Shown: one piece after another, positions 1-64,000 of the stretch
Layout: every line of letters begins with the position of its first letter
Numbering within the stretch: position 1 is the first letter of the stretch
Source of the DNA: Pseudothermotoga elfii DSM 9442 = NBRC 107921
GTDB lineage: Bacteria > Thermotogota > Thermotogae > Thermotogales > DSM-5069
Assembly (NCBI RefSeq): GCF_000504085.1
Contig: NC_022792.1
Location: forward strand, 1,516,001-1,580,000
Length of the DNA stretch: 64,000 nucleotides
Reading direction: 5' to 3'
Made by a program: the position numbers and the translations under genes
The notes under the pieces: generated by a model
What the model saw: the letters and a program-made list of their open reading frames with translations, nothing else
Databases searched by the model: none
Told to the model about the DNA's origin: nothing

Positions 1-2
1 TC

Positions 3-1595
3 TATGTTGGAGGAGGTATGTGGTCTCCACCATCAAACTGGAATCCGTTCACATCATGGAACGCTGTGACTGGGACTATCGGATTGGTTTATGAAACACT
101 GTTTCTGTATGATCCATTATCAGGTGAATTCGAACCATGGCTTGCGGAGAGTGGTAGATGGATTAACAGCAATACGTATCAGATCAAACTCAGAGAAGGT
201 ATCTCATGGCAGGATGGAAAACCACTCACGATCGATGATGTAATTTTCACTTTCGAGATTGCCAAAAAGTACACCGGAATAAACTACAGTCCTATCTGGG
301 AGTGGCTCGAGAAAATCCAGAAAATTGATAACCTCACTTTAAATTTCGTATTCTCTGATCCAAGATATCAAGAATGGGGACAACAACTCATAAGTATAGC
401 AATCGTACCCAAACACATCTGGGAAAATAGAACTGAAGAGCAGATATTACAGGGTGCAAACGAAAAACCTGTTGGCTCTGGGCCATATTATGTTGAGAGC
501 TGGGCTGATGACAGAAATGTGTACAGGAAAAACCCGCAGTGGTGGGGCATCAAAGTTGGATACGATCCAAAACCTGAAAGGGTTGTAATTCTCAGGATTC
601 TCAGCAACAATGTTGCCGTAGGGATGTTGATGAAAGGTGAGCTTGACTGGAGTAACTTTTTCTTGCCGGGCATACCTATACTGAAAAAATCGTATGGAAT
701 CCACACATGGTACTCGGAAGCACCTTACATGTTACCAGCTAACACGACAGGCATATTTCTGAATGTCAAAAAATACCCTCTCAATATCGCTCAATTTAGG
801 AGGGCTATGGCTTTTGCCATTGATCCAAATAAAATTGTTGATAGAGCTTTCGAAAAAATGGTAGAACCATCCAACGCAGTTGGCATCATGCCAATTCCCG
901 GCTGGATAAAGTATTATCCATCTGAAGTAGCAGAAAAATATGGTTTCAAATATGATCCACAGATGGCTAAAGAGATCCTGGATGAACTTGGTTTCAAAGA
1001 TGTGAACGGAGACGGACTCAGGGAAGATCCAAATGGGAAGTCGTTTAAGCTAACGATAGAATGCCCGTATGGCTGGACAGACTGGATGGTTTCAATACAA
1101 TCCATAGCAGAAGATCTGAGAAAAGTGGGTATAAATGTGGAACCATCTTATCCTGATGCCTCCAAGTATAATGATGATTTGTATGGTGGAAAATTTGATA
1201 TCATATTGAACAATTATGTCACAGGAGTTTCAAGCACCATATGGTCATATTTTAATGCCGTATTTTACCCTGATGCTGTTGAATCAGAATATTCATACTC
1301 TGGTAACTTTGGAAAATATGAAAACCCTGATGTAGAGGTTCTTCTGGATGAACTCAACCGAACACCCTTCACAAATGAAGAGAAAATAAGGCAAACCGTT
1401 GCACAGCTCTCAGAAATATTGCTCAGAGAATTGCCGTTTATTCCTCTCTGGTATAACGGAGCATGGTTCCAGGCCGTAGAAAACGTTTGGACCAACTGGC
1501 CAGATGAGAACAATCCTTATGCATGGCCTATCTCCTGGGGAGGTCACTGGCAACTCTGCGGTGTAAAAGTGCTTTTCAACATAAAAGCAAAATAG
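3..1595 (+). CDS. ABC transporter family 5 substrate-binding protein, 5' end outside the window
   Basis: Extracytoplasmic solute-binding protein of the SBP_bac_5 (DppA/OppA-like) family, feeding the Dpp-type permeases that follow. The reading frame is open to the left edge; the ATG at 18 is internal, because the apparent ribosome site before it simply encodes Gly-Gly-Gly. The visible part begins near the mature N-terminus (MWSPPSNWNPF), so the signal peptide lies outside. Family landmarks include LREGISWQDGKPLTIDDV, KKNPQWWG-type and RRAMAFAIDP segments. In Thermotogae such proteins commonly bind oligosaccharides rather than peptides, and the galA and GH1 genes downstream make a galactoside or beta-glycoside ligand likely. 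The ligand is inferred, the family is clear. Confidence 0.92.
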   Translation, partial: YVGGGMWSPPSNWNPFTSWNAVTGTIGLVYETLFLYDPLSGEFEPWLAESGRWINSNTYQIKLREGISWQDGKPLTIDDVIFTFEIAKKYTGINYSPIWEWLEKIQKIDNLTLNFVFSDPRYQEWGQQLISIAIVPKHIWENRTEEQILQGANEKPVGSGPYYVESWADDRNVYRKNPQWWGIKVGYDPKPERVVILRILSNNVAVGMLMKGELDWSNFFLPGIPILKKSYGIHTWYSEAPYMLPANTTGIFLNVKKYPLNIAQFRRAMAFAIDPNKIVDRAFEKMVEPSNAVGIMPIPGWIKYYPSEVAEKYGFKYDPQMAKEILDELGFKDVNGDGLREDPNGKSFKLTIECPYGWTDWMVSIQSIAEDLRKVGINVEPSYPDASKYNDDLYGGKFDIILNNYVTGVSSTIWSYFNAVFYPDAVESEYSYSGNFGKYENPDVEVLLDELNRTPFTNEEKIRQTVAQLSEILLRELPFIPLWYNGAWFQAVENVWTNWPDENNPYAWPISWGGHWQLCGVKVLFNIKAK

Positions 1596-1608
1596 TTTCA
1601 GGTTTTTC

Positions 1609-1637
1609 CCCTGCCCGGAGTTCTGGGCAGGGTTTTT
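1609..1637 (+). terminator. Intercistronic stem-loop with T-run between binding protein and permease genes
   Basis: CCCTGCCC (1609-1616) pairs perfectly with GGGCAGGG (1625-1632) and is followed by TTTTT. It lies between the binding-protein stop and the permease ribosome site. Partial termination, or protection of the upstream mRNA, would give more binding protein than membrane components, a common arrangement in ABC operons. Confidence 0.75.
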
Positions 1638-1651
1638 AAGGAGGGAATCTG

Positions 1652-2641
1652 TTGAGAAAATTCCTGTGTAAGAAAGTCCTCATATACATCTTGACATTCT
1701 TTTTCGCTGTAACTATAGATTGGGCTATTCCCAGATTTATGCCAGGTAATCCCATTCATTTTTTGATATCAAGATTTGCCACTTTGCCTGAATCTGCAAA
1801 GGTTCTCCAGAGTTATTTTACACAAGCTTTTGGGCTCGATAAACCTTTATTCGAACAGTATATTAATTTCTGGAAAGCATTATTAAAAGGCGATCTTGGT
1901 ACAAGTATATATTTATATCCTCAACCAGTTCTGAAAGTCATTCTTCGCGCTCTTCCTTACTCTATCGGATTGCTTCTGCCAGCCATCCTGGTCAGTTTTC
2001 TCATAGGAAACAGATTTGGTGCTTTTGTTGCTCGCAAGAAAAAACTCGATAATGTTGCTTTACCAATTTTCTACACTCTGACGGCTTCGCCATATTTCTG
2101 GTTTGGCATATTGCTTGCGTGGTTATTTGGCGTAGTACTGGAGATATTTCCTATTGCAGGAGCTTACAGCTTTGCTCTCACACCATCTTTTTCCTGGAGA
2201 TTCATTACAAACCTTCTTTACCATTGGGTACTGCCATTTGTCTCATTAGTACTGGTCATGCTTGGTGGATGGGCAATTGGTATGCGAAATATGATTATAT
2301 ATGAACTTGAAGCCAATTATTCGAGATACTTAGAGACCTTGGGAGCTTCTCAAAGATTGGTTAGACGGTATGCTTACAAAAATGCGATACTTCCTCAAAT
2401 AACAGGACTTGCCACTCAATTAGGGACAGCAGTAGCTGGAACGTTAACTACTGAAATCGTTTTTTCATATCCGGGTATAGGTTATCTACTCATGCAGGGA
2501 ATATTAAATCAGGATTATTTTCTCGTGCAGGGATGCTTTCTGTTCATAATACTTGGTGTTTTAATTGCCAATTTTCTGGTTGATATCTTTTACGTTGTAA
2601 TTGATCCAAGAATCAGAAAATCTTACACAGGTGAGGTTTGA
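1652..2641 (+). CDS. ABC transporter permease, DppB-like
   Basis: Inner-membrane permease subunit of the peptide/oligosaccharide ABC family (329 aa, normal length). It starts at TTG 1652, set six bases after an AAGGAGGG site. The N-terminal membrane segment (about residues 8-26) is followed by the DppB-type motif AIPRFMPGNPI and then by the transport domain with several hydrophobic helices. The coupling loop contains the EAA-like sequence ETLGASQRLVRRYAYKNAILP near residue 235. It forms a heterodimeric channel with the next gene product. It is co-transcribed with the binding protein, subject to the stem-loop just upstream. Confidence 0.93.
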   Translation: MRKFLCKKVLIYILTFFFAVTIDWAIPRFMPGNPIHFLISRFATLPESAKVLQSYFTQAFGLDKPLFEQYINFWKALLKGDLGTSIYLYPQPVLKVILRALPYSIGLLLPAILVSFLIGNRFGAFVARKKKLDNVALPIFYTLTASPYFWFGILLAWLFGVVLEIFPIAGAYSFALTPSFSWRFITNLLYHWVLPFVSLVLVMLGGWAIGMRNMIIYELEANYSRYLETLGASQRLVRRYAYKNAILPQITGLATQLGTAVAGTLTTEIVFSYPGIGYLLMQGILNQDYFLVQGCFLFIILGVLIANFLVDIFYVVIDPRIRKSYTGEV

Positions 2642-2645
2642 TTCG

Positions 2646-3491
2646 ATGACAAAAAAAGAATTCGTATATTTTTTCCTCAGAAATAAAAAAGTGATCTTTG
2701 CTATATGCACATTGAGTATTTTAAGTATACTGGCAATCTTTGGTCCAAATTTAACCCCATATGACCCGCTGGAGTTTGTGGGAGCACCATACCAGCCACC
2801 AAATAAAAATCACTGGCTCGGAACCAATACTTTCGGCCAGGATTTGTTTGCACAGATTGTTTATGGATTGAGAAATTCGCTGATTGTTGGGCTCCTCGGG
2901 GGAGGTATTGCTACAGTAATAGGTCTTTGCATTGGATTCATAGCAGGGTATAAAGGTGGATGGTTTGATGAATTTTTGATGATGCTGACTAATATTCTTA
3001 TGGTAATACCAACCCTCGCATTGTTGATAATAATAGCAGCTTACCTGCCGTACAGGGGCATTTTCATACAGAGCGTGATTATTGGATTGACAGCCTGGCC
3101 ATGGACTGCCAGGGCAGTGAGAGCACAGACGTTATCTTTGAAAACAAGAGAATTTGTCGATCTTGCGAGAATAACCGGCGTAGGGTCAGTGAAAATTATA
3201 TTTCAAGAGATAATGCCAAATATGATGTCTTATGTTTTTATGGTCTTTATTCTCCAGTTTGGCGGCGCAATTCTTGCAGCCACAGGGCTGGATTTTATAG
3301 GGTTGGGGCCAACAAGAGGTATATCTCTTGGAATAATGATGCAGCAAGCTACATTGTGGAATGCAATCCAGTTAGGAATGTGGTGGTGGGCAATTACACC
3401 GGGAGCTCTAATCACTCTTATAGTCGCTACACTATATATCATGAATACGGGACTTGATGAAATCTTTAATCCCAAACTGAGGGAGATGTGA
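2646..3491 (+). CDS. ABC transporter permease, DppC-like
   Basis: Second permease subunit (281 aa), partner of the DppB-like protein. ATG 2646 is preferred because a GAGG site lies nine bases upstream and the DppB stop is just before it; a longer frame from 2601 would overlap DppB. The N-terminal membrane helix leads to the DppC-type FGPNLTPYDPLE motif, then the HWLGTNTFGQDLFAQIVYG sequence typical of this family. The EAA loop (LARITGVGSVKIIFQEIMPN) lies near residue 185. The gene ends four bases into the first ATPase gene, implying translational coupling. Confidence 0.93.
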   Translation: MTKKEFVYFFLRNKKVIFAICTLSILSILAIFGPNLTPYDPLEFVGAPYQPPNKNHWLGTNTFGQDLFAQIVYGLRNSLIVGLLGGGIATVIGLCIGFIAGYKGGWFDEFLMMLTNILMVIPTLALLIIIAAYLPYRGIFIQSVIIGLTAWPWTARAVRAQTLSLKTREFVDLARITGVGSVKIIFQEIMPNMMSYVFMVFILQFGGAILAATGLDFIGLGPTRGISLGIMMQQATLWNAIQLGMWWWAITPGALITLIVATLYIMNTGLDEIFNPKLREM

Positions 3492-4468
3492 GAGTCGTGT
3501 CAAAGCAAATATTGCAGGTGAGAAACCTTAAAATATATTACAGCACTCTCTATGGTTATGTGAAAGCTGTCGATGATGTTTCATTTGAGGTTAATCGCGG
3601 AGAAATTCTCGGTGTTGCGGGAGAATCTGGTTGTGGAAAATCCACACTTGGCACCGGGTTGATATTTTTGAAACCCCCCATGAAATACATTTCTGGAGAA
3701 GCGTTACTTGATGGAAAAAATATTATGGGGTTGCCTGAAAAAGAGATGAGAAAGATAAGGTACGAAAAAATTTCACTGATTCCACAATATGCCATGGATG
3801 CTTTGAACCCAACAAAGAAAATCAGGCACATCATAAGGGATATCCTTAAAGAACACAGATTTACCTTTGAATCCAGAAGAGATATAATCCAGGAAAGGCT
3901 TAAAATAGTAAACCTGAATGAAAAAGTCATAGAGATGTACCCGATAGAACTATCTGGTGGCATGAAACAAAGACTTGCAATGGTAATCGCCACATTGTTA
4001 AACCCGGAAATACTTATTGCAGACGAAATAACATCTGCTCTGGATGTAAGTACACAGCGTGCAGTTTTGCAGATGCTCTATGAAATGAGAGAGAAAAAAA
4101 TCATGGGTTCGCTCATTTTCATAACCCATGACCTATCTGTTTTGAAGCAAATAGCAGATCGCGTCCTTATAATGTATGCAGGAAAATTAGCAGAGTTATC
4201 ACCAATAGAAGATGTTATTCGAAAACCACTTCCCCCATACGCTAAGCTGTTACTTGGTTCACTGCCAAAAATAGGTGTTAGATACTATCAAAGGAAGCTT
4301 AAGGGTATAGTTGGTTATCCTCCAAATTTACTTAATATAGATTCAGGTTGCAGATTTAAAGACAGATGTCCTATGGCCTTCAACAAATGTGAAGAAGATC
4401 CACCTGTTTTCAAAATTGATAGTAGAAAGGTTGCCTGCTGGCTCTATGAAGAAGGTGATAAAAATTGA
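3488..4468 (+). CDS. ABC transporter ATP-binding protein, DppD-like
   Basis: Cytoplasmic ATPase subunit (326 aa). It shows Walker A GESGCGKST (about residue 48), signature LSGGMKQRLAM, Walker B LIADEITSALD and an H-loop ITHDL. The C-terminal oligopeptide-transporter extension has the Cys-rich pattern CRFKDRCPM..C..C typical of DppD/OppD. GTG 3488 overlaps the permease stop; GTG 3497 is an alternative start, and the ribosome site GGGAG does not decide between them. It acts as a heterodimer with the following ATPase to power import. Confidence 0.93.
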   Translation: MRVVSKQILQVRNLKIYYSTLYGYVKAVDDVSFEVNRGEILGVAGESGCGKSTLGTGLIFLKPPMKYISGEALLDGKNIMGLPEKEMRKIRYEKISLIPQYAMDALNPTKKIRHIIRDILKEHRFTFESRRDIIQERLKIVNLNEKVIEMYPIELSGGMKQRLAMVIATLLNPEILIADEITSALDVSTQRAVLQMLYEMREKKIMGSLIFITHDLSVLKQIADRVLIMYAGKLAELSPIEDVIRKPLPPYAKLLLGSLPKIGVRYYQRKLKGIVGYPPNLLNIDSGCRFKDRCPMAFNKCEEDPPVFKIDSRKVACWLYEEGDKN

Positions 4469-5412
4469 CCCTGCTTTCAGTGAAAAATCTGGTGAAAGAA
4501 TTCCCATTAGACTTTTTCGGAAGGGAAAAATTGAGGGCTGTAGACAATATTTCTTTTGACATAGACGAATCGAAGATCGTTTCTCTTATTGGTGAAAGTG
4601 GTAGCGGAAAAACAACAGTTGGAAAACTCATTCTAAAACTTCTTAAACCAACATCGGGTCAGATTCTTTTCCACGGAGAGGACATTGGCAAATTTTCGAA
4701 AAATCGCAAAGAATACTATAAAAAAGTTCAGGGCATATTTCAGGATCCATATTCTTCTTTCAATCCAATCTACAAAATAGATAGGGTTTTTGAAGTGGTC
4801 TTTGACGAATTTTTTCCACATGTGAAAAACGCACAGAGAAAAGAAAAAATAGAAAAAGTACTCACTTCTGTGGGCATGAACCCGTCTCAGATTCTCGGAA
4901 AATATCCACATCAACTGAGCGGAGGGCAGCTTCAAAGAATATTGATCGCACGAACTTTATTATTGGAACTTAATATTCTCATTGCCGATGAAATAATTAG
5001 CATGCTTGATGCTTCTACGAGAATCGATATATTGAATTTACTGGCGAAAATAAAGGATAAAACAGGTATGTCTGTAATCTTCATCACACATGATCTGTCA
5101 CTCGGATATTACATAAGTGACGAATCTTTTATCATGTATAGAGGAAACATTGTCGAGATGGGAGACACACAAAAAGTTTTTCACAATCCATGCCATCCAT
5201 ACACTAAAATGCTTCTTGAATCAATTCCAGAAATAGACAGAAAATGGGACTTTCGAGAACATATCAAAATAGAAACTATTGAAGATGAATCAACAGGATG
5301 CAAATATTTCTCCAGATGCAATGTAAGAGAACATAGATGTCAAAAACAAATACCAGAGTTGATTGAAATAGAGGAAAATCACAAAGTTATGTGCTTCAAG
5401 TTTTATGGTTGA
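4465..5412 (+). CDS. ABC transporter ATP-binding protein, DppF-like
   Basis: Second ATPase subunit (315 aa), starting at TTG 4465, which overlaps the previous stop (TTGA) behind a GAAGGTGAT site. It has Walker A GESGSGKTT, signature LSGGQLQRILIA, Walker B ILIADEIISMLD and H-loop ITHDLSL. The position after Walker B is Ile-Ile rather than the common Pro-Thr/Thr-Ser, a small divergence. The C-terminus carries the CKYFSRCNV..C motif of DppF/OppF. It completes the five-subunit importer, and is immediately followed by galA. Confidence 0.92.
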   Translation: MTLLSVKNLVKEFPLDFFGREKLRAVDNISFDIDESKIVSLIGESGSGKTTVGKLILKLLKPTSGQILFHGEDIGKFSKNRKEYYKKVQGIFQDPYSSFNPIYKIDRVFEVVFDEFFPHVKNAQRKEKIEKVLTSVGMNPSQILGKYPHQLSGGQLQRILIARTLLLELNILIADEIISMLDASTRIDILNLLAKIKDKTGMSVIFITHDLSLGYYISDESFIMYRGNIVEMGDTQKVFHNPCHPYTKMLLESIPEIDRKWDFREHIKIETIEDESTGCKYFSRCNVREHRCQKQIPELIEIEENHKVMCFKFYG

Positions 5413-5426
5413 CAGGGGGGTAAAAA

Positions 5427-7010
5427 ATGGAGATGTTCAGCAGCAGAATAAGGGAAGGTAATTTTGTACTGAATGAGAAGAATTATTCAATAAAATGGAC
5501 TACTAAACAGATTGAAAATGGATGGAAAATAACAGGATTCATCAAAGGAAAACCCGGGAGAATTGAATTCTTCAAAACCTATTCTTCGAAAAAAATTTTG
5601 ATAAACAACTGGCAATCATGGGGGCCATGTAAAGTGATCAATACAGACCATCTTAAGTTGCCAAGACAGATAGATGATAACTGGCAATACACTACCTCCC
5701 TGTTTCCAGATATCTTTGAGAAACAAATTCAAAGCGACTATTTCATACTCGAAGAAAATAAACTGTACGGCTTTCTCAGTTCAAGAATTGCCCACCCATT
5801 TTTCACAGTTCAGAAAAATGCTATGACAGCCTATATAGACTACTTCGATGCAGTATTTGATGAATACGTTCCTTTAGAAACATTCGTTATTCTGGAAGGT
5901 GCTGATGAATCTTTTTTATTGGAGAAATACGGTGAACTCATTGCAAAAGAAAACAATGTTTCTATTAGAAAACAAAGCATAATAGGATGGTGCAGCTGGT
6001 ATCAGTATTTTTTGAATCTGACATGGCAGGAAATATTGAAAAATATAAACCTTGCCTCAAATTATCCTTTCGAGGTTTTCCAGATAGATGATGGTTATGA
6101 AAAAGATATAGGAGATTGGTTAATAGTAAAAGACGGCTTTCCTCAACTTTATCAAATGGCAGAAACTATAGCAAAAAGTGGGATGAAACCGGGCATCTGG
6201 ATAGCACCGTTTTGCGTTTCAGAAAGCTCAAGCATTTCTCAAAACCATCCAGACTGGCTTGTAAAAGAGGAGGAGCGGCCGAAAGTAGCTTTCAGAAACT
6301 GGGACCATCAAATATTCTCCTTGGATCTTTCTAAAAGTGAAGTAAAAAAATGGCTTTACGAATTATTTTCAACACTGAGAAAAATGGGGTACCTCTATTT
6401 CAAAATAGATTTTCTTTTCTCAGGGGCAATTCCTGGAAAAAGGCATAATGGATCAACTCCAATACAAGTATTTAGAGAAGGACTTGAGGTTATAAGAAAA
6501 GCAGTAAAAGATGCTTTCATTCTCGGCTGTGGATCACCACTTCTACCGGCTGTTGGATTTGTGGATGGCATGAGAGTAGGTCCCGACACAACACCTTTCT
6601 GGGGGGAAAATGTACCAGATGAGGGTGCTCCAGCTGCAAAATGGTCCTTGAGAAATGCAATAACAAGGCATTTCATGCACAGAAAACTCTGGTTGAATGA
6701 CCCGGATTGTCTTTTGCTCCGTAGCGAACAAACCAGCTTAACACTCAACGAAAGAGAGCTGTATGCCTACACGTGCGGTGTACTTGACAACATAATCGTA
6801 GTAAGTGATGATTTATCTCTGATTGATGATCAAAGCAAAGAAATCCTCAACAAAACTTTGAGATTAATATCCGGGAGTGCGTTTGTGAAAAACATTATGT
6901 CTACAGATGGTTATGAAATCATCTCACGTGGTACTAAATCAGGTGATGTGAAGCTCTTTGTGGATCTGGAAAAAAGAATATTTTCCCTTGAAATAAAAAC
7001 AGAGAGGTGA
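5427..7010 (+). CDS. galA: Alpha-galactosidase, GH36
   Basis: Intracellular alpha-galactosidase hydrolysing terminal alpha-1,6-galactose from raffinose-type sugars or galactomannan fragments. The 527-aa protein closely resembles T. maritima GalA along its length. The nucleophile is Asp328 in KIDFLF and the acid/base is Asp387 in RVGPDTTPFW; in T. maritima GalA, as I recall it, the pair is Asp327/Asp387. Other family landmarks are NNWQSWGPC, GWCSWYQYF, FQIDDGYEKDIGDW and NDPDCLLLR. It starts at ATG 5427 after a GGGGGG run. It lies in the same transcription unit as the importer, so imported alpha-galactosides are its probable substrates. Assignment is firm; natural substrate is inferred. Confidence 0.95.
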   Translation: MEMFSSRIREGNFVLNEKNYSIKWTTKQIENGWKITGFIKGKPGRIEFFKTYSSKKILINNWQSWGPCKVINTDHLKLPRQIDDNWQYTTSLFPDIFEKQIQSDYFILEENKLYGFLSSRIAHPFFTVQKNAMTAYIDYFDAVFDEYVPLETFVILEGADESFLLEKYGELIAKENNVSIRKQSIIGWCSWYQYFLNLTWQEILKNINLASNYPFEVFQIDDGYEKDIGDWLIVKDGFPQLYQMAETIAKSGMKPGIWIAPFCVSESSSISQNHPDWLVKEEERPKVAFRNWDHQIFSLDLSKSEVKKWLYELFSTLRKMGYLYFKIDFLFSGAIPGKRHNGSTPIQVFREGLEVIRKAVKDAFILGCGSPLLPAVGFVDGMRVGPDTTPFWGENVPDEGAPAAKWSLRNAITRHFMHRKLWLNDPDCLLLRSEQTSLTLNERELYAYTCGVLDNIIVVSDDLSLIDDQSKEILNKTLRLISGSAFVKNIMSTDGYEIISRGTKSGDVKLFVDLEKRIFSLEIKTER

Positions 7011-7015
7011 CAAAA

Positions 7016-8362
7016 ATGTTTGGTAAAGATTTTCTTTTCGGTGTTTCTATATCCGGATTTCAATTTGAAATGGGCGATGAAAAATCCATAGATCCAAATA
7101 CCGATTGGTTTGCCTGGATTCATGATGAATTGAATCAGTTAAATTACGTGGTAAGTGAAGATTGTGTTGAAAATGGAGTCAATTATTGGTCAAGATATGA
7201 AGAAATTCACAAATTATGTGAAGAATGCGGATTAAATTCAATACGAATTGGCATAGAATGGTCGAGAATTTTTCCCCGGCCAACCTTTGACACAAGAAGT
7301 GACCAACTCCAATCAATCGCTGATATGAAGGCAGTTGAGCATTACAGAGAAATCGTGACAGATGCCAGAAAAAAAGGGCTAAGAGTAATTTTAAATTTAA
7401 ATCATTTTACTCTTCCCATATGGTTGCATGATCCAATTTACGTAAATCGAAACTGTGATTTCTCCAAAAATGGGTGGATTAATGATAAATCGGTGGAAGA
7501 ATTTTCTAAGTATGCAGAGTTCTGTGTGAAATGTTTCGATGATCTGTGTGATATGTACAGTACAATGAATGAGCCAAACATAGTTGCGCAGCTTGGATAT
7601 CTTTCAAGAAACTCTGGCTTTCCGCCATCAATAATGAGTGTGGAGTTTTACAAAAAGGCTATCGAAAACCAGATAAAAGCCCACAAATCAGCATATAACA
7701 AAATGAAGCAACTCACTGAAAAACCTGTCGGAATAATATACGCAACAATATGGTACGAAGGAGATGAATCAGCTGAGGAAGCTATGAAATTTGCCAACTG
7801 GTATTTTCTCGATGAAGCCATGAAATATTCCGATTTCTTAGGGGCAAATTATTACACCAGAGCTGTTGTGAAAAAAAGAAAACCATGCGAATTGAACGGA
7901 TTAAAGATCACCTGGAAAACAGTTCGGGGATTTGGGCAAAGCTGCAAGCAAAATTCGAGATCATTTGATGGACATCTAACAACGGATAATGGATGGGAAA
8001 TATATCCTGAGGGGCTTGAAAAGATTCTAATTGCATGCTGGCAAAAATACAAAAAACCAATTTATATTACTGAAAATGGCGTTGCTGATATAAAAGATAT
8101 TTATAGGCCTTACTATATCGTTTCGCACCTAAGTGTAATAGAGAAACTTATTGAAAATGGGCTGGATATAAAAGGATATCTTCACTGGTCAATTACCGAT
8201 AATTTTGAATGGGCATTGGGTTACAGCATGCGATTTGGACTCATTCATGTGGACTTTGCCGATGGTTCATTGACACCTCGCCCAAGCTATTTTTTGTACA
8301 GCAAAATCATTGAGAAAAATACAGCACACACATTTAAAAAACTGCTTGAAATATGGGGGTAG
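7016..8362 (+). CDS. GH1 beta-glycosidase of the archaeal LacS type
   Basis: Retaining beta-glycosidase (448 aa) of family GH1. The acid/base is Glu186 in TMNEPN and the nucleophile is Glu353 in ITENGVAD. Unlike ordinary bacterial BglA, it carries the signature sequences of Sulfolobus LacS: FQFEMG followed by DPNTDWFAWIHD, GIEWSRIFP, LPIWLHDP, NYYTRAVVK and SMRFGL near the end. ATG 7016 is chosen because a GAGGTGA site spanning the galA stop lies five bases upstream; a GTG at 7007 is possible. Beta-galactosidase or beta-glucosidase activity is likely. The archaeal character suggests past transfer from thermophilic archaea, an inference that needs a tree. Confidence 0.9.
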   Translation: MFGKDFLFGVSISGFQFEMGDEKSIDPNTDWFAWIHDELNQLNYVVSEDCVENGVNYWSRYEEIHKLCEECGLNSIRIGIEWSRIFPRPTFDTRSDQLQSIADMKAVEHYREIVTDARKKGLRVILNLNHFTLPIWLHDPIYVNRNCDFSKNGWINDKSVEEFSKYAEFCVKCFDDLCDMYSTMNEPNIVAQLGYLSRNSGFPPSIMSVEFYKKAIENQIKAHKSAYNKMKQLTEKPVGIIYATIWYEGDESAEEAMKFANWYFLDEAMKYSDFLGANYYTRAVVKKRKPCELNGLKITWKTVRGFGQSCKQNSRSFDGHLTTDNGWEIYPEGLEKILIACWQKYKKPIYITENGVADIKDIYRPYYIVSHLSVIEKLIENGLDIKGYLHWSITDNFEWALGYSMRFGLIHVDFADGSLTPRPSYFLYSKIIEKNTAHTFKKLLEIWG

Positions 8363-8367
8363 CATCG

Positions 8368-9366
8368 ATGATAACAATCAAAGACGTTGCAAAATATGCA
8401 GGGGTTTCAATAGCAACCGTTTCAAGAGTAATAAATGGGAGCAACAGAGTCTCTGAAGAGGTTAGGAAAAAAGTACTGAAGGCAATACGCGAGCTTGGAT
8501 ACAAGCCAAAACCGCATTATAGCCTAAATGGCGAACTTCTCAGAACCATAGGTGTACTTCTTCCGGATTTGGGGGGTTATCACTATTCAGAAATTCTCAG
8601 CGGAATCGAAGAATATGCCTTTGAAAACAATTTTGACGTTATGGTTTCATTGACAAGAAATGTGCCAGACATAGAAAAGGAAATACTTGACGAGTATTTC
8701 AGGAGGAAAGTCGATGGTGTTATCGTATGCACTCTCAGGAGTGATGAAAAATTACTTGAAAAATTCGTGAATAGCGGTGTTCCTGTGGTAGCAGTAGATT
8801 CCAGAATAGATGAATTGAGGGCCGATTCAGTTAATATAGATAATTTCAGTGGGGCATATCACGTTATGAGATATCTATATGAGCATCATCACAAGAAAAT
8901 TCTCTACGTGCCTGGTCCTTCAAATGTTTACGCTTCCTATGAGCGGGAAAAGGGCATAGAAAAATTTCTCTCCAAATATAGAGATGTCGAGTTTTCAAGT
9001 TGCAACATACGTGGATTCAATCCGGACACAGGTTACACAGGGGTGAAAAATAATCTGAAGAAATACGGTAAAAATTTCACCGCCATTTTTTCTGTGAACG
9101 ATTATGTCGCCCTTGGGGTAATAACAGCTTTGAACGAGGCAGGGTTGAAAATACCAGAAGATGTTTCTTTAATATCCTTTGACGATGCCCCTTTTGCCTC
9201 TTACACAGTTCCTCCTCTGACAACTGTTTCTCAGCCACGCTGGCAAATGGGTCGAATTGGTGCACGCATATTGATTGAAAAATTGAGTAATCAGCTGAAA
9301 AAAATCCTTCGTACGGTAGTCCTTCCAACCCACATTGTAGAAAGAAAATCAGTTTCAACAATATGA
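8368..9366 (+). CDS. LacI-family transcriptional regulator
   Basis: Repressor of 332 aa with an N-terminal helix-turn-helix (TIKDVAKYAGVSIATVSRVIN, residues 2-22) and hinge, followed by a periplasmic-binding-protein-like sugar-sensing domain. ATG 8368 is preferred over ATG 8353 because GGGGGT sits seven bases before it. It is the last gene of the galactoside operon, so it probably regulates this operon in response to an imported sugar. Its operator is not visible because the operon promoter lies left of the window. The C-terminal SQPRWQMGRIGARIL segment is typical of the family. Confidence 0.92.
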   Translation: MITIKDVAKYAGVSIATVSRVINGSNRVSEEVRKKVLKAIRELGYKPKPHYSLNGELLRTIGVLLPDLGGYHYSEILSGIEEYAFENNFDVMVSLTRNVPDIEKEILDEYFRRKVDGVIVCTLRSDEKLLEKFVNSGVPVVAVDSRIDELRADSVNIDNFSGAYHVMRYLYEHHHKKILYVPGPSNVYASYEREKGIEKFLSKYRDVEFSSCNIRGFNPDTGYTGVKNNLKKYGKNFTAIFSVNDYVALGVITALNEAGLKIPEDVSLISFDDAPFASYTVPPLTTVSQPRWQMGRIGARILIEKLSNQLKKILRTVVLPTHIVERKSVSTI

Positions 9367-9594
9367 AAATCAAAGATCTGCTTTCAAATCACTCCCTTTA
9401 ACTACGGCATTGTTTGCCTTGTACTTCATGTTATGATCCAAATAAATCCAGATTTCACCAATTTGAAGCAAAGCGAAGCAAGCTGGCTTTTGACTGTGTT
9501 TTTCTTTCAGAACATTCTTTTTCAACTCAGCTTGATAGTAAAATGGTTCAGCAATCTAATCCAAAATCAATCAAGAAATGGAAAAAATAGCCTC

Positions 9595-9622
9595 TTGATT
9601 ATATAAATGTTTGTGATAATAT
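9595..9622 (+). promoter_or_regulatory. Promoter for tRNA-Pro
   Basis: TTGATT (9595-9600) and TAATAT (9617-9622) are separated by 16 bases, and transcription would begin a few bases before the tRNA. The same transcript could read into csoR, which begins 35 bases after the tRNA. The preceding 230 bases after the LacI gene show no convincing gene or structure. Confidence 0.5.
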
Positions 9623-9636
9623 ATATACTTGTGAGT

Positions 9637-9714
9637 CGGGGCGTAGCGCAGACGGCTTAGCGCGCCTGCCTTGGGAGCAGGAGGTCGCTGGTTCAAGTCC
9701 AGTCGCCCCGACCA
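9637..9714 (+). tRNA. tRNA-Pro (anticodon TGG)
   Basis: The acceptor stem CGGGGCG pairs with CGCCCCG, followed by discriminator A and an encoded CCA. The anticodon stem CCTGC/GCAGG encloses the loop CTTGGGA with anticodon TGG, reading proline CCN codons. The T-arm contains GGTTCAAGTCC. Confidence 0.97.
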
Positions 9715-9749
9715 TATTTTTTTGTGTTAAAATCAATTAAGGTGATAAA

Positions 9750-10016
9750 ATGCACAAACATCAAAATGTTATGAAAGATCTAAAAATTGCTGAAGGTCAA
9801 CTCAGAGCTGTCATAAATATGATTGAGGAAGATAGATACTGCATAGATATATCCAAACAAATTCTCGCAACTATTGCCCTGCTCAAAAAAGTCAACACAT
9901 CTGTTCTAAAAAATCACATAGAAACTTGTGTTAAACAAGCCGTCGAAAGCGGAAAAATTGAAGAAAAACTTGAAGAACTTGAATTGATCCTCAATTACAT
10001 GGAAAAGAGTTTCTGA
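9750..10016 (+). CDS. csoR: Copper-sensing repressor CsoR
   Basis: Small (88 aa) all-helical metal-sensing repressor of the CsoR/RcnR family (former DUF156). Copper ligands Cys31, His56 and Cys60 are present with exactly the 25- and 4-residue spacing of Bacillus subtilis CsoR, which points to Cu(I) rather than nickel/cobalt or formaldehyde. It releases DNA when Cu(I) binds. It lies 35 bases after tRNA-Pro with its own AAGGTGAT ribosome site. A likely target operator precedes copA at 15022-15036, about 5 kb away; no such site is visible before csoR itself, so it may not autoregulate. Confidence 0.92.
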   Translation: MHKHQNVMKDLKIAEGQLRAVINMIEEDRYCIDISKQILATIALLKKVNTSVLKNHIETCVKQAVESGKIEEKLEELELILNYMEKSF

Positions 10017-10109
10017 GATATTTACTTCAGATAGACTAAAAGACCTTATAACGAACAATTAATCAGATCATTCGTGTTTTGGTGGTATTCTTAATAACTG
10101 GTGATAGAT

Positions 10110-10757
10110 GTGTGCAGAATGATTGGATTTTCCTTCAAGAGCGAAAGATCTATAGATGATTTTTTTGCGCACCTTCAAAATATGGCAAAAAATGGAAAAT
10201 TTGCGCCACACGATCATGGATGGGGAATTTACGCCCTGAACGGTGAAAATGTTGTCTATCACAGGTCACAAAGGCCCATCTTCGATGATACCTTTCCTTC
10301 CTTGAAACTGAACGCAGGTATAATCCATGCAAGAAAGGCTTCTGAGCATCTCCCGGTGAGTATATTGCAAGTTCATCCTTTTATAGACAATTGTGGAAAG
10401 GCTTTCTGTCATAATGGAACTATATACGACATACCGTTTCATTTCATCGAAAGTGATACATATTCCTATTTTTTTAAAATTAGACAGTTTAATTCCTACG
10501 AAGAGCTTTTAGAAAAAATAGCATACGTGGCCCAAAATTTCAAACATACCGGCATGAATTTTCTAATGATGAATAAAAATGATTTGCTTGTCTATTGTGG
10601 TTACAGCACGAATGCAGATTATTACACGCTCTGGTACAACGATAAGAATGGATTTGTAGTATGCTCAGAACCAATGAACAATGATTATGTCCCGATGGAA
10701 AACAAAACGATGTTCGTGGTGAAGGATGGAAGAATAGTAAGAAAATTGAGCATATAA
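10110..10757 (+). CDS. Class II glutamine amidotransferase domain protein
   Basis: Stand-alone N-terminal-nucleophile glutaminase-like protein of 215 aa (GATase_6 type, YafJ/EgtC-like). GTG 10110 is chosen because it puts Cys at position 2 (MCRMIGF), the catalytic nucleophile after Met removal, and because GGTGAT lies four bases upstream. Further family features are HDHGWGIYAL, IIHARKAS, HPFIDNCGKAFCHNGTI and SDTYSYF. No synthetase partner is encoded nearby, so the ammonia acceptor is unknown. The last codons overlap the promoter of the downstream riboswitch transcript. Confidence 0.85.
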   Translation: MCRMIGFSFKSERSIDDFFAHLQNMAKNGKFAPHDHGWGIYALNGENVVYHRSQRPIFDDTFPSLKLNAGIIHARKASEHLPVSILQVHPFIDNCGKAFCHNGTIYDIPFHFIESDTYSYFFKIRQFNSYEELLEKIAYVAQNFKHTGMNFLMMNKNDLLVYCGYSTNADYYTLWYNDKNGFVVCSEPMNNDYVPMENKTMFVVKDGRIVRKLSI

Positions 10758-10758
10758 T
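10753..10758 (+). promoter_or_regulatory. Minus-10 box of the riboswitch transcript
   Basis: A perfect TATAAT overlaps the stop codon of the amidotransferase gene. Transcription would start about seven bases later, exactly at the first stem of the riboswitch. No good -35 box is seen. Confidence 0.6.
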
Positions 10759-10765
10759 TTGAAAA

Positions 10766-10860
10766 CCTCCGAGCCTGGTTTTCTAAGGGCTCATGCCTAT
10801 GAATCCAGGCCGATAGGGTCAAGAGGGAAACTTCTTGGCCTCCCGTGTTTGGAAAGGAGG
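10766..10860 (+). ncRNA. Molybdenum/tungsten cofactor (Moco/Tuco type) riboswitch aptamer
   Basis: The element matches, from memory, the conserved parts of the Escherichia coli moaA-leader Moco RNA in order. CCTCCGAGCCTGG (10766-10778) compares with CCTCTGCACCTGG, and CCAGGCCGA with CCAGGGCGA. GCCTCCCGTGTTTGGAAAGG (10838-10857) differs at only two positions. Visible stems are P1 CCTCC/GGAGG (10766-10770 with 10856-10860), P2 CCTGG/CCAGG (10774-10778 with 10805-10809) and a hairpin CAAGA/TCTTG (10820-10824 with 10832-10836). The region inside P2 is much shorter than in the E. coli RNA, as described for variants tied to tungsten cofactor. A terminator follows, then an aldehyde dehydrogenase gene. 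A covariance-model search (Rfam Moco family) would be decisive. Confidence 0.82.
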
Positions 10861-10882
10861 GATGGTTGTGTTGCTGTGCTTT

Positions 10883-10917
10883 AAAAAGCCCTTCTTTTTG
10901 TGTTGAAGGGCTTTTTT
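10883..10917 (+). terminator. Intrinsic terminator of the riboswitch expression platform
   Basis: AAAAAGCCCTTC (10883-10894) pairs with GAAGGGCTTTTT (10905-10916), a 12-bp stem with a T-rich tail. Its 5' arm AGCCCTT (10887-10893) is also complementary to AAGGGCT (10785-10791) inside the aptamer. That offers an antiterminator alternative when the aptamer is not ligand-folded. Confidence 0.88.
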
Positions 10918-10954
10918 GTTTTGCAAAAGATTTCAAATTGTGGGAGGTGGCAAA

Positions 10955-12556
10955 ATGAAATGGATTATTTCCAAACCAGTCAGTGAAATGAGGAACATAA
11001 TTACTTACTCTGAGGGCAGTAAAGAAAGAGAACAACTTGTAAGAGAAATCAATGCTATAAAAACGCAGACAATTGATATCCCGGTTGTAATTGGTGGTGA
11101 GGAAATATTCACAGATGACGTTGTAGAAATCAGATCTCCACATGATCACAACCTTGTCCTTGCAAGAGCTCATCTGGCAGGCGAAAGAGAATTGAAAAAG
11201 GCAATAGAAGTTTCTCTCGATTCACATGAGCAATGGGCTGAGTTAGATTGGTATCACAGAGTTTCGATATTCATGAAGGCAGCAGAACTGCTGTCCGGTC
11301 CAGAAAGATTCAAAACGATAGCGGCAATCATGATGAACCATTCTAAAAATCCATTTGAAGCGGAGATAGATTTGATAGAACTCTGCGATTTTTACAGATT
11401 CAACGCTTATTATGCAAATTTTATTTACGAACAACAACCTGATCAAGAAACCGGGGAACTCAATCGTTTAGATTACAGGCCACTTGAAGGTTTTGTGTGT
11501 GCCATAACGCCCTTCAACTTTTTCTCTATAGCGGGAAATTTGCCTTCATCTCCCGCAATGATGGGAAATACAGTTATCTGGAAACCCGCAACCTCGACCA
11601 TTTTCAGCAATTATTACATAGTCAGAGTTCTTGAAAAAGCTGGTTTGCCTGAGGGAATAATAAATTTTGTTCCATTCAGGAGCAAAAATGCACATATACT
11701 GTTGAAAAATTCTAATCTTGCTGGAATTCATTTCACTGGAAGTTACGAAACTTTTATCGATATATGGAAAACCGTGGGAGAAAATATTGTAAACTATAAG
11801 AATTTTCCAAAACTTGTTGGTGAAACTGGCGGAAAGGATTTCATATTTGTCCACAAAAGTGCAGAGATTGAAGAAGTTGGTACAAGCATAATAAGAGGCG
11901 CTTTCGAATCACAGGGGCAGAAATGTTCAGCTGTTTCCAGAGTATATGTTCCAGAAAGTTTCTGGCCGGATTTACGAAATTTTCTGGTAGAAAAGCTCGG
12001 CAAGATTAAATACGGCCCTGTTGACGATTTTGAGAACTTCATGGGAGCTGTGATTGATCAATCAGCTTACAAAAGGGCTGTTTTATACATAGAGTATGCC
12101 AGAGAACATCAAGATGAATACGAATTTATCTATGGAGGAAACTTTGATGATTCAAAAGGGTGGTTCATACAACCAACGGTCATAAAGACCAGTAATCCTC
12201 GTGGAAAGCTCATGGTTGAAGAAATATTTGCACCAATAGTTACTGTATATGTTTATTCCGATGATGATTATGAAGAAACATTAAAATTATGCGAAAATAG
12301 TACACCTTTTGGCCTAACTGGTGCCATTTTTTCAAAAGATAGATACGCCATAGCTCTCGCTGAAAAAATACTGCGATATGCTGCAGGAAATTTCTACATA
12401 AATGATAAGCCCACAGGTGCAATAGTGTCTCGCCAACCTTTTGGTGGTGCGAGAGCTTCAGGAACAAATGACAAAGCTGGTTCATGGATAAATTTGCTGA
12501 GATGGATCACACCACGAACAATAAAAGAAAATCTCAAGCAAATCAAAATGCCGTGA
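10955..12556 (+). CDS. Delta-1-pyrroline-5-carboxylate dehydrogenase-like aldehyde dehydrogenase (ALDH4 type)
   Basis: NAD(P)-dependent aldehyde dehydrogenase of 533 aa, closest in pattern to animal ALDH4A1/P5CDH, which oxidises glutamate semialdehyde to glutamate in proline breakdown. It has the catalytic Cys324 in GQKCSA, general base Glu290 in VGETGGK, RPLEGFVCAITPFNF at the cofactor fold, and AAGNFYINDKPTGAIV and RQPFGGARASGTNDKAG near the C-terminus. ATG 10955 follows GGGAGGTGG. No proline dehydrogenase gene lies nearby, so the physiological aldehyde is uncertain. A Moco/Tuco-type riboswitch and terminator precede it, suggesting expression when the cofactor is scarce. Confidence 0.88.
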   Translation: MKWIISKPVSEMRNIITYSEGSKEREQLVREINAIKTQTIDIPVVIGGEEIFTDDVVEIRSPHDHNLVLARAHLAGERELKKAIEVSLDSHEQWAELDWYHRVSIFMKAAELLSGPERFKTIAAIMMNHSKNPFEAEIDLIELCDFYRFNAYYANFIYEQQPDQETGELNRLDYRPLEGFVCAITPFNFFSIAGNLPSSPAMMGNTVIWKPATSTIFSNYYIVRVLEKAGLPEGIINFVPFRSKNAHILLKNSNLAGIHFTGSYETFIDIWKTVGENIVNYKNFPKLVGETGGKDFIFVHKSAEIEEVGTSIIRGAFESQGQKCSAVSRVYVPESFWPDLRNFLVEKLGKIKYGPVDDFENFMGAVIDQSAYKRAVLYIEYAREHQDEYEFIYGGNFDDSKGWFIQPTVIKTSNPRGKLMVEEIFAPIVTVYVYSDDDYEETLKLCENSTPFGLTGAIFSKDRYAIALAEKILRYAAGNFYINDKPTGAIVSRQPFGGARASGTNDKAGSWINLLRWITPRTIKENLKQIKMP

Positions 12557-12562
12557 AATTTA

Positions 12563-12600
12563 ATTCTGTGGGTTGCTTCAGGCTGAGCAACCCACAGAAT
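12563..12600 (+). terminator. Bidirectional terminator between convergent genes
   Basis: A 15-bp perfect inverted repeat (ATTCTGTGGGTTGCT at 12563-12577 with its complement at 12586-12600, 8-base loop) lies between the aldehyde dehydrogenase gene and the opposing copA operon. A-rich and T-rich flanks make it usable on both strands. Confidence 0.85.
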
Positions 12601-12607
12601 TTCAAAT

Positions 12608-12847
12608 TCATATTTTTTCCTTGAACTTTTCTTCAATACTTTCGATTAAATTCAGTTGATCGACGATTTGGTTGAGTTTTTCAAGTACCAATTGAAGATT
12701 TTTACCTTTATCTTTGCACGCATCTTCGAGAGTAGACATTTTGCTGCAACATGTGTCGAAACCCATCTTGCTCAAAGCTTCCCCAAGATCTGAGTGCATC
12801 TCAATAATCTGTTTCAGAGCCATCTGTCCAGTTATTTTTTCTATCAT
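12608..12847 (-). CDS. DUF1858-like small protein downstream of copA
   Basis: A 79-aa protein resembling the DUF1858/ScdA-N helical domain: an N-terminal ITGQMALKQIIEMHSDLGEALSKMGFDTCC stretch, then SKMSTLEDACKDKG, followed by a helical tail. Family members often have a conserved Cys after the GF turn; here there is a Cys-Cys pair at about 33-34 and a third Cys near 44. The start ATG overlaps the copA stop (ATGA), so it is translationally coupled and under CsoR control. A copper-binding or redox role beside the copper exporter is inferred. Confidence 0.75.
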   Translation of the reverse strand: MIEKITGQMALKQIIEMHSDLGEALSKMGFDTCCSKMSTLEDACKDKGKNLQLVLEKLNQIVDQLNLIESIEEKFKEKI

Positions 12848-14997
12848 ATTTCTACCCCCTTACTTATCCTCAACGAGTTCAGGGTTACCGTTATGGAACT
12901 CAAGGCCATGGCAATCTCAGCGATTACCGGGTGTAAAAGCCCTGCCATAGCACTCGGTATAGCTATAACGTTGTAAAAAAATGCCCAGAAAAGATTTTGT
13001 TTTATGATTTTGAAAGTTCTTTTGGATATCTCTATCGTATCAACTATCTTGGATATACCACCTTTTGTGATGATCACATCTGCACTGTCAATTGCCAAAT
13101 CAGTTCCGCTACCTACAGCAATTCCAACATCTGCACCTTTCAAAGCACCGGCATCGTTCATACCATCGCCAATCATAACAACCTTTAATCCCTTAGCCTG
13201 ATATCTTCTTACTATATCAAGCTTGTCCTGAGGTTTAACATTAGAATAAACTTCGTCTATACCAACTTTATTCGCCACTGCTTTTGCCGTTGTCTCATTA
13301 TCTCCCGTTATCATTACCGGCTTTATTCCCATATTCCTGAGCCTGCTCACTGCTTCCTTTGAATCATTTCTTATGGTGTCTTCTATAGCAAGAAATCCTG
13401 CGACATCACCATTTTTTCTCACTTCAACCACTGTTTTTCCTTCTTTGTAAAAAGAATCATACACATCTGGATTTACCGGTTTTCCCACGAAGTACTCATC
13501 TTCACCAACCTTTGCCTTAATTCCTTCGCCAACTATCTCATCGATATCTTTTACCTCAAAAAAATCCTTGACCGTAGAAGATATTGCTCTGGCAAGTGGA
13601 TGATTGGAGTTTTTTTCTATGCTCGCGACTATTTTCAAAGTGGTTTCATCAAGATTGTGTTGTACCACTGCTGGCTTTCCCTCAGTAAGAGTACCTGTTT
13701 TATCCATCAATACCACTTTCACATCTTTAGAAGTTTGAATAGCCTCAGCATTTTTTATCAAGAGACCTTTTTTTGCAGCAAGTCCTGTTCCAGTAACAAG
13801 AGCCATCGGGGTTGCCAGTCCAAGAGCACATGGACAGGCTATAACTATCGTTGCAACAAAGACGAAAATTGCAAAATTGACAGGTTCTGTCGTGCTCATA
13901 ACCCATGGAAAAATTTCATTCATTTTGTCAAGAAAGGGTACAAACTTTTCAAAATTGAAATACCACACAATAGAAGCTATAACTGCCAGCGATATTATTG
14001 TTGGGACAAACCACATGGTAATTCTGTCTGCGAGCGCTTGAATAGGTATTTTTGAACCCTGAGCCTGCTGAACCAGATTTATCATCTGTGACAAAAAACT
14101 ATCCTCGCCGACTCTGGTTACCTTTATTCTGAGAGGACCAGTCAAATTCAGAGAACCACCTATCACTTCGTCATCCTCTTTTTTGTGAACTGGTATTGAT
14201 TCTCCAGTTATGACCGATTCATCAACTGAAGATTTTCCCCAAATTACAACACCGTCAACGGGTATTCTTTCAGATGGAAGAACCGATACGATTAAACCTT
14301 CTTTCACTGCTTCTAAGGGCACAGTGATCTCACCTTTTTCTGTTATAACACGCGCTTCTTTTGCCTGAAGTTTCAAAAGTGATTTGATCTCTTTGCTTGC
14401 CCGATCCCTCAGGTGGGATTCTATAAACCTTCCGGTTATATGGAAGGCTACAATCATCGCACCTATGGCGCCAAATGACATGACTGGCAGGCCAAAAGCT
14501 TCGAGAACAGAGGTAATCCATGATACAACAGAGCCGAAGAATATAAGCGTATCCATATTGGTGTGTTTATGAGTAAGGGCAATCCATGCACCTTTTATAG
14601 TATCCTTTGCAACATAGAAAACAACAAAGCCTCCCATAAAAATTTCGAGCCAGACAAAGTAGTTTACAGGACTTATGAACATGTTGTACAACATTATCAG
14701 AGCAAGTGGAAGAGTTACAAGCCATGCAAATATCAGATTTCTTTTAGCAGCTATGTACCTTTTCTTTTCTATTTTCTCTGGGGGCTGAGTTGATATACCA
14801 TAACCAACTTGTTCAACGGCGGTCTTTATCATTTCAATAGGGATTTCTTTTTCAGCGACGATAAAACCTGTTGAAGTAGCCAGATTAACTGCCGCAAATT
14901 CCACACCTTCAATTTTGCCGAGGGCTTTTTCAACGGCCTTTGCACATGTTGCACATGTCATACCGGTCACCGTGAAAGTCTTCTTTATTTTCTCCAC
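12844..14997 (-). CDS. copA: Copper-exporting P1B-type ATPase
   Basis: Membrane ATPase (717 aa) pumping Cu(I) out of the cytoplasm. It has one N-terminal heavy-metal domain with GMTCATC (CxxC, about residues 13-19), membrane helices, the actuator TGES motif, the transmembrane metal site CPCALG, phosphorylation site DKTGTLT, the HP dipeptide in NSNHPLARA and hinge GDGMNDAGAL. The CPC motif and CsoR operator together indicate copper. It starts at GTG 14997 behind a GAGGTGAT site. The promoter region carries an inverted repeat of the CsoR type at 15022-15036. It forms an operon with the DUF1858-like gene. Confidence 0.96.
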   Translation of the reverse strand: MEKIKKTFTVTGMTCATCAKAVEKALGKIEGVEFAAVNLATSTGFIVAEKEIPIEMIKTAVEQVGYGISTQPPEKIEKKRYIAAKRNLIFAWLVTLPLALIMLYNMFISPVNYFVWLEIFMGGFVVFYVAKDTIKGAWIALTHKHTNMDTLIFFGSVVSWITSVLEAFGLPVMSFGAIGAMIVAFHITGRFIESHLRDRASKEIKSLLKLQAKEARVITEKGEITVPLEAVKEGLIVSVLPSERIPVDGVVIWGKSSVDESVITGESIPVHKKEDDEVIGGSLNLTGPLRIKVTRVGEDSFLSQMINLVQQAQGSKIPIQALADRITMWFVPTIISLAVIASIVWYFNFEKFVPFLDKMNEIFPWVMSTTEPVNFAIFVFVATIVIACPCALGLATPMALVTGTGLAAKKGLLIKNAEAIQTSKDVKVVLMDKTGTLTEGKPAVVQHNLDETTLKIVASIEKNSNHPLARAISSTVKDFFEVKDIDEIVGEGIKAKVGEDEYFVGKPVNPDVYDSFYKEGKTVVEVRKNGDVAGFLAIEDTIRNDSKEAVSRLRNMGIKPVMITGDNETTAKAVANKVGIDEVYSNVKPQDKLDIVRRYQAKGLKVVMIGDGMNDAGALKGADVGIAVGSGTDLAIDSADVIITKGGISKIVDTIEISKRTFKIIKQNLFWAFFYNVIAIPSAMAGLLHPVIAEIAMALSSITVTLNSLRISKGVEI

Positions 14998-15021
14998 AGT
15001 ATCACCTCACGTTTCACGCTC

Positions 15022-15049
15022 CCCACCTGGGGTGGGTAATACAATTATA
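15022..15049 (-). promoter_or_regulatory. copA promoter -10 and CsoR operator
   Basis: On the minus strand TATAAT (15049-15044) is followed by the inverted repeat CCCACC-3-GGTGGG (15022-15036), which matches the GC-rich CCCCACC..GGTGGGG pattern of CsoR operators. It lies at or just after the expected transcription start, where a bound repressor would block copA transcription. Confidence 0.78.
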
Positions 15050-15159
15050 GCACCTTTCACGAAAGAAGATATATTTTATTTGACGAAGATTCTGCAATTC
15101 ATCTCCATCTTCTGTAAGGATGAATAGCAGTTGATAAATATCTGGTTCGGTATACAAGA

Positions 15160-15299
15160 TGACAAGAAATCAGCAGGGCAGGAACAGTCCGAATTCACGC
15201 CTGTAGAGATTGGCCCCCTACTACCAGTAATACAGCCCCAGTAGCAAGTCTAATCGATGAAACAGGAAGTCACCACACCCACAGGTGGAGGTAATTCAC
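15160..15299 (+). mobile_element. Degenerate 3' end of an IS605-type tnpB element
   Basis: In one frame from 15182 the DNA reads SEFTPVEIGPLLP, then after two stops MKQEVTTPTGGGNS. This is the usual C-terminal peptide of IS200/IS605-family TnpB proteins. The stretch ends with AGGTGGAGGTAATTCAC (15283-15299), like the right end of such elements, where the omega-RNA scaffold lies. Stops and loss of everything upstream show it is a fossil with no transposase or nuclease gene. The rest of the copA-dctP gap (15050-15159) shows nothing recognisable. Confidence 0.65.
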
Positions 15300-15301
15300 A
15301 A

Positions 15302-15325
15302 AAGGGTTGCCAGGCGGCAACCCTT
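15302..15325 (-). terminator. Terminator after dctP
   Basis: AAGGGTTGCC/GGCAACCCTT (15302-15311 with 15316-15325), a 10-bp stem with a 4-base loop. On the minus strand it overlaps the dctP stop codon and ends in TTTT. It directly abuts the tnpB-remnant end. Confidence 0.75.
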
Positions 15326-16286
15326 ACTGGGCGAGGACTTCTGCCCAGGTCGTTACAGGCCAGGTGGTCTTGAATAATTCTTCAATCGCAGGTTCTGCCA
15401 TTTCTCTAATTTTCTGGAGGACATCTTCATTGAGAACAATTACTTTCATACCAAGTTTTTGCAGTTCAGCAATAATGTTATTTTCATTGTCTTTTATCTT
15501 TTCCGTTGCCCAGTTACAAACTTCAGCCATTATTGCCTTAATTAGTTCCTGATCTTCCGCTGATAATTTTTCGAAAGTAGGCCTGTACATCGTTATCCAA
15601 CCAACTCCACAGAGATGATTCGTCAGTGTCAAATAAGATTGAACTTCATAGAGTTTAAAAGAATATATCTGGGTCAAATCGCCCTCTGATGCCTCTGCTC
15701 TACCTTCTTTTAGTGCCTGATAAAGTTCCGGAAGTGGAACGGGTACCGGCTCCACTCCAAGAGATTGCCATACTTTTATCCAGGTTTGTACAACAGGCAA
15801 TCTAAGCTTAATGCCTATCAGGTCTTCTACTTTTTGAATGGGTTTGTTGGAAGTAAATTGCCTGTACCCACGATAAATAGTTCCTATGCAAACCATGTTC
15901 CCTTTCTCAGAAATCATAGCTTTTGCCTTTTCACCAAGAGGTCCATTCCAGACCCTTAAAAAATGTTCATAATCTTTGATGATAAAAGGTGCATTGACGA
16001 AGAAATATTCCGGTGCAAATACTTCCACTGGTCGACCGCCCGTGAATTGCATGTCGACTATTCCTTGCGAACACTGAACATTTGCTTCCTCCTCAGAAAC
16101 AATGCCTATCTGCAATTCAACAGCGATACGACCATTAGTAAGAGCCTCGATCTTTTCTTTGAACATTTCCATGGCATCTGCCAGAATATGACCTTTCTGG
16201 AAAGGTGTGGTAGCCTTAATGAAAACCTGTGAACCAAAAACTGCCATAGTTGAGACAAGCAAAACAACTAAAACAAACTTTCTCAT
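15324..16286 (-). CDS. TRAP transporter substrate-binding protein, DctP-like
   Basis: Periplasmic binding protein of the TRAP family (320 aa) with a signal peptide (MRKFVLVVLLVSTMAVFGS). Family landmarks include the N-terminal GHILADAMEMFKEKIEALTNGRI, the Arg-containing GIKLRLPVV segment that normally contacts the carboxylate, and a MYRPTFEKLSAEDQELI C-terminal region. ATG 16286 is preferred; GTG 16292 is an alternative, both behind AGGAGGGG. No DctQ or DctM membrane genes are adjacent; its operon instead encodes a complete TctABC system. Either it serves membrane subunits encoded elsewhere or it acts as a soluble scavenger or sensor. Confidence 0.88.
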   Translation of the reverse strand: MRKFVLVVLLVSTMAVFGSQVFIKATTPFQKGHILADAMEMFKEKIEALTNGRIAVELQIGIVSEEEANVQCSQGIVDMQFTGGRPVEVFAPEYFFVNAPFIIKDYEHFLRVWNGPLGEKAKAMISEKGNMVCIGTIYRGYRQFTSNKPIQKVEDLIGIKLRLPVVQTWIKVWQSLGVEPVPVPLPELYQALKEGRAEASEGDLTQIYSFKLYEVQSYLTLTNHLCGVGWITMYRPTFEKLSAEDQELIKAIMAEVCNWATEKIKDNENNIIAELQKLGMKVIVLNEDVLQKIREMAEPAIEELFKTTWPVTTWAEVLAQ

Positions 16287-16325
16287 CTTCACACCCCCTC
16301 CTATCCGTTTAGAGAATTTCCTTCA

Positions 16326-17507
16326 TTAGCCCAGTTCAACTTTTTTGCCGGATTCTGCAGATAAATATGCAGCATAGATGATCTGAACCGTCTGTTTTGC
16401 AAGTTCATAATCGCTGGCAGGTTTTTTATCTTCAATTATTGATAAAGCAAAATCTCTCATCTCCTGTGGAAATCCTCTCGTCCAGAATTCATCAAAAGAT
16501 GGAAAACTATACCCAGATTTGGTTTCAAGTTTCTCTGCTATGTACTCTTCTTTCCATACATTTTCCCGGGGTGCAAAAGCTATCATTGAGTTGTTAGGTG
16601 TTATATTTGCAGTTATCATTGCATTCGACCCATAGAGTTCGATTCTATTTTTTATTCCCCCAAGGCTAACATCTGTCGAAAAAACAGTTGCTTTTGAGCC
16701 ATCTTCGAAATCAATTATCACGATTGACCAATCTTCGACATCCTCCCAGCCTCTTACTACGTAGCAATCCTTACCTTCTAAGGCTGACATTTTTGTCAGA
16801 AATCCAGTTTGTGCTGTTACAGCAACTGGTTTTATGGAGACTCCATCACGCACGATTCCTTCAAAAGCTTTCAAATGCAACACAGCAGCCACAGGATGAG
16901 AGCCGAGCCGCATCAAGCTCCCCCCACCAGAGGTTCTCCATTCTCTTGAATAACTTGCTTGAGAACCTGAATGACTGCACTCGGCCCTCAATTCAAAGAC
17001 AACCCCGCTAGAAGTCCTTAGCAGTTTTTTCATTTTCTGAACAGCAGGTGCGTAAACCCAGTTTTCTGCATACATGAACTTTATTCCTGCACTGACGATT
17101 TTTTGCTCCAAAAACCCAACTTTTTCCATAACTTTCCTGTACATCTCTGTTTTCGAAATCTCTGTTCCTACTCTTTCGACATCTGGTTTATCCTCACCAT
17201 GATAACCAAGCAGCGGTTTCTCACAAATAACATGCTTTTTGCATTCACAGGCTTTCAAGGTAATCAGATCGTGCAGATTTGTGGGTGCACATATATCAAC
17301 AACATCAATTTGATCACTCTCGCACAATTGCTCGAAATTATTGAAAATAACAGGAATATCGTAATTTCTGGCGAATCTCTCAGCATTTTCCTTTTTTGAA
17401 GCGCAGACACCAACTACCTCGAAATATGGATAATTTTCTTTGAAAGCATCCATATGTATCTTTGCTATAAACCCGGCTCCGACAATACCAACTCTTATTT
17501 TGCTCAC
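16326..17507 (-). CDS. Gfo/Idh/MocA family oxidoreductase
   Basis: NAD(P)-dependent oxidoreductase (393 aa) with an N-terminal Rossmann fold (GIVGAGFIAKIH, residues 7-18) and the EKP motif (HVICEKPL, about residue 97) that marks the family. A C-terminal substrate domain contains GSLMRLGSHPV. Members act on sugars, inositols or amino-sugar derivatives; the substrate here is unknown. It starts at GTG 17507 behind GGGAGGT. It belongs to the transporter operon, so it probably oxidises or reduces what the importer brings in, a carboxylated sugar or polyol being one guess. Confidence 0.9.
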   Translation of the reverse strand: MSKIRVGIVGAGFIAKIHMDAFKENYPYFEVVGVCASKKENAERFARNYDIPVIFNNFEQLCESDQIDVVDICAPTNLHDLITLKACECKKHVICEKPLLGYHGEDKPDVERVGTEISKTEMYRKVMEKVGFLEQKIVSAGIKFMYAENWVYAPAVQKMKKLLRTSSGVVFELRAECSHSGSQASYSREWRTSGGGSLMRLGSHPVAAVLHLKAFEGIVRDGVSIKPVAVTAQTGFLTKMSALEGKDCYVVRGWEDVEDWSIVIIDFEDGSKATVFSTDVSLGGIKNRIELYGSNAMITANITPNNSMIAFAPRENVWKEEYIAEKLETKSGYSFPSFDEFWTRGFPQEMRDFALSIIEDKKPASDYELAKQTVQIIYAAYLSAESGKKVELG

Positions 17508-17519
17508 GTGAATACCTCC

Positions 17520-18617
17520 CTACATCACAAAAATATCAGGTCTGACAAATCTGACATTGCCGATTCCTATTTCGAGTTTTGGAAAAATAAATGGTTTAGT
17601 TATCATAATTGGTCCAGATTCTGTAACTATAAAACCGTCTTCGGATTTTGTGCCGCTTATTGTAGGGTTCCAGCAAAAGGCTTGATTTCGCCTTATAATT
17701 TCGTCACATGCTGGAGTCACTCTTATATCACGTGCGTAATATCCCATTGGCCCACCTTGATGATGAAATTTCCATTCTTCATGATATCCGCGTCTTTTAT
17801 ACTCTTCTATAGCAGCAAGAACAGGGACATTCATTTTTTCTCCTGCTCTGGTTTTATCAATCATTATGCATTCAATTTCCACATTATTTCTGTACTGTGT
17901 AACCACATCTGCCGGGACTTTTCCAAAATAAACCATACGCGTAACTGTGGTTATCAAGCCTTTGTATCTGGCATTCACAGACACCATTACAGATCTTTCA
18001 ATTTTTTTCAATGTGGGAATGGGATGTCTGTACAAGCGAGCTCTTTCATCTGCCGCAACCATAAATCCAGTAGGATCTATTCTGTACTGCCAGAGTTGTT
18101 CACTTATTTTTCCTGCTACACTCGCTTCACTATCACCTGGTTTCACGAAAAGTAGAACGCTTTCAAGCGATCTGGAAAGTATCTCTCCAAGATACATATA
18201 ACGTTCTATTTCAGACTCTGTCAGTTCATACCTCAATTTGTTTATCTCATTTTCAACGTAATTCAGATCAGATACAGGAACATCGCAACCAACTTTACCA
18301 TCAACAATTTTTTTCACAATCTCAAGCTCTTTATTTTCAAACCAGTCATAATCGATTATCTCGAAATTGAGCTCCCCTAACTCTTCATCTTTCATTCTTT
18401 CAGACTCTATCTTATTTGCCAGGATATAGCAGCTCTCTCGGGTAATCAACACAGAAGCAACCCCAATTTCCGTAGCTATACCAACCATATTCAACCCTCC
18501 GCCGGTGATCCATGAAAAATTCGGTTGTTTTTTTAAAAGGACTGCCGAGAGCCCATGTTTGTCTAAAAAATTCCTAACCCTCGAAAGTTTTATTCTTACC
18601 TCTTCAATTCTTGTCAT
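17520..18617 (-). CDS. M24-fold (creatinase/aminopeptidase P-like) protein lacking metal ligands
   Basis: 365-aa protein with an N-terminal creatinase domain and a C-terminal pita-bread fold. Metallopeptidases of this family need the first two Asp ligands in DxG...D-x-TR; here the matching stretch is VSVNARYKGLITTVTRM, so both are lost. The later HHQGG and KSEDGFIVTE segments remain recognisable. Creatinase itself works without metal, so a non-peptidase hydrolase of a small substrate is plausible. Its start overlaps the tctA stop (ATGA). It sits between a transporter and an oxidoreductase, which fits catabolism of one imported compound. The substrate cannot be told. Confidence 0.85.
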   Translation of the reverse strand: MTRIEEVRIKLSRVRNFLDKHGLSAVLLKKQPNFSWITGGGLNMVGIATEIGVASVLITRESCYILANKIESERMKDEELGELNFEIIDYDWFENKELEIVKKIVDGKVGCDVPVSDLNYVENEINKLRYELTESEIERYMYLGEILSRSLESVLLFVKPGDSEASVAGKISEQLWQYRIDPTGFMVAADERARLYRHPIPTLKKIERSVMVSVNARYKGLITTVTRMVYFGKVPADVVTQYRNNVEIECIMIDKTRAGEKMNVPVLAAIEEYKRRGYHEEWKFHHQGGPMGYYARDIRVTPACDEIIRRNQAFCWNPTISGTKSEDGFIVTESGPIMITKPFIFPKLEIGIGNVRFVRPDIFVM

Positions 18618-20104
18618 CGGTTAACCTCCCTTTTTGTAGCCCTGTAAGAGTTGAGTAAAGACAGGGCAACAGACGCAAATGCAAAGATAAGAAGCGTAAG
18701 AGAAATAGGACGTTTAAAAATAATCAACCAATCATTTTTTGATGTTAAAAGAGCCCTGTTTAGGTTCTGCTCTGCTTGTGGTCCGAGAATCAAGCCTAAA
18801 ACAAGTGGAGGTAATGGGAATCTGGCTTTTCTCATCAGATATCCTATGACACCAAAAGCAAGTGCAACCATAACATCATAGATATTATTTCGCAGTGAAA
18901 AAGATCCAACGATGCATAAAACCATAACTATGGGCATAAGAATCTCATCCGGAACTTTCAATATATTTGGTGCCACCAGAACTGAAGCAAAACCAACTAT
19001 CAGCATTAAAAATTGAATAATAAACCATCCTGCAAAAAGCGTATAAACGATGTCTGGATGTTCTGTAAACAAAAGCGGCCCAGGACGAACGCCTATCAGA
19101 ATCAACGCACCAAGCATTACAGCTGTAACAGCATCACCTGGAATTCCTAACGATAGAGCCGGAACCATAGCTCCACCAGTAACAGCGTTGTTTGTGGTTT
19201 CGCAGACAGCCACACCTTCCAAAGCACCTTGACCAAATTTTTCTTTATTTTTGGACCACCTTCTTAACTCATTGTATGCAAGGAAAGTTGCTATTGTTCC
19301 CCCAGTCCCCGGTATCACGCCGATAAAAGTACCTATCACAATCCCGAACATTATAGGAATTAAAATAGATTTGAACTCATCTTTTGTCAGCAAAAGCCCA
19401 CTTACTGTTTTTGTTGTCTGCTCTATTTTTTGTTTTCTCTCTATGCGACCGAAAATCTCCGATACAGCAAAAACACCTATCAGTACTGGAAGAAATTCGA
19501 AACCATTTTCAAAGGCACTTATGCCAAATGTGAGCCGCTCTGTTCCTCTTATATTGTCGATGCCAATTACAGATAGTAATAAGCCTATCAAACCAGAAAT
19601 GATGCCTTTCACCAGATTTCTACCTGATACGCTTGCTATTATAGTCAGGCCAAAAATAGCAAGAGAAAAATATTCTGCAGGTCCAAATTTCAAGGCAATC
19701 TTTGCAAGAAACGGAGCAAGAAAAATCATGCAAAGACCACTTGCAAGACCTCCACATACAGAACCTATTAACGCTGCACTGATAGCTTTTCCTGCTTTGC
19801 CTTTTTGGGCAAGTGGATATCCGTCCAGCGCCGTTGCTGCCGCGGAAGGTGTACCGGGTGTTCTAAGCAAAATAGCAGATATCGACCCTCCAAACATTGA
19901 TGAACAATACATTCCAACAAGCATCAAAAGAGCCAATTTTGGTTCGAGATAATAGGTGAACGGTAAAAGTAAGATTATTCCCATTGAAGAAGTTACTCCG
20001 GGCAAAGCCCCAACAATTAAACCTCCAACAACTCCAAGTAGCATCAACATAACTGAAGAAGGCTGTAAAGCAGTTTTAATTCCATCTATCCAGTAACCCA
20101 GCAT
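18614..20104 (-). CDS. tctA: Tripartite tricarboxylate transporter large membrane subunit TctA
   Basis: Large membrane protein (496 aa, about a dozen hydrophobic helices) of the TTT family. The N-terminal LLGVVGGLIVGALPGVTSSMGI motif and the internal repeat GVIPGTGGTIATFLAYN are the characteristic TctA signatures, as is GGAMVPALSLGIPGDAVTAVMLGAL. ATG 20104 is chosen because GAGAGGTG lies six bases upstream. With TctB and the binding protein TctC it forms an ion-coupled carboxylate importer. The substrate is not determined by sequence. Confidence 0.95.
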   Translation of the reverse strand: MLGYWIDGIKTALQPSSVMLMLLGVVGGLIVGALPGVTSSMGIILLLPFTYYLEPKLALLMLVGMYCSSMFGGSISAILLRTPGTPSAAATALDGYPLAQKGKAGKAISAALIGSVCGGLASGLCMIFLAPFLAKIALKFGPAEYFSLAIFGLTIIASVSGRNLVKGIISGLIGLLLSVIGIDNIRGTERLTFGISAFENGFEFLPVLIGVFAVSEIFGRIERKQKIEQTTKTVSGLLLTKDEFKSILIPIMFGIVIGTFIGVIPGTGGTIATFLAYNELRRWSKNKEKFGQGALEGVAVCETTNNAVTGGAMVPALSLGIPGDAVTAVMLGALILIGVRPGPLLFTEHPDIVYTLFAGWFIIQFLMLIVGFASVLVAPNILKVPDEILMPIVMVLCIVGSFSLRNNIYDVMVALAFGVIGYLMRKARFPLPPLVLGLILGPQAEQNLNRALLTSKNDWLIIFKRPISLTLLIFAFASVALSLLNSYRATKREVNR

Positions 20105-20116
20105 TTTATACACCTC

Positions 20117-20566
20117 TCATAACGAAAAACGCGGAAGTGGAATTTTGAAAACCTGAGAAAAAACATAATAGACTGAGATAGTAACAACAATACTTAAAAC
20201 GATATTCAACCATAAATTTTTCATACCAAACAAATACGCACATGAAAAGATTAAGAACGGGGTGAGGTAGAGAAATCCTATTTTATCCATCAACAAAATA
20301 TATGCAAAGAGCATGACGACCAAGCAAATAAGTTTCAAGAAAACCGATGTGTCACTTTTTTTCTTTGTTTCATCATTCTTCACTAACAAGCCTTTTATCA
20401 ACAATACAACCCCAAGAATCATCATAGATACCGTTATCAATCTTGGAAAATCTGCCGGGCTCAAACCGAGCTTTACGGGTTTAATACCTATCGTGCCAAG
20501 GAAAAAAACTAATCCTAAGATCGACACAATCAGACCAGAAAGAAAATCGTTTTTGCGAGAAGTCAC
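20117..20566 (-). CDS. tctB: Tripartite tricarboxylate transporter small membrane subunit TctB
   Basis: 149-aa membrane protein with four predicted hydrophobic segments, matching TctB in size and in its N-terminal pattern LSGLIVSILGLVFFLGTIGI. GTG 20566 is preferred because GGAGG lies six bases upstream; the ATG at 20572 abuts the ribosome site. It lies 12 bases before the tctA start and partners TctA. Confidence 0.88.
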   Translation of the reverse strand: MTSRKNDFLSGLIVSILGLVFFLGTIGIKPVKLGLSPADFPRLITVSMMILGVVLLIKGLLVKNDETKKKSDTSVFLKLICLVVMLFAYILLMDKIGFLYLTPFLIFSCAYLFGMKNLWLNIVLSIVVTISVYYVFSQVFKIPLPRFSL

Positions 20567-20607
20567 AAGCATCCTCCTCGATATCCCCCCGCCGAAGCGG
20601 GAGGAGG

Positions 20608-21573
20608 TTACTTTCCATATTTTTCTCCAAGTTTCTTGTTTTTCATAAGATTTTCCCAGAATTGATTTTGCCGTCTCACAAAATTGAAAAATTCCACGGA
20701 ATTCATATAGGATATAACACTACCAAGTTCTTTCGCTTTTGAAAGAAATTCAGGATCATTGATACATTTATAGAAAATATCGTGTAAAGTCTCAACTATT
20801 TCTGATGGTGTTCCTTTTGGAGCAGCTACGCCACGCCACATTCCAAGTCTGAAATCGTATCCTAACTCAACCGATGTTGGAACATCTGGAAAGACGGAAA
20901 GTCTTGATGCACCGAGAACAGCCAGTACTCTCAACTGCCCACTCTGAACATTGCTAACACCCTCTGGAGCTGCTGCCATTACAGCATCCACATGACCACC
21001 AACTAATGCTGTGATAGCCGGCGCACCGCCATTAAATGGCACATGAATAAACTGGATCCCCACAAAATCTTCAAATGCAACTGCTACAAGGTGATTCCCA
21101 CCACCGGCACCACCATTCCCCATTGTGATTGTCTCAGGATTGTTCTTTGCTGCCTCAATTAAATCGCTTAAAGTTTTGTATGGAGAATCTGCTTTAACCA
21201 GAATATAGCTGGGGTCATTGACAATGTTTATAACAGGTACAAAGTCATCAACAGTGAATTTAACATCGCTCCAGTGAATTTTTGTGATAATAGGAGTGGC
21301 AAGTGAAAACAGTGTATAACCATCAGGTTTTGCCTTTAGAAATTCCATCACCCCTGTAACGGCACCTGCACCCGGAATATTGTTAATAACAAGAGGTTGT
21401 CCATTTGCATATTTTGGAAAAACAGAGGCCACTGCTCTAAAAAGTACATCAGTAGCTCCTCCGGCCGACCATGGAACTATAATTTGCACAGGCCTTGAAG
21501 GAAAAGTTTCAGCAAAAGCTACAAGAGTTATCAACATGATGGTAACCAGAGCTAACAGACACCTGAATTTCAT
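20608..21573 (-). CDS. tctC: Tripartite tricarboxylate transporter binding protein TctC
   Basis: Periplasmic binding protein of the Bug/TctC family (321 aa) with a signal peptide (MKFRCLLALVTIMLITLVAFA). Family signatures are FPSRPVQIIVPWSAGGATD after the signal, VINNIPGAGAVTG, VPFNGGAPAITALVGGHVDA and VFPDVPTSVELGYD. ATG 21573 follows GGGAGGTG by six bases. It is the first gene of the operon and delivers a carboxylated ligand to TctAB. Confidence 0.94.
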   Translation of the reverse strand: MKFRCLLALVTIMLITLVAFAETFPSRPVQIIVPWSAGGATDVLFRAVASVFPKYANGQPLVINNIPGAGAVTGVMEFLKAKPDGYTLFSLATPIITKIHWSDVKFTVDDFVPVINIVNDPSYILVKADSPYKTLSDLIEAAKNNPETITMGNGGAGGGNHLVAVAFEDFVGIQFIHVPFNGGAPAITALVGGHVDAVMAAAPEGVSNVQSGQLRVLAVLGASRLSVFPDVPTSVELGYDFRLGMWRGVAAPKGTPSEIVETLHDIFYKCINDPEFLSKAKELGSVISYMNSVEFFNFVRRQNQFWENLMKNKKLGEKYGK

Positions 21574-21697
21574 ATGAAACACCTCCCTATGATATGTGAT
21601 GTAAAATAATATTTTTACTAATGCTTAATATTACCTATCCTGTAAAAGAATTTTATCTCACTTTATGTTTCTATTTGGTAATTAATATTATTTTAAA

Positions 21698-21748
21698 GTT
21701 ACATAATAGACATTGATATATTACATTGAGATTTTTTGTAACATAATA
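21698..21748. repeat. Short TTACAT/TAACAT repeats in the tctC upstream region
   Basis: GTTACATAATA (21698), TTACAT (21721) and GTAACATAATA (21738) recur within 51 bases in the AT-rich gap between divergent transcription units. The first and last also form a GTTACA/TGTAAC-like inverted pair. They could be regulator sites for the tct operon, but AT-richness alone could produce them. Confidence 0.3.
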
Positions 21749-21811
21749 TATGCATATCTTTCCTTCCTGTAAGGCTTATTTACGCGACTTTTGATTCTTG
21801 AATGTTACAGC

Positions 21812-21862
21812 TTGACAAAAAGACAACAATAAGTTAAGATCAGGATGTACGGACAACCGTAT
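21812..21862 (+). promoter_or_regulatory. Strong promoter with palindromic operator for the flavin/kinase operon
   Basis: TTGACA (21812-21817) and TAAGAT (21835-21840) are separated by an ideal 17 bases. Just downstream, at the expected transcription start, lies the inverted repeat GTACGG-ACAA-CCGTAT (21847-21862; TACGG/CCGTA perfect). This placement is typical for a repressor site. The regulator is unknown; the GntR protein at 32065 is one candidate. Confidence 0.72.
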
Positions 21863-21870
21863 GACAGGGG

Positions 21871-23571
21871 GTGGTTAAGATCATCAACCTTGAAAAAACT
21901 CTCAAACGAAGGATTTCAAAAAGCATTGAAGTATATGAAAAAGACGGCTCAATAGTCCTTGAAGGCATTGTTGACAATTGGGAAAAGGTAGTCAGTGCTG
22001 GAAAAATTGCATCGCGTTTTGCAGAAAAAGGTGTAGTTAATCTGATAGAATGCAGAGGCCTTCAAAAAGACAATCCATCAAAACCTGATATAAAGGACCA
22101 CAAACTTGAAAATAAAAAAATCGATGTTTTGATCATCGGAGCTGGAATTATAGGCTGTACAATAGCAAGAGAGCTATCAAGATACAAAATAAGTACACTC
22201 GTAGTTGAAAAAGAAAGTGACATAGCGATGCATCAAAGCTCAAGAAATGCAGGTATGGCTCACCCGCCAATTGCTCCCAGACCAGGTTCAAAGAAAGCTC
22301 TGTACAATCAACGTGGTTTGAAAATGTTACCTGAACTTTCTAAACAACTTGATTTTCCATTCGAAGAAAATGGCATGGCAATTTTGTTCAAACACTGGAT
22401 TTACTTTGTTGCCGCCGGGCTCATCCATTCTCGGGCCAGAAAAAACGGGATTGAATCAATTCAATTTTTTTCAAAAGCAAGATTGAAATCGATTGAGCAT
22501 AGAATAACCGACGACTTTGCATGGGCTTGCTTTTTCAAAAGTGCTGGAATTGTCGATCCTTTTAAGATGACCCTTGCTTTTGCTGAAAATGCTATTCAAA
22601 ATGGCGTGGAATTTTCTTTCCAGACCTTTGTTGAGTCAATGGAACTTAATCAACAAAAAATTGTTTCTGTCCAGACTAATAGAGGAAGAATCTTTCCTCG
22701 CGTAGTTGTTAATGCAGCCGGGCTCTGGGCTGATTATATTGCTGAACTTGCTAATGATAGATTTTTCACCATACATCCAAGAAAAGGAGAAATGGCAATA
22801 ATAGACAGAAAAAAACAAAATCTTGTAAAATTGACTGTTTCTATGCCACACATAACTCAAGCAAAATCAGTTACAAAAGGTGGGGGGTTAATTCCAACTG
22901 TTCATGGAAATTTACTACTTGGTCCTACTGCAAAAGAAGTCCCTTTCAAAGAAGATTACAGTACAGATGAAGATAGCCTCAATGAACTGATTAAAAGGCA
23001 CGCAAAACTTGTTGAAGGTCTTGGTTTAAAAGATGTCATAACATACTTTGCCGGTACAAGGGCAGCAACTTACAAAGAGGATTTCATAGTTGAAAAGTCA
23101 GAAAAGGTGAAAAACTTAGTTCATGCTGCTGGAATACAATCCCCGGGCTTAACAAGTGCCCCGGCAATTGCACAGGATATTGCCAAAATGTGTATAGAAA
23201 TTCTCTCAAATGAGATCAAAGTTCTGCCAAACACCGAATTTATACCTGCCAGAAAGAGTGAACCTTTATTCAAAGATCTGCCACTTGAAGAAAAACAGAA
23301 ACTCATTAAAAAAGAGCCAGATTATGGCGTTGTTGTATGTAGATGTGAAGAAGTGACAAAAGCAGAGATCATAAAAGCCGTGAATTCACCCTTACCAGCA
23401 ACCACCCTCGATGGCATAAAATGGAGAACGCGCTGTGGTATGGGAAGGTGTCAAGGAGGTTTTTGCACCCCATATGTTTTACAGACACTTCAGCAAAAGA
23501 TAGATGTACTGAATCTGACAAAAAAAGGTGGCTCTTCATATATAGTGGTTTCTAAAACAAGGAGTGATTGA
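21871..23571 (+). CDS. GlpA-like FAD-dependent dehydrogenase with N-terminal BON-like and C-terminal [2Fe-2S] BFD-like domains
   Basis: 566-aa oxidoreductase of the glycerol-3-phosphate dehydrogenase/DAO family. Residues 15-65 look like a BON domain (VLEGIVDNWEKVVSAGKIA). The FAD fold begins at VLIIGAGIIGCTIARELS (about 90). A BFD-like Fe-S domain near the end has CRCEEVTKAEI and RCGMGRCQGGFC, like anaerobic GlpA. It is expected to pass electrons from a hydroxy-substrate to the next gene product. The start is uncertain: GTG 21871 is embedded in its own GGGGGTGG ribosome site, and no normal start follows closely. Confidence 0.85.
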   Translation: MVKIINLEKTLKRRISKSIEVYEKDGSIVLEGIVDNWEKVVSAGKIASRFAEKGVVNLIECRGLQKDNPSKPDIKDHKLENKKIDVLIIGAGIIGCTIARELSRYKISTLVVEKESDIAMHQSSRNAGMAHPPIAPRPGSKKALYNQRGLKMLPELSKQLDFPFEENGMAILFKHWIYFVAAGLIHSRARKNGIESIQFFSKARLKSIEHRITDDFAWACFFKSAGIVDPFKMTLAFAENAIQNGVEFSFQTFVESMELNQQKIVSVQTNRGRIFPRVVVNAAGLWADYIAELANDRFFTIHPRKGEMAIIDRKKQNLVKLTVSMPHITQAKSVTKGGGLIPTVHGNLLLGPTAKEVPFKEDYSTDEDSLNELIKRHAKLVEGLGLKDVITYFAGTRAATYKEDFIVEKSEKVKNLVHAAGIQSPGLTSAPAIAQDIAKMCIEILSNEIKVLPNTEFIPARKSEPLFKDLPLEEKQKLIKKEPDYGVVVCRCEEVTKAEIIKAVNSPLPATTLDGIKWRTRCGMGRCQGGFCTPYVLQTLQQKIDVLNLTKKGGSSYIVVSKTRSD

Positions 23572-23572
23572 C

Positions 23573-25186
23573 ATGGCTGATTACGATGTGCTGGTAATTG
23601 GGGCAGGGCCTGCAGGACTATCTGCGGCGGTATCAGCTAATAATTTTGGAGCAAAAGTTCTGGTTGTGGAAAGAGAACCTATGCCTGGGGGAATTTTAAA
23701 GCAATGCATTCACGATGGCTTTGGAGTGATTGAATTCAGGGAGAGATTAACAGGTCCAGAATATGCCGAAAGATATATAGAAAAACTGAACAAGCTTGAC
23801 ATAGACGTCTTGCTTCAGAGCTTCGTGCTTGACATCAAAAAAGAGAATGATTTTTTCTATGTAACTATTCAAAATAATAGAGGAATTTCTATCAAAAAAA
23901 GCAAAGCAATTGTCCTTGCTACCGGTTGTAGAGAAAGAACATCGAAACAGATTTTTATACACGGCGACAGGCCTGCCGGTGTTTTTACAGCTGGTACTGC
24001 TCAATACTTGGTGAACATAATGGGTCTTTTGCCTTGCAAGCGGTGTGTAATACTCGGAAGTGGAGATATAGGCTTGATAATGGCACGGAGATTAACATTA
24101 GAAGGGGCGCAGGTGCTGGGGGTTTATGAGATACAATCGCAACCATCTGGACTTGCAAGGAACATATCTCAATGTCTGGAAGATTTCAAGATTCCTCTGT
24201 TTCTTTCCCATACAGTGACAAGAGTATTCGGAAAAGAAAGATTAAAAGCTGTTGAAATAATGAAAGTCGATGAAAATAAAAAACCCATTCCTTCTACTGC
24301 CCGCATAATAGAATGCGATGGATTAATTCTGGCTGTTGGATTAATACCAGAAAATGAACTTGCAGAGTCACTTGGAATAGAAATGGACGAAAAAACAAGA
24401 GGACCAGTTGTTGATCAAAATATGATGACAAGTGTAAAGGGTGTTTTCAGTTGCGGGAATGCTCTGCACGTGCACGACCTTGTAGATTATGTGACGCAAA
24501 CCGGTAAGATCGCAGGAAGATCGGCAGCGCTGTATTCAAAAGGGTTACTTACAGTTAACAGTTATTCAGAGATAGAATTTTCAAACGATATTGCTTATTG
24601 TGTACCTCAGAGAATCAGTTTCCCCTGTCAGGAAAAAATCAGGTTGTTTTTCCGCGTAAAATATCAGAAAAAGAATGCAAAATTGCTTGTTAGATCTAAT
24701 GAGGTAATTACTCAAAAGACTTTTGAGATAATCAGGCCACAGCAAACTGAATTTGTTGATTTTGAGGTTTCTGGGGGTAAAATTGCTATCGAACTTGCAG
24801 GTTTGGGGGGAGAAAATGTGGAGAAATCTACCAAAAAAATAGTGTGTATTGTTTGCCCAAAGGGATGTGAGATTGAAATCCTGGACGAAAATAATGCAAC
24901 TTTTCGTGGCTACAGTTGCCCGAGAGGTCTTGAATTTGCCAAAAACGACCTTTTGAACCCGAAGCGGATATTGTGTACAACCGTTGCTACAATTGGCCAC
25001 AAACTGCTTCCGGTAAAAACAGATAGACCTATACCATTGGAATCTTTTAAAGAAGTGATGGACTGTGTGAAAAAAATTGTTGTTGAAAAACCTGTTACAA
25101 GAGGAGAGATCGTCTTTGAAAACATAGCCAAAACAGGTGCAAATCTTGTGGCAACGGGTACATCGAAGGTGATAGAGTATGTCTGA
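23573..25186 (+). CDS. NAD(P)/FAD oxidoreductase fused to a DUF1667 Fe-S domain
   Basis: 537-aa fusion. The N-terminal 310 residues are a two-dinucleotide-fold flavoprotein (VLVIGAGPAGLSAAVSAN; second fold VILGSGDIGLIMARRL) of the type found with GlpA in Thermotogae and Clostridia. After a linker domain, residues from about 420 form a DUF1667 domain with IVCPKGCEIE and YSCPRGLEFA cysteines, elsewhere often a separate small gene. ATG 23573 follows AAGGAG by eight bases. It probably oxidises the upstream dehydrogenase and reduces an external acceptor. Confidence 0.87.
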   Translation: MADYDVLVIGAGPAGLSAAVSANNFGAKVLVVEREPMPGGILKQCIHDGFGVIEFRERLTGPEYAERYIEKLNKLDIDVLLQSFVLDIKKENDFFYVTIQNNRGISIKKSKAIVLATGCRERTSKQIFIHGDRPAGVFTAGTAQYLVNIMGLLPCKRCVILGSGDIGLIMARRLTLEGAQVLGVYEIQSQPSGLARNISQCLEDFKIPLFLSHTVTRVFGKERLKAVEIMKVDENKKPIPSTARIIECDGLILAVGLIPENELAESLGIEMDEKTRGPVVDQNMMTSVKGVFSCGNALHVHDLVDYVTQTGKIAGRSAALYSKGLLTVNSYSEIEFSNDIAYCVPQRISFPCQEKIRLFFRVKYQKKNAKLLVRSNEVITQKTFEIIRPQQTEFVDFEVSGGKIAIELAGLGGENVEKSTKKIVCIVCPKGCEIEILDENNATFRGYSCPRGLEFAKNDLLNPKRILCTTVATIGHKLLPVKTDRPIPLESFKEVMDCVKKIVVEKPVTRGEIVFENIAKTGANLVATGTSKVIEYV

Positions 25187-26735
25187 TGTGATACTTACAA
25201 TAGACTGCGGCACACAAAGCTTGAGGGCACTTCTTTTTGATCCAGATGGTAAATTAGTAGAAATGCATAAAGAAGAATACCCACAAACTTACACCTCACC
25301 AAAACCCGGCTGGGCTGAACAGGATGTAGAAGTTTACATAAAAGCACTCTCAAAAGCCTGCTCGATTGTTAAAGAAAAAAACAGCGCTCTGTGGAAAAAG
25401 ATAACAGCTGTAACAGTAACCACACAGCGAGATACCTGTGTTTTCTTGGACAAAGATGGGAGTCCATTGAAGCCAGCAATCCTGTGGTTAGATCAACGAA
25501 TGGCTGAGTTTGACAGCAGACTGCCTTTACATTACAAAATAGGCTTTAAGATAGTTGGAATGAACAAAGCAGCTATGATCTCGGCAAAAAAATGTAAGGC
25601 AAACTGGGTCAGACAGAATGAACCTGAGATCTGGCAGAAAACTCACAAGTTTCTGTTGCTGTCTGGTTGGTTTCACTATCTTCTCACTGGTAAGTTCATA
25701 GATTCGGTTGCTAATCAAATAGGTCACATACCATTTAACTACAAAAAACTCACATGGGCTGATCCAAAACACGATTATCAGCCTTATTTATTTCAAATAG
25801 AGAAAGACAAACTTCCCGATCTGGCCCAACCGGCAACTGTGATAGGAACTCTAACAAAGAAAGCATCACAGCTGACTCAAATTGCAGAAGGAACTCCAGT
25901 AATAGCCGCTGGATCAGACAAAGGTTGTGAAACTATTGCGCTGGGATGTTTGACAGAATCTGTTGCATGTGCAAGCCTTGGTACAACAACCACGATGCAA
26001 ATAACTTCCAGAAAATACCTTGAGCCGTTAAAATTCATGCCTTCATACCCGGCTGTGATTCCATATCGTTTCAATCCAGAAGTCGAGATATTCAGGGGTT
26101 TCTGGATGGTTAGCTGGTTTAAGAAAGAGTTTGGCAGTTATGAATCTCAGATAGCACAGGAAAAAGGCATAACAGCCGAAGATGTCTTTGACGAATTGTT
26201 GAAAATAACCAAGCCTGGTTCGCTTGGTTTGATGCTTCAGCCTTATTGGGGCGCCGGTTTGAAAATGCCAGAAGCAAGAGGGGCAATCATAGGGTTTGGG
26301 GATGTGCATAACAGAGCTTATCTATATAGGGCAATAATAGAGGGTCTTTCCTATGCGTTGAAAGACGCGGCAGAAAAAATAGAAAAAGTTTCCCACACAT
26401 CTATTGAAAAAGTCATGGTGACAGGCGGAGGATCAAAATCAGATTTTGTTTGCCAGACTTTGGCAGATGTTCTGAATAAAGAGACGGTCAGGGGTGAAAC
26501 CTACGAAGGTTCTGGTTTGGGAGCAGCCATAGTCGGATTTGTTGGAATAAAATACTATTCTTCCTTTGAGGATGCTGTTCAAAAAATGGTTAGATACAGC
26601 AAGCAATTTATTCCAAATAAAGAGCGTGCAAAACTTTACTCCCAGCTTTATGAACATGTTTACAAAAAAATGTATGCCAGATTGTGTCCATTGTATAGAT
26701 CCATGCAAAAGATAACTGGTTATCCAGAATGTTGA
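25179..26735 (+). CDS. FGGY-family carbohydrate kinase
   Basis: 518-aa sugar/polyol kinase of the glycerokinase-xylulokinase family. The N-terminal ATP fold has LTIDCGTQSLRALLFD, GWAEQDVEVY is the family substrate-domain motif, and MVTGGGSKSDFVCQTLADVLN and YEGSGLGAAIVG are the C-terminal signatures. Its C-terminus is somewhat longer than that of GlpK. It overlaps the previous gene by eight bases. With the GlpA-like and AGPS-like neighbours, a three-carbon or related polyol substrate is possible, but specificity cannot be read from the sequence. Confidence 0.88.
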   Translation: MSDVILTIDCGTQSLRALLFDPDGKLVEMHKEEYPQTYTSPKPGWAEQDVEVYIKALSKACSIVKEKNSALWKKITAVTVTTQRDTCVFLDKDGSPLKPAILWLDQRMAEFDSRLPLHYKIGFKIVGMNKAAMISAKKCKANWVRQNEPEIWQKTHKFLLLSGWFHYLLTGKFIDSVANQIGHIPFNYKKLTWADPKHDYQPYLFQIEKDKLPDLAQPATVIGTLTKKASQLTQIAEGTPVIAAGSDKGCETIALGCLTESVACASLGTTTTMQITSRKYLEPLKFMPSYPAVIPYRFNPEVEIFRGFWMVSWFKKEFGSYESQIAQEKGITAEDVFDELLKITKPGSLGLMLQPYWGAGLKMPEARGAIIGFGDVHNRAYLYRAIIEGLSYALKDAAEKIEKVSHTSIEKVMVTGGGSKSDFVCQTLADVLNKETVRGETYEGSGLGAAIVGFVGIKYYSSFEDAVQKMVRYSKQFIPNKERAKLYSQLYEHVYKKMYARLCPLYRSMQKITGYPEC

Positions 26736-26747
26736 GAGGTGAAAGAA

Positions 26748-28457
26748 ATGGAATTTCAACCCAAATGGATTGAACAGGCACCCCCCGCTGGTTCTTACAG
26801 ATCGATATTTAAATGGGGAAACCCAAATTTCTTTAAACACCCGAATAAAAGACTTTACAGATTGATGAAACAAGTTTTTGAATTATCTGATGAACACTTT
26901 GAGCATCCTGTAAATCCAGGCTTTGAACAGGTAAAAGTCGATATACCGATAAAACTTTCTTCGAAACACATTCAAGTTTTCGAAAATATTCTTGGAGCCG
27001 AGAACGTAAAAACAGACGATTACTCCAGAGTAAAGGCAAGTTTTGGGAAAACTATGCTTGATTTGATGAGATTGAGAGAAAAGAAAATAGAAAATCTCCC
27101 GGATGCGGTTTTGTTTCCGAAAGATAAAAAAGATGTCGTGGAAATAGTAAAGTATTGCAACGAAAACAGAATACCAGTTTATCCAAGAGGAGGAGGTTCA
27201 ACAGTAACAAGAGGGACTGAATGTGTAAACGGTGGTGTGTGCATAGATTTTACAAAGCATATGAATCGAATTCTCAAGTTGAATGAAACTAACCACACCG
27301 TTACAGTTCAACCGGGTATCTACGGCCCGGAGCTTGAGAGAAAATTGAACAACGCACCTGAAGAACTCAACGCAGAGCATAGATATACCTGCGGTCATCT
27401 GCCCCAATCTTTTGAGGGCTCCACCGTTGGTGGGTGGATTGTCACAAGAGGTGCGGGACAAAATTCAACATATTATGGAAAAATTGAGGATCTTGTGATC
27501 TGCCAAGAATATATAACCCCGGTAGGAGAAATCATTACAAAAGAATACCCAAGGGCCGCTTTAGGTCCATCAATAGACCAGATCTTCATTGGTAGTGAAG
27601 GTGCTTATGGATTACTCGTTTCGGCTACACTCAGAATCTTCAGATATCTTCCAGAAAACGACCAAAGGTTCAGTTTTATCTTTCCAGATTTTCACAGCGC
27701 GATAGAAGCAACCAAAGAGATAATGCAATCCCAATTTGGAGTTCCTTCGGTGATGAGATTATCAGATCCTGAAGAAACAGATGTTGCATTGAAACTCTAT
27801 GGTGTTGAAGATACGTTGATAGACAAAATGATAAGCCTGCGGGGTTTCAAGCCCATGAAAAGATGTTTACTCCTTGGCATAGCGCAGGGAGAGAAAAATT
27901 ACGCAAAAAACGTCAAAAGAAACATAATAAAACTGGCAAGAAAATACGGTGCGATGTACACCACAGGTTTTGTGGCAAAATCCTGGGAACATGGCAGATT
28001 CACAGACCCATACCTCAGAGATGATCTGAACGATTTTGGCATAGTAATAGACACCCTTGAATGTGCCGTGGCATGGGATCAAATTGAATACGTCTGGGAG
28101 AACGTCAGAAGATACTGCAAACAAAGGCCAAAAACTATTGTTATGAGCCACTGTTCGCATTTCTACCCTCAGGGAACTAACCTGTATTTCATATTCATAG
28201 GAAAATTTGAAAATATCGAGGAATTTGTTGAGTACCAGAGCGGAATACTCGACAATATAGTAAAACACGGCGCGGCGTTGAGTCATCACCATGGAATAGG
28301 AAAATTATTTGCACCATGGTTTGAAAACTGTATAGGAAAAAATCAGCTTGAAGTTATGAGAGCTTTAAAAAGATACTTTGATCCCAACAACATTATGAAT
28401 CCGGGTGGGACACTTGGATTAGACCTGAGCGATACGCAAAAAAGAAAAATATCATAA
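26748..28457 (+). CDS. FAD-linked oxidase of the alkyl-DHAP-synthase (AGPS) type
   Basis: 569-aa flavoprotein of the FAD-binding type 4 (VAO) family. It matches AGPS in RGGGSTVTRG, the HLPQS....STVGGWIVTRGAGQNSTYYGKIEDLV region, and the catalytic SHHHGIGKLFAPWF motif near residue 525. ATG 26748 is preferred to GTG 26739, as GAGAGGTGA lies five bases before it. AGPS exchanges an acyl for an alkyl chain on DHAP in ether-lipid synthesis. Thermotogae do make ether lipids, but bacterial AGPS-like proteins are also simple hydroxyacid or polyol oxidases. Membership in a catabolic-looking operon leaves both options open. Confidence 0.85.
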   Translation: MEFQPKWIEQAPPAGSYRSIFKWGNPNFFKHPNKRLYRLMKQVFELSDEHFEHPVNPGFEQVKVDIPIKLSSKHIQVFENILGAENVKTDDYSRVKASFGKTMLDLMRLREKKIENLPDAVLFPKDKKDVVEIVKYCNENRIPVYPRGGGSTVTRGTECVNGGVCIDFTKHMNRILKLNETNHTVTVQPGIYGPELERKLNNAPEELNAEHRYTCGHLPQSFEGSTVGGWIVTRGAGQNSTYYGKIEDLVICQEYITPVGEIITKEYPRAALGPSIDQIFIGSEGAYGLLVSATLRIFRYLPENDQRFSFIFPDFHSAIEATKEIMQSQFGVPSVMRLSDPEETDVALKLYGVEDTLIDKMISLRGFKPMKRCLLLGIAQGEKNYAKNVKRNIIKLARKYGAMYTTGFVAKSWEHGRFTDPYLRDDLNDFGIVIDTLECAVAWDQIEYVWENVRRYCKQRPKTIVMSHCSHFYPQGTNLYFIFIGKFENIEEFVEYQSGILDNIVKHGAALSHHHGIGKLFAPWFENCIGKNQLEVMRALKRYFDPNNIMNPGGTLGLDLSDTQKRKIS

Positions 28458-28521
28458 CTGGCAATCGTTAGAGCATTTATGATATTCTATCCTTAGATAG
28501 TAAAAATTGAATATGATTTTC

Positions 28522-28681
28522 CACCTGAGGTTCCATTTATGGATTAAAAGGGAATCCGGTGAAAATCCGGAGCTGCCCAGCAACCGTAACTGGGGACGAA
28601 ATCCGCAGAAAGGCCACTGGTACAATCCGGGAAGGCGCGGAGAGTAGGATGATCCAGAAGCCGGGAGACCTGCCTTAGGTG
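28522..28681 (+). ncRNA. Cobalamin riboswitch
   Basis: All hallmarks of the adenosylcobalamin aptamer are present: closing stem CACCT/AGGTG (28522-28526 with 28677-28681), AAAAGGGAATCCGGTGAAAA, GCTGCCCAGCAACCGTAA, GCCACTG, and the B12 box AGCCGGGAGACCTGCC (28659-28674). It lies between the AGPS-like gene and the succinyl-CoA-synthetase-like genes, followed by a terminator, so B12 should switch the downstream pair off. Confidence 0.97.
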
Positions 28682-28686
28682 TATTC

Positions 28687-28722
28687 TTCCCCGATAGCTG
28701 AGGGCTATTTGGGAAATTTTTG
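28687..28722 (+). terminator. Terminator of the cobalamin riboswitch
   Basis: CCCGATAGC and GCTATTTGGG (28690-28698 with 28704-28713) form a stem with one bulge, followed by AAATTTTT. It sits between the aptamer and the ribosome site GTGGAGGTGAGG of the next gene. Confidence 0.75.
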
Positions 28723-28741
28723 TTTGTGTGGAGGTGAGGAT

Positions 28742-29755
28742 ATGAAAATTCACGAATATGTCGGAAAAAATGTTCTAAAAGAAAACGGATTTAATGTACC
28801 AAAATCCGTATTGATCAACGGGCCTTTTGAACGAAGAGATCTTGAACAACTCGATCTTCCACATGTTTTGAAAGCCCAGGTTCTGGTTGGAGGGAGAATG
28901 AAAGCTGGTGGTGTGGTTTTCTCCAGATCATACGAAGAAACTTACCAGAAAATTTCATATCTACTTGGAAGAAAAATAAAAGGAGAAAAGTGTACAAAGG
29001 TGCTCGTTGAGGAAGTTTTTGAACACGATAGAGAAGAATATTTATCAATATTGATTGATAGAGACATTAGAGATATAACAGTACTCTATTCCGAATTCGG
29101 CGGGATTGATATAGAAGATGTGGAAAAGCAAAAAATAGTCAAAATTAAGATGGAAGATATCAGTAAATTACCAGATCACGTACGTGATATAACTTATAAA
29201 CTGGTAAATCTTTTTATAGAAAAAGATTTGACACTTCTTGAAATTAATCCGATCGCTTTCAACAACAAAGATGAATATATGATGCTGGATTGTGTTATGC
29301 ATATCGATGAAAATGCTCTTTATAGACAAAATTGGTGTCCACAAATTCCCAGCTTTGATCCTGAACTTCAAGGTGATGTGGGAATAATTGGTTGTGGAGC
29401 CGGTATTGTCATGGCAACTTTCGATGCAGTTATCGAATGCGGCCTTAAACCCGGCGCTTTCTGCGATCTCGGCGGCGGAGCAAAAAAAGAAAATGCACTG
29501 AAAGTGTTAAATGATCTAAGTAAAAGAAATAAAAAAATAGTCGCAAATATATTCGGTGGTATTACCGATACTATGGAAATTGCTTCAGCAATCATCGAAT
29601 GTAAAGGGAAGAACCCGGAAATTCAAATCTTCGCCCGAATAACAGGAAACAATGAGATGTTTTCCAGAAAACTTTTAACAGAAAATGGAATAAAGGTTTT
29701 CGACAGCACCACAGATCTTATAAACGCTCTAAGGAGGGAGAGCTATGTTTTGTAA
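28742..29755 (+). CDS. Succinyl-CoA-synthetase beta-subunit-like acyl-CoA ligase
   Basis: 337-aa ATP-grasp protein of the SucC type. It begins MKIHEYVGKNVLKENGFNVPKS, has the KAQVLVGGRMKAGGV segment of the ATP site, LLEINPIA (metal-binding region, about 165), and the C-terminal GIIGCGAGIVMATFDAV and NIFGGITDT motifs. It is shorter than E. coli SucC (388 aa). ATG 28742 follows GTGGAGGTGAGG. It pairs with the next gene to interconvert acyl-CoA, ADP and phosphate with acid and ATP. Substrate may be succinate or another acid. A cobalamin riboswitch controls it. Confidence 0.88.
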   Translation: MKIHEYVGKNVLKENGFNVPKSVLINGPFERRDLEQLDLPHVLKAQVLVGGRMKAGGVVFSRSYEETYQKISYLLGRKIKGEKCTKVLVEEVFEHDREEYLSILIDRDIRDITVLYSEFGGIDIEDVEKQKIVKIKMEDISKLPDHVRDITYKLVNLFIEKDLTLLEINPIAFNNKDEYMMLDCVMHIDENALYRQNWCPQIPSFDPELQGDVGIIGCGAGIVMATFDAVIECGLKPGAFCDLGGGAKKENALKVLNDLSKRNKKIVANIFGGITDTMEIASAIIECKGKNPEIQIFARITGNNEMFSRKLLTENGIKVFDSTTDLINALRRESYVL

Positions 29756-30581
29756 ATCTGACAGGGTCTGTGTTTATGGAATTACTGGAAAATATGGTAG
29801 TCATCATACAATAAAAATGAAAAACTATGGCACAAATATTATTTGTGGTGTTTCAAAAAGAAAAATCACAGAATTTGAGGGTATCCCAGTTTACAAGACA
29901 CTGAAAGAGGCAAAAGAAAATCCCGATACTGCTATCATCTTTGTTCCAAAAGAAGAAGTTCTGAATGCCTTTCTTGACGCTGTAGAAAATAGCATCAAGA
30001 AAATCGTCATCATAAGCGAGCATGTTCCTATTCACGATGCACTGAAAATAACCAAGATTTCGAAAAAACTTGGCATAAAAGTTGTAGGACCAAATTGTCC
30101 AGGGGTGATTGTTCCTGGGGAAGTGAAAGTGGGGATAATGCCGGAAAAATACTTTAAACCCGGTGAATTTGCGTTGATTTCAAGAAGTGGCACCTTGATG
30201 TATGAAATTGCCAGGATTATTTCAAAGGCAGATGGCATAAAGATCGCTATGGGGCTCGGAGGAGATCCAGTAGTAGGCACCAACGTTGCAGAAGCATTTG
30301 ATGAAATTGAAAATATGAGTATAAGAAAAGTCATGGTTATTGGCGAAATAGGTGGAAATGACGAAGTAAACGGCATCAAATATGCCAGAGAGAAAGGTTT
30401 TGATGGAGAAATATTCTCTTTCTTTGCAGGTAGATATGCGCCCGAAGGAGTCAGGATGGGCCACGCTGGTGCAATTATAGAGGGAGAGTCTGGAAGGGTG
30501 CAATATAAAGAAGAAAAATTGAGGCAGTATGACGTCAAAACAATTAGAAATTTATTCGAGCTCGAAAAGATTTTCAATTGA
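29745..30581 (+). CDS. Succinyl-CoA-synthetase alpha-subunit-like acyl-CoA ligase
   Basis: 278-aa SucD-like subunit with an N-terminal CoA-binding Rossmann fold (VCVYGITGKYGSHHTIKM) and GPNCPGVIVPGEVKVGIMP. The active-site loop RMGHAGAIIEGESG contains the phosphohistidine. SISRSGTLMYEIA-type and GGDPVVGTN segments match SucD. It overlaps the beta subunit gene by 11 bases, so the two are co-translated. Its length is close to the usual 290 aa. No mutase or oxoacid dehydrogenase genes follow that would identify the pathway. Confidence 0.88.
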   Translation: MFCKSDRVCVYGITGKYGSHHTIKMKNYGTNIICGVSKRKITEFEGIPVYKTLKEAKENPDTAIIFVPKEEVLNAFLDAVENSIKKIVIISEHVPIHDALKITKISKKLGIKVVGPNCPGVIVPGEVKVGIMPEKYFKPGEFALISRSGTLMYEIARIISKADGIKIAMGLGGDPVVGTNVAEAFDEIENMSIRKVMVIGEIGGNDEVNGIKYAREKGFDGEIFSFFAGRYAPEGVRMGHAGAIIEGESGRVQYKEEKLRQYDVKTIRNLFELEKIFN

Positions 30582-30632
30582 TTTTCTCACTTTGAGAGAT
30601 TTTCATCTCGATGCTAATCTGGTACAACTTGT

Positions 30633-30669
30633 GGCTGCATATCTTCTGAAATGTGAAGTTTTAAAATGA
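30633..30669 (+). repeat. Direct repeat, left copy, beside the HepT/MntA pair
   Basis: About 37 bases that recur at 31651-31687 in the same orientation with 25 identical consecutive bases (30641-30665 equals 31659-31683; core CTTCTGAAATGTGAAG). The two copies enclose the toxin-antitoxin genes. The rest of the 30582-30741 gap holds nothing else recognisable. Confidence 0.75.
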
Positions 30670-30741
30670 AGTTCCATTATCTTTTATTCTCTCAATTCGT
30701 TAAAATCAATTGAAACAAAAAGATTGAGAAGGTTATACTTC

Positions 30742-31101
30742 TCAAATTTCATTTTGCCATCCTTCTTTTTGCATTATATACTCAAGCTTTTGCCTTAGTT
30801 CTGGTATATCATCCTTTAATATTTTCCAAAGTACTTCTATATCCAATCCAAAGTAGAAATGTATTAGCTTATCTCTTGTTCTGGCGATCATACTCCATTT
30901 GACTTCTGGATATTTTTCTTTAAATTCTAAAGACATATTTTTCACCGCTTCTCCAAGAATTTCTACATTTCTAATCACTGCGTCTATTGTCTTCTCATCT
31001 TTAGAAAAGTTTTCAAAGTTCATATTTTCCGTGTATCTTATCATTCTTTTACATGCTACCATCATATCCAGAAGGAATTCTTTATTCGTTCTTTTATACA
31101 T
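30742..31101 (-). CDS. hepT: HEPN-domain toxin, HepT-like
   Basis: 119-aa helical protein of the HepT/DUF86 family, an RNase toxin of type VII toxin-antitoxin systems. It has the RX4HXY motif as RDKLIHFY (about residue 78-85), whose Tyr is modified by the MntA antitoxin in characterised systems. It overlaps the mntA gene by eight bases and is co-transcribed with it. Direct repeats on both sides suggest the pair arrived as a unit. Confidence 0.9.
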   Translation of the reverse strand: MYKRTNKEFLLDMMVACKRMIRYTENMNFENFSKDEKTIDAVIRNVEILGEAVKNMSLEFKEKYPEVKWSMIARTRDKLIHFYFGLDIEVLWKILKDDIPELRQKLEYIMQKEGWQNEI

Positions 31102-31396
31102 ACTCCAGCTCCTTTTTTATATTTTCTTTAACATAACTTATTCGTATGCTTTCTATCCCACATGGGGTGAGTATATCTGCCTGCCTGCTAAACAAAGCTT
31201 CAAGAAAATCAATAAGTCCTATGAAATCTTTCATGTTTCCCTTGCCTTCTTCAAACTCGACAACAAAATCAATATCGCTATCTTCTCTTAATTCATTTCT
31301 GGCAGCAGAACCAAATATTCCTATTTTCTTAACTCCAAACTTTCTTATCTCACCCATATTGTCCCGCAAGGTTTTTAAAATTTCTTCTTTTTTCAC
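31094..31396 (-). CDS. mntA: MNT-domain nucleotidyltransferase antitoxin, MntA-like
   Basis: 100-aa minimal nucleotidyltransferase. The motif GIFGSAARNELREDSDIDFVVE contains the Gly-Ser and DxD catalytic signature. In studied homologues it AMPylates the HepT tyrosine and so neutralises the RNase. It starts at GTG 31396 behind GAGGAG. The antitoxin-first order is the usual one. Confidence 0.9.
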   Translation of the reverse strand: MKKEEILKTLRDNMGEIRKFGVKKIGIFGSAARNELREDSDIDFVVEFEEGKGNMKDFIGLIDFLEALFSRQADILTPCGIESIRISYVKENIKKELEYV

Positions 31397-32025
31397 AATT
31401 CACGACTCCTCATTTGATAGGTTTAAAATCTGAACCCATTTTGAGACGTAAGTAAAGTAATATTTTCTTTTCATGCATACTTCACAGCAATTATTTTAAC
31501 ATCTTTTATCAAAGACATATTTTGCTATTTTTGCTATTATTTTTTATAAAATCCTGTAGATGTTTATGTCAAGTTGAAATACTGATAACTCTACAAGTGC
31601 AACTTTAATTTGATCCTTTCCTTGTATTTATAAACTAACACACATATTGCGGCTGTGCATCTTCTGAAATGTGAAGTTTTAAATGAAAATTCACGAAAAA
31701 GTTAGTACCTTTCAGTATCTCCCCTGTACATGTAGATAGCTATTTTCAAAGTTTTGTTTAGTCATCAACAAGTACAAAAACACTTGCCCTGATTCATTGT
31801 GAAAATTTCAAGTCCTTGAATAGAAGTACCAATCAAATATAGTCTGTTACACTGTCTTGCTTTAGCTTGCAAGGAGTAATATTATCACCCTATAATTATT
31901 TTGCATTTGACATCATTCGCATAGTAACAGTTATATTTATACAGATTGTATCATTTATACCAGTTCCGCTAACAGTAAATAATTCTTTGAGTACTACATT
32001 ATGATAACTACCTGAAATCTTGAGT
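31397..32025. other. AT-rich region without recognisable genes
   Basis: About 630 bases between the divergent mntA and GntR genes. Apart from the right copy of the direct repeat (31651-31687), no coding frame with family features, RNA gene or terminator was found on either strand. The length is unusual for this gene-dense window and may be decayed DNA from the insertion of the toxin-antitoxin unit. Confidence 0.5.
31651..31687 (+). repeat. Direct repeat, right copy, beside the HepT/MntA pair
   Basis: Right-hand partner of the repeat at 30633-30669, same orientation, about 1 kb apart. The best-conserved part is ATCTTCTGAAATGTGAAG followed by TTTTAAA. Confidence 0.75.
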
Positions 32026-32031
32026 TATAAT
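32026..32031 (+). promoter_or_regulatory. Minus-10 box for the GntR gene
   Basis: TATAAT lies 34 bases before the TTG start of the GntR regulator. No good -35 sequence is visible, which may indicate an activated or weak promoter. Confidence 0.45.
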
Positions 32032-32064
32032 CAGGATATACTTCATCTGTGGAGGAATGCTTGG

Positions 32065-32784
32065 TTGATAGACAGGACAAATGCCATGCCCCTTTATGTT
32101 CAGCTGAAACAGGAACTGAAAGAAAAAATACTAAAAGGTGATTGGAAAGAAGGGGAAAAAATTCCTGCAGAGTTTGATCTAATGAAAATCTATAAAGTCA
32201 GCAGGGCTACTGTTAGATCAGCTATAGATAGCCTTGTTTTGGAGGGATATCTTGTCAAAAAACACGGGATTGGTACTTTTGTTAAAAGAATAAGACCTTC
32301 TCTTGGTTTTGAGCCTTTGATAAGTTTAAGTTATGCTCTGGAAACTTTTAATATTCACTCTAAAAACACTGTACTTGAGAAAAAATACATAGATATTGAT
32401 AGAAAACTGAAGCAGAAGCTTCGTTTCAAATATGCGGCAAAATGTCTTTATGTCAGAAGATTACGTTATGTTGATGAAGTGCCGGTGGCGATTGAAGATT
32501 CGTATTTCCATCCAAAAACTGCACATGTTTTTGATGGTAAAGACCTGTCAAAATCCATTGCGAAAATACTCGTTAATGAAACAGATGTATCGATATCAAA
32601 AGTTGAACAAATAATAATTCCGCGTGTGGCAGAAAAAGAAGAAAGAGCCCTGTTAGTGTTATCTGAAGAAACCCAGATTCTGCACATGCAGCGATGGATC
32701 TATGTTCAAAATCAGGTTGAACCAATCTATTATCTGAATTTAATTATGAGAAACGATCTATCAACCTTTCACATAACAAGATGA
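32065..32784 (+). CDS. GntR-family regulator, HutC subfamily
   Basis: 239-aa transcription factor with an N-terminal winged helix (MPLYVQLKQELKEKILKGDWKEGEKIPAEFDL, YKVSRATVRSAIDSLVLEGYL) and a C-terminal UTRA effector domain (LYVRRLRYVDEVPVAIEDSY). TTG 32065 is preferred because GGAGG lies nine bases upstream and the protein then starts MIDRTNAMPLYVQLK, as is usual for this family. HutC-type regulators respond to sugar phosphates or carboxylates. Target genes are unknown; it stands alone. Confidence 0.9.
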   Translation: MIDRTNAMPLYVQLKQELKEKILKGDWKEGEKIPAEFDLMKIYKVSRATVRSAIDSLVLEGYLVKKHGIGTFVKRIRPSLGFEPLISLSYALETFNIHSKNTVLEKKYIDIDRKLKQKLRFKYAAKCLYVRRLRYVDEVPVAIEDSYFHPKTAHVFDGKDLSKSIAKILVNETDVSISKVEQIIIPRVAEKEERALLVLSEETQILHMQRWIYVQNQVEPIYYLNLIMRNDLSTFHITR

Positions 32785-32980
32785 GCTTGTAAATTCGTTG
32801 TTTTGCTTCCTGCACAGCTGTACAGTCACAAGCCACACAGGAGAAAATCAAAAACTTTTTAGTAAGGGGAAAACTGCTGCAAGATAATAAAAGCTCTATT
32901 TCTCGAGTAAATTTTAAGCACCTCTCTGAAAAATGATATGAAATTTTAAAGATATTTTTCAGGATATTTTTACGAGAATA

Positions 32981-32998
32981 GTTGTATAATTGTACAAC
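32981..32998 (+). promoter_or_regulatory. Promoter -10 within a palindrome before the ArsR gene
   Basis: TATAAT (32985-32990) lies inside the perfect inverted repeat GTTGTA-6-TACAAC (32981-32986 with 32993-32998), ending just before the AAAGGAGG ribosome site. This is a likely autoregulatory operator for the ArsR-family protein it precedes. Confidence 0.6.
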
Positions 32999-33016
32999 AA
33001 TGAAAGGAGGAAAATT

Positions 33017-33289
33017 GTGCATACTGAAAAAATCTTCAAAGCCCTATCCTGTAAATGGAGAATTGAAATCATAAAACAGGCGGCAAAACAGGATCTTTGT
33101 ATATGCGATCTTGAGGCTGCAAATCACATTGACAAAACGACTATTTCAAGACATATAGCCATCTTACAGAATGCCGGGATCATCGAGTTGCAAAGAGAAG
33201 GGCAAAGAAAAAGAATCGTTCTCAAAGATTCCAGGGTTCTTGAGCTCATAAATCTGGCGGAAAAGATTGCTAAGGAATATTCATTTTAA
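33017..33289 (+). CDS. ArsR/SmtB-family regulator
   Basis: 90-aa winged-helix repressor. GTG 33017 follows AAAGGAGG by six bases. The sequence FKALSCKWRIEIIKQAAK, then DLCICDLEA, then DKTTISRHIAILQNAGII is the standard ArsR fold, and Cys-Ile-Cys in the alpha-3 region resembles the metal or thiol site of ArsR-type sensors. It is the first gene of a three-gene operon with a ferredoxin and an HdrA-N-like protein, so it may sense redox, metal or sulfur stress. The ligand is unknown. Confidence 0.9.
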   Translation: MHTEKIFKALSCKWRIEIIKQAAKQDLCICDLEAANHIDKTTISRHIAILQNAGIIELQREGQRKRIVLKDSRVLELINLAEKIAKEYSF

Positions 33290-33305
33290 AAAGGAGGAGA
33301 TGAAA

Positions 33306-33518
33306 TTGGCAAAAAACTGGTATCCAGTTATTGACTACAGCAAATGCGCTGGGTGTCTAAGCTGCGCAAATTTCTGCCCTCATGGAGTTTACACAATTAA
33401 AGATGGTAAACCTGTTGTTACTAATCCACTCGAGTGTGTGGAGTTTTGCAGAGGCTGCCAGAAACTTTGTGATTATGGTGCGATAACTTATTCGGCGGAG
33501 GTGAAAACTCATGGGTAA
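33306..33518 (+). CDS. Small 2[4Fe-4S] ferredoxin-like protein
   Basis: 70-aa iron-sulfur protein with two cysteine sets: CAGCLSCANFCPHG (CX2CX2CX3C) and CVEFCRGCQKLC (CX3CX2CX3C). TTG 33306 is preferred because GGAGGAG lies eight bases before it; ATG 33300 is only two bases from the ribosome site. It overlaps the following HdrA-N-like gene by eight bases. It probably passes electrons to that partner. Confidence 0.85.
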   Translation: MAKNWYPVIDYSKCAGCLSCANFCPHGVYTIKDGKPVVTNPLECVEFCRGCQKLCDYGAITYSAEVKTHG

Positions 33519-33867
33519 AAAAGGATTGTTACTGTGTGTCTGTCAGGGAACTTGTCCATCTTTTCATCAAATGAACGTTTTTGAAGTGCTCAATGCCATA
33601 AGAAGGGAAAAACTGGTTGATTTTGTAGCACTTCATCCACAATTGTGTGCGGACGATGGGGATATTTATTTGAAGACGTTGACAAAAGACGAACATATAG
33701 AAAAGCTTTATGTGGCAGGCTGCGATCCAGCAATGCAAAAAAAGATGTACAGAGATGCCTTTGAAGAGAGCAATTTTGATAAATCAAAACATATCGGCGT
33801 AGATATAAGAAATATGACCACAGAGCAAGCAATTGAAGCAATTAAGAATATGATCAAAAATAATTGA
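33511..33867 (+). CDS. Stand-alone protein resembling the N-terminal domain of HdrA
   Basis: 118-aa protein. Its sequence LLLCVCQGTCPSF (Cys motif near residue 9-15), LHPQLCADDGDIYLKTLTKDEHIEKLYVAGCDPAMQKKMYRDAF resembles the small N-terminal domain of heterodisulfide reductase HdrA, with its Cys at CADDG and the AGCDP motif. The FAD domain of HdrA is absent. With ferredoxin and ArsR it forms a compact operon closed by a terminator. Function is unknown; electron transfer or a sulfur/persulfide role is possible. Confidence 0.72.
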   Translation: MGKKGLLLCVCQGTCPSFHQMNVFEVLNAIRREKLVDFVALHPQLCADDGDIYLKTLTKDEHIEKLYVAGCDPAMQKKMYRDAFEESNFDKSKHIGVDIRNMTTEQAIEAIKNMIKNN

Positions 33868-33892
33868 TAATCTATATTTAGCAACATCAATA

Positions 33893-33933
33893 AAAGGCAG
33901 GCTTCTGGTTACCCGAGATAGAAGCTTGCCTTT
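33893..33933 (+). terminator. Terminator of the ArsR-ferredoxin operon
   Basis: AAAGGCAGGCTTCT (33893-33906) pairs with AGAAGCTTGCCTTT (33920-33933), one mismatch, 13-base loop. The A-rich and T-rich flanks allow function. The remaining gap to gltX (33934-34121) holds only short AT-rich inverted repeats. Confidence 0.75.
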
Positions 33934-34121
33934 AAAAATTGTATGTTTCATTTCAAAAATAACCCGCTTTCTTATCAGTTCAAATCTTACTTTTCTTCAT
34001 CTTTTTTGTTCAACCGTTTTGTCCTTCTCTCCTCGTTAGATAATAAATTTGCACAACAAGGCAACTACCATTACCACACATGGCGGAGAGATATGTTATC
34101 TCTTATCTGATAATATAGAAA

Positions 34122-36040
<1,919 letters not shown>

Positions 36041-36044
<4 letters not shown>

Positions 36045-36751
36045 GTTCCAAGATAGACCTCCCTAACTATTTCACTTTTCAAGACACTTTCCGGTTCTCC
36101 CTGAGCAATTATTTTTCCTTTGTGGATTATATAAAGTCGATCAACAACCTGAGCAAGCGCATCTACAGTATGATCAGTTATAATTATTCCTATGTTTCTG
36201 TCTTTCAGCAAACGTATCATCTGCTGTATATCTTTAACAGTTTTTGGATCTATACCAACAAACGGTTCATCAAGCAATAAAAAAGATGGGCTCAGCGCCA
36301 TCATGCGTGCAAGCTCAAGTCGACGTTTTTCACCACCAGATAGATCATTTGCATATTGATTTTTTAATTCCCAGATACCAAACTCCCTTAGAAGTTCTTC
36401 CACTCTTTTTCTCCGCTTAATCGTATTTTTCTCGTAGAATCTGAGTACAAGTTCAATGTTTTCATGCACTTTGATCCCGCCGAAAACAGATGTCTCCTGC
36501 TGCAGGTAAGTTATACCCAGCCTCGCTCTGTGACTCACAGGCATTTTGGTTATGTCTTTTCCAGAAAACATGATTTTCCCCGATGTGGGGATAACAACGC
36601 CGAGTATCATATTAAAAATAGTCGTTTTCCCAGCACCATTTGGACCGAGTAATCCGACAACTTCTCCCTGTTCAACTGAAAGATCTGCGTGATCAACTAC
36701 AACTTTTCTCCCAAATTTTTTTACAAGGTCACTGCATTCTATCTTTTTCAT
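36041..36751 (-). CDS. lptB: ABC ATPase of the LptB type
   Basis: 236-aa ATPase with Walker A GPNGAGKTT, signature LSGGEKRRLELARMMA, Walker B FLLLDEPFVGID and H-loop ITDHTVD. The sequence GITYLQQETSVFGGIKVHENI matches LptB (YLPQ...SIF/VF..L.V..N). In proteobacteria LptB energises lipopolysaccharide transport. Thermotogae have an outer sheath without classical LPS, so its cargo here is an open question. The downstream-to-upstream order with an OmpH-like chaperone supports an envelope role. Confidence 0.85.
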
Positions 36752-37224
36752 TGAGCTTTTAAAAATTTCACCAACTGATCTGTTATATCATAAGCATCAT
36801 CACCATAAACAAGCATCTGCTTGTTCATAATATAATCATAACCCATCATTTTGGCGTATTTATCAATTTTGTCAGCTATCTCATTGAGCGTTTCTTGCAT
36901 TTTTGGTTGATACTCATTTTGAAGGAGTTGTTCGTACTGCTGCCTTCTCGTGAGTATCTCATTTTGTTTTTTCTCTATGTCAGTCTGAGAGGCTCCTGAT
37001 TTCTGCATGTTTTCCAGTTCTTTTGTTAACTCATTGAGTTTGTTCTGATAATACTGAAAATCTGCTTTGTAACGCTCATTGAGTTCAACCATTTTTGGAT
37101 ATTCCTGGGTAATTCGATTCACATCAACGAAAACTATTTTAGGACTTTCCTGAGTTGCTCCATAGAAAAACATCATGAAAATCGATAAACTCACTGCCCC
37201 GATGATAATAGATACTTTTTTCAC
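36748..37224 (-). CDS. OmpH/Skp-like periplasmic chaperone
   Basis: 158-aa secreted protein with an N-terminal signal sequence (MKKVSIIIGAVSLSIFMMFFYG), a short beta segment IVFVDVNRI and a long charged coiled coil (about residues 45-120), closing with YDYIMNKQMLVYGDDAYDITDQLVKFLK. This layout is that of Skp/OmpH, which hold unfolded outer-membrane proteins. It starts at GTG 37224 behind AAGGAGGTG and overlaps lptB by four bases. Probable clients are toga porins. Confidence 0.87.
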   Translation of the reverse strand: MKKVSIIIGAVSLSIFMMFFYGATQESPKIVFVDVNRITQEYPKMVELNERYKADFQYYQNKLNELTKELENMQKSGASQTDIEKKQNEILTRRQQYEQLLQNEYQPKMQETLNEIADKIDKYAKMMGYDYIMNKQMLVYGDDAYDITDQLVKFLKAQ

Positions 37225-37236
37225 ACAGACACCTCC

Positions 37237-37779
37237 TTAAAAATCAATCATATCTCTTATTTTATCAAGTGTTTTTGGACCTATTCCAGGTACTTCGAGA
37301 AGGTCTTCTGGTTTCTCGAAGGGCCCATTTCGTTCCCTGAATTTGATTATTTCACTTGCTTTGACTTCCCCTATTCCAGGTAGTTCAGAAAGTTTTTCAA
37401 GGTCAGCTCTGTTAATATTCACTTTCTTGTTTTCGAAAGAATTGTATTTGAGATCAACAAAACTCGCCATTTTTTCAGCTGTCGCTCTACCTATTCCCGA
37501 AACATTTGTTAGATCCTCTATTGACTGGAATGGACCGTTACTTTCTCTATAATCAAGAATCGATCTTGCTTTGGCAGGGCCAATGCCAGGTATCTCTAAC
37601 AGCTCTTCATATGTAGCTGAATTTATATCTATTGGAAACTGCACCGTTTTTCTTTGAACAGGTTGCTCGTCACTTTGAAAATCCCGATTCTCCATTTTCT
37701 CAAAAGCAAAACCAAGCAAGAGCAAAAGCCCAGCAAGAGCTAAAAAAGCAAGTCTTTTCTCGCTCACAGACAGTTTCAA
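37237..37779 (-). CDS. ComEA-like protein with two helix-hairpin-helix domains
   Basis: 180-aa membrane-anchored DNA-binding protein. A hydrophobic segment (about 9-25) is followed by two tandem ComEA domains: INSATYEELLEIPGIGPAKARSILDYR, NVSGIGRATAEK, then VNINRADLEKLSELPGIGEVKASEIIKFR, EVPGIGPKTLDK. Usual ComEA has one such domain, so the duplication is a small peculiarity. In naturally competent bacteria ComEA captures incoming DNA. TTG 37779 overlaps the SPOR gene stop by four bases. Confidence 0.85.
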   Translation of the reverse strand: MKLSVSEKRLAFLALAGLLLLLGFAFEKMENRDFQSDEQPVQRKTVQFPIDINSATYEELLEIPGIGPAKARSILDYRESNGPFQSIEDLTNVSGIGRATAEKMASFVDLKYNSFENKKVNINRADLEKLSELPGIGEVKASEIIKFRERNGPFEKPEDLLEVPGIGPKTLDKIRDMIDF

Positions 37780-38480
37780 GGTGCCACTCTCCCGACATAG
37801 CCAGGTCGATTGGTACCGGCGATCTTCATTATCTCTTCCCAGTTCAACTTTTGTGAGTAATCTTCAGCCGAATTTACATCGTTGAAGGCCCCAACAACTA
37901 CTGAATACCAGTCTCGGCCATCGCGGGTAAAATGCATAAGGTATGCCGGATATCCTGCACTTCTTAAAGCAAGAGCTCTTTCAAGGGCAGAATCTTTATT
38001 AACTACAGAAAGCACCAGAACGCCATAAATAGTCCTCATAGGAGTAACATCTTTCAATGTGTACTCCCCGACAATTGCAACTGTATAAAAGCCGTCCAGA
38101 GTTTGACAGATAAGAAATGGTAAATTGGAACCTCTTATGACCTTCAGTGCATCTTCAGATTGTAGAAGATAAACCGAGAAAATTTCTCCTTTTTCAACCA
38201 TCTCTGTAGCCTGAACAATAAGTTCTTTGTAATCAAACTCCTCCACCATATAAATCTGAGGGGTTGAATATTCTGTAATGGTCGCAGGGCTACTCTGTTC
38301 TGCTGGTATTTCTATCTTTGGTGATGGCATTTCTACTATCTCAATGCGCACACTGGAGCGACTCTTCACCAGGAAAAAAGTCGCCAGCGTAAAACTGACG
38401 AATCCAACACTGAGAGCAATTATCAATATGGCTAAAATTCGGGCCTGCATCTCAGTTAATTTTATCTGCCTGCGTGCCAC
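37776..38480 (-). CDS. Membrane protein with C-terminal SPOR-like domain
   Basis: 234-aa protein with a single N-terminal membrane segment (about residues 13-37), a Pro/Ser-rich linker, a central domain, and C-terminal repeats ALERALALRSAGYPAYLMHF and DWYSVVVGAFNDVNSAEDYSQKL typical of SPOR peptidoglycan-binding domains. SPOR proteins gather at division septa by binding denuded glycan strands. It is encoded with minC, which supports a cell-division role. It starts at GTG 38480. Confidence 0.78.
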   Translation of the reverse strand: MARRQIKLTEMQARILAILIIALSVGFVSFTLATFFLVKSRSSVRIEIVEMPSPKIEIPAEQSSPATITEYSTPQIYMVEEFDYKELIVQATEMVEKGEIFSVYLLQSEDALKVIRGSNLPFLICQTLDGFYTVAIVGEYTLKDVTPMRTIYGVLVLSVVNKDSALERALALRSAGYPAYLMHFTRDGRDWYSVVVGAFNDVNSAEDYSQKLNWEEIMKIAGTNRPGYVGRVAP

Positions 38481-38482
38481 TT

Positions 38483-39487
38483 TTACACTCCCTTTTCGGC
38501 ATAACTCATGAGCAACTGTATAGTGTATTCCACATCTGTTAGAGATAGAGTTTCACTTGGAGAGTGAACATATCTTGTTGGAATCGAAACTGTTGCCGAC
38601 GGAATGCCTGCTTTTGTCCTTTGAAGAACAGATGCATTTGTACCTCCAAAAACAAGTACTTCCATTTGATACGGAATATTCTCTTTTTGAGCAATTTCAA
38701 CAAGTCTGTCGACAATCTTTCTGTTGCTTATCGATGCTCGATCTTTCACCTTTACAGCAGGACCTTTACGCAAAACCATTGAGTGCCTCTTAAAAGATTT
38801 CGGATAATCAGATGAGTCTGTTACATCAATAGCTATACAAACATCCGGTGAGATACTGTAAGCTGCAACCGACGCTCCTATAAGCCCTACTTCCTCTTGG
38901 ACGGAAAAAGAGCCTATAATCGTATTAACCGGTTTTTTGATTCGTTTGAACATTTCCACTATCACCGCACATCCTATGCGATCATCCATGGCTTTACCAA
39001 CAAGTAAATCATTGTTTCTATACATATAAGAATCATAAACTCCGAAAGAACCGATTGGAACTAATTTTTGAGCCTCATCACGATCTTTCGCCCCTATATC
39101 CACAAACATAACATCCAGATTCAAATTAGAGTAATTTTTCTTTTGCTCTTCAAAAGTTTCTCCTTCAACATAAACTATCCCTGTTGCTTCTGGAAATTTA
39201 ACCCTGTGGCCAACATATGAATGAGCAGGAACTCCACCAACACTTTCAACTCTTAAGAAGCCTCTTTCATCGACATTTGTAACAACAAGTCCTATTTCGT
39301 CTGCGTGAGCATCAAAAAGTACTTTTTTTCCACTCGAACCTGTTTTCCAGACTAAGAGATTACCAACGTTATCAAATTTATACCCATCAATAAAACCTTC
39401 AAGTTCTTCAAGTATTATTTTGTGAACTTCTTCTTCCCTACCACTCGGACCATAAGCTTCTGTTAATTTTTTGATTAAATCTATCAT
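38483..39487 (-). CDS. M42-family aminopeptidase, copy 1
   Basis: 334-aa cobalt/zinc aminopeptidase of the M42 (tetrahedral TET) family. Metal and catalytic motifs are FDAHADEIG, MDDRIGCAV, VQEEVGLIGA and IDVTDSSD, with the C-terminal GGTNASVLQRTKAGIPSATVSIPTRYVHSPSE segment. ATG 39487 overlaps the preceding stop. It cleaves N-terminal residues from short peptides in the cytoplasm. Three such genes lie in tandem; differences in the specificity pocket, here Asn-Ala instead of Asp-Ala in the GGT motif, suggest distinct preferences. Confidence 0.93.
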   Translation of the reverse strand: MIDLIKKLTEAYGPSGREEEVHKIILEELEGFIDGYKFDNVGNLLVWKTGSSGKKVLFDAHADEIGLVVTNVDERGFLRVESVGGVPAHSYVGHRVKFPEATGIVYVEGETFEEQKKNYSNLNLDVMFVDIGAKDRDEAQKLVPIGSFGVYDSYMYRNNDLLVGKAMDDRIGCAVIVEMFKRIKKPVNTIIGSFSVQEEVGLIGASVAAYSISPDVCIAIDVTDSSDYPKSFKRHSMVLRKGPAVKVKDRASISNRKIVDRLVEIAQKENIPYQMEVLVFGGTNASVLQRTKAGIPSATVSIPTRYVHSPSETLSLTDVEYTIQLLMSYAEKGV

Positions 39488-40503
39488 TTTGCAAATGCCT
39501 CCCCTTCCTCAAGTATTTTTTCAACCAGAAGAACCGTATTTTTATAATCGTTCAAATCAATCATTGAAACAGGACTGTGTATATAACGTGCTGGAACAGA
39601 TATCACTCCAGCTGCGGTGCCGGCGCCTGTCCTTGCAAAACGTGCCGCATCTGTACCTCCGGCCGTTCGCCTTTTTGCCTGGTATGGTATGGAGTATTTC
39701 TCTGCCAGCTTTAAGATTGATTCATAAACTCTTTTGTTGATTACATACCCTCTGTGCATAAATGTAACTGCCGGCCCTTCACCAAGATGAGTTGCCCATT
39801 GGTAAGAAGGCAACTCCGGGTCATCACCCGCTGTTGTTCCTTCTATAACTATTGCAATATCAGGATGAATTTGCTCCACAACAACTGCGCTTCCACGCAA
39901 TCCAACTTCTTCCTGAACAAGAAAGGCAAAATAAACATCATCTTCATAACGATTATCCAGAGTAATGATGTCCATCAAAACAGAGCATCCTGCTCTATCA
40001 TCAAAAGCTTTTCCCGTGGCTCTGCCGTTCTCCTGGTGATAACCTGTTGTAAAAGATACATAATCCCCTATTTTAACCATCTTCGAAGCTTCTTCCTTAG
40101 ATTTTGCCCCAATGTAGATCCTCATCTGATCCACCGATGGTGGCTTCAAAATCTGATCTCTTTCCTGAATGTGTATGGCTTTGAAACCTATTACCCCGGG
40201 GATTTCTCCATTGATTCTGACAACTTTTCCGGGCATTACTTGAGTCTCTACCCCGCCAACAGGCGCAAAGCAGAGCATTCCATCATCTTCAACGTTTGTC
40301 ACCATAAAGCCGACTTCGTCCATGTGAGCCGCTATTACTATTTTCCTTTTGCTTTTTGTACCTTTTTTACAGGCAATCAGGTTTCCAAGAATATCCACCT
40401 TCAGTTCATCAACATATTTTTCTATCTCTTTTTCTATGAATTTTCTGACCTTCTCTTCATTTCCAGAAACTCCATCAAGCTCGGTAAGCTGCTTCAAGTA
40501 CAA
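39484..40503 (-). CDS. M42-family aminopeptidase, copy 2
   Basis: 339-aa M42 peptidase. Motifs are IAAHMDEVG, FDDRAGCSV, VQEEVGLRGS, VIEGTTAGD and GGTDAARFARTGAGTAAGVISVPARYIHSP. The EGTTAGD segment, where many family members have Asp, is typical of the glutamyl/leucyl aminopeptidase subtype. TTG 40503 is chosen because AAAGGAGGG lies just upstream; the frame would otherwise extend into the third copy. It sits in the middle of the operon and probably forms a dodecameric particle alone or with a neighbour. Confidence 0.93.
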   Translation of the reverse strand: MYLKQLTELDGVSGNEEKVRKFIEKEIEKYVDELKVDILGNLIACKKGTKSKRKIVIAAHMDEVGFMVTNVEDDGMLCFAPVGGVETQVMPGKVVRINGEIPGVIGFKAIHIQERDQILKPPSVDQMRIYIGAKSKEEASKMVKIGDYVSFTTGYHQENGRATGKAFDDRAGCSVLMDIITLDNRYEDDVYFAFLVQEEVGLRGSAVVVEQIHPDIAIVIEGTTAGDDPELPSYQWATHLGEGPAVTFMHRGYVINKRVYESILKLAEKYSIPYQAKRRTAGGTDAARFARTGAGTAAGVISVPARYIHSPVSMIDLNDYKNTVLLVEKILEEGEAFAK

Positions 40504-40505
40504 CT

Positions 40506-41528
40506 CTATCCCTCCTTTTTGATTGCCGTACACAATGCGATAAGCCTCGCCGTTTCCTGAACATCAACTGGATCAACAACTTCAACTGGTGTGTGCATGT
40601 ACATCAATGGTATTGAAACAAGCATTGTTCGAATACCGGTGCGAGTTAATTGAACTGCATCAGTATCTGTACCAGATCTTCCTGGGACTGGTTCTATCTG
40701 AAATTTCACACCATTTTTTTGTGCTAATTCGGCTACTTCCGCATAAAATTCTCTGTCCACAACCGGTCCAGTACCAAGAGCAGGCCCATTCCCAAGTTTT
40801 ATTTGCGGAAAACCCGGAATCTTTGCTTCGCCGTGAGTGACATCCAAAACGATGGCCTTATCAAGTTCTAATTGATAAGCAACAGATACAGCTCCCGGTC
40901 CACCTATTTCTTCCTGACTTGAGAAGATAAAGTAAACATCCGCCTTATTCTTTATAAAATTCAACAATTCTGCTGCAACAATAAGCGCTGCACAACTTGC
41001 TCTGTTGTCCAGGGCTTTACCACATATTTTTCCACCTATCTCAACGGGTGTAGATTCAATCACGCCCACATCTCCAACAGAGACGTCTTTTCCTAAATCG
41101 CTGCATGAAACGTCAATAAAAATTTTGTCAAAATCTGGCACACGTTTTCTATGCTCTTCTTTTTGTAAATGTGGAGGCAGGACACCTACAACGCCCCTTG
41201 CAATACCTTTCTTGGTATATATCCTGACCCTTTGAGCAAACATTACTTTTGGGTCTACTCCTCCCACAGTTTCAAGCCTGGCAAATCCACCTTCTTCAAT
41301 CTTTGTTACAACATGACCTACTTCGTCAACATGTGCAAAAATCCCTAATTTTTCTTTTCCTTCACCTTTCTTTTCAGCAATCAGAGTGCCAATTTTGTTA
41401 TAGAAAGTTCTGTCTACATAAGGGCTGATTTGCTTTTCTATGTATTCCAGAACAGGATCTTCAAAACCTGATGGGCCATCAATCTGTGAAAGGTCCACAA
41501 GCAACTTTTTGATATTCAAATTTATCAC
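40506..41528 (-). CDS. M42-family aminopeptidase, copy 3
   Basis: 340-aa M42 peptidase with FAHVDEVGHV, LDNRASCAALI, SQEEIGGPGA and LDVTHGEAKIPG, plus GRSGTDTDAVQLTRTGIRTMLVSIPLMYMHTPVE. It is the most divergent of the three, with Asn where the first Asp of DDR normally stands (DNR) and a different C-terminal pocket. It is the first of the peptidase genes after minC, four bases downstream of it. Catalytic Glu-Glu is intact. Confidence 0.92.
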   Translation of the reverse strand: MINLNIKKLLVDLSQIDGPSGFEDPVLEYIEKQISPYVDRTFYNKIGTLIAEKKGEGKEKLGIFAHVDEVGHVVTKIEEGGFARLETVGGVDPKVMFAQRVRIYTKKGIARGVVGVLPPHLQKEEHRKRVPDFDKIFIDVSCSDLGKDVSVGDVGVIESTPVEIGGKICGKALDNRASCAALIVAAELLNFIKNKADVYFIFSSQEEIGGPGAVSVAYQLELDKAIVLDVTHGEAKIPGFPQIKLGNGPALGTGPVVDREFYAEVAELAQKNGVKFQIEPVPGRSGTDTDAVQLTRTGIRTMLVSIPLMYMHTPVEVVDPVDVQETARLIALCTAIKKEG

Positions 41529-41532
41529 TCCC

Positions 41533-42174
41533 CTATTGAAATTTTACATCTTTGGCACTCTCAATCACAATTTTGTTTTGTTTAACATGAACCACAACGG
41601 GTTCGTCGTATGAACCAGCTTCCCTGAGAATATATTCCGATATCTGTATTAAAGACGGCTCCATAGACAAGGCAGCCACAATGGAATCTGATTCGTTAAG
41701 CCCAGCTCTTAATATCCCTTTAACATTTCCAAACACAACAATTGATCCTCCAGCCATAATCTCAGCACCAGAATGTACATTACCAATAACGATAACATCG
41801 CCCGAATGTACCAGAGCTTGTCCTGATCTCAGGTTTTTTTTGACAACTTTCGTACCAGATTTCGTCTCGCCTTCTTCAACCATTTTCATTCTGCCGCGAA
41901 CGTTAATTCCTTCTTTTGCAGTAACCCCCATAAGTATCTGGGAAACTTCTATCCCCATTTTTTTAAGAATAGAGATTATCCTTGGCATATCATGGGAATG
42001 TTTTTCGTTGTTCTCTATCATCAGCATGATCTTATCGCCTGCAGCAAAAAAACCGCTCATCTGGGATATTTTCGAGGTCAACTGGTTCACAACATCTTCC
42101 AGGTTATCGTAATCTTTTATCACCAGCACAAGGCCTTCTTTGGTCATTTTGAAATCTATCAGATCTATAGTCAC
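41533..42174 (-). CDS. minC: Septum-site determining protein MinC
   Basis: 213-aa division inhibitor that blocks FtsZ polymerisation away from mid-cell. The N-terminal half carries the FtsZ-binding domain; the C-terminal beta-helix has RSGQALVHSGDVIVIGNVHSGAEIMAGGSIVVFGNVKGILRAG, the MinC-C signature that binds MinD. It starts at GTG 42174 behind GGGGGTGA. No minD is adjacent. It leads a ten-gene operon running to gltX, and its gene neighbourhood with three M42 peptidases resembles that of T. maritima. Confidence 0.95.
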   Translation of the reverse strand: MTIDLIDFKMTKEGLVLVIKDYDNLEDVVNQLTSKISQMSGFFAAGDKIMLMIENNEKHSHDMPRIISILKKMGIEVSQILMGVTAKEGINVRGRMKMVEEGETKSGTKVVKKNLRSGQALVHSGDVIVIGNVHSGAEIMAGGSIVVFGNVKGILRAGLNESDSIVAALSMEPSLIQISEYILREAGSYDEPVVVHVKQNKIVIESAKDVKFQ

Positions 42175-42193
42175 GCAAGTTCACCCCCGAAGA

Positions 42194-42221
42194 TTATCAA
42201 TAAGATTTTATCACGTATAAT
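42194..42221 (+). promoter_or_regulatory. Promoter for the fliJ-mrnC-rlmB operon
   Basis: TTATCA (42194-42199) and TATAAT (42216-42221) are 16 bases apart in the gap between divergent minC and fliJ. The -10 box is perfect, the -35 box poor. Confidence 0.5.
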
Positions 42222-42260
42222 ATAAATGTCTGAAATAATCTCAACTCAGGAGTGCGGCTT

Positions 42261-42695
42261 ATGTTTAAATTTAGATTGGAAAGAGTACTTCAGCTCAGAA
42301 TTTCCGAAGAAAATCAGCTGAAGCTTGAACTGGCTTCTGTAAGAGCTCGAATGCGCATCTTACAGGAAGAAATCAATTCAGCACAGCAGATGCTTTATAA
42401 AATGAGCCAGGAGGTACTTCAAGATCCTTCAAGAGGTTTATCTGGCAATGAAATTCATCAATGGAGGTCGTACGTCGAGGCAACCGAAAACTATATAAGA
42501 AAGAAACTACAGGATCTGAAAAATTTGAAATCTGAAGAAGACAGATTAAAAGAAAAATACCTTGAAATGAGAAAAGATAGAAAAATTCTCGAAAATCTTA
42601 AGGCAAAGCAATTTAAGAGATATGCATTTGAACAGGATAGATTAAACAGGCTTTATATGGATGAAATTGCACTCAGAAAATATGCAAGAAGGTGA
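42261..42695 (+). CDS. fliJ: FliJ-like flagellar export protein
   Basis: 144-aa, almost wholly coiled-coil protein. It begins MFKFRLERVLQLRISEENQLKLELASV and ends with a charged helix (EQDRLNRLYMDEIAL), the layout of FliJ, the central stalk of the flagellar export ATPase. ATG 42261 follows GGAG by eight bases; GTG 42252 is an alternative. It lies outside any flagellar cluster, next to RNA-processing genes, so identification rests on pattern and length only. Confidence 0.75.
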   Translation: MFKFRLERVLQLRISEENQLKLELASVRARMRILQEEINSAQQMLYKMSQEVLQDPSRGLSGNEIHQWRSYVEATENYIRKKLQDLKNLKSEEDRLKEKYLEMRKDRKILENLKAKQFKRYAFEQDRLNRLYMDEIALRKYARR

Positions 42696-42699
42696 AATT

Positions 42700-43077
42700 T
42701 TGGACGTTTCGCAAATTCCAATCTCCACTATGGCATATATAGGAGATGCCATTTATTCATTGTATTGCAAAGTAAAATCATTAAAACTAATGAAAGTAAA
42801 AGCCATTCATAAAGAGGTCAACAAAATCATATCCCGCGAAGGGCAGGCGAGAAGCTTCGACAGATTAGTAGAGTTGTTGAGCGCGGAGGAGTTTTCTCTG
42901 GTCAAACGTGCTTTAAACAGCAGAGCAGCAAAAAAATATGGAAATGATATTTTTTACAGAAAAAGTACCGCTCTTGAAGCATTGATAGGTTATCTTTATC
43001 TTAAGGGAAATAAAGAAAGATTAATAGATTTGCTGAAAATTGCTGTGGAGAATGATAAAGATGATCGTTTATGGTAA
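42700..43077 (+). CDS. mrnC: Mini-ribonuclease III
   Basis: 125-aa RNase III-like nuclease without a dsRNA-binding domain, used in 23S rRNA maturation. It has the catalytic motif AYIGDAIYSLYCK and the helix YRKSTALEALIGYLYL. TTG 42700 is preferred because AAGGTGA lies four bases upstream and just after the fliJ stop; a longer frame from 42661 would overlap fliJ. It overlaps rlmB by 17 bases, linking two 23S rRNA processing enzymes. Confidence 0.92.
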   Translation: MDVSQIPISTMAYIGDAIYSLYCKVKSLKLMKVKAIHKEVNKIISREGQARSFDRLVELLSAEEFSLVKRALNSRAAKKYGNDIFYRKSTALEALIGYLYLKGNKERLIDLLKIAVENDKDDRLW

Positions 43078-43762
43078 AAGTGTTCTGGATGAAATCGTGA
43101 GGATACGATATCCTGTCAAAAAAATATATCTGCGGGAAAGTAACAACGAAAAGTTTCAGGAGATAGAAGAGATCCTCAAGAAAAACGGTTATCATTATAT
43201 AAAAACATCGGCTAAACATTTAGAAAAACTATGTGGTGAAGAAAAAAATCAAGGAATAGTTATTGATCTTGATTTCAATTATGCAGATGAAACATATCTC
43301 GATGGTGATTTTATAGTTTTGCTTGATCATATAGTTGATCCACATAATCTTGGTGCGATAATACGTACTTGCGTTGGTGCTGGAGTTAGTGCAATCGTTA
43401 TCACAAAAGACCGATCCGCCAAGATAACTCCTGCGGTAGTTAAGGTCTCTGCGGGAACTGTTTTTCGCATACCTGTTGTGATAGTAACAAACATAGTCTA
43501 TACCATCGAAAAATTAAAAAACAAAGGTTATTGGGTTTATGGTGCAGATATGAATGGCAAGAATCTTTACGAAGAAGGATTTATTTCTCCTGTCGCTATA
43601 GTTTTTGGCAACGAAGGAGAAGGACTAAGCCGCCTCGTGAAAGAAAGATGCGATCAACTAATATCTATTCCCATGCGCAGTAAAATTGATTCTTTGAATG
43701 TTTCGGTCAGTGCTGGAATTATATTATTTGAAATATCAAGAAAATGCTTCATGAAAAGATGA
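43061..43762 (+). CDS. rlmB: TrmH/SpoU-family 23S rRNA ribose methyltransferase, RlmB-like
   Basis: 233-aa SPOUT methyltransferase with an N-terminal substrate-binding domain and the knotted C-terminal domain. Motifs are LDHIVDPHNLGAIIRTC (motif 1), AIVFGNEGEGLSRL (motif 2) and IPMRSKIDSLNVSVSAGIILFE (motif 3). ATG 43061 is chosen at a normal distance from GTGGAG. RlmB methylates the ribose of G2251 in the ribosomal peptidyl-transfer loop; other family members modify tRNA, so the target is probable, not proven. Confidence 0.9.
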   Translation: MIVYGKSVLDEIVRIRYPVKKIYLRESNNEKFQEIEEILKKNGYHYIKTSAKHLEKLCGEEKNQGIVIDLDFNYADETYLDGDFIVLLDHIVDPHNLGAIIRTCVGAGVSAIVITKDRSAKITPAVVKVSAGTVFRIPVVIVTNIVYTIEKLKNKGYWVYGADMNGKNLYEEGFISPVAIVFGNEGEGLSRLVKERCDQLISIPMRSKIDSLNVSVSAGIILFEISRKCFMKR

Positions 43763-43771
43763 TACAGGTAC

Positions 43772-43800
43772 TTGAAAAATGTATTTGGGTATGATATCAT
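43772..43800 (+). promoter_or_regulatory. Promoter of the tRNA cluster
   Basis: TTGAAA (43772-43777) and TATCAT (43795-43800) are 17 bases apart, and transcription would begin about ten bases before tRNA-Lys. Confidence 0.6.
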
Positions 43801-43816
43801 CAAAATGCATTTGTGT

Positions 43817-43892
43817 GACCCGCTAGCTCAGCCGGAAGAGCACCTGACTTTTAATCAGGGGGTCCCGGGTTCGAGTCCCGGGCGGGTCACCA
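43817..43892 (+). tRNA. tRNA-Lys (anticodon TTT)
   Basis: Acceptor GACCCGC/GCGGGTC, discriminator A and encoded CCA. The anticodon arm CCTGA-CTTTTAA-TCAGG gives anticodon TTT. First tRNA of a three-gene cluster; the next begins immediately after its CCA. Confidence 0.97.
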
Positions 43893-43977
43893 GCGAGAGT
43901 GGCGGAACTGGCAGACGCGCTGGACTTAGAATCCAGTGGATGATGAATCCGTGTGGGTTCAAGTCCCACCTCTCGCA
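43893..43977 (+). tRNA. tRNA-Leu (anticodon TAG)
   Basis: Acceptor GCGAGAG/CTCTCGC with discriminator A. Anticodon arm CTGGA-CTTAGAA-TCCAG gives TAG (codon CUA and relatives). The long variable arm (about 43936-43953) is typical of leucine tRNAs. The following bases are CCC, so unlike its neighbours its CCA is not encoded and must be added. Confidence 0.96.
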
Positions 43978-43986
43978 CCCAGGACT

Positions 43987-44061
43987 GCGGGTGTAGCTCA
44001 GTGGTAGAGCGTCTGCTTGCCAAGCAGAAGGTCGCGGGTTCGAATCCCGTCGCCCGCTCCA
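43987..44061 (+). tRNA. tRNA-Gly (anticodon GCC)
   Basis: Acceptor GCGGGTG/CGCCCGC, discriminator T and encoded CCA. Anticodon arm TCTGC-TTGCCAA-GCAGA gives GCC. Last tRNA of the cluster, followed by a terminator. Confidence 0.97.
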
Positions 44062-44070
44062 AATAGGAAT

Positions 44071-44096
44071 CCCCCTGCTGAGCAGGGGGTTTTTTT
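44071..44096 (+). terminator. Terminator of the tRNA cluster
   Basis: CCCCCTGC/GCAGGGGG (44071-44078 with 44082-44089) followed by seven T residues, a textbook intrinsic terminator just before uvrA. Confidence 0.95.
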
Positions 44097-44112
44097 CAGT
44101 GAGGTGAATCAT

Positions 44113-46875
44113 TTGAATAATATAAAGGTCAAAGGGGCCCGCGTTCATAATCTTAAAAACATTTCAGTAGAGATTCCAAAAGGAAAAATAACAGTCATAA
44201 CTGGGCTGTCCGGTTCGGGGAAATCAACCCTTGCGATGGATACCATATATGCCGAAGGTCAGAGAAGATATCTGGAATCTCTTTCTACTTATGCCAGGCA
44301 GTTTCTTGGCGAGCTTAAAAAACCAGATGTTGATTCTATAGAAGGGCTTTCTCCAGCAATTGCGATCGATCAGAGAAGTGTCTCACACAATCCGCGATCT
44401 ACAGTAGGAACAACAACAGAAGTTTATGATTACTTGCGAGTCCTTTTCGCAAAGATCGGTCAACCACACTGTCCGTCCTGTGGAAGGCCTGTGGAGAAAA
44501 AGAGTGTTGATCAAATTGTGAACGACCTTTTTTCAAAATTTCAAAAAGGCGTGAGGATATATATACTTTCTCCAATTGCGATTGACAAAAAAGGTTCCTT
44601 CAAAAAAGAATTTTCAGCCCTTGTTGCAAAAGGGTTTGTTCGGGCGGAAGTGGACGGAGAAATTATAAGATTAGAGGAAATAGACGAACTTGACAAAAAC
44701 AAAAGGCATACAATTAAACTTTTAATTGACAGATTAATTCTGAACAGTGAAGAAAAATACAGAATAGCGGATGATATAGAAATAGCTTTCAGAGAAAGTA
44801 ACGGATTTGTCGAAGTCAAGAATATTGATTCAAACGAAACACTGACATTTAGCGAACATATGATGTGCCCAGTATGTAATATAGGCTTGCCAGAGATAAA
44901 CCCAAAATTATTTTCGTTCAATAACCCGTATGGAGCTTGCCCACATTGCCATGGTCTGGGTTACAATCTCCAAGTAGATCCTCAGCTTGTTTTGAATACG
45001 AATGTAAGCATCGATGAGGGTGCAATTGTGCCATATAGCAATGACGGATATTATTTATCCCTCATAAAGCAAACTGTTCGCTTGCTTGGTGGTTCAACAA
45101 ATATCGCTTTTTCGCAGTTACCCCATCACATCCAGGAAGCTGTACTTTACGGATACGGGCAATTTGAGGGAGTAATCAATAATCTGGAAAGAAGATATAG
45201 AGAAACTGAGTCAGAGGATGTAAAAGAATGGATCGAAAGAAAATTCATAGTTCAGAGAACCTGCCCCGTATGCGGAGGAAAGAAGCTGAAACCGGAGGCT
45301 CTATCTGTAACTATAAATGGATTGAATATAATTGATGTAACGGAATTAACGATAGAAAAAGCTTACGATTTCATCTTGAAATTGCAGGAATCTTTTGAGG
45401 AAAGAGAGCAAAAAATTGCAGGCGAATTGACTGAAGAAATTAGAAGAAGACTTCAGTTCATGATTGATGTTGGCTTAGGGTATTTAACGCTTTCTCGCAC
45501 TGTTAACACACTCTCTGGTGGTGAAGCGCAAAGAATAAGGCTTGCAACACAGATAGGTTCTGGCCTGACAGGTGTCACGTATGTTTTGGATGAACCAACA
45601 ATAGGGCTCCACCAAAGGGACAATATGAAATTGATAAATACTTTGAAAAAATTGAGAGACCTTGATAATACAGTAATTGTTGTTGAACACGACGAAGAAG
45701 TGATAAGAAGTGCCGATTACATAGTTGATCTGGGACCTCTCGGTGGTGAAAACGGTGGAAGGGTTGTCTATTCTGGGCCTGTAAGCAAATTAATTCAATC
45801 ACCTGGCGAGTCAATCACAGGACAGTATTTGTCCGGAACAAAAAAAATAGATTTTCCAAAATCCCGGCGCAGGGGCAACGGAAAGACATTAACACTAATT
45901 GGCGCATGCCACAACAACCTTAAAAACTTGACAGTCAGTATCCCGCTTTCAACTTTTGTCTGTGTGACGGGCGTATCCGGTTCTGGCAAATCTTCCCTGA
46001 TTCTGGACACGCTTTATCCTGCTCTGATGAACGAAATATACAAAACCAGACTGCCAACAGGAAAATACGATAGAATCGAAGGATTGGAAAATGTAGACAA
46101 GGTAATCGCCATAGACCAGTCTCCTATAGGAAGGACACCTCGAAGCAACCCAGCAACATACACCAAGGTATTTGACAGTATAAGAGAACTTTTTGCAATG
46201 ACACCAGAAGCAAAAGCAAAGGGGTATTCCAAAAGTAGATTCAGTTTCAACCTGAAAGGAGGAAGATGCGAGGCATGTCAGGGCCATGGGCTTGTAAAAA
46301 TAGAAATGTTGTTTTTGGCTGATGTTTACGTCGAATGTGAAGTTTGCAAAGGAAAACGCTATAATGAAGAAACTCTTCAAGTTAGATACAAAGGCAAAAA
46401 CATACACGATGTTCTCGAAATGTCTGTTGACGAAGCACTCGAGTTTTTTAAAAATGTACCAGTGATATTCAGAACCTTGAAGCTTTTGTCTGAAGTCGGA
46501 TTGGGGTATATAAAACTTGGACAACCTGCTACAACCTTATCAGGTGGTGAATCTCAACGAGTAAAGCTTGCTTCAGAGCTGAGGAAGCTGCCAACAGGAA
46601 AGACAGTCTATATTTTAGACGAACCCACCGTAGGACTACATTTTGAGGACATCAGGAGATTGATAAATGTTCTTCACAGACTTGTTGATAGAGGGAACAC
46701 AGTAATAGTAATAGAACACAACCTGGACGTCATTAAAAATGCAGATTATATAATAGATCTTGGTCCTGAAGGAGGAGAACAGGGGGGCTATGTGGTTGCA
46801 ACCGGCACTCCTGAAGAAATTGCAAAAGTCGAGTCCTCTTACACAGGACAATTTTTGAAAAAATTACTCAGATAA
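44113..46875 (+). CDS. uvrA: Excinuclease ABC subunit A
   Basis: 920-aa damage-recognition ATPase of nucleotide excision repair. It has two ABC modules: Walker [10 protein letters not shown] at Lys37 and GVSGSGKSS in the second half, signatures [12 protein letters not shown] and [12 protein letters not shown], and Walker [10 protein letters not shown] and LDEPTVGLH. Zinc-finger [15 protein letters not shown]-type and [16 protein letters not shown] motifs are visible. TTG 44113 follows GAGGTGA and begins [17 protein letters not shown], as in other UvrA. A longer frame runs back into the tRNA-Gly gene and is not real. Confidence 0.97.
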
Positions 46876-46896
46876 TACATTATGGAGGTGTAAAAA

Positions 46897-48621
46897 TTGA
46901 AAAAGTTTTTACTGCTTGCCCTGGTGATTTTTTCCATAAACGCCGTAGCGTACAATTTTTATTTTGCTAACATACACGCACATACTGCTTTTTCAGATGG
47001 CTCTTCTACTCCCACAGATGCCTACACATATGCAAAAAATTATGTTGATATTCAGGCAATAACAGACCATGCTTATTATTTTCGGCAAAAAATCGACAAT
47101 CAGGATAAATTGTTGTTAACCAAAAAGATGGCAGAAGATGCTACGGTCGAAGGTAAGTTTGTTGCGATGTGGGGATTTGAATGGACTGGTGGGGTAGGAC
47201 ATATAAATGTTTATGGTACTACAGACTGGACTGATAGAAACGAATCCGATCTCAAAAATCTCTATAAATGGATTGTTTCTCACAGAGCCCTTGCTCAATT
47301 TAATCATCCGGGAGTAACATACGGAAATTTCTACGATTTTGAATATGATCTGGAAGCAGACAAATATATAAATCTAATCGAAGTTGGGAACGGTAATACA
47401 AGCAGGAGAACTATAACAAAAGAAATGTATTCTAATTATATTCTGGCATTGAACAAAGGATGGCATGTGGGAGCAACGGCAAATCAGGACAACCACAGAC
47501 CAAACTGGGGATCAGCAAATGATACAAGAACTGCTATTCTTGCTGACGCACTGACTTACAATTCGATTATGGAAGCTCTCAAGCAGCGAAGAACTTATGC
47601 AACCGAGGATAAAAATGCAAAAATACTCTTCAAATGCAACGATTTCTGGATGGGATCTATTTTAAAAGATGCCACCCAGCTGAACTTCGAGATAAAATTA
47701 AGCGATGATGAACCATTTTATGAGGCAGTGTTAGTATCCCAGAGCGGAGATGTGGCAAAATGGCGAATCAATTCGAACGAATTTTCAACCAGCTATAGGA
47801 TTGTGCCTCCAGATGGTTACGAGTGGTATTTTCTTTACGTGATTCAGAATGACTGGGACGAAATAGTAACCTCGCCTATCTGGGTACAATATGGAGATGT
47901 TCACGTGGTTAATTTGCATGAAAAAGTAAGCGGAAGGAATGTAGATGTGTATTTCGACCTCATAAATACATCAAATTTACCTGTTCATTGCGATATCAGC
48001 GTTAAAATTTCTAATGTGCCAGCCAGAACAGAAGCTGAATTAAAAGCAAGAGAAATAAAGCAGATTACGGTGCCTTTATCTAATGTCGAGAGTGGTATTC
48101 AAACCGTTGAAGTCTTTTTGAATGGTTTCAAAGCCCAAACCGGAACTGTTGAAGTCAAAAAAGGGCTTATAATAGTTGACCAGTCGCATGAAAATACTTA
48201 TGAATCTTTCTGGAAAACTGCACAAATTGATATAGAAAATCAGGGTTATCAGGTTGAATATTCTCAAAGATTTTTCAAAAAAGTTCCAAATGCCTCGATG
48301 GTATTCTTAACTCTACCCTCGAAAGATAGTTTTCCTGAACTGAGAATGCTCAACGATTTTGAAATAGAGAATCTCGTAGAGTTCTACAAAAAAGGTGGAC
48401 AAATAGTCCTAATAGCTTTGAAAAATTCTCTCATAGAAGATTCTTACAATACGTTACTGGAAAAGATGCATATAGATGCAAAACTTGCACAGTCTGAGGG
48501 AAATGTTTTTCTGTTTAAAAATGATAAAATGCTTGATTTCTACGAACAGGATGGATTTTTATTCATTTCCTGCGAAGAACCATCGCAATTGATGAAAAAA
48601 TTGAAAGGGAGATTACCGTGA
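46897..48621 (+). CDS. Secreted PHP-domain (CehA/McbA-like) metallohydrolase
   Basis: 574-aa exported protein. A signal peptide (MKKFLLLALVIFSINAVAYNF) precedes a PHP domain with metal-binding motifs FANIHAHTAFSDGSSTP, AITDHAYY, FEWTG, FNHPG and NQDNHRPNWGS. The remaining 300 residues form beta-rich domains of unknown type. Related CehA/McbA proteins are phosphoesterases or hydrolyse carbamates, so the substrate is unknown; a periplasmic phosphodiester is plausible. TTG 46897 follows TGGAGGTG. It overlaps tsaB by four bases. Confidence 0.85.
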   Translation: MKKFLLLALVIFSINAVAYNFYFANIHAHTAFSDGSSTPTDAYTYAKNYVDIQAITDHAYYFRQKIDNQDKLLLTKKMAEDATVEGKFVAMWGFEWTGGVGHINVYGTTDWTDRNESDLKNLYKWIVSHRALAQFNHPGVTYGNFYDFEYDLEADKYINLIEVGNGNTSRRTITKEMYSNYILALNKGWHVGATANQDNHRPNWGSANDTRTAILADALTYNSIMEALKQRRTYATEDKNAKILFKCNDFWMGSILKDATQLNFEIKLSDDEPFYEAVLVSQSGDVAKWRINSNEFSTSYRIVPPDGYEWYFLYVIQNDWDEIVTSPIWVQYGDVHVVNLHEKVSGRNVDVYFDLINTSNLPVHCDISVKISNVPARTEAELKAREIKQITVPLSNVESGIQTVEVFLNGFKAQTGTVEVKKGLIIVDQSHENTYESFWKTAQIDIENQGYQVEYSQRFFKKVPNASMVFLTLPSKDSFPELRMLNDFEIENLVEFYKKGGQIVLIALKNSLIEDSYNTLLEKMHIDAKLAQSEGNVFLFKNDKMLDFYEQDGFLFISCEEPSQLMKKLKGRLP

Positions 48622-49283
48622 AAATTTTTGCTATAGATACTTCTACAGACACTCTGGTTATAGCGTACTCCAATGAACAAAATATACTCACACTTAATTA
48701 CAGAGGAGTCGAGAAACATGCAAGTAAAATAGGCCCTCTGGTTCATGAATTTCTCAACATGGCAGATGTTAATAAAGGGTCTATCGATCTTTTTGGATGT
48801 GGCGTTGGGCCTGGTAGCCTTACCGGATTGAGAATTGGGATAGCTTTTATTCAAGGGATGGCCCACGCTTTTTCTAAAAATGTTGTTGCCGTCACATCAT
48901 CCGAGGTTGTCGCAGCAAATTTTCTATACCATCAGGGCGAAATAGTAATAGTTAAAAAAGCACGTGAAGGATATGTCTACATAGCTTGCTATAAAGAAAA
49001 CACAGAAATGCTGAAACCATCTGTGATGGAATTTGAAAAGGCTAAACATTTTGTTCAAACCCTTAATAATCCAATTGTAGTTGGTGATGCAAAAAAACTC
49101 TTTGAACATATTGCACAAACAGCTCCTGATGAGCTCGAAGCTATCAGAGGTGAGGTTCTATTGAACAAGGTGTTCGAAAAGATAAAAAGTAAATCCATTC
49201 TCAAACCCCACGAGCTTGAACCTCTTTACCTTCAAAAATCTATAGCAGAAATGAATTTCGAAAAAAGAAAAAGCAAAGGCTGA
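48618..49283 (+). CDS. tsaB: tRNA threonylcarbamoyladenosine protein TsaB
   Basis: 221-aa ASKHA-fold protein needed with TsaD and TsaE for t6A37 in ANN-decoding tRNAs. It begins MKIFAIDTSTDTLVIAY and has FGCGVGPGSLTGLRIGIAFIQGMA, the TsaB signature. A C-terminal ELEPLYLQKS motif is also typical. GTG 48618 overlaps the PHP gene. It is a regulatory partner that has lost the catalytic site. No other tsa gene is adjacent. Confidence 0.93.
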   Translation: MKIFAIDTSTDTLVIAYSNEQNILTLNYRGVEKHASKIGPLVHEFLNMADVNKGSIDLFGCGVGPGSLTGLRIGIAFIQGMAHAFSKNVVAVTSSEVVAANFLYHQGEIVIVKKAREGYVYIACYKENTEMLKPSVMEFEKAKHFVQTLNNPIVVGDAKKLFEHIAQTAPDELEAIRGEVLLNKVFEKIKSKSILKPHELEPLYLQKSIAEMNFEKRKSKG

Positions 49284-49285
49284 AT

Positions 49286-51664
49286 TTATTTACTCTTTCT
49301 GGTTTTTCTCCTCTTTAATGTTTTAACTCTGTTTTCTGATATCTCCCTGGCTTTCTGAAGAGCTTTGATAACCAGATAATTTACCGAACCACGCTCATAA
49401 CCACCTGTTTTCGTCAATTTGCCCGCTTTCTTACCGGTGAGAAGCTCTATAGCATCATCGACGTGCTCTACGGTCCAGATATGAAATCTGCCCTGCTTAA
49501 TATCTGATAAAACACCATCGTTAAGAACAAGATTTTTCAAATTTGATTTTGGTATTACCACTCCTTGGCTGCCTGTCATACCATGTAATTTACAGGCTCT
49601 ATGAAAGCCTTCAACTTTTTCAGTAACTCCCCCAACTGGCTGGACTTCTCCATGCTGATTCATAGAGCCAGTGACTGCTATTTCCTGTTTCACAGGTATT
49701 TTTGCAATAGCACTTATTAAAGCTATGACCTCCGCCAGCGATGCACTATCACCTTCTATCATTCCATAGACCTGTTCGAAATTTATTGTTGCACTGATAG
49801 ATAATGGAACATGCCTGGCATAACGTTCGCCAAAAAACCCCTCAATTGTTAAAACCGCTTTGCTGTGAATTTTTCCACTCAAATCTGCTTCTCTCTGTAT
49901 GTCAACAACCCCTGATTTACCTAAATGAGCCCTGGCGGTAATTTTTACAGGCACACCGAAACTATGGTCAGAAAGTTCCATCACAGTTAATCCGTTCACC
50001 TGCCCTATTTTATTTCCCGACGTCTCAATCATCAGATCTCGGGCTTTTATTTGAGAATCATACTTTTCTTGAATCAAACTCACTCTTTCTTCCCTCTGTT
50101 CAATTGCACATACTACATCCTGCCTTGTGATTGTTTTATTCTCGCGTTCTTCAGCAATGCTGCACGCTTCTCTGATCAAACTACTGATTTCTCCGAGTTT
50201 GACAGAGAGTTTTCCTCTATCTGCAGCAAGTTTTGAAGAATACCAGAGGATTTTTTCAACAGCTTCACGGTTGAGATGAGGCAATTTAAATTCACAACAA
50301 GTTGATGAAATAAATCCAAGATATTTCTTCACATTATCTTCGTTCATTTCAAGCTCCCAGTCAAACTCACTTTTAACTCTGAAAAGCTTTCTAACATCTT
50401 CATCATACGCATGCATGAGATAATAAACTTTTGGGGAGGCTATTAAAAAGACTTTCACATTCAATGGTATTGGCTGGGGTCTAAGTGAAACAACATTTGA
50501 AAATCCGAGGGCATTTTCTAAATTCTCGATCGTTATTTCCTCAGATAGTAAAGCTCTTTTGACACATTCCCAGGCATACGGATTCTTCAAAAGATTTTCG
50601 ACTTCGAGAATCAGAAAACCACCGTTTGCTCGGTGAAAAGCTCCGGCTTTGATAAGCGTAAAATCAGTCAACATTATTCCGCCCTTGCTGTAATACTCAA
50701 CCTTACCAGCGAGGTTCGAATAAGTGGGATTCCTTTCAAAAATCACCGGTGCTCCCTGCAGCTCAGAATTATCGACAATCAGGTTGACAGAATATCGTTT
50801 TTTGTACAGTTGTCTGAGGTCCTCGTTTTCACTTCTCAGATCACTGAGATTTGCAAGTACGTCATTTTCCACAGTACTGAGATATTCAACAACGTCGTAA
50901 TTTGACTCATATTGTTTCTTTATCTCATCAAATAGAGCTCCTATGGTAAACAGTGCGGCATATTTGTCGAGATCTTTCAGTTTTTCTTTGTATTCTCTGT
51001 CAAGTTTTCTTGATTTATAAAGTGTTCCATCTATTATATGTTTCAACTTTCGGCTATTCTCGTTGAACATCTCTTTCACATTATCTGGTAAAGAATCCAG
51101 TGTTTCAGGAGTTAATGGTTTTCCATCGTAAATTGGCACAGTCACGACTCCAGTAGAAGTGATCTGAACTGCGAAACCAAGTTCTTTCGCTTTTTCCTGA
51201 AGTTCTTGCCACAATACAGTCTTCTTTCGCATATATTCATCTTCAAGTTCAGATCTTTTCGAAGCATAATCCTCGCTTTCAAATGTTTTTTCTACCAGCT
51301 CAATGACTTCTTCTGAGAGTTTTTCCATATCAGACTTTAATTGCGATCCTTTTCCTGATTCTAAGGAAATCGCCCTCGGCTCTGATGGATTTGAAAAATT
51401 ATAAACATAGACCCAGTCTTTTGGAGCAGGCATTTTTAGTGAATATTTTTGTAAAAAAGATGTTACAAAACTTCTGCGACCTGTTCCGGGCAAACCAACT
51501 ACAAAGACATTGAAACCCTTTTCGTTGATTTTTAAAGCTGTTTCAACAGCTTTTTTAGCTCTTTCCTGACCTATGAATCCCTGAGCAGGCTCTATTTCTG
51601 CACTTGTAGAAAAATCTGGCAGATATGGGCAGCGATAAACCAGATCATCATATTCCGCTTTCAT
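49286..51664 (-). CDS. Lon-like ATP-dependent protease (AAA_32/LonC-like type)
   Basis: 792-aa protease of the S16 family with an embedded AAA_32 ATPase. Walker A is GLPGTGRRS with Arg in place of Lys, as is common in this group; Walker B NGGFLILEVENLL lies about 345-357. The C-terminal Lon protease domain has the catalytic Ser in EGDSASLAEVIAL and Lys in PVGGVTEKVEGFHRACK. A coiled-coil insert lies between residues 100 and 270. It is not classical Lon (no LAN domain) and probably degrades misfolded proteins. Confidence 0.88.
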   Translation of the reverse strand: MKAEYDDLVYRCPYLPDFSTSAEIEPAQGFIGQERAKKAVETALKINEKGFNVFVVGLPGTGRRSFVTSFLQKYSLKMPAPKDWVYVYNFSNPSEPRAISLESGKGSQLKSDMEKLSEEVIELVEKTFESEDYASKRSELEDEYMRKKTVLWQELQEKAKELGFAVQITSTGVVTVPIYDGKPLTPETLDSLPDNVKEMFNENSRKLKHIIDGTLYKSRKLDREYKEKLKDLDKYAALFTIGALFDEIKKQYESNYDVVEYLSTVENDVLANLSDLRSENEDLRQLYKKRYSVNLIVDNSELQGAPVIFERNPTYSNLAGKVEYYSKGGIMLTDFTLIKAGAFHRANGGFLILEVENLLKNPYAWECVKRALLSEEITIENLENALGFSNVVSLRPQPIPLNVKVFLIASPKVYYLMHAYDEDVRKLFRVKSEFDWELEMNEDNVKKYLGFISSTCCEFKLPHLNREAVEKILWYSSKLAADRGKLSVKLGEISSLIREACSIAEERENKTITRQDVVCAIEQREERVSLIQEKYDSQIKARDLMIETSGNKIGQVNGLTVMELSDHSFGVPVKITARAHLGKSGVVDIQREADLSGKIHSKAVLTIEGFFGERYARHVPLSISATINFEQVYGMIEGDSASLAEVIALISAIAKIPVKQEIAVTGSMNQHGEVQPVGGVTEKVEGFHRACKLHGMTGSQGVVIPKSNLKNLVLNDGVLSDIKQGRFHIWTVEHVDDAIELLTGKKAGKLTKTGGYERGSVNYLVIKALQKAREISENRVKTLKRRKTRKSK

Positions 51665-51676
51665 AAAATTTCCCCC

Positions 51677-51877
51677 TCAAGTATGAGTTGAACAACCAGA
51701 ACAACCAGAGCAACTCCCTGAAGAACAGGAATTTGATGAACCTTTTATCTGAATTCTTGGCAACTGCTTTACTAATTCCCCTCCGCAGTCCGGACAATCT
51801 GGGGCTTTTTCTCCCATTTTCATAAAAAACTCGAATTCCTTTTTACATTTTTCACAATAATACCTATAAAATGGCAC
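51677..51877 (-). CDS. FmdB-family zinc ribbon protein
   Basis: 66-aa protein with the FmdB zinc ribbon: CEKCKKEFEFFMKMGEKAPDCPDCGG (two CxxC). It ends in a Cys/Ser/Gly-rich tail (SCSSGSCSGCSGCS). The start is GTG 51877 behind GAGGAGGG. FmdB proteins are suggested regulators; the function here is unknown. It lies between glmS and the Lon-like gene on one strand. Confidence 0.88.
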   Translation of the reverse strand: MPFYRYYCEKCKKEFEFFMKMGEKAPDCPDCGGELVKQLPRIQIKGSSNSCSSGSCSGCSGCSTHT

Positions 51878-51891
51878 GATAACCCTCCTCT

Positions 51892-53688
51892 CTAATCAAC
51901 CGTCACTGTTTTGGAAAGATTTCTTGGTAGATCTGGATTTTTTCCTTCTCTGATAGCAAAATGGTAAGCAAAAAGCTGAAGTGGGATTGTAGCCAGAAAA
52001 GGAGACAAATACCATGGACAATCTGGATAATGAACCACTTTCATAACATTTGATGCAATTTCTTCAGAATCGTCAGAAATAGCTATTGCATACCCGTTTC
52101 TGCATGTTACTTCGTTTATGTGAGACACAATCATGTTGGTTTGAGAGCTGTGAGTAACAAAAAAGACAGGATAATTTTCCTCAACCATCGACAGTGGACC
52201 ATGCTTGAATTCTGAAGAATACATTCCCTCAAAGTGCTTGTAAACAACTTCCTTTATCTTCAAAGCCCCTTCGAGCGCTACAGGGTGCATAACACCGTAA
52301 CCAAGCACATATGAATCAGAAAAATTTGTCTGTGATTCTACCAATTCTTTTATTTGAGGCTCTGCTTGATGGAGTGTTTTCTCGAGCAATTCTGGCAGAT
52401 TCTTAATCTGTTTTATATAATTATCGTCAAAACTCATCTTTGCCGCGAGATAATAAAGCACAGTGAGTTCGTTAATAAAAGTCTTCGTTGCCGGCACTGA
52501 TATCTCTAATTCACAACAAAGAGGCACATTTAAAAGACTTCTCATCATTACCGTGGATCCCGTAACATTTACAATCGATAGCACAGTGCATTTGCCATCG
52601 AGAGAGTTGAGAACGTTTATCACATCCTTGGTTTCTCCACTTTGAGAAACCAAAATAAGCACATCTTCTTCTCCAACCGCATTTGCATAATTTTCAACAA
52701 ACCTTCCTGCCTCACATGATACAGAAACTTTTTTTGCGAACTTGTTGAAAAAATAACTACCGGCAAGTGATGCGTGATAAGAACTGCCCGATCCTACTAT
52801 AAAGATATTTCTTGCACGATTCAGAATATTAATGTATCTTGTAAGATCCATATCAAACCTCAAAAACTCCAGCAAAGTTGAGGTTGTTCTGGGCTGTTCA
52901 TAGATCTCTTTAAGCATGTAATAATCAAAACCAAGCTTGGAAGCGGCCTCAGAAGAAATGTCCATAATTTGAGGTTCTCTCTGTATTTCATCGCCAGTTT
53001 TGATATCTCTGATTCTGTAAGAACAATGATCAAACTCGACGTACTCTCCATCTCTTAAAGGAACTATTCTACGAGTCAATGGAATAATTGATGGTAGATC
53101 AGATGAGGCGCAGACAAATCCTTTTCCGACTCCGAGATAAAGAGAAGATCCACGTTTAATGCAATACATTTTTCTATCATCAACACAGGTTATAACACAC
53201 GCAAAGTCACCTTTCAGTATTTCGCCAGCTTTCTGAATAGCGAGATCCATATTATGATGGATATCATAAAATTTTTCTATGGCGTGAACTACTATCTCAC
53301 CATCATTTTCACTCCTCAGTGTATGACCTTCTTCAGTAAAAAGCTTTCTCAACTGAACTGTATTGATTATGTTCCCATTATGAGCACCTATCATATTTTT
53401 GTCACAATCATAGTGAGGCTGGGCATTTTTTTGCGATGGTGTCCCAAAGGTGGCCCATCTGAGCTGAACAATACCTTTGAACCCCTTCATCTGTTCAAAG
53501 TTCAATTTCTGGTTGACCTCATCGACTATACCTACATCTTTTCTCAGATCAGAACTTCCACTTTCACTCACAACCCCAATACCTACAGAATCATAACCCC
53601 TGTAAACCAATCTTTTAGCAGCTGCTGTCAGGATCTTCCCGAGATCTTCGCGCTCTTCTTCGAAGATTATTCCAAAGACTCCGCACAC
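51892..53688 (-). CDS. glmS: Glucosamine-6-phosphate synthase (glutamine:fructose-6-P aminotransferase)
   Basis: 598-aa enzyme making glucosamine-6-P for peptidoglycan. GTG 53688 is chosen because the next codon is the nucleophile Cys (MCGVFGII) and GGAGG lies six bases before; a longer frame upstream is not supported. The N-terminal glutaminase domain has RLVYRGYDSVGI and HNGNIINT; two SIS domains carry GSGSSYHASLAG and YKHFEGMYSSEFKHGPLS. The C-terminus NPDLPRNLSKTVTVD is diagnostic. No glmS ribozyme is seen in the short leader. Confidence 0.95.
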   Translation of the reverse strand: MCGVFGIIFEEEREDLGKILTAAAKRLVYRGYDSVGIGVVSESGSSDLRKDVGIVDEVNQKLNFEQMKGFKGIVQLRWATFGTPSQKNAQPHYDCDKNMIGAHNGNIINTVQLRKLFTEEGHTLRSENDGEIVVHAIEKFYDIHHNMDLAIQKAGEILKGDFACVITCVDDRKMYCIKRGSSLYLGVGKGFVCASSDLPSIIPLTRRIVPLRDGEYVEFDHCSYRIRDIKTGDEIQREPQIMDISSEAASKLGFDYYMLKEIYEQPRTTSTLLEFLRFDMDLTRYINILNRARNIFIVGSGSSYHASLAGSYFFNKFAKKVSVSCEAGRFVENYANAVGEEDVLILVSQSGETKDVINVLNSLDGKCTVLSIVNVTGSTVMMRSLLNVPLCCELEISVPATKTFINELTVLYYLAAKMSFDDNYIKQIKNLPELLEKTLHQAEPQIKELVESQTNFSDSYVLGYGVMHPVALEGALKIKEVVYKHFEGMYSSEFKHGPLSMVEENYPVFFVTHSSQTNMIVSHINEVTCRNGYAIAISDDSEEIASNVMKVVHYPDCPWYLSPFLATIPLQLFAYHFAIREGKNPDLPRNLSKTVTVD

Positions 53689-53724
53689 ACTATCTCCCTC
53701 CAGATTCAAGAGTCTCTTACAGAT

Positions 53725-53753
53725 ATAGTATACTGTTTCTTGTGCCATAACAA
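53725..53753 (-). promoter_or_regulatory. Promoter of glmS
   Basis: On the minus strand TTGTTA (53753-53748) and TACTAT (53730-53725) are 17 bases apart, with transcription starting about 30 bases before the glmS GTG. Confidence 0.55.
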
Positions 53754-53785
53754 GCAGTCTCAAACGGGAGGATCAACAAACATAT

Positions 53786-55027
53786 ATGAGTGAGAAAAGC
53801 GTTGCGTTTGGCAGATTTCTGAAAAAATTTCTCGATAAACCGTTGCTGTTCAAAAGATTTTTGAATCTTGGCTTGTCAGCAGAATTAGCAAGAAGAAAAA
53901 TGGCTGCCATTACCAGAAATGACTTCACCAGCTGGATGGATTTTGCGGCATTGAAAGCTGTACAAAAAGCTGTGTGCGGTGATACAGCATGGGTCAATCT
54001 ATTTTTCCCTGTTGAAATTATACACGCATTCAGACTCAATTGTGTTTCTGCCGAAGGATTATCTGGAATGTTTGCTTCTATGCTCCTTGAGGACACAGCT
54101 ATAACAAAAGCCGAATCTTTGGGAATTTCTCGAAATCTTTGCACCTTTCACAGGACAGGAATCGGCATAAGTTACTCGGGTTTTTTTCCAGGTCCTTCCT
54201 TTGTAGCAACAACGAATATTCTCTGTGATGGAAATATCCCTGTATTCACCACATATTCGAAACTGTATTCAGTACCTCTTTATGTCATAGATGTTCCAAG
54301 AAACAATCACTTGGGCAGCGAAGAATATCTGGTCAGGCAAATGGAAGATCTTATTTTCAACATAGAAAACCATCTTGGAAGGAAATTTGTCTATTCAGAA
54401 CTTGTAAAACAACTTGAAATAGAAAAAGAGGCCCTCGATATAATGAGAGAAGCCTACCATAAACTTTGCATTAGACCGCTACCAATGGAATTGTACCAGC
54501 ATGTCAACGCACTGTATTCTTTTCATATCGCCCCAAAGCATTATATTTTAAAGGCTGCAAAATCACTTATCAAATACGACAAACCACCAGAAAACAATAA
54601 AAAAATTCTCTGGTTACACCTCGCACCATATTACGATAACGAACTCTACAAAATCTTTTGCAGAACTTCTAAAACAATTGTTGCAACGAGTGAGTTCGAA
54701 TGGGATTGGCTGTACTGGCAGGTAGATCCGGTGCATCCTTTTCAATCTCTTGCGAAGAAACTCATGCTAAACCCGGAAATTGGTCCCGTTGAAAAAAGAA
54801 TAGATTTTGTTAGCAAATTGGCGCTGGATTTCAAGGTTGATGGCGTTATACATTTTAATCACTGGGGTTGCAAGCAGTCGTGGGGCAGCATTCATTTGAT
54901 AAAGGAAAATTTTGAAAAACTTGGAATACCGTTTCTTGCAATAGATGGAGATTGCGTGGATCATTCAAATCAGTCATCTGCTCAGTTCAAAACACGAATT
55001 GAAGCCTTTTTGGAGATGATAGAGTGA
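53786..55027 (+). CDS. 2-hydroxyacyl-CoA dehydratase (HgdB/BadD-like) D-component subunit
   Basis: 413-aa protein of the 2-hydroxyglutaryl-CoA-dehydratase D-component family. Likely Fe-S cysteines are in SRNLCTFHR, TNILCDGN and NHWGCKQS. PVEIIHAFRLNCVSAEG near the start and RIEAFLEM at the end are typical. ATG 53786 is the only start nearby, yet the GGGAGG site is 14 bases away. The protein probably holds one [4Fe-4S] or double-cubane cluster. Family roles include dehydrating 2-hydroxyacyl-CoA, reducing benzoyl-CoA, or small-molecule reduction by DCCP. Which one is not determined. It overlaps its activator-fusion partner by four bases. Confidence 0.85.
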   Translation: MSEKSVAFGRFLKKFLDKPLLFKRFLNLGLSAELARRKMAAITRNDFTSWMDFAALKAVQKAVCGDTAWVNLFFPVEIIHAFRLNCVSAEGLSGMFASMLLEDTAITKAESLGISRNLCTFHRTGIGISYSGFFPGPSFVATTNILCDGNIPVFTTYSKLYSVPLYVIDVPRNNHLGSEEYLVRQMEDLIFNIENHLGRKFVYSELVKQLEIEKEALDIMREAYHKLCIRPLPMELYQHVNALYSFHIAPKHYILKAAKSLIKYDKPPENNKKILWLHLAPYYDNELYKIFCRTSKTIVATSEFEWDWLYWQVDPVHPFQSLAKKLMLNPEIGPVEKRIDFVSKLALDFKVDGVIHFNHWGCKQSWGSIHLIKENFEKLGIPFLAIDGDCVDHSNQSSAQFKTRIEAFLEMIE

Positions 55028-56712
55028 TTGTATACAATTGTCCTCTTGTCCCGTTTGAGTTTTTTAAAGCCCTTGATATACCTGCAAAACGTATTCAAAA
55101 CTCTGGTTGTGAATTTGAATTGTTTCATTCGAATATATGCTCATTCTGTAAAAACTCATTTCCCTCGGTGAATCCTGAAGAAATTGTCATCTGGGTGGAT
55201 TCGTGTGACTCAATGAGAAGAAGCGAAGATTTTTTAAAGAGAGCTTGTACTGTTTTCGACCTTCACATACCTGTTACCGTAAATGAAAAAAATGTCGACA
55301 AGCTGGCTCACGATTTGAGAAATCTCTGGAACAACCTCAAGCAGAGATACGGAGAAGCCGATGATGAAAAACTCATCATTGAACACAAGAATTTTCAAAA
55401 ACAAAGTGAAAAGCTTTTGAAACTGCTTAACAACGATTTAAGATCTTCGGCGGAGCTTTATGAACAGATGACCTGCCAAAAGTGGATTGGTTCTGTTGAG
55501 AAAAAAGGTATACCAATATTGATCCTCGGAGCCTATGTTGAAAAAGACCTGATAAAGGTAATCGAAGACAGCGGGGGATATGCCTTAAATGGAACCTGTT
55601 CAGGACCGTTCGCGATAATTGGTGAGAATCTTAACAGCAACGATGTTTTCAAAAACATGGCCTTCAGAATTTTGAAAAAAAGTATCGTATGTATGCGATC
55701 TGCACATAACAGAGATATAGAAAAAATAATAAATTTCTACAGGCCATCCGGTATAATCTTACATACAATAAAATTTTGTGACTTCTACGGTTTCGACGAA
55801 AAAATTCTGAGAAACCTTAAAATTCCATTTACTGTTGTTGAAAATGATCTCAGCGGCACCAGCGCTCAATTGAAAACACGAATGGAGGCTTTGATAGAAT
55901 TAGTGAAAAATTCAGAAAAGCAACCGGAAAGAAAATGCTACTACTTTGTCGGAATTGACAGTGGTTCAACAACAACGAAAATAGCTGTAATTAACAAAGA
56001 CATGAAGATTGTTTATCAAGACATAATTAAAACAGGCGCTTATCCTAACTTAGCATCAAAAGCCATTTTTGAGAAAATGCTTGCAAAATTGAATATCAAA
56101 AAAGAAGCTGTCTATGTCGTATCAACAGGATACGGTAGGTCTTCCGTGGATTTTGCAGATGAGCAAATAACTGAAATAACCTGTCATGCAAAAGGAGTAT
56201 ATCAATTTCTGCCACAAACACGCACAGTAATCGATATAGGTGGTCAGGATAGCAAGGTGATAAGAATTGAAAACGGTAAGGTAATCGACTTTGTTATGAA
56301 TGACAAATGCGCCGCTGGTACAGGAAGATTCCTCGAGGTGATGGCGAACGTTCTCGACGTCCCGTTGGATGAAATAGGTGAACTTTCCCTGAGATATTCA
56401 ACAGAATTAAGCATAAGCAGCGTCTGCACAGTTTTTGCCGAATCCGAAGTGATCTCGCTGAGATCACACGGTCATTCGCGAGAGGATATACTGCACGCAG
56501 TTCACCTGGCAATTGCACGGAGGATAGGCACAATGTGCCAGCGAGTCAATGCAGATGTCCCGACTGTTTTAACAGGTGGAGTAGCTCAAAACAGAGGTGT
56601 AAAATTTGCTCTCGAAAAACACATGAACACTCGTATCGATATTCCAAAAAACCCTGTGCTGATGGGTGCTATCGGCGCTGCGCTTATAGGTGCTGAAAAA
56701 CATCTTCAATGA
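55024..56712 (+). CDS. Fusion of a dehydratase-like D-component and a BadF/HgdC ATPase activator
   Basis: 562-aa fusion. Residues 1-300 resemble the smaller D-component (NICSFCKNSFP, VDSCDSMRR, HTIKFCDFYGF cysteines). Residues 306-562 form an ASKHA ATPase activator: FVGIDSGSTTTKIAVI, VIDIGGQDSKVI, MNDKCAAGTGRFLE and SSVCTVFAESEV (two cluster cysteines), LTGGVAQN. In studied systems the homodimeric activator injects an electron at ATP cost. Fusing it to a subunit is unusual. The operon has only this and the partner gene, with no CoA-transferase, so substrate identity is unknown. Confidence 0.87.
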   Translation: MIVYNCPLVPFEFFKALDIPAKRIQNSGCEFELFHSNICSFCKNSFPSVNPEEIVIWVDSCDSMRRSEDFLKRACTVFDLHIPVTVNEKNVDKLAHDLRNLWNNLKQRYGEADDEKLIIEHKNFQKQSEKLLKLLNNDLRSSAELYEQMTCQKWIGSVEKKGIPILILGAYVEKDLIKVIEDSGGYALNGTCSGPFAIIGENLNSNDVFKNMAFRILKKSIVCMRSAHNRDIEKIINFYRPSGIILHTIKFCDFYGFDEKILRNLKIPFTVVENDLSGTSAQLKTRMEALIELVKNSEKQPERKCYYFVGIDSGSTTTKIAVINKDMKIVYQDIIKTGAYPNLASKAIFEKMLAKLNIKKEAVYVVSTGYGRSSVDFADEQITEITCHAKGVYQFLPQTRTVIDIGGQDSKVIRIENGKVIDFVMNDKCAAGTGRFLEVMANVLDVPLDEIGELSLRYSTELSISSVCTVFAESEVISLRSHGHSREDILHAVHLAIARRIGTMCQRVNADVPTVLTGGVAQNRGVKFALEKHMNTRIDIPKNPVLMGAIGAALIGAEKHLQ

Positions 56713-57511
56713 ACCTATATTTTCCTTTATCTGCTTGAACAGCAAAAATACATGAGCCACTACCTGTCATCATGGCAACAATCGGGTTGCACCTCTGAGC
56801 TTTATCAAGCGCGTCCTGTATTTGTGGATATTTAGAAGTCATTATTTCTTGAAAAACATTGTAAGAAAGTGCTTTTATCTGATTATGGTCCCTTTTCAAA
56901 TAAGCTTCATAAAGCTTTAAAGCAAAGTCCGGTTTTTTTGCGTACGTCGATTCGTGTATCATTTGATAAGCAAACTTGGTAGAAACAGAAATTGTTGGGC
57001 AAAACAGATCTACTCTGTAATCACTTATAGGGTTGAGAAAGGTAACTTTTTCACCTCTTCCTTCAACTATTGCCGTTCCTCCAACAATCAAAAATGGTAC
57101 ATCAGATCCAACTTCAGCAGCAAGTATCAACAAGTCTTTGATGGAGATCTTAAGTTTTCTTCCTAAGAACCGAAGAACAGCTGCTGCATCAGAACTTCCA
57201 CCACCAAGCCCAGATCCCATCGGGATGTTTTTTTTCAGTCTCACTTTTATTCCAAAACCCACATTATAAAACTTCTCAACTGTTCTGAAAGCTTTCTCTA
57301 TCAAATTTGTTCCTTGTATTTCGATGTTAGTCTCTATTCTCACTTCACCACGTTTATCGATCTGGCTAATTTCAAGTTCATCATGCAAATCTATTGTTTG
57401 AAAAAGACCTGTTATATTGTGATAGCCATCCGGTCTTTTGGAAAGCACGTCCAAGTAAAGATTTAACTTTGCGTAAGCTCTTTCAATCTCAAAATAGTCA
57501 GATATGACCAT
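56684..57511 (-). CDS. ispE: 4-diphosphocytidyl-2-C-methyl-D-erythritol kinase
   Basis: 275-aa GHMP kinase of the MEP isoprenoid pathway. It has ERAYAKLNLYLDVLSKRPDGYH, the glycine-rich loop IPMGSGLGGGSSDAAAVLRFL, GSDVPFLIVGGTA and C-terminal MMTGSGSCIFAV. ATG 57511 is right against its GGAGGG site and overlaps the NUDIX gene by 49 bases; no alternative start is nearby, so translation may be weak or coupled. It converges on the fusion gene, whose last bases it overlaps. Confidence 0.95.
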   Translation of the reverse strand: MVISDYFEIERAYAKLNLYLDVLSKRPDGYHNITGLFQTIDLHDELEISQIDKRGEVRIETNIEIQGTNLIEKAFRTVEKFYNVGFGIKVRLKKNIPMGSGLGGGSSDAAAVLRFLGRKLKISIKDLLILAAEVGSDVPFLIVGGTAIVEGRGEKVTFLNPISDYRVDLFCPTISVSTKFAYQMIHESTYAKKPDFALKLYEAYLKRDHNQIKALSYNVFQEIMTSKYPQIQDALDKAQRCNPIVAMMTGSGSCIFAVQADKGKYRFIEDVFQHL

Positions 57512-58053
57512 CCCTCCAGATTTTTCTCATCAACGCGAATTTCATTCAAAGCTTTCCACCAGTATTCAAACATATCTGGCTCGTTCAACCCATGAAAAGT
57601 CGCTGTTGCAATATAAGCAACTCCAACATGGACCCTGCTGACGGGTGATTGAAGATCATTTATTAATCCTATGTACTGTAAATCTAATAAATCTACTTTC
57701 ACCTCTTCATCTATTTCTCTTTTCATTCCATTCAAAAATGCACACCATGGGTCTGCACCATCTTCCCGTCTGATATGTCCGCCAACACCCACAGAAAATT
57801 TATTATGAAGTCTTTTTTCACCCTGTTTGTCAGTTCTCCTTAAAAGTAATATTTTGTCATCATTCATTACAACGACATAAGGAATTACCTGTCTGAAACG
57901 TTCATCGCTTTCAGCGATATCTCTATCAACAAATACACCATATTTTTTGACAGCTGTCTCTATATCTCTCAGTTCCACATAGATCAGCCCTTCCTGCATA
58001 TTTGTAAGCTGATCAACAACAGTCGCTGGCACAGTCAAAATTTTTTCCTGCAA
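57463..58053 (-). CDS. NUDIX-family hydrolase
   Basis: 196-aa protein. A Nudix box is seen as GGHIRREDGADPWCAFLNGMKREIDEEV, with the REIDEE metal-binding core after an extended spacing. N-terminal VIPYVVVMNDDKILLLRR and LHNKFSVGVG are typical. The longer loop in the box suggests a specific substrate rather than MutT-like activity. It starts at TTG 58053 behind AAGGAGGG. It lies between tdk and ispE, and a role in pyrophosphate-containing isoprenoid or nucleotide metabolism is only an idea. Confidence 0.87.
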   Translation of the reverse strand: MQEKILTVPATVVDQLTNMQEGLIYVELRDIETAVKKYGVFVDRDIAESDERFRQVIPYVVVMNDDKILLLRRTDKQGEKRLHNKFSVGVGGHIRREDGADPWCAFLNGMKREIDEEVKVDLLDLQYIGLINDLQSPVSRVHVGVAYIATATFHGLNEPDMFEYWWKALNEIRVDEKNLEGWSYLTILRLKELTQS

Positions 58054-58067
58054 CTCGAAGCCCTCCT

Positions 58068-59488
<1,421 letters not shown>

Positions 59489-59492
59489 AATC

Positions 59493-60770
59493 TCACCATC
59501 CAGTTAGATAGATGAAAATTACGTAAATGTTCGCAATGAGCAGCATTAATAAAGTTATAGGTGCAGCTCTTTTCATATAGCTGACAAATCTAACAGTCCC
59601 CCCACCATACTTACCAAGCAGTGAGACACCAACGATATTCACTGCAGCACCAATTGTTGTACCATTTGCACCAAGCGACGCTCCCAAAGAAAGTGCCCAC
59701 CAGATTACGGGGGTAAAACCCATCAATAAGAGTGTTTGAACGACTGGTATCATAATAATAACTGTAGGAACAGCGCTCAAAAACATTGCAAGTATGCCGG
59801 AAAGCCATATTAGCGTTGTCATTAGAATGATCGGCGAATGTACTTTCGAAATAACATTTGTTAAATAATCTATCAGTCCGACTTTTCTCATCGCATAGGT
59901 TATCATAAAAAGTCCTATCAAAAAGAACAACGTGTCCCATTCAACCTCTTTTGCAGCCTCCTCAAAAGATTTTCCATATATAACAAGGGCAATTGTTGCT
60001 CCAGCCATAGATATCAACGCCATTTCATAATCAAGTACTTCGTGCAAAGCAAAACCGAATATCACTCCCAGAAACACAAACAGCAGAGCTATCATTTTCT
60101 TTTTATCTATTATTGCTGACTTCGGATCTGTCGTTGCCAGTTTTTTTATTTTTTCCCTCATTGATTCATCCGAGTTCATTTTCCTGAACCAGATAAACAA
60201 CATCAGCATAAGTATCAAAATACACACAGGAGCAAGGTGTATTATAAAACTGTTGAAACTTAACTTACTTGCAGAACCAATAATTATGTTTGGTGGGTCG
60301 CCTATCATAGTCGACGCACCCCCCAGGTTAGAGGCTATTATTCCTGTAACCATCAAATATTTTGCATCTATTCCAACAGTATCAGATATAAAAAGCAATA
60401 TAGGTGCAAAGATCAATATTGTCGTGACGTTATCCAGAAAAGCTGAAAGCAAAGCTATTGATATAACAATGAGAGAGAGAGTCTTTCTTATATCCCCTCT
60501 CCCCATCTTAACAGCATAAACAGCCACAAATTGAAAGAAGCCTGTTGATTTGAGCAATCCCACTATGATCATCATACCTGCAAGCAAACCGATAGTGTTG
60601 AAATCTATGAATTGGGATAAATTTTCGAGACTCATGTCTTCAACAATTTTCATGAATGCAACTATGAGCCCCATTAAAAAGACCATCACAGAAGATTTAA
60701 ACCTGCCACTCAATATGAAGTAATATGACACACAGAAAATAGCGAGCATCAACGCCTGCGAAAACACCAC
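59493..60770 (-). CDS. ArsB/NhaD-type ion transporter
   Basis: 425-aa membrane protein of the IT superfamily with about 11-12 hydrophobic helices. It has the motif GGASTMIGDPPNIIIGSASKLSF and an inverted second-half relative SLGASLGANGTTIGAAVNIVGVS, typical of ArsB and NhaD/CitM-like carriers. It moves an anion such as arsenite, or exchanges Na+/H+; the sequence does not discriminate. GTG 60770 follows GAGAGGTGATAA. No ars genes are nearby, and it lies directly next to moeA. Confidence 0.85.
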   Translation of the reverse strand: MVFSQALMLAIFCVSYYFILSGRFKSSVMVFLMGLIVAFMKIVEDMSLENLSQFIDFNTIGLLAGMMIIVGLLKSTGFFQFVAVYAVKMGRGDIRKTLSLIVISIALLSAFLDNVTTILIFAPILLFISDTVGIDAKYLMVTGIIASNLGGASTMIGDPPNIIIGSASKLSFNSFIIHLAPVCILILMLMLFIWFRKMNSDESMREKIKKLATTDPKSAIIDKKKMIALLFVFLGVIFGFALHEVLDYEMALISMAGATIALVIYGKSFEEAAKEVEWDTLFFLIGLFMITYAMRKVGLIDYLTNVISKVHSPIILMTTLIWLSGILAMFLSAVPTVIIMIPVVQTLLLMGFTPVIWWALSLGASLGANGTTIGAAVNIVGVSLLGKYGGGTVRFVSYMKRAAPITLLMLLIANIYVIFIYLTGW

Positions 60771-60780
60771 TTATCACCTC

Positions 60781-62013
60781 TCAAAACTGATAGAATTCAG
60801 CAAATTCTCCAGCATTTATTCCCTCAACTCCAAGAGGAATCCTTATCACTCCATCTGCATTTGCTATATTTGAAACATGAGCACTTTCACTGAAAAGTGG
60901 CTCGGCGAAAATTTTTCCATTTTTGAAAACTGTTTTTACTCTGACAAAATGTTCTCTTCCTTGAATTGAAGGAACATTTTTTGCCAATATAACAAACCCA
61001 GAAGGTGCAGGAGTAAAATCATTTGCCCCCGCCAATTTTCTCAACACAGGAAGCAAGAAAAATCGTGAGCTTACGAAAAATGAAACAGGGTTACCTGGTA
61101 ATCCAAGCACAGGCTTTTCACCAATCATTGCGAAGATGGTTGGCTTACCTGGTTGAACAAGTGCGCCATGGTATATAATTCCCGGCTTGCCCAACCTTTC
61201 AATTGCCCGTGCAGTGTAATCTCGAGGGCCTATCGAACTCCCACCAGCTATTACGATCAAATCGTAATCATTCAGGAACTTTTTCAGCGATTCATACAAA
61301 GATTCCTCATCATCTTTCACATGAGAAACTCTCTCTGCAACAAAACCGTGTTTTTCGATCCAAGCTTTTAGAGTATAGGTGTTACTATCCCTCACCTGAG
61401 CTGTATCTGGCTTTTGCCATGGTTCTACTATTTCGTCTCCCGTTGAGATAATAGCTACCTTTACTTTCCTGAAAACTTCAATCTGCATTAATCCGAGTTG
61501 CAACAAAAGTTGTACATGTCCAGATTTTAAAAGCGTCCCTTTCTCCAAAATTCTATCGCTCCGCTTGATATCTTCGTCAAATTTCATAACATTTTCTCCA
61601 GCAGAAACTGGTTTCATGATCTCTACAAATTCTCCGAATCCTTGAGTATGCTCAACCATTACAACTGCATCTGCCCCTTCAGGTATCGCTCCACCAGTTG
61701 GAACCCAGGCAGCCTCGCCTGGTATCAGTTTTTTATCTGGTTTCTTTCCAATATGAACTTCAAAAGCAATCTTTAGCAGCGCTGGCATACTACTGGAAGC
61801 ACCTCGCGTATCAAGCGCCCTAAGTGCATATCCATCTACCAGAGACTTGTCGAAGCCAGGTAGATTTTCTAAAGAGAAAATATCTTTCGCGCAGACGCGC
61901 TCCAAACTTTCGAGCGTGTCAAGTGTCTCTATTTCGGTCACTGATCCCACTTTAGAAACATAACTACTGTAAATATCTTCCAGAGTCGCAAATCTTAGAG
62001 ATTCAACCTTCAT
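60781..62013 (-). CDS. moeA: Molybdopterin molybdenumtransferase MoeA
   Basis: 410-aa enzyme inserting molybdate or tungstate into adenylated molybdopterin. Motifs are NLPGFDKSLVDGYALRA, TGGAIPEGADAVVMVE, ISTGDEIVEP, VIAGGSSIGPRDYTARAIERLG and LGLPGNPVSFFVSSRFFLLP. Complete, with all four domains. It overlaps mogA by 11 bases, showing translational coupling. This is one of two MoeA-type proteins here, which is common where Mo and W are both used. The organism is therefore able to make the cofactor thought to bind the riboswitch at 10766. Confidence 0.95.
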   Translation of the reverse strand: MKVESLRFATLEDIYSSYVSKVGSVTEIETLDTLESLERVCAKDIFSLENLPGFDKSLVDGYALRALDTRGASSSMPALLKIAFEVHIGKKPDKKLIPGEAAWVPTGGAIPEGADAVVMVEHTQGFGEFVEIMKPVSAGENVMKFDEDIKRSDRILEKGTLLKSGHVQLLLQLGLMQIEVFRKVKVAIISTGDEIVEPWQKPDTAQVRDSNTYTLKAWIEKHGFVAERVSHVKDDEESLYESLKKFLNDYDLIVIAGGSSIGPRDYTARAIERLGKPGIIYHGALVQPGKPTIFAMIGEKPVLGLPGNPVSFFVSSRFFLLPVLRKLAGANDFTPAPSGFVILAKNVPSIQGREHFVRVKTVFKNGKIFAEPLFSESAHVSNIANADGVIRIPLGVEGINAGEFAEFYQF

Positions 62014-62521
62014 TTTTTTTCACCAGTTTTTCCCTTTCATGAGCACAATCAGCAGTCGAACCTTTTATTTTCTCAATCGCGTGAGGTATTACAGGAAGAA
62101 TTATCGATAGATTCTCTTCAACTGCCCGGGGACTACCGGGTAAATTTATTATCAATGTTTTGCCACGAATACCAGCTATTGCTCTTGAAAGCATCCCAAA
62201 AGGTGTGTGTACCATAGATTTACTTATCATAGCTATTTCTATTCCATAAATCCTTTTTTCTACAACGGAAATTGTTGCTTCTGGTGTTACATCTCTTGGA
62301 GAGAGGCCTGTCCCACCAGTTGTTAGAATAAGGTCAAAGCCAGATTTGCAAAGGTTCAACAGCTCATTTTTAATGTCATCCAGTTCATCAGGTACTATTT
62401 TGTAATACATGATGTTTGCATCTATCGTTTTCAGCATTTGCTGGATAATTTTTCCACTTTCATCAATTCTCTCACCCTTGGAAGCCTTATCACTGATTGT
62501 TATTACCGCTGATTTGATCAC
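62003..62521 (-). CDS. Molybdopterin adenylyltransferase MogA/MoaB-like
   Basis: 172-aa protein of the MoCF-biosynthesis family. It has SAVITISDKASKGERIDESG at the start, LILTTGGTGLSPRDVTPEAT and NLPGSPRAVEENL. It adenylates molybdopterin before metal insertion. GTG 62521 is preferred because AGAGGTG is six bases upstream; GTG 62530 is another option. It overlaps the end of the upstream MoeA-fusion by about 32 bases. MogA and MoaB cannot be told apart with certainty by reading. Confidence 0.92.
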   Translation of the reverse strand: MIKSAVITISDKASKGERIDESGKIIQQMLKTIDANIMYYKIVPDELDDIKNELLNLCKSGFDLILTTGGTGLSPRDVTPEATISVVEKRIYGIEIAMISKSMVHTPFGMLSRAIAGIRGKTLIINLPGSPRAVEENLSIILPVIPHAIEKIKGSTADCAHEREKLVKKNEG

Positions 62522-64000
62522 AATTTTCACCTCTGATTATTTTCCCCACACTTGAAAGATCATACCCCTGATAGATCAAATCACTGTTGCAAAAATTTTT
62601 TGAAAGTATCAAATCCATTATTATTTGAAATCTATCATCATTGAAAAATTCTTCCAGAACCAGCAAATCATAATCTTCCCAGATCAGTGGGATAAAATCA
62701 AGATCCATTATTTTTGCGGCAAAAGCAATGCCAAGTCCCACATCAGCCATGCCTTTTTTAATCTTCAGAGCAAGATTTATGTGCGTAAACTCTTCGTCTT
62801 CATAGCCATTTATCTGTGATGGATCAATTCCAAGCTTTGAGAGATGGTAATCCAGAAGAATTCTCGTTCCCGCAGCTCTCTGCCTGTTGACGAACCTGAT
62901 ATCTTTTCTTGTCAGATCAAACAAATTTTCAATTTTCTTTGGATTACCTTTCTGAACTATCAAACCCTGATTTCGCTTGACAAACTTCATCAGGATGTAT
63001 TGGGGAAGGTATCTCTTTAAATATGGTACATTGTACTCGCCAGAAACTGGGTCAAACAAATGTATTCCTCCTATATGGGCACAGTTTTTTGCTACAGCAG
63101 CAACTGCTCCCATACTTCCAGCATTCACGATTGACATATTCAATGAGAAATCTTTTTGTTTCAAAAGATCCGCTATTATGGAAATAAGCGGATCATGGCT
63201 TCCAACAAACAGTATATTTTTATCTATCTCTTCAAGCGACCTGTTCAACCCAACCGTGACCTTATCTCCCTCGTCAAGTAGCTCAACTCCTTTTTGAACC
63301 ACAACAGTGCCGCTCATCTTTGATAAAGCGTCCATACTTGCCGCTCCACGTTTCAACGGAACAAAAACGTATCGATCTTTGATTTTTGCCAGACTTACCC
63401 TTATAAATTCATCTTCTGATATAGAAGAAACCACTCTTCTGAGAGAAGACGCCTCCAGAAACAGGTTTTTCTCCGTTATAATTCTGTATTTCTCATTTAT
63501 CAGGGGCTTAACAATATTCTCGAGGATCACATAGCATGAGCCCGGATATCCAGGAAGACATATGACTGGTTTGTTTCTGATTATTCCAAGGATGGTAGGC
63601 TTGCCAGGTCTCACATTTAACCCGTGCACAACAACTTTTCCAAGCTGCTCTAAAGCATGGTAAGAATAATCAAAAGAGCCGGCCGAAGAACCAGCATTTA
63701 AAAAAATCAAGTCGTATGATTCTACCGCTTTTAATATAGTTTCAGATATGAGATCTAACGAATCCGGAACGACATCATTTACATTGACATCCACATCAAG
63801 TTCCTCAAGATAAGCCTTTATCATAACAGAATTTGTTTCCGGGATCGCTCCAACATCTATTTCATCTTCTGGCTGAACGACTTCCCCACCTGTTGGTATG
63901 ACAATTGCTTTCATTTTTTTAAGCACTTTCACCTCAAAAACCCCGGCTGCCAGAAGAAGTGCTACATCATAAGGTCTGAGTCTATGATATCGAGTAAAAA
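62490..64000 (-). CDS. MoeA fused to a periplasmic-binding-like domain, 5' end outside the window
   Basis: The frame stays open to the right edge and reads FTRYHRLRPYDVALLLAAGVFEV upstream of GTG 63932, the standard MoeA region before ISTGDE. So the gene starts outside. The MoeA part has IPTGGEVVQPEDEI, NAGSSAGSFDYSYHALEQLG and CLPGYPGSCYVILENI. From about window position 63290 on, it becomes a PBP-like domain (SHDPLISIIADLL, NAGSMGAVAAVAK, RQRAAGTRILLDYHL), known as the MoeA-PBP fusion of many anaerobes and archaea. The fused domain may sense tungstate/molybdate or a cofactor form. Confidence 0.9.
   Translation of the reverse strand, partial: FTRYHRLRPYDVALLLAAGVFEVKVLKKMKAIVIPTGGEVVQPEDEIDVGAIPETNSVMIKAYLEELDVDVNVNDVVPDSLDLISETILKAVESYDLIFLNAGSSAGSFDYSYHALEQLGKVVVHGLNVRPGKPTILGIIRNKPVICLPGYPGSCYVILENIVKPLINEKYRIITEKNLFLEASSLRRVVSSISEDEFIRVSLAKIKDRYVFVPLKRGAASMDALSKMSGTVVVQKGVELLDEGDKVTVGLNRSLEEIDKNILFVGSHDPLISIIADLLKQKDFSLNMSIVNAGSMGAVAAVAKNCAHIGGIHLFDPVSGEYNVPYLKRYLPQYILMKFVKRNQGLIVQKGNPKKIENLFDLTRKDIRFVNRQRAAGTRILLDYHLSKLGIDPSQINGYEDEEFTHINLALKIKKGMADVGLGIAFAAKIMDLDFIPLIWEDYDLLVLEEFFNDDRFQIIMDLILSKNFCNSDLIYQGYDLSSVGKIIRGENCDQISGNNNQ

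Follow-up and report, generated by a model that had tools for sequence, protein, structure and literature searches.

The window, the whole stretch of 64,000 nucleotides that we analysed, contains a pair of overlapping genes, P1 and P2, with the following features.

53786..55027, + strand: P1, HGD-D subunit of the alpha (catalytic) type, ORF of 413 aa
54053..54055, + strand: P1 Glu90, predicted catalytic acid-base, equivalent to HadB Glu55 and BzdO Glu65; invariant in 45 sequences
54140..54142, + strand: P1 Cys119, predicted [4Fe-4S] ligand, equivalent to HadB C84 and BzdO C95; invariant in 45 sequences
54224..54226, + strand: P1 Cys147, predicted [4Fe-4S] ligand, equivalent to HadB C117 and BzdO C128; invariant in 45 sequences
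54869..54871, + strand: P1 Cys362, predicted [4Fe-4S] ligand, equivalent to the cysteine of the C-terminal RSC of HadB and to BzdO C380; invariant in 45 sequences
55024..55027, + strand: GTGA in the sequence, 4-bp overlap of the P1 stop and the P2 start
55024..56712, + strand: P2, beta HGD-D domain fused to an activase, 562 aa, GTG start
55024..55914, + strand: N-terminal domain of P2 (P2N), aa 1-297, beta-type HGD-D with a predicted double-cubane [8Fe-9S] site
Codons starting at 55039, 55138 and 55204, + strand: P2N Cys6, Cys39 and Cys61, predicted [8Fe-9S] ligands
Codons starting at 55597, 55690 and 55777, + strand: P2N Cys192, Cys223 and Cys252, predicted [8Fe-9S] ligands
55939..56703, + strand: C-terminal domain of P2, aa 306-560, ASKHA activase of the BadF/HgdC type
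Codon at 56308, + strand: P2 activase cluster Cys429 (NDKC429AAGTG), invariant in 44 sequences
Codon at 56425, + strand: P2 activase cluster Cys468 (SSVC468TVF), invariant in 44 sequences

Pfam HGD-D matched residues 72-412 of P1, to the end of the protein (8.7e-70), and residues 32-292 of P2 (1.1e-26), where it is followed by BcrAD_BadFG over residues 309-556 (1.5e-63); the activase domain of P2 also matched TIGR00241 (2.8e-85) and, further, methanogenesis marker 15. The initial annotation, which had described P2 as an HGD-D domain joined to a BadF/HgdC activator with both cluster cysteines, and its partner gene as overlapping it, is confirmed on all these points by the matches, by Cys429 and Cys468 and by the GTGA overlap, which makes translational coupling of P1 and P2 likely. 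The ASKHA fold with its two cluster cysteines identifies the C-terminal domain as an HgdC-type activator and, with the HGD-D fold in both P1 and P2, places the pair in the 2-hydroxyacyl-CoA dehydratase/class I benzoyl-CoA reductase superfamily.

P1 and P2 are the only HGD-D matches in the 2.17-Mb single-contig genome, and no separate free activase was found there with TIGR00241. The sole other match to this model is a 1372-aa CoA enzyme activase/DUF2229 protein (G000:C1:563817-567935; L203:1818-5936) that, like P2, has activase domains built into a single chain but, unlike P2, has two activase stretches plus DUF2229 and no Pfam HGD-D match, and belongs to a different family. A promoter and terminator scan around P1-P2 gave results near chance. 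The glmS ORF (51892-53763, - strand) is listed from an upstream TTG; translation probably begins instead at the GTG that precedes CGVFG, near 53685, which would leave ca. 100 bp between the divergent glmS and P1.

Searching 103 Thermotogota genomes for the fused gene, we found it in at least 23 others, full length at 35-58% identity in the family of the host itself (f1) and in f9, and, in G006 and G028, as partial-coverage matches within ORFs of equal length; the G006 copy of P2 proved full length when read. A P1 homologue always precedes the fused gene, in 20 out of 20 Thermotogota regions fetched. Scanning 84,980 species genomes with a P1 profile retrieved 80 loci, mostly from Clostridia (Clostridium, Roseburia, Blautia, Coprococcus and Eubacterium), together with a minority from a few Erysipelotrichaceae and one Coriobacteriaceae bin. 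The downstream gene carries both domains at 74 of these loci, while at the remaining six the contig ends before it; wherever the gene is complete, then, it is fused (74/74). The linker between the HGD-D and activase domains mostly spans 5-30 residues, although it reaches ca. 100-190 in some relatives, and this variable length suggests that its role is that of a tether. Of 291 evenly sampled genomes from the same class as Clostridium carboxidivorans, ca. seven have a true member (>400 bits), that species counted, and the distribution of the family in that class is sparse yet wide. The fusion is old and fixed, and it marks a distinct lineage that spans two phyla. Our literature search, which did not extend to the two primary DCCP papers, found no account of it.

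At one locus (L176, in genome bin G391) P2 is split into two overlapping ORFs, likely by a frameshift there. In the tree, both P1 and P2N of the Thermotogota genome G006 (L059) branch with the Clostridial copies, and horizontal transfer of this copy is probable.

AlphaFold2 models had a mean pLDDT of 92.9 for P1 and 90.5 for P2 (pTM 0.79). The best fold match of P1 was HadB (3o3m_A, Z 38.0), followed by BzdO (Z 34.8), and that of P2N was BzdN (Z 25.6 over 290 residues), followed by HadC (Z 23.8) and DCCP (Z 23.4); by profile, the best match of P2N among solved chains was DCCP (3e-33). HgdC was the best fold match of the activase domain (1hux_A, Z 35.2), to which the activase 4eht (HadI) aligned at 4e-67. 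A tree of 72 rows, built without BzdO (compared by profile and fold) and without LcdAB, FldBC, HgdAB and BcrBC as named references, splits with support of 100/100, P1 falling with the alpha subunits and P2N on the beta/DCCP side. Each forms a clade of its own (100/99 for P1 and 99/73 for P2N), apart from HadBC, MbdNO, BzdN and DCCP. Likewise, all NCBIfam equivalog scores are far under their cut-offs: 80 bits versus 750 for HadB (NF052455), 38 versus 448.6 for bzdO, 23 versus 453.8 for bzdN and 57-74 versus 350 for DCCP (NF040772), for which a true DCCP in the genome of a relative (G103) scores 521 bits. The equivalog scores and the tree thus speak against membership in the HadBC, BZD/BCR or DCCP families, and the placement with a dehydratase of defined substrate that had been named as a test of the initial annotation was not seen. 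In G103, the gene scoring 521 bits is one of tandem six-Cys HGD-D genes accompanied by a separate activase (L141, L151), which could encode a heterodimeric DCCP.

The HadB and BzdO residue numbers given here were counted off printed alignments and might contain single-residue slips. The position of Glu90 is a Glu in HadB, MbdO and sampled HadB-like relatives, and is absent in the beta subunits and DCCP. We take its HadB counterpart, Glu55, to be the catalytic residue. In BzdO, the catalytic residue is Glu65 (PMC11971306). The active-site His131 of BzdO is replaced in P1 by Asn150, invariant in 45 sequences, and the thioester-binding Tyr97 by Phe in Thermotogota, while Clostridia have Tyr. P1 His122 is also invariant; it does not occur in HadB, BzdO or MbdO, and recurs in the unfused alpha subunit of another locus (L177).

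All six cysteines of P2N align with those of DCCP (7yyl_C) and BzdN (8s02_B), and all are invariant in 44 sequences. Their BzdN counterparts, again counted off the alignment, are C36, C73, C100, C263, C293 and C327, positions consistent with the surroundings described for the BzdN cluster, namely Ser239, Arg267, Arg290, Gln324, His330 and the helices from 74, 103 and 327 (PMC11971306). The full set is lacking in sampled HadC-type subunits, HadC itself being only partly covered. Three of the six are missing in MbdN, a true reductase subunit, so a double cubane is no sure mark of a reductase. Judged by its residues, the P1P2 layout is that of a BzdNO/HadBC-like heterodimer and not that of DCCP. 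The suggestion of a double-cubane-type enzyme thus stands for the six cysteine positions in P2N but not for DCCP as such, because P1 has three cysteines and the Glu.

Genes around the pair in the window are of a housekeeping kind (a LonB-like protease, GlmS, a GHMP kinase, a NUDIX-like protein, thymidine kinase, an integrase-type recombinase, a CitMHS transporter and MoeA), and the neighbours of the pair change between lineages. Neither a HadA/FldA-type CoA-transferase nor a CoA-transferase III was found in the genome. The only AMP-ligase found, a divergent one, adjoins a short-chain dehydrogenase, and a thiolase accompanies the single CoA-transferase I pair; both loci are away from P1-P2. With the AMP-ligase distant and no CoA-transferase III, a thioester substrate is without local support. 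The lack of a nearby ligase had been taken to make a non-CoA substrate equally likely; there is indeed none at this locus, but the argument is weakened by relatives that adjoin AMP-ligases. An AMP-ligase gene lies just upstream of P1 in five Blautia-type loci, four of which have condensation and SCP2 genes too, and an AMP-ligase-carrier protein adjoins the alpha subunit of the nearest unfused relative. A thioester acid, CoA- or carrier-bound, is mildly favoured as the substrate, which may differ between lineages.

Other genes recur near the pair or lie elsewhere in the window. In f9 Thermotogota (L049-L054) a tsaC/Sua5-like gene directly follows the pair, overlapping or nearly so; in three Clostridial loci (L074, L100, L113) such a gene precedes it on the same strand at 63-129 bp, and six more have opposite-strand tsaC-like genes nearby, an association that points to a tRNA-modification link in two phyla. 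In two Clostridium genomes (L084, L088) the gene immediately downstream encodes an FRG-domain protein. In the window, positions 60781-63998 (- strand) hold two genes with MoCF-binding domains, one of them MoeA and the other with a PBP-like domain, so that molybdenum cofactor genes lie near P1-P2.

We interpret P1P2, with a probability of roughly 0.6, as a self-powered, ATP-driven reductase of the superfamily, in which P1 would provide the active site and P2 both the electron store and the activator. HgdC is active as a homodimer whose cluster bridges the two subunits (PMC8473912), so each P2 would be half an activator and two P2 chains would have to pair; by this analogy, the minimum assembly is likely (P1P2)2, with one activator dimer and two catalytic heterodimers. 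The two P2 chains would pair via their activase domains and share one [4Fe-4S] cluster held by four cysteines, two per chain. ATP bound and hydrolysed at the activase would push an electron, which probably comes from ferredoxin, into the double cubane of P2N; from there it would move on to the [4Fe-4S] cluster held by the three cysteines of P1, with the substrate at the open iron of this cluster, beside Glu90.

With activator and electron store covalently joined, ATP-driven electrons could be supplied for each turnover and P1P2 might be continuously powered, which would be more in keeping with a stoichiometric low-potential reductase than with a rarely primed dehydratase. Dehydratases perform at least 1000 turnovers per ATP (PMC8473912), and the BCR/MBR reductases are permanent heterotetramers that use ATP per electron (PMC11971306). 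The six-Cys store would favour a reductase, and so would the permanently attached activator, which BCR/MBR need and dehydratases do not. At somewhat less than even odds, the family could further be a lineage apart, made up of low-potential reductases driven by ATP and spread over Thermotogota and anaerobic Firmicutes, with store and archerase in one polypeptide and one activator dimer per (alpha-betaA)2.

The best surviving alternative, though an unlikely one, is that the pair acts as a 2-hydroxyacyl-CoA dehydratase on a substrate not yet recognised, with an activator fused by chance and with ATP only as a primer, the electron being recycled. It would explain why P1 matches the HadB fold best and keeps the Glu55 equivalent without the reductase His131, as well as the Tyr after the first Cys of P1 that is kept in Clostridia. 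Against it, the six-Cys set of P2N is missing in sampled HadC-type subunits, HadC being partly covered; P1 and P2N form strongly supported clades separate from HadBC, with the HadB score far under its cut-off; and the genome is without a HadA-type CoA-transferase.

We give clearly less credit to a DCCP-like enzyme that would reduce small non-CoA compounds, such as acetylene, azide and hydrazine or some physiological equivalent. The six-Cys site of P2N, with its profile match to DCCP, and the absence of CoA activation genes from the locus would agree with it, but P1 is of the alpha type, with a single-cluster site and the catalytic Glu, as opposed to the homodimeric DCCP, and the P2N clade lies apart from DCCP, with NF040772 scores to match. 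It is highly improbable that the pair serves to mature or activate some other protein and is not itself a metabolic enzyme: it is a free-standing two-gene unit, its housekeeping neighbours differ between lineages and its activase domain matches methanogenesis marker 15, yet the complete catalytic layout is invariant, including the open-site ligands and Glu90. Finally, a sequencing frameshift or a chimera of two genes, the other test set for the initial annotation, has practically no chance of being correct and is ruled out by the fusion in 74 of 74 relatives and in Thermotogota.

A conserved two-gene enzyme of this kind, in which one chain carries both the six-Cys site and the activator, would offer a compact and likely co-expressible system for the study of electron transfer that ATP drives to potentials lower than is normal in biology, and its thermophilic source should provide a robust protein. 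The pair also occurs in the gut genera Roseburia, Blautia, Coprococcus and Eubacterium, where in several genomes it is the sole full-scoring HGD-D pair, which suggests that the substrate may be a gut metabolite as yet unassigned.

Among known systems, the BZD-type class I benzoyl-CoA reductase BzdNO(PQ) resembles P1P2 in its alpha subunit with a three-Cys [4Fe-4S] cluster and Glu, its beta subunit with a six-Cys double cubane (predicted here for P2) and its ATP-driven ASKHA activator. Unlike BzdNO(PQ), with its separate PQ, P1P2 has the activator fused to beta; it also lacks His131 and, in Thermotogota, Tyr97, its beta domain is ca. 80 residues shorter, and it forms a separate clade. No benzoate pathway genes were found at the P1-P2 locus. 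The (R)-2-hydroxyisocaproyl-CoA dehydratase HadBC, with HadI, shares with P1 the same cluster ligands and the Glu55 equivalent, but HadC-type subunits are without the six-Cys site of P2N and HadI is separate, whereas the activator of P2 is fused. The double-cubane [8Fe-9S] cluster was formerly known from DCCP only and is now known from BzdN too (PMC11971306). DCCP/DCCP-R from Carboxydothermus resembles P2 in the six double-cubane cysteines and the ATP-driven activator; DCCP, however, is a homodimer with six cysteines per subunit and a separate reductase, whereas P1P2 has this site in P2 only, three cysteines in P1 and the reductase fused.

Outside the family, the scored relative closest to P1 (198 bits) is the alpha subunit of an unfused three-gene system (L204, in G137), an apparent operon for an activase of 263 aa, a beta subunit of 334 aa and an alpha subunit of 385 aa. 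Unlike in P1P2, its activase is separate and comes first, its beta subunit is without some of the six cysteines, and it adjoins an AMP-ligase with a carrier domain. In all, the superfamily of P1P2 is known, and an activator fused to the beta subunit is, within the literature searched, a new design.
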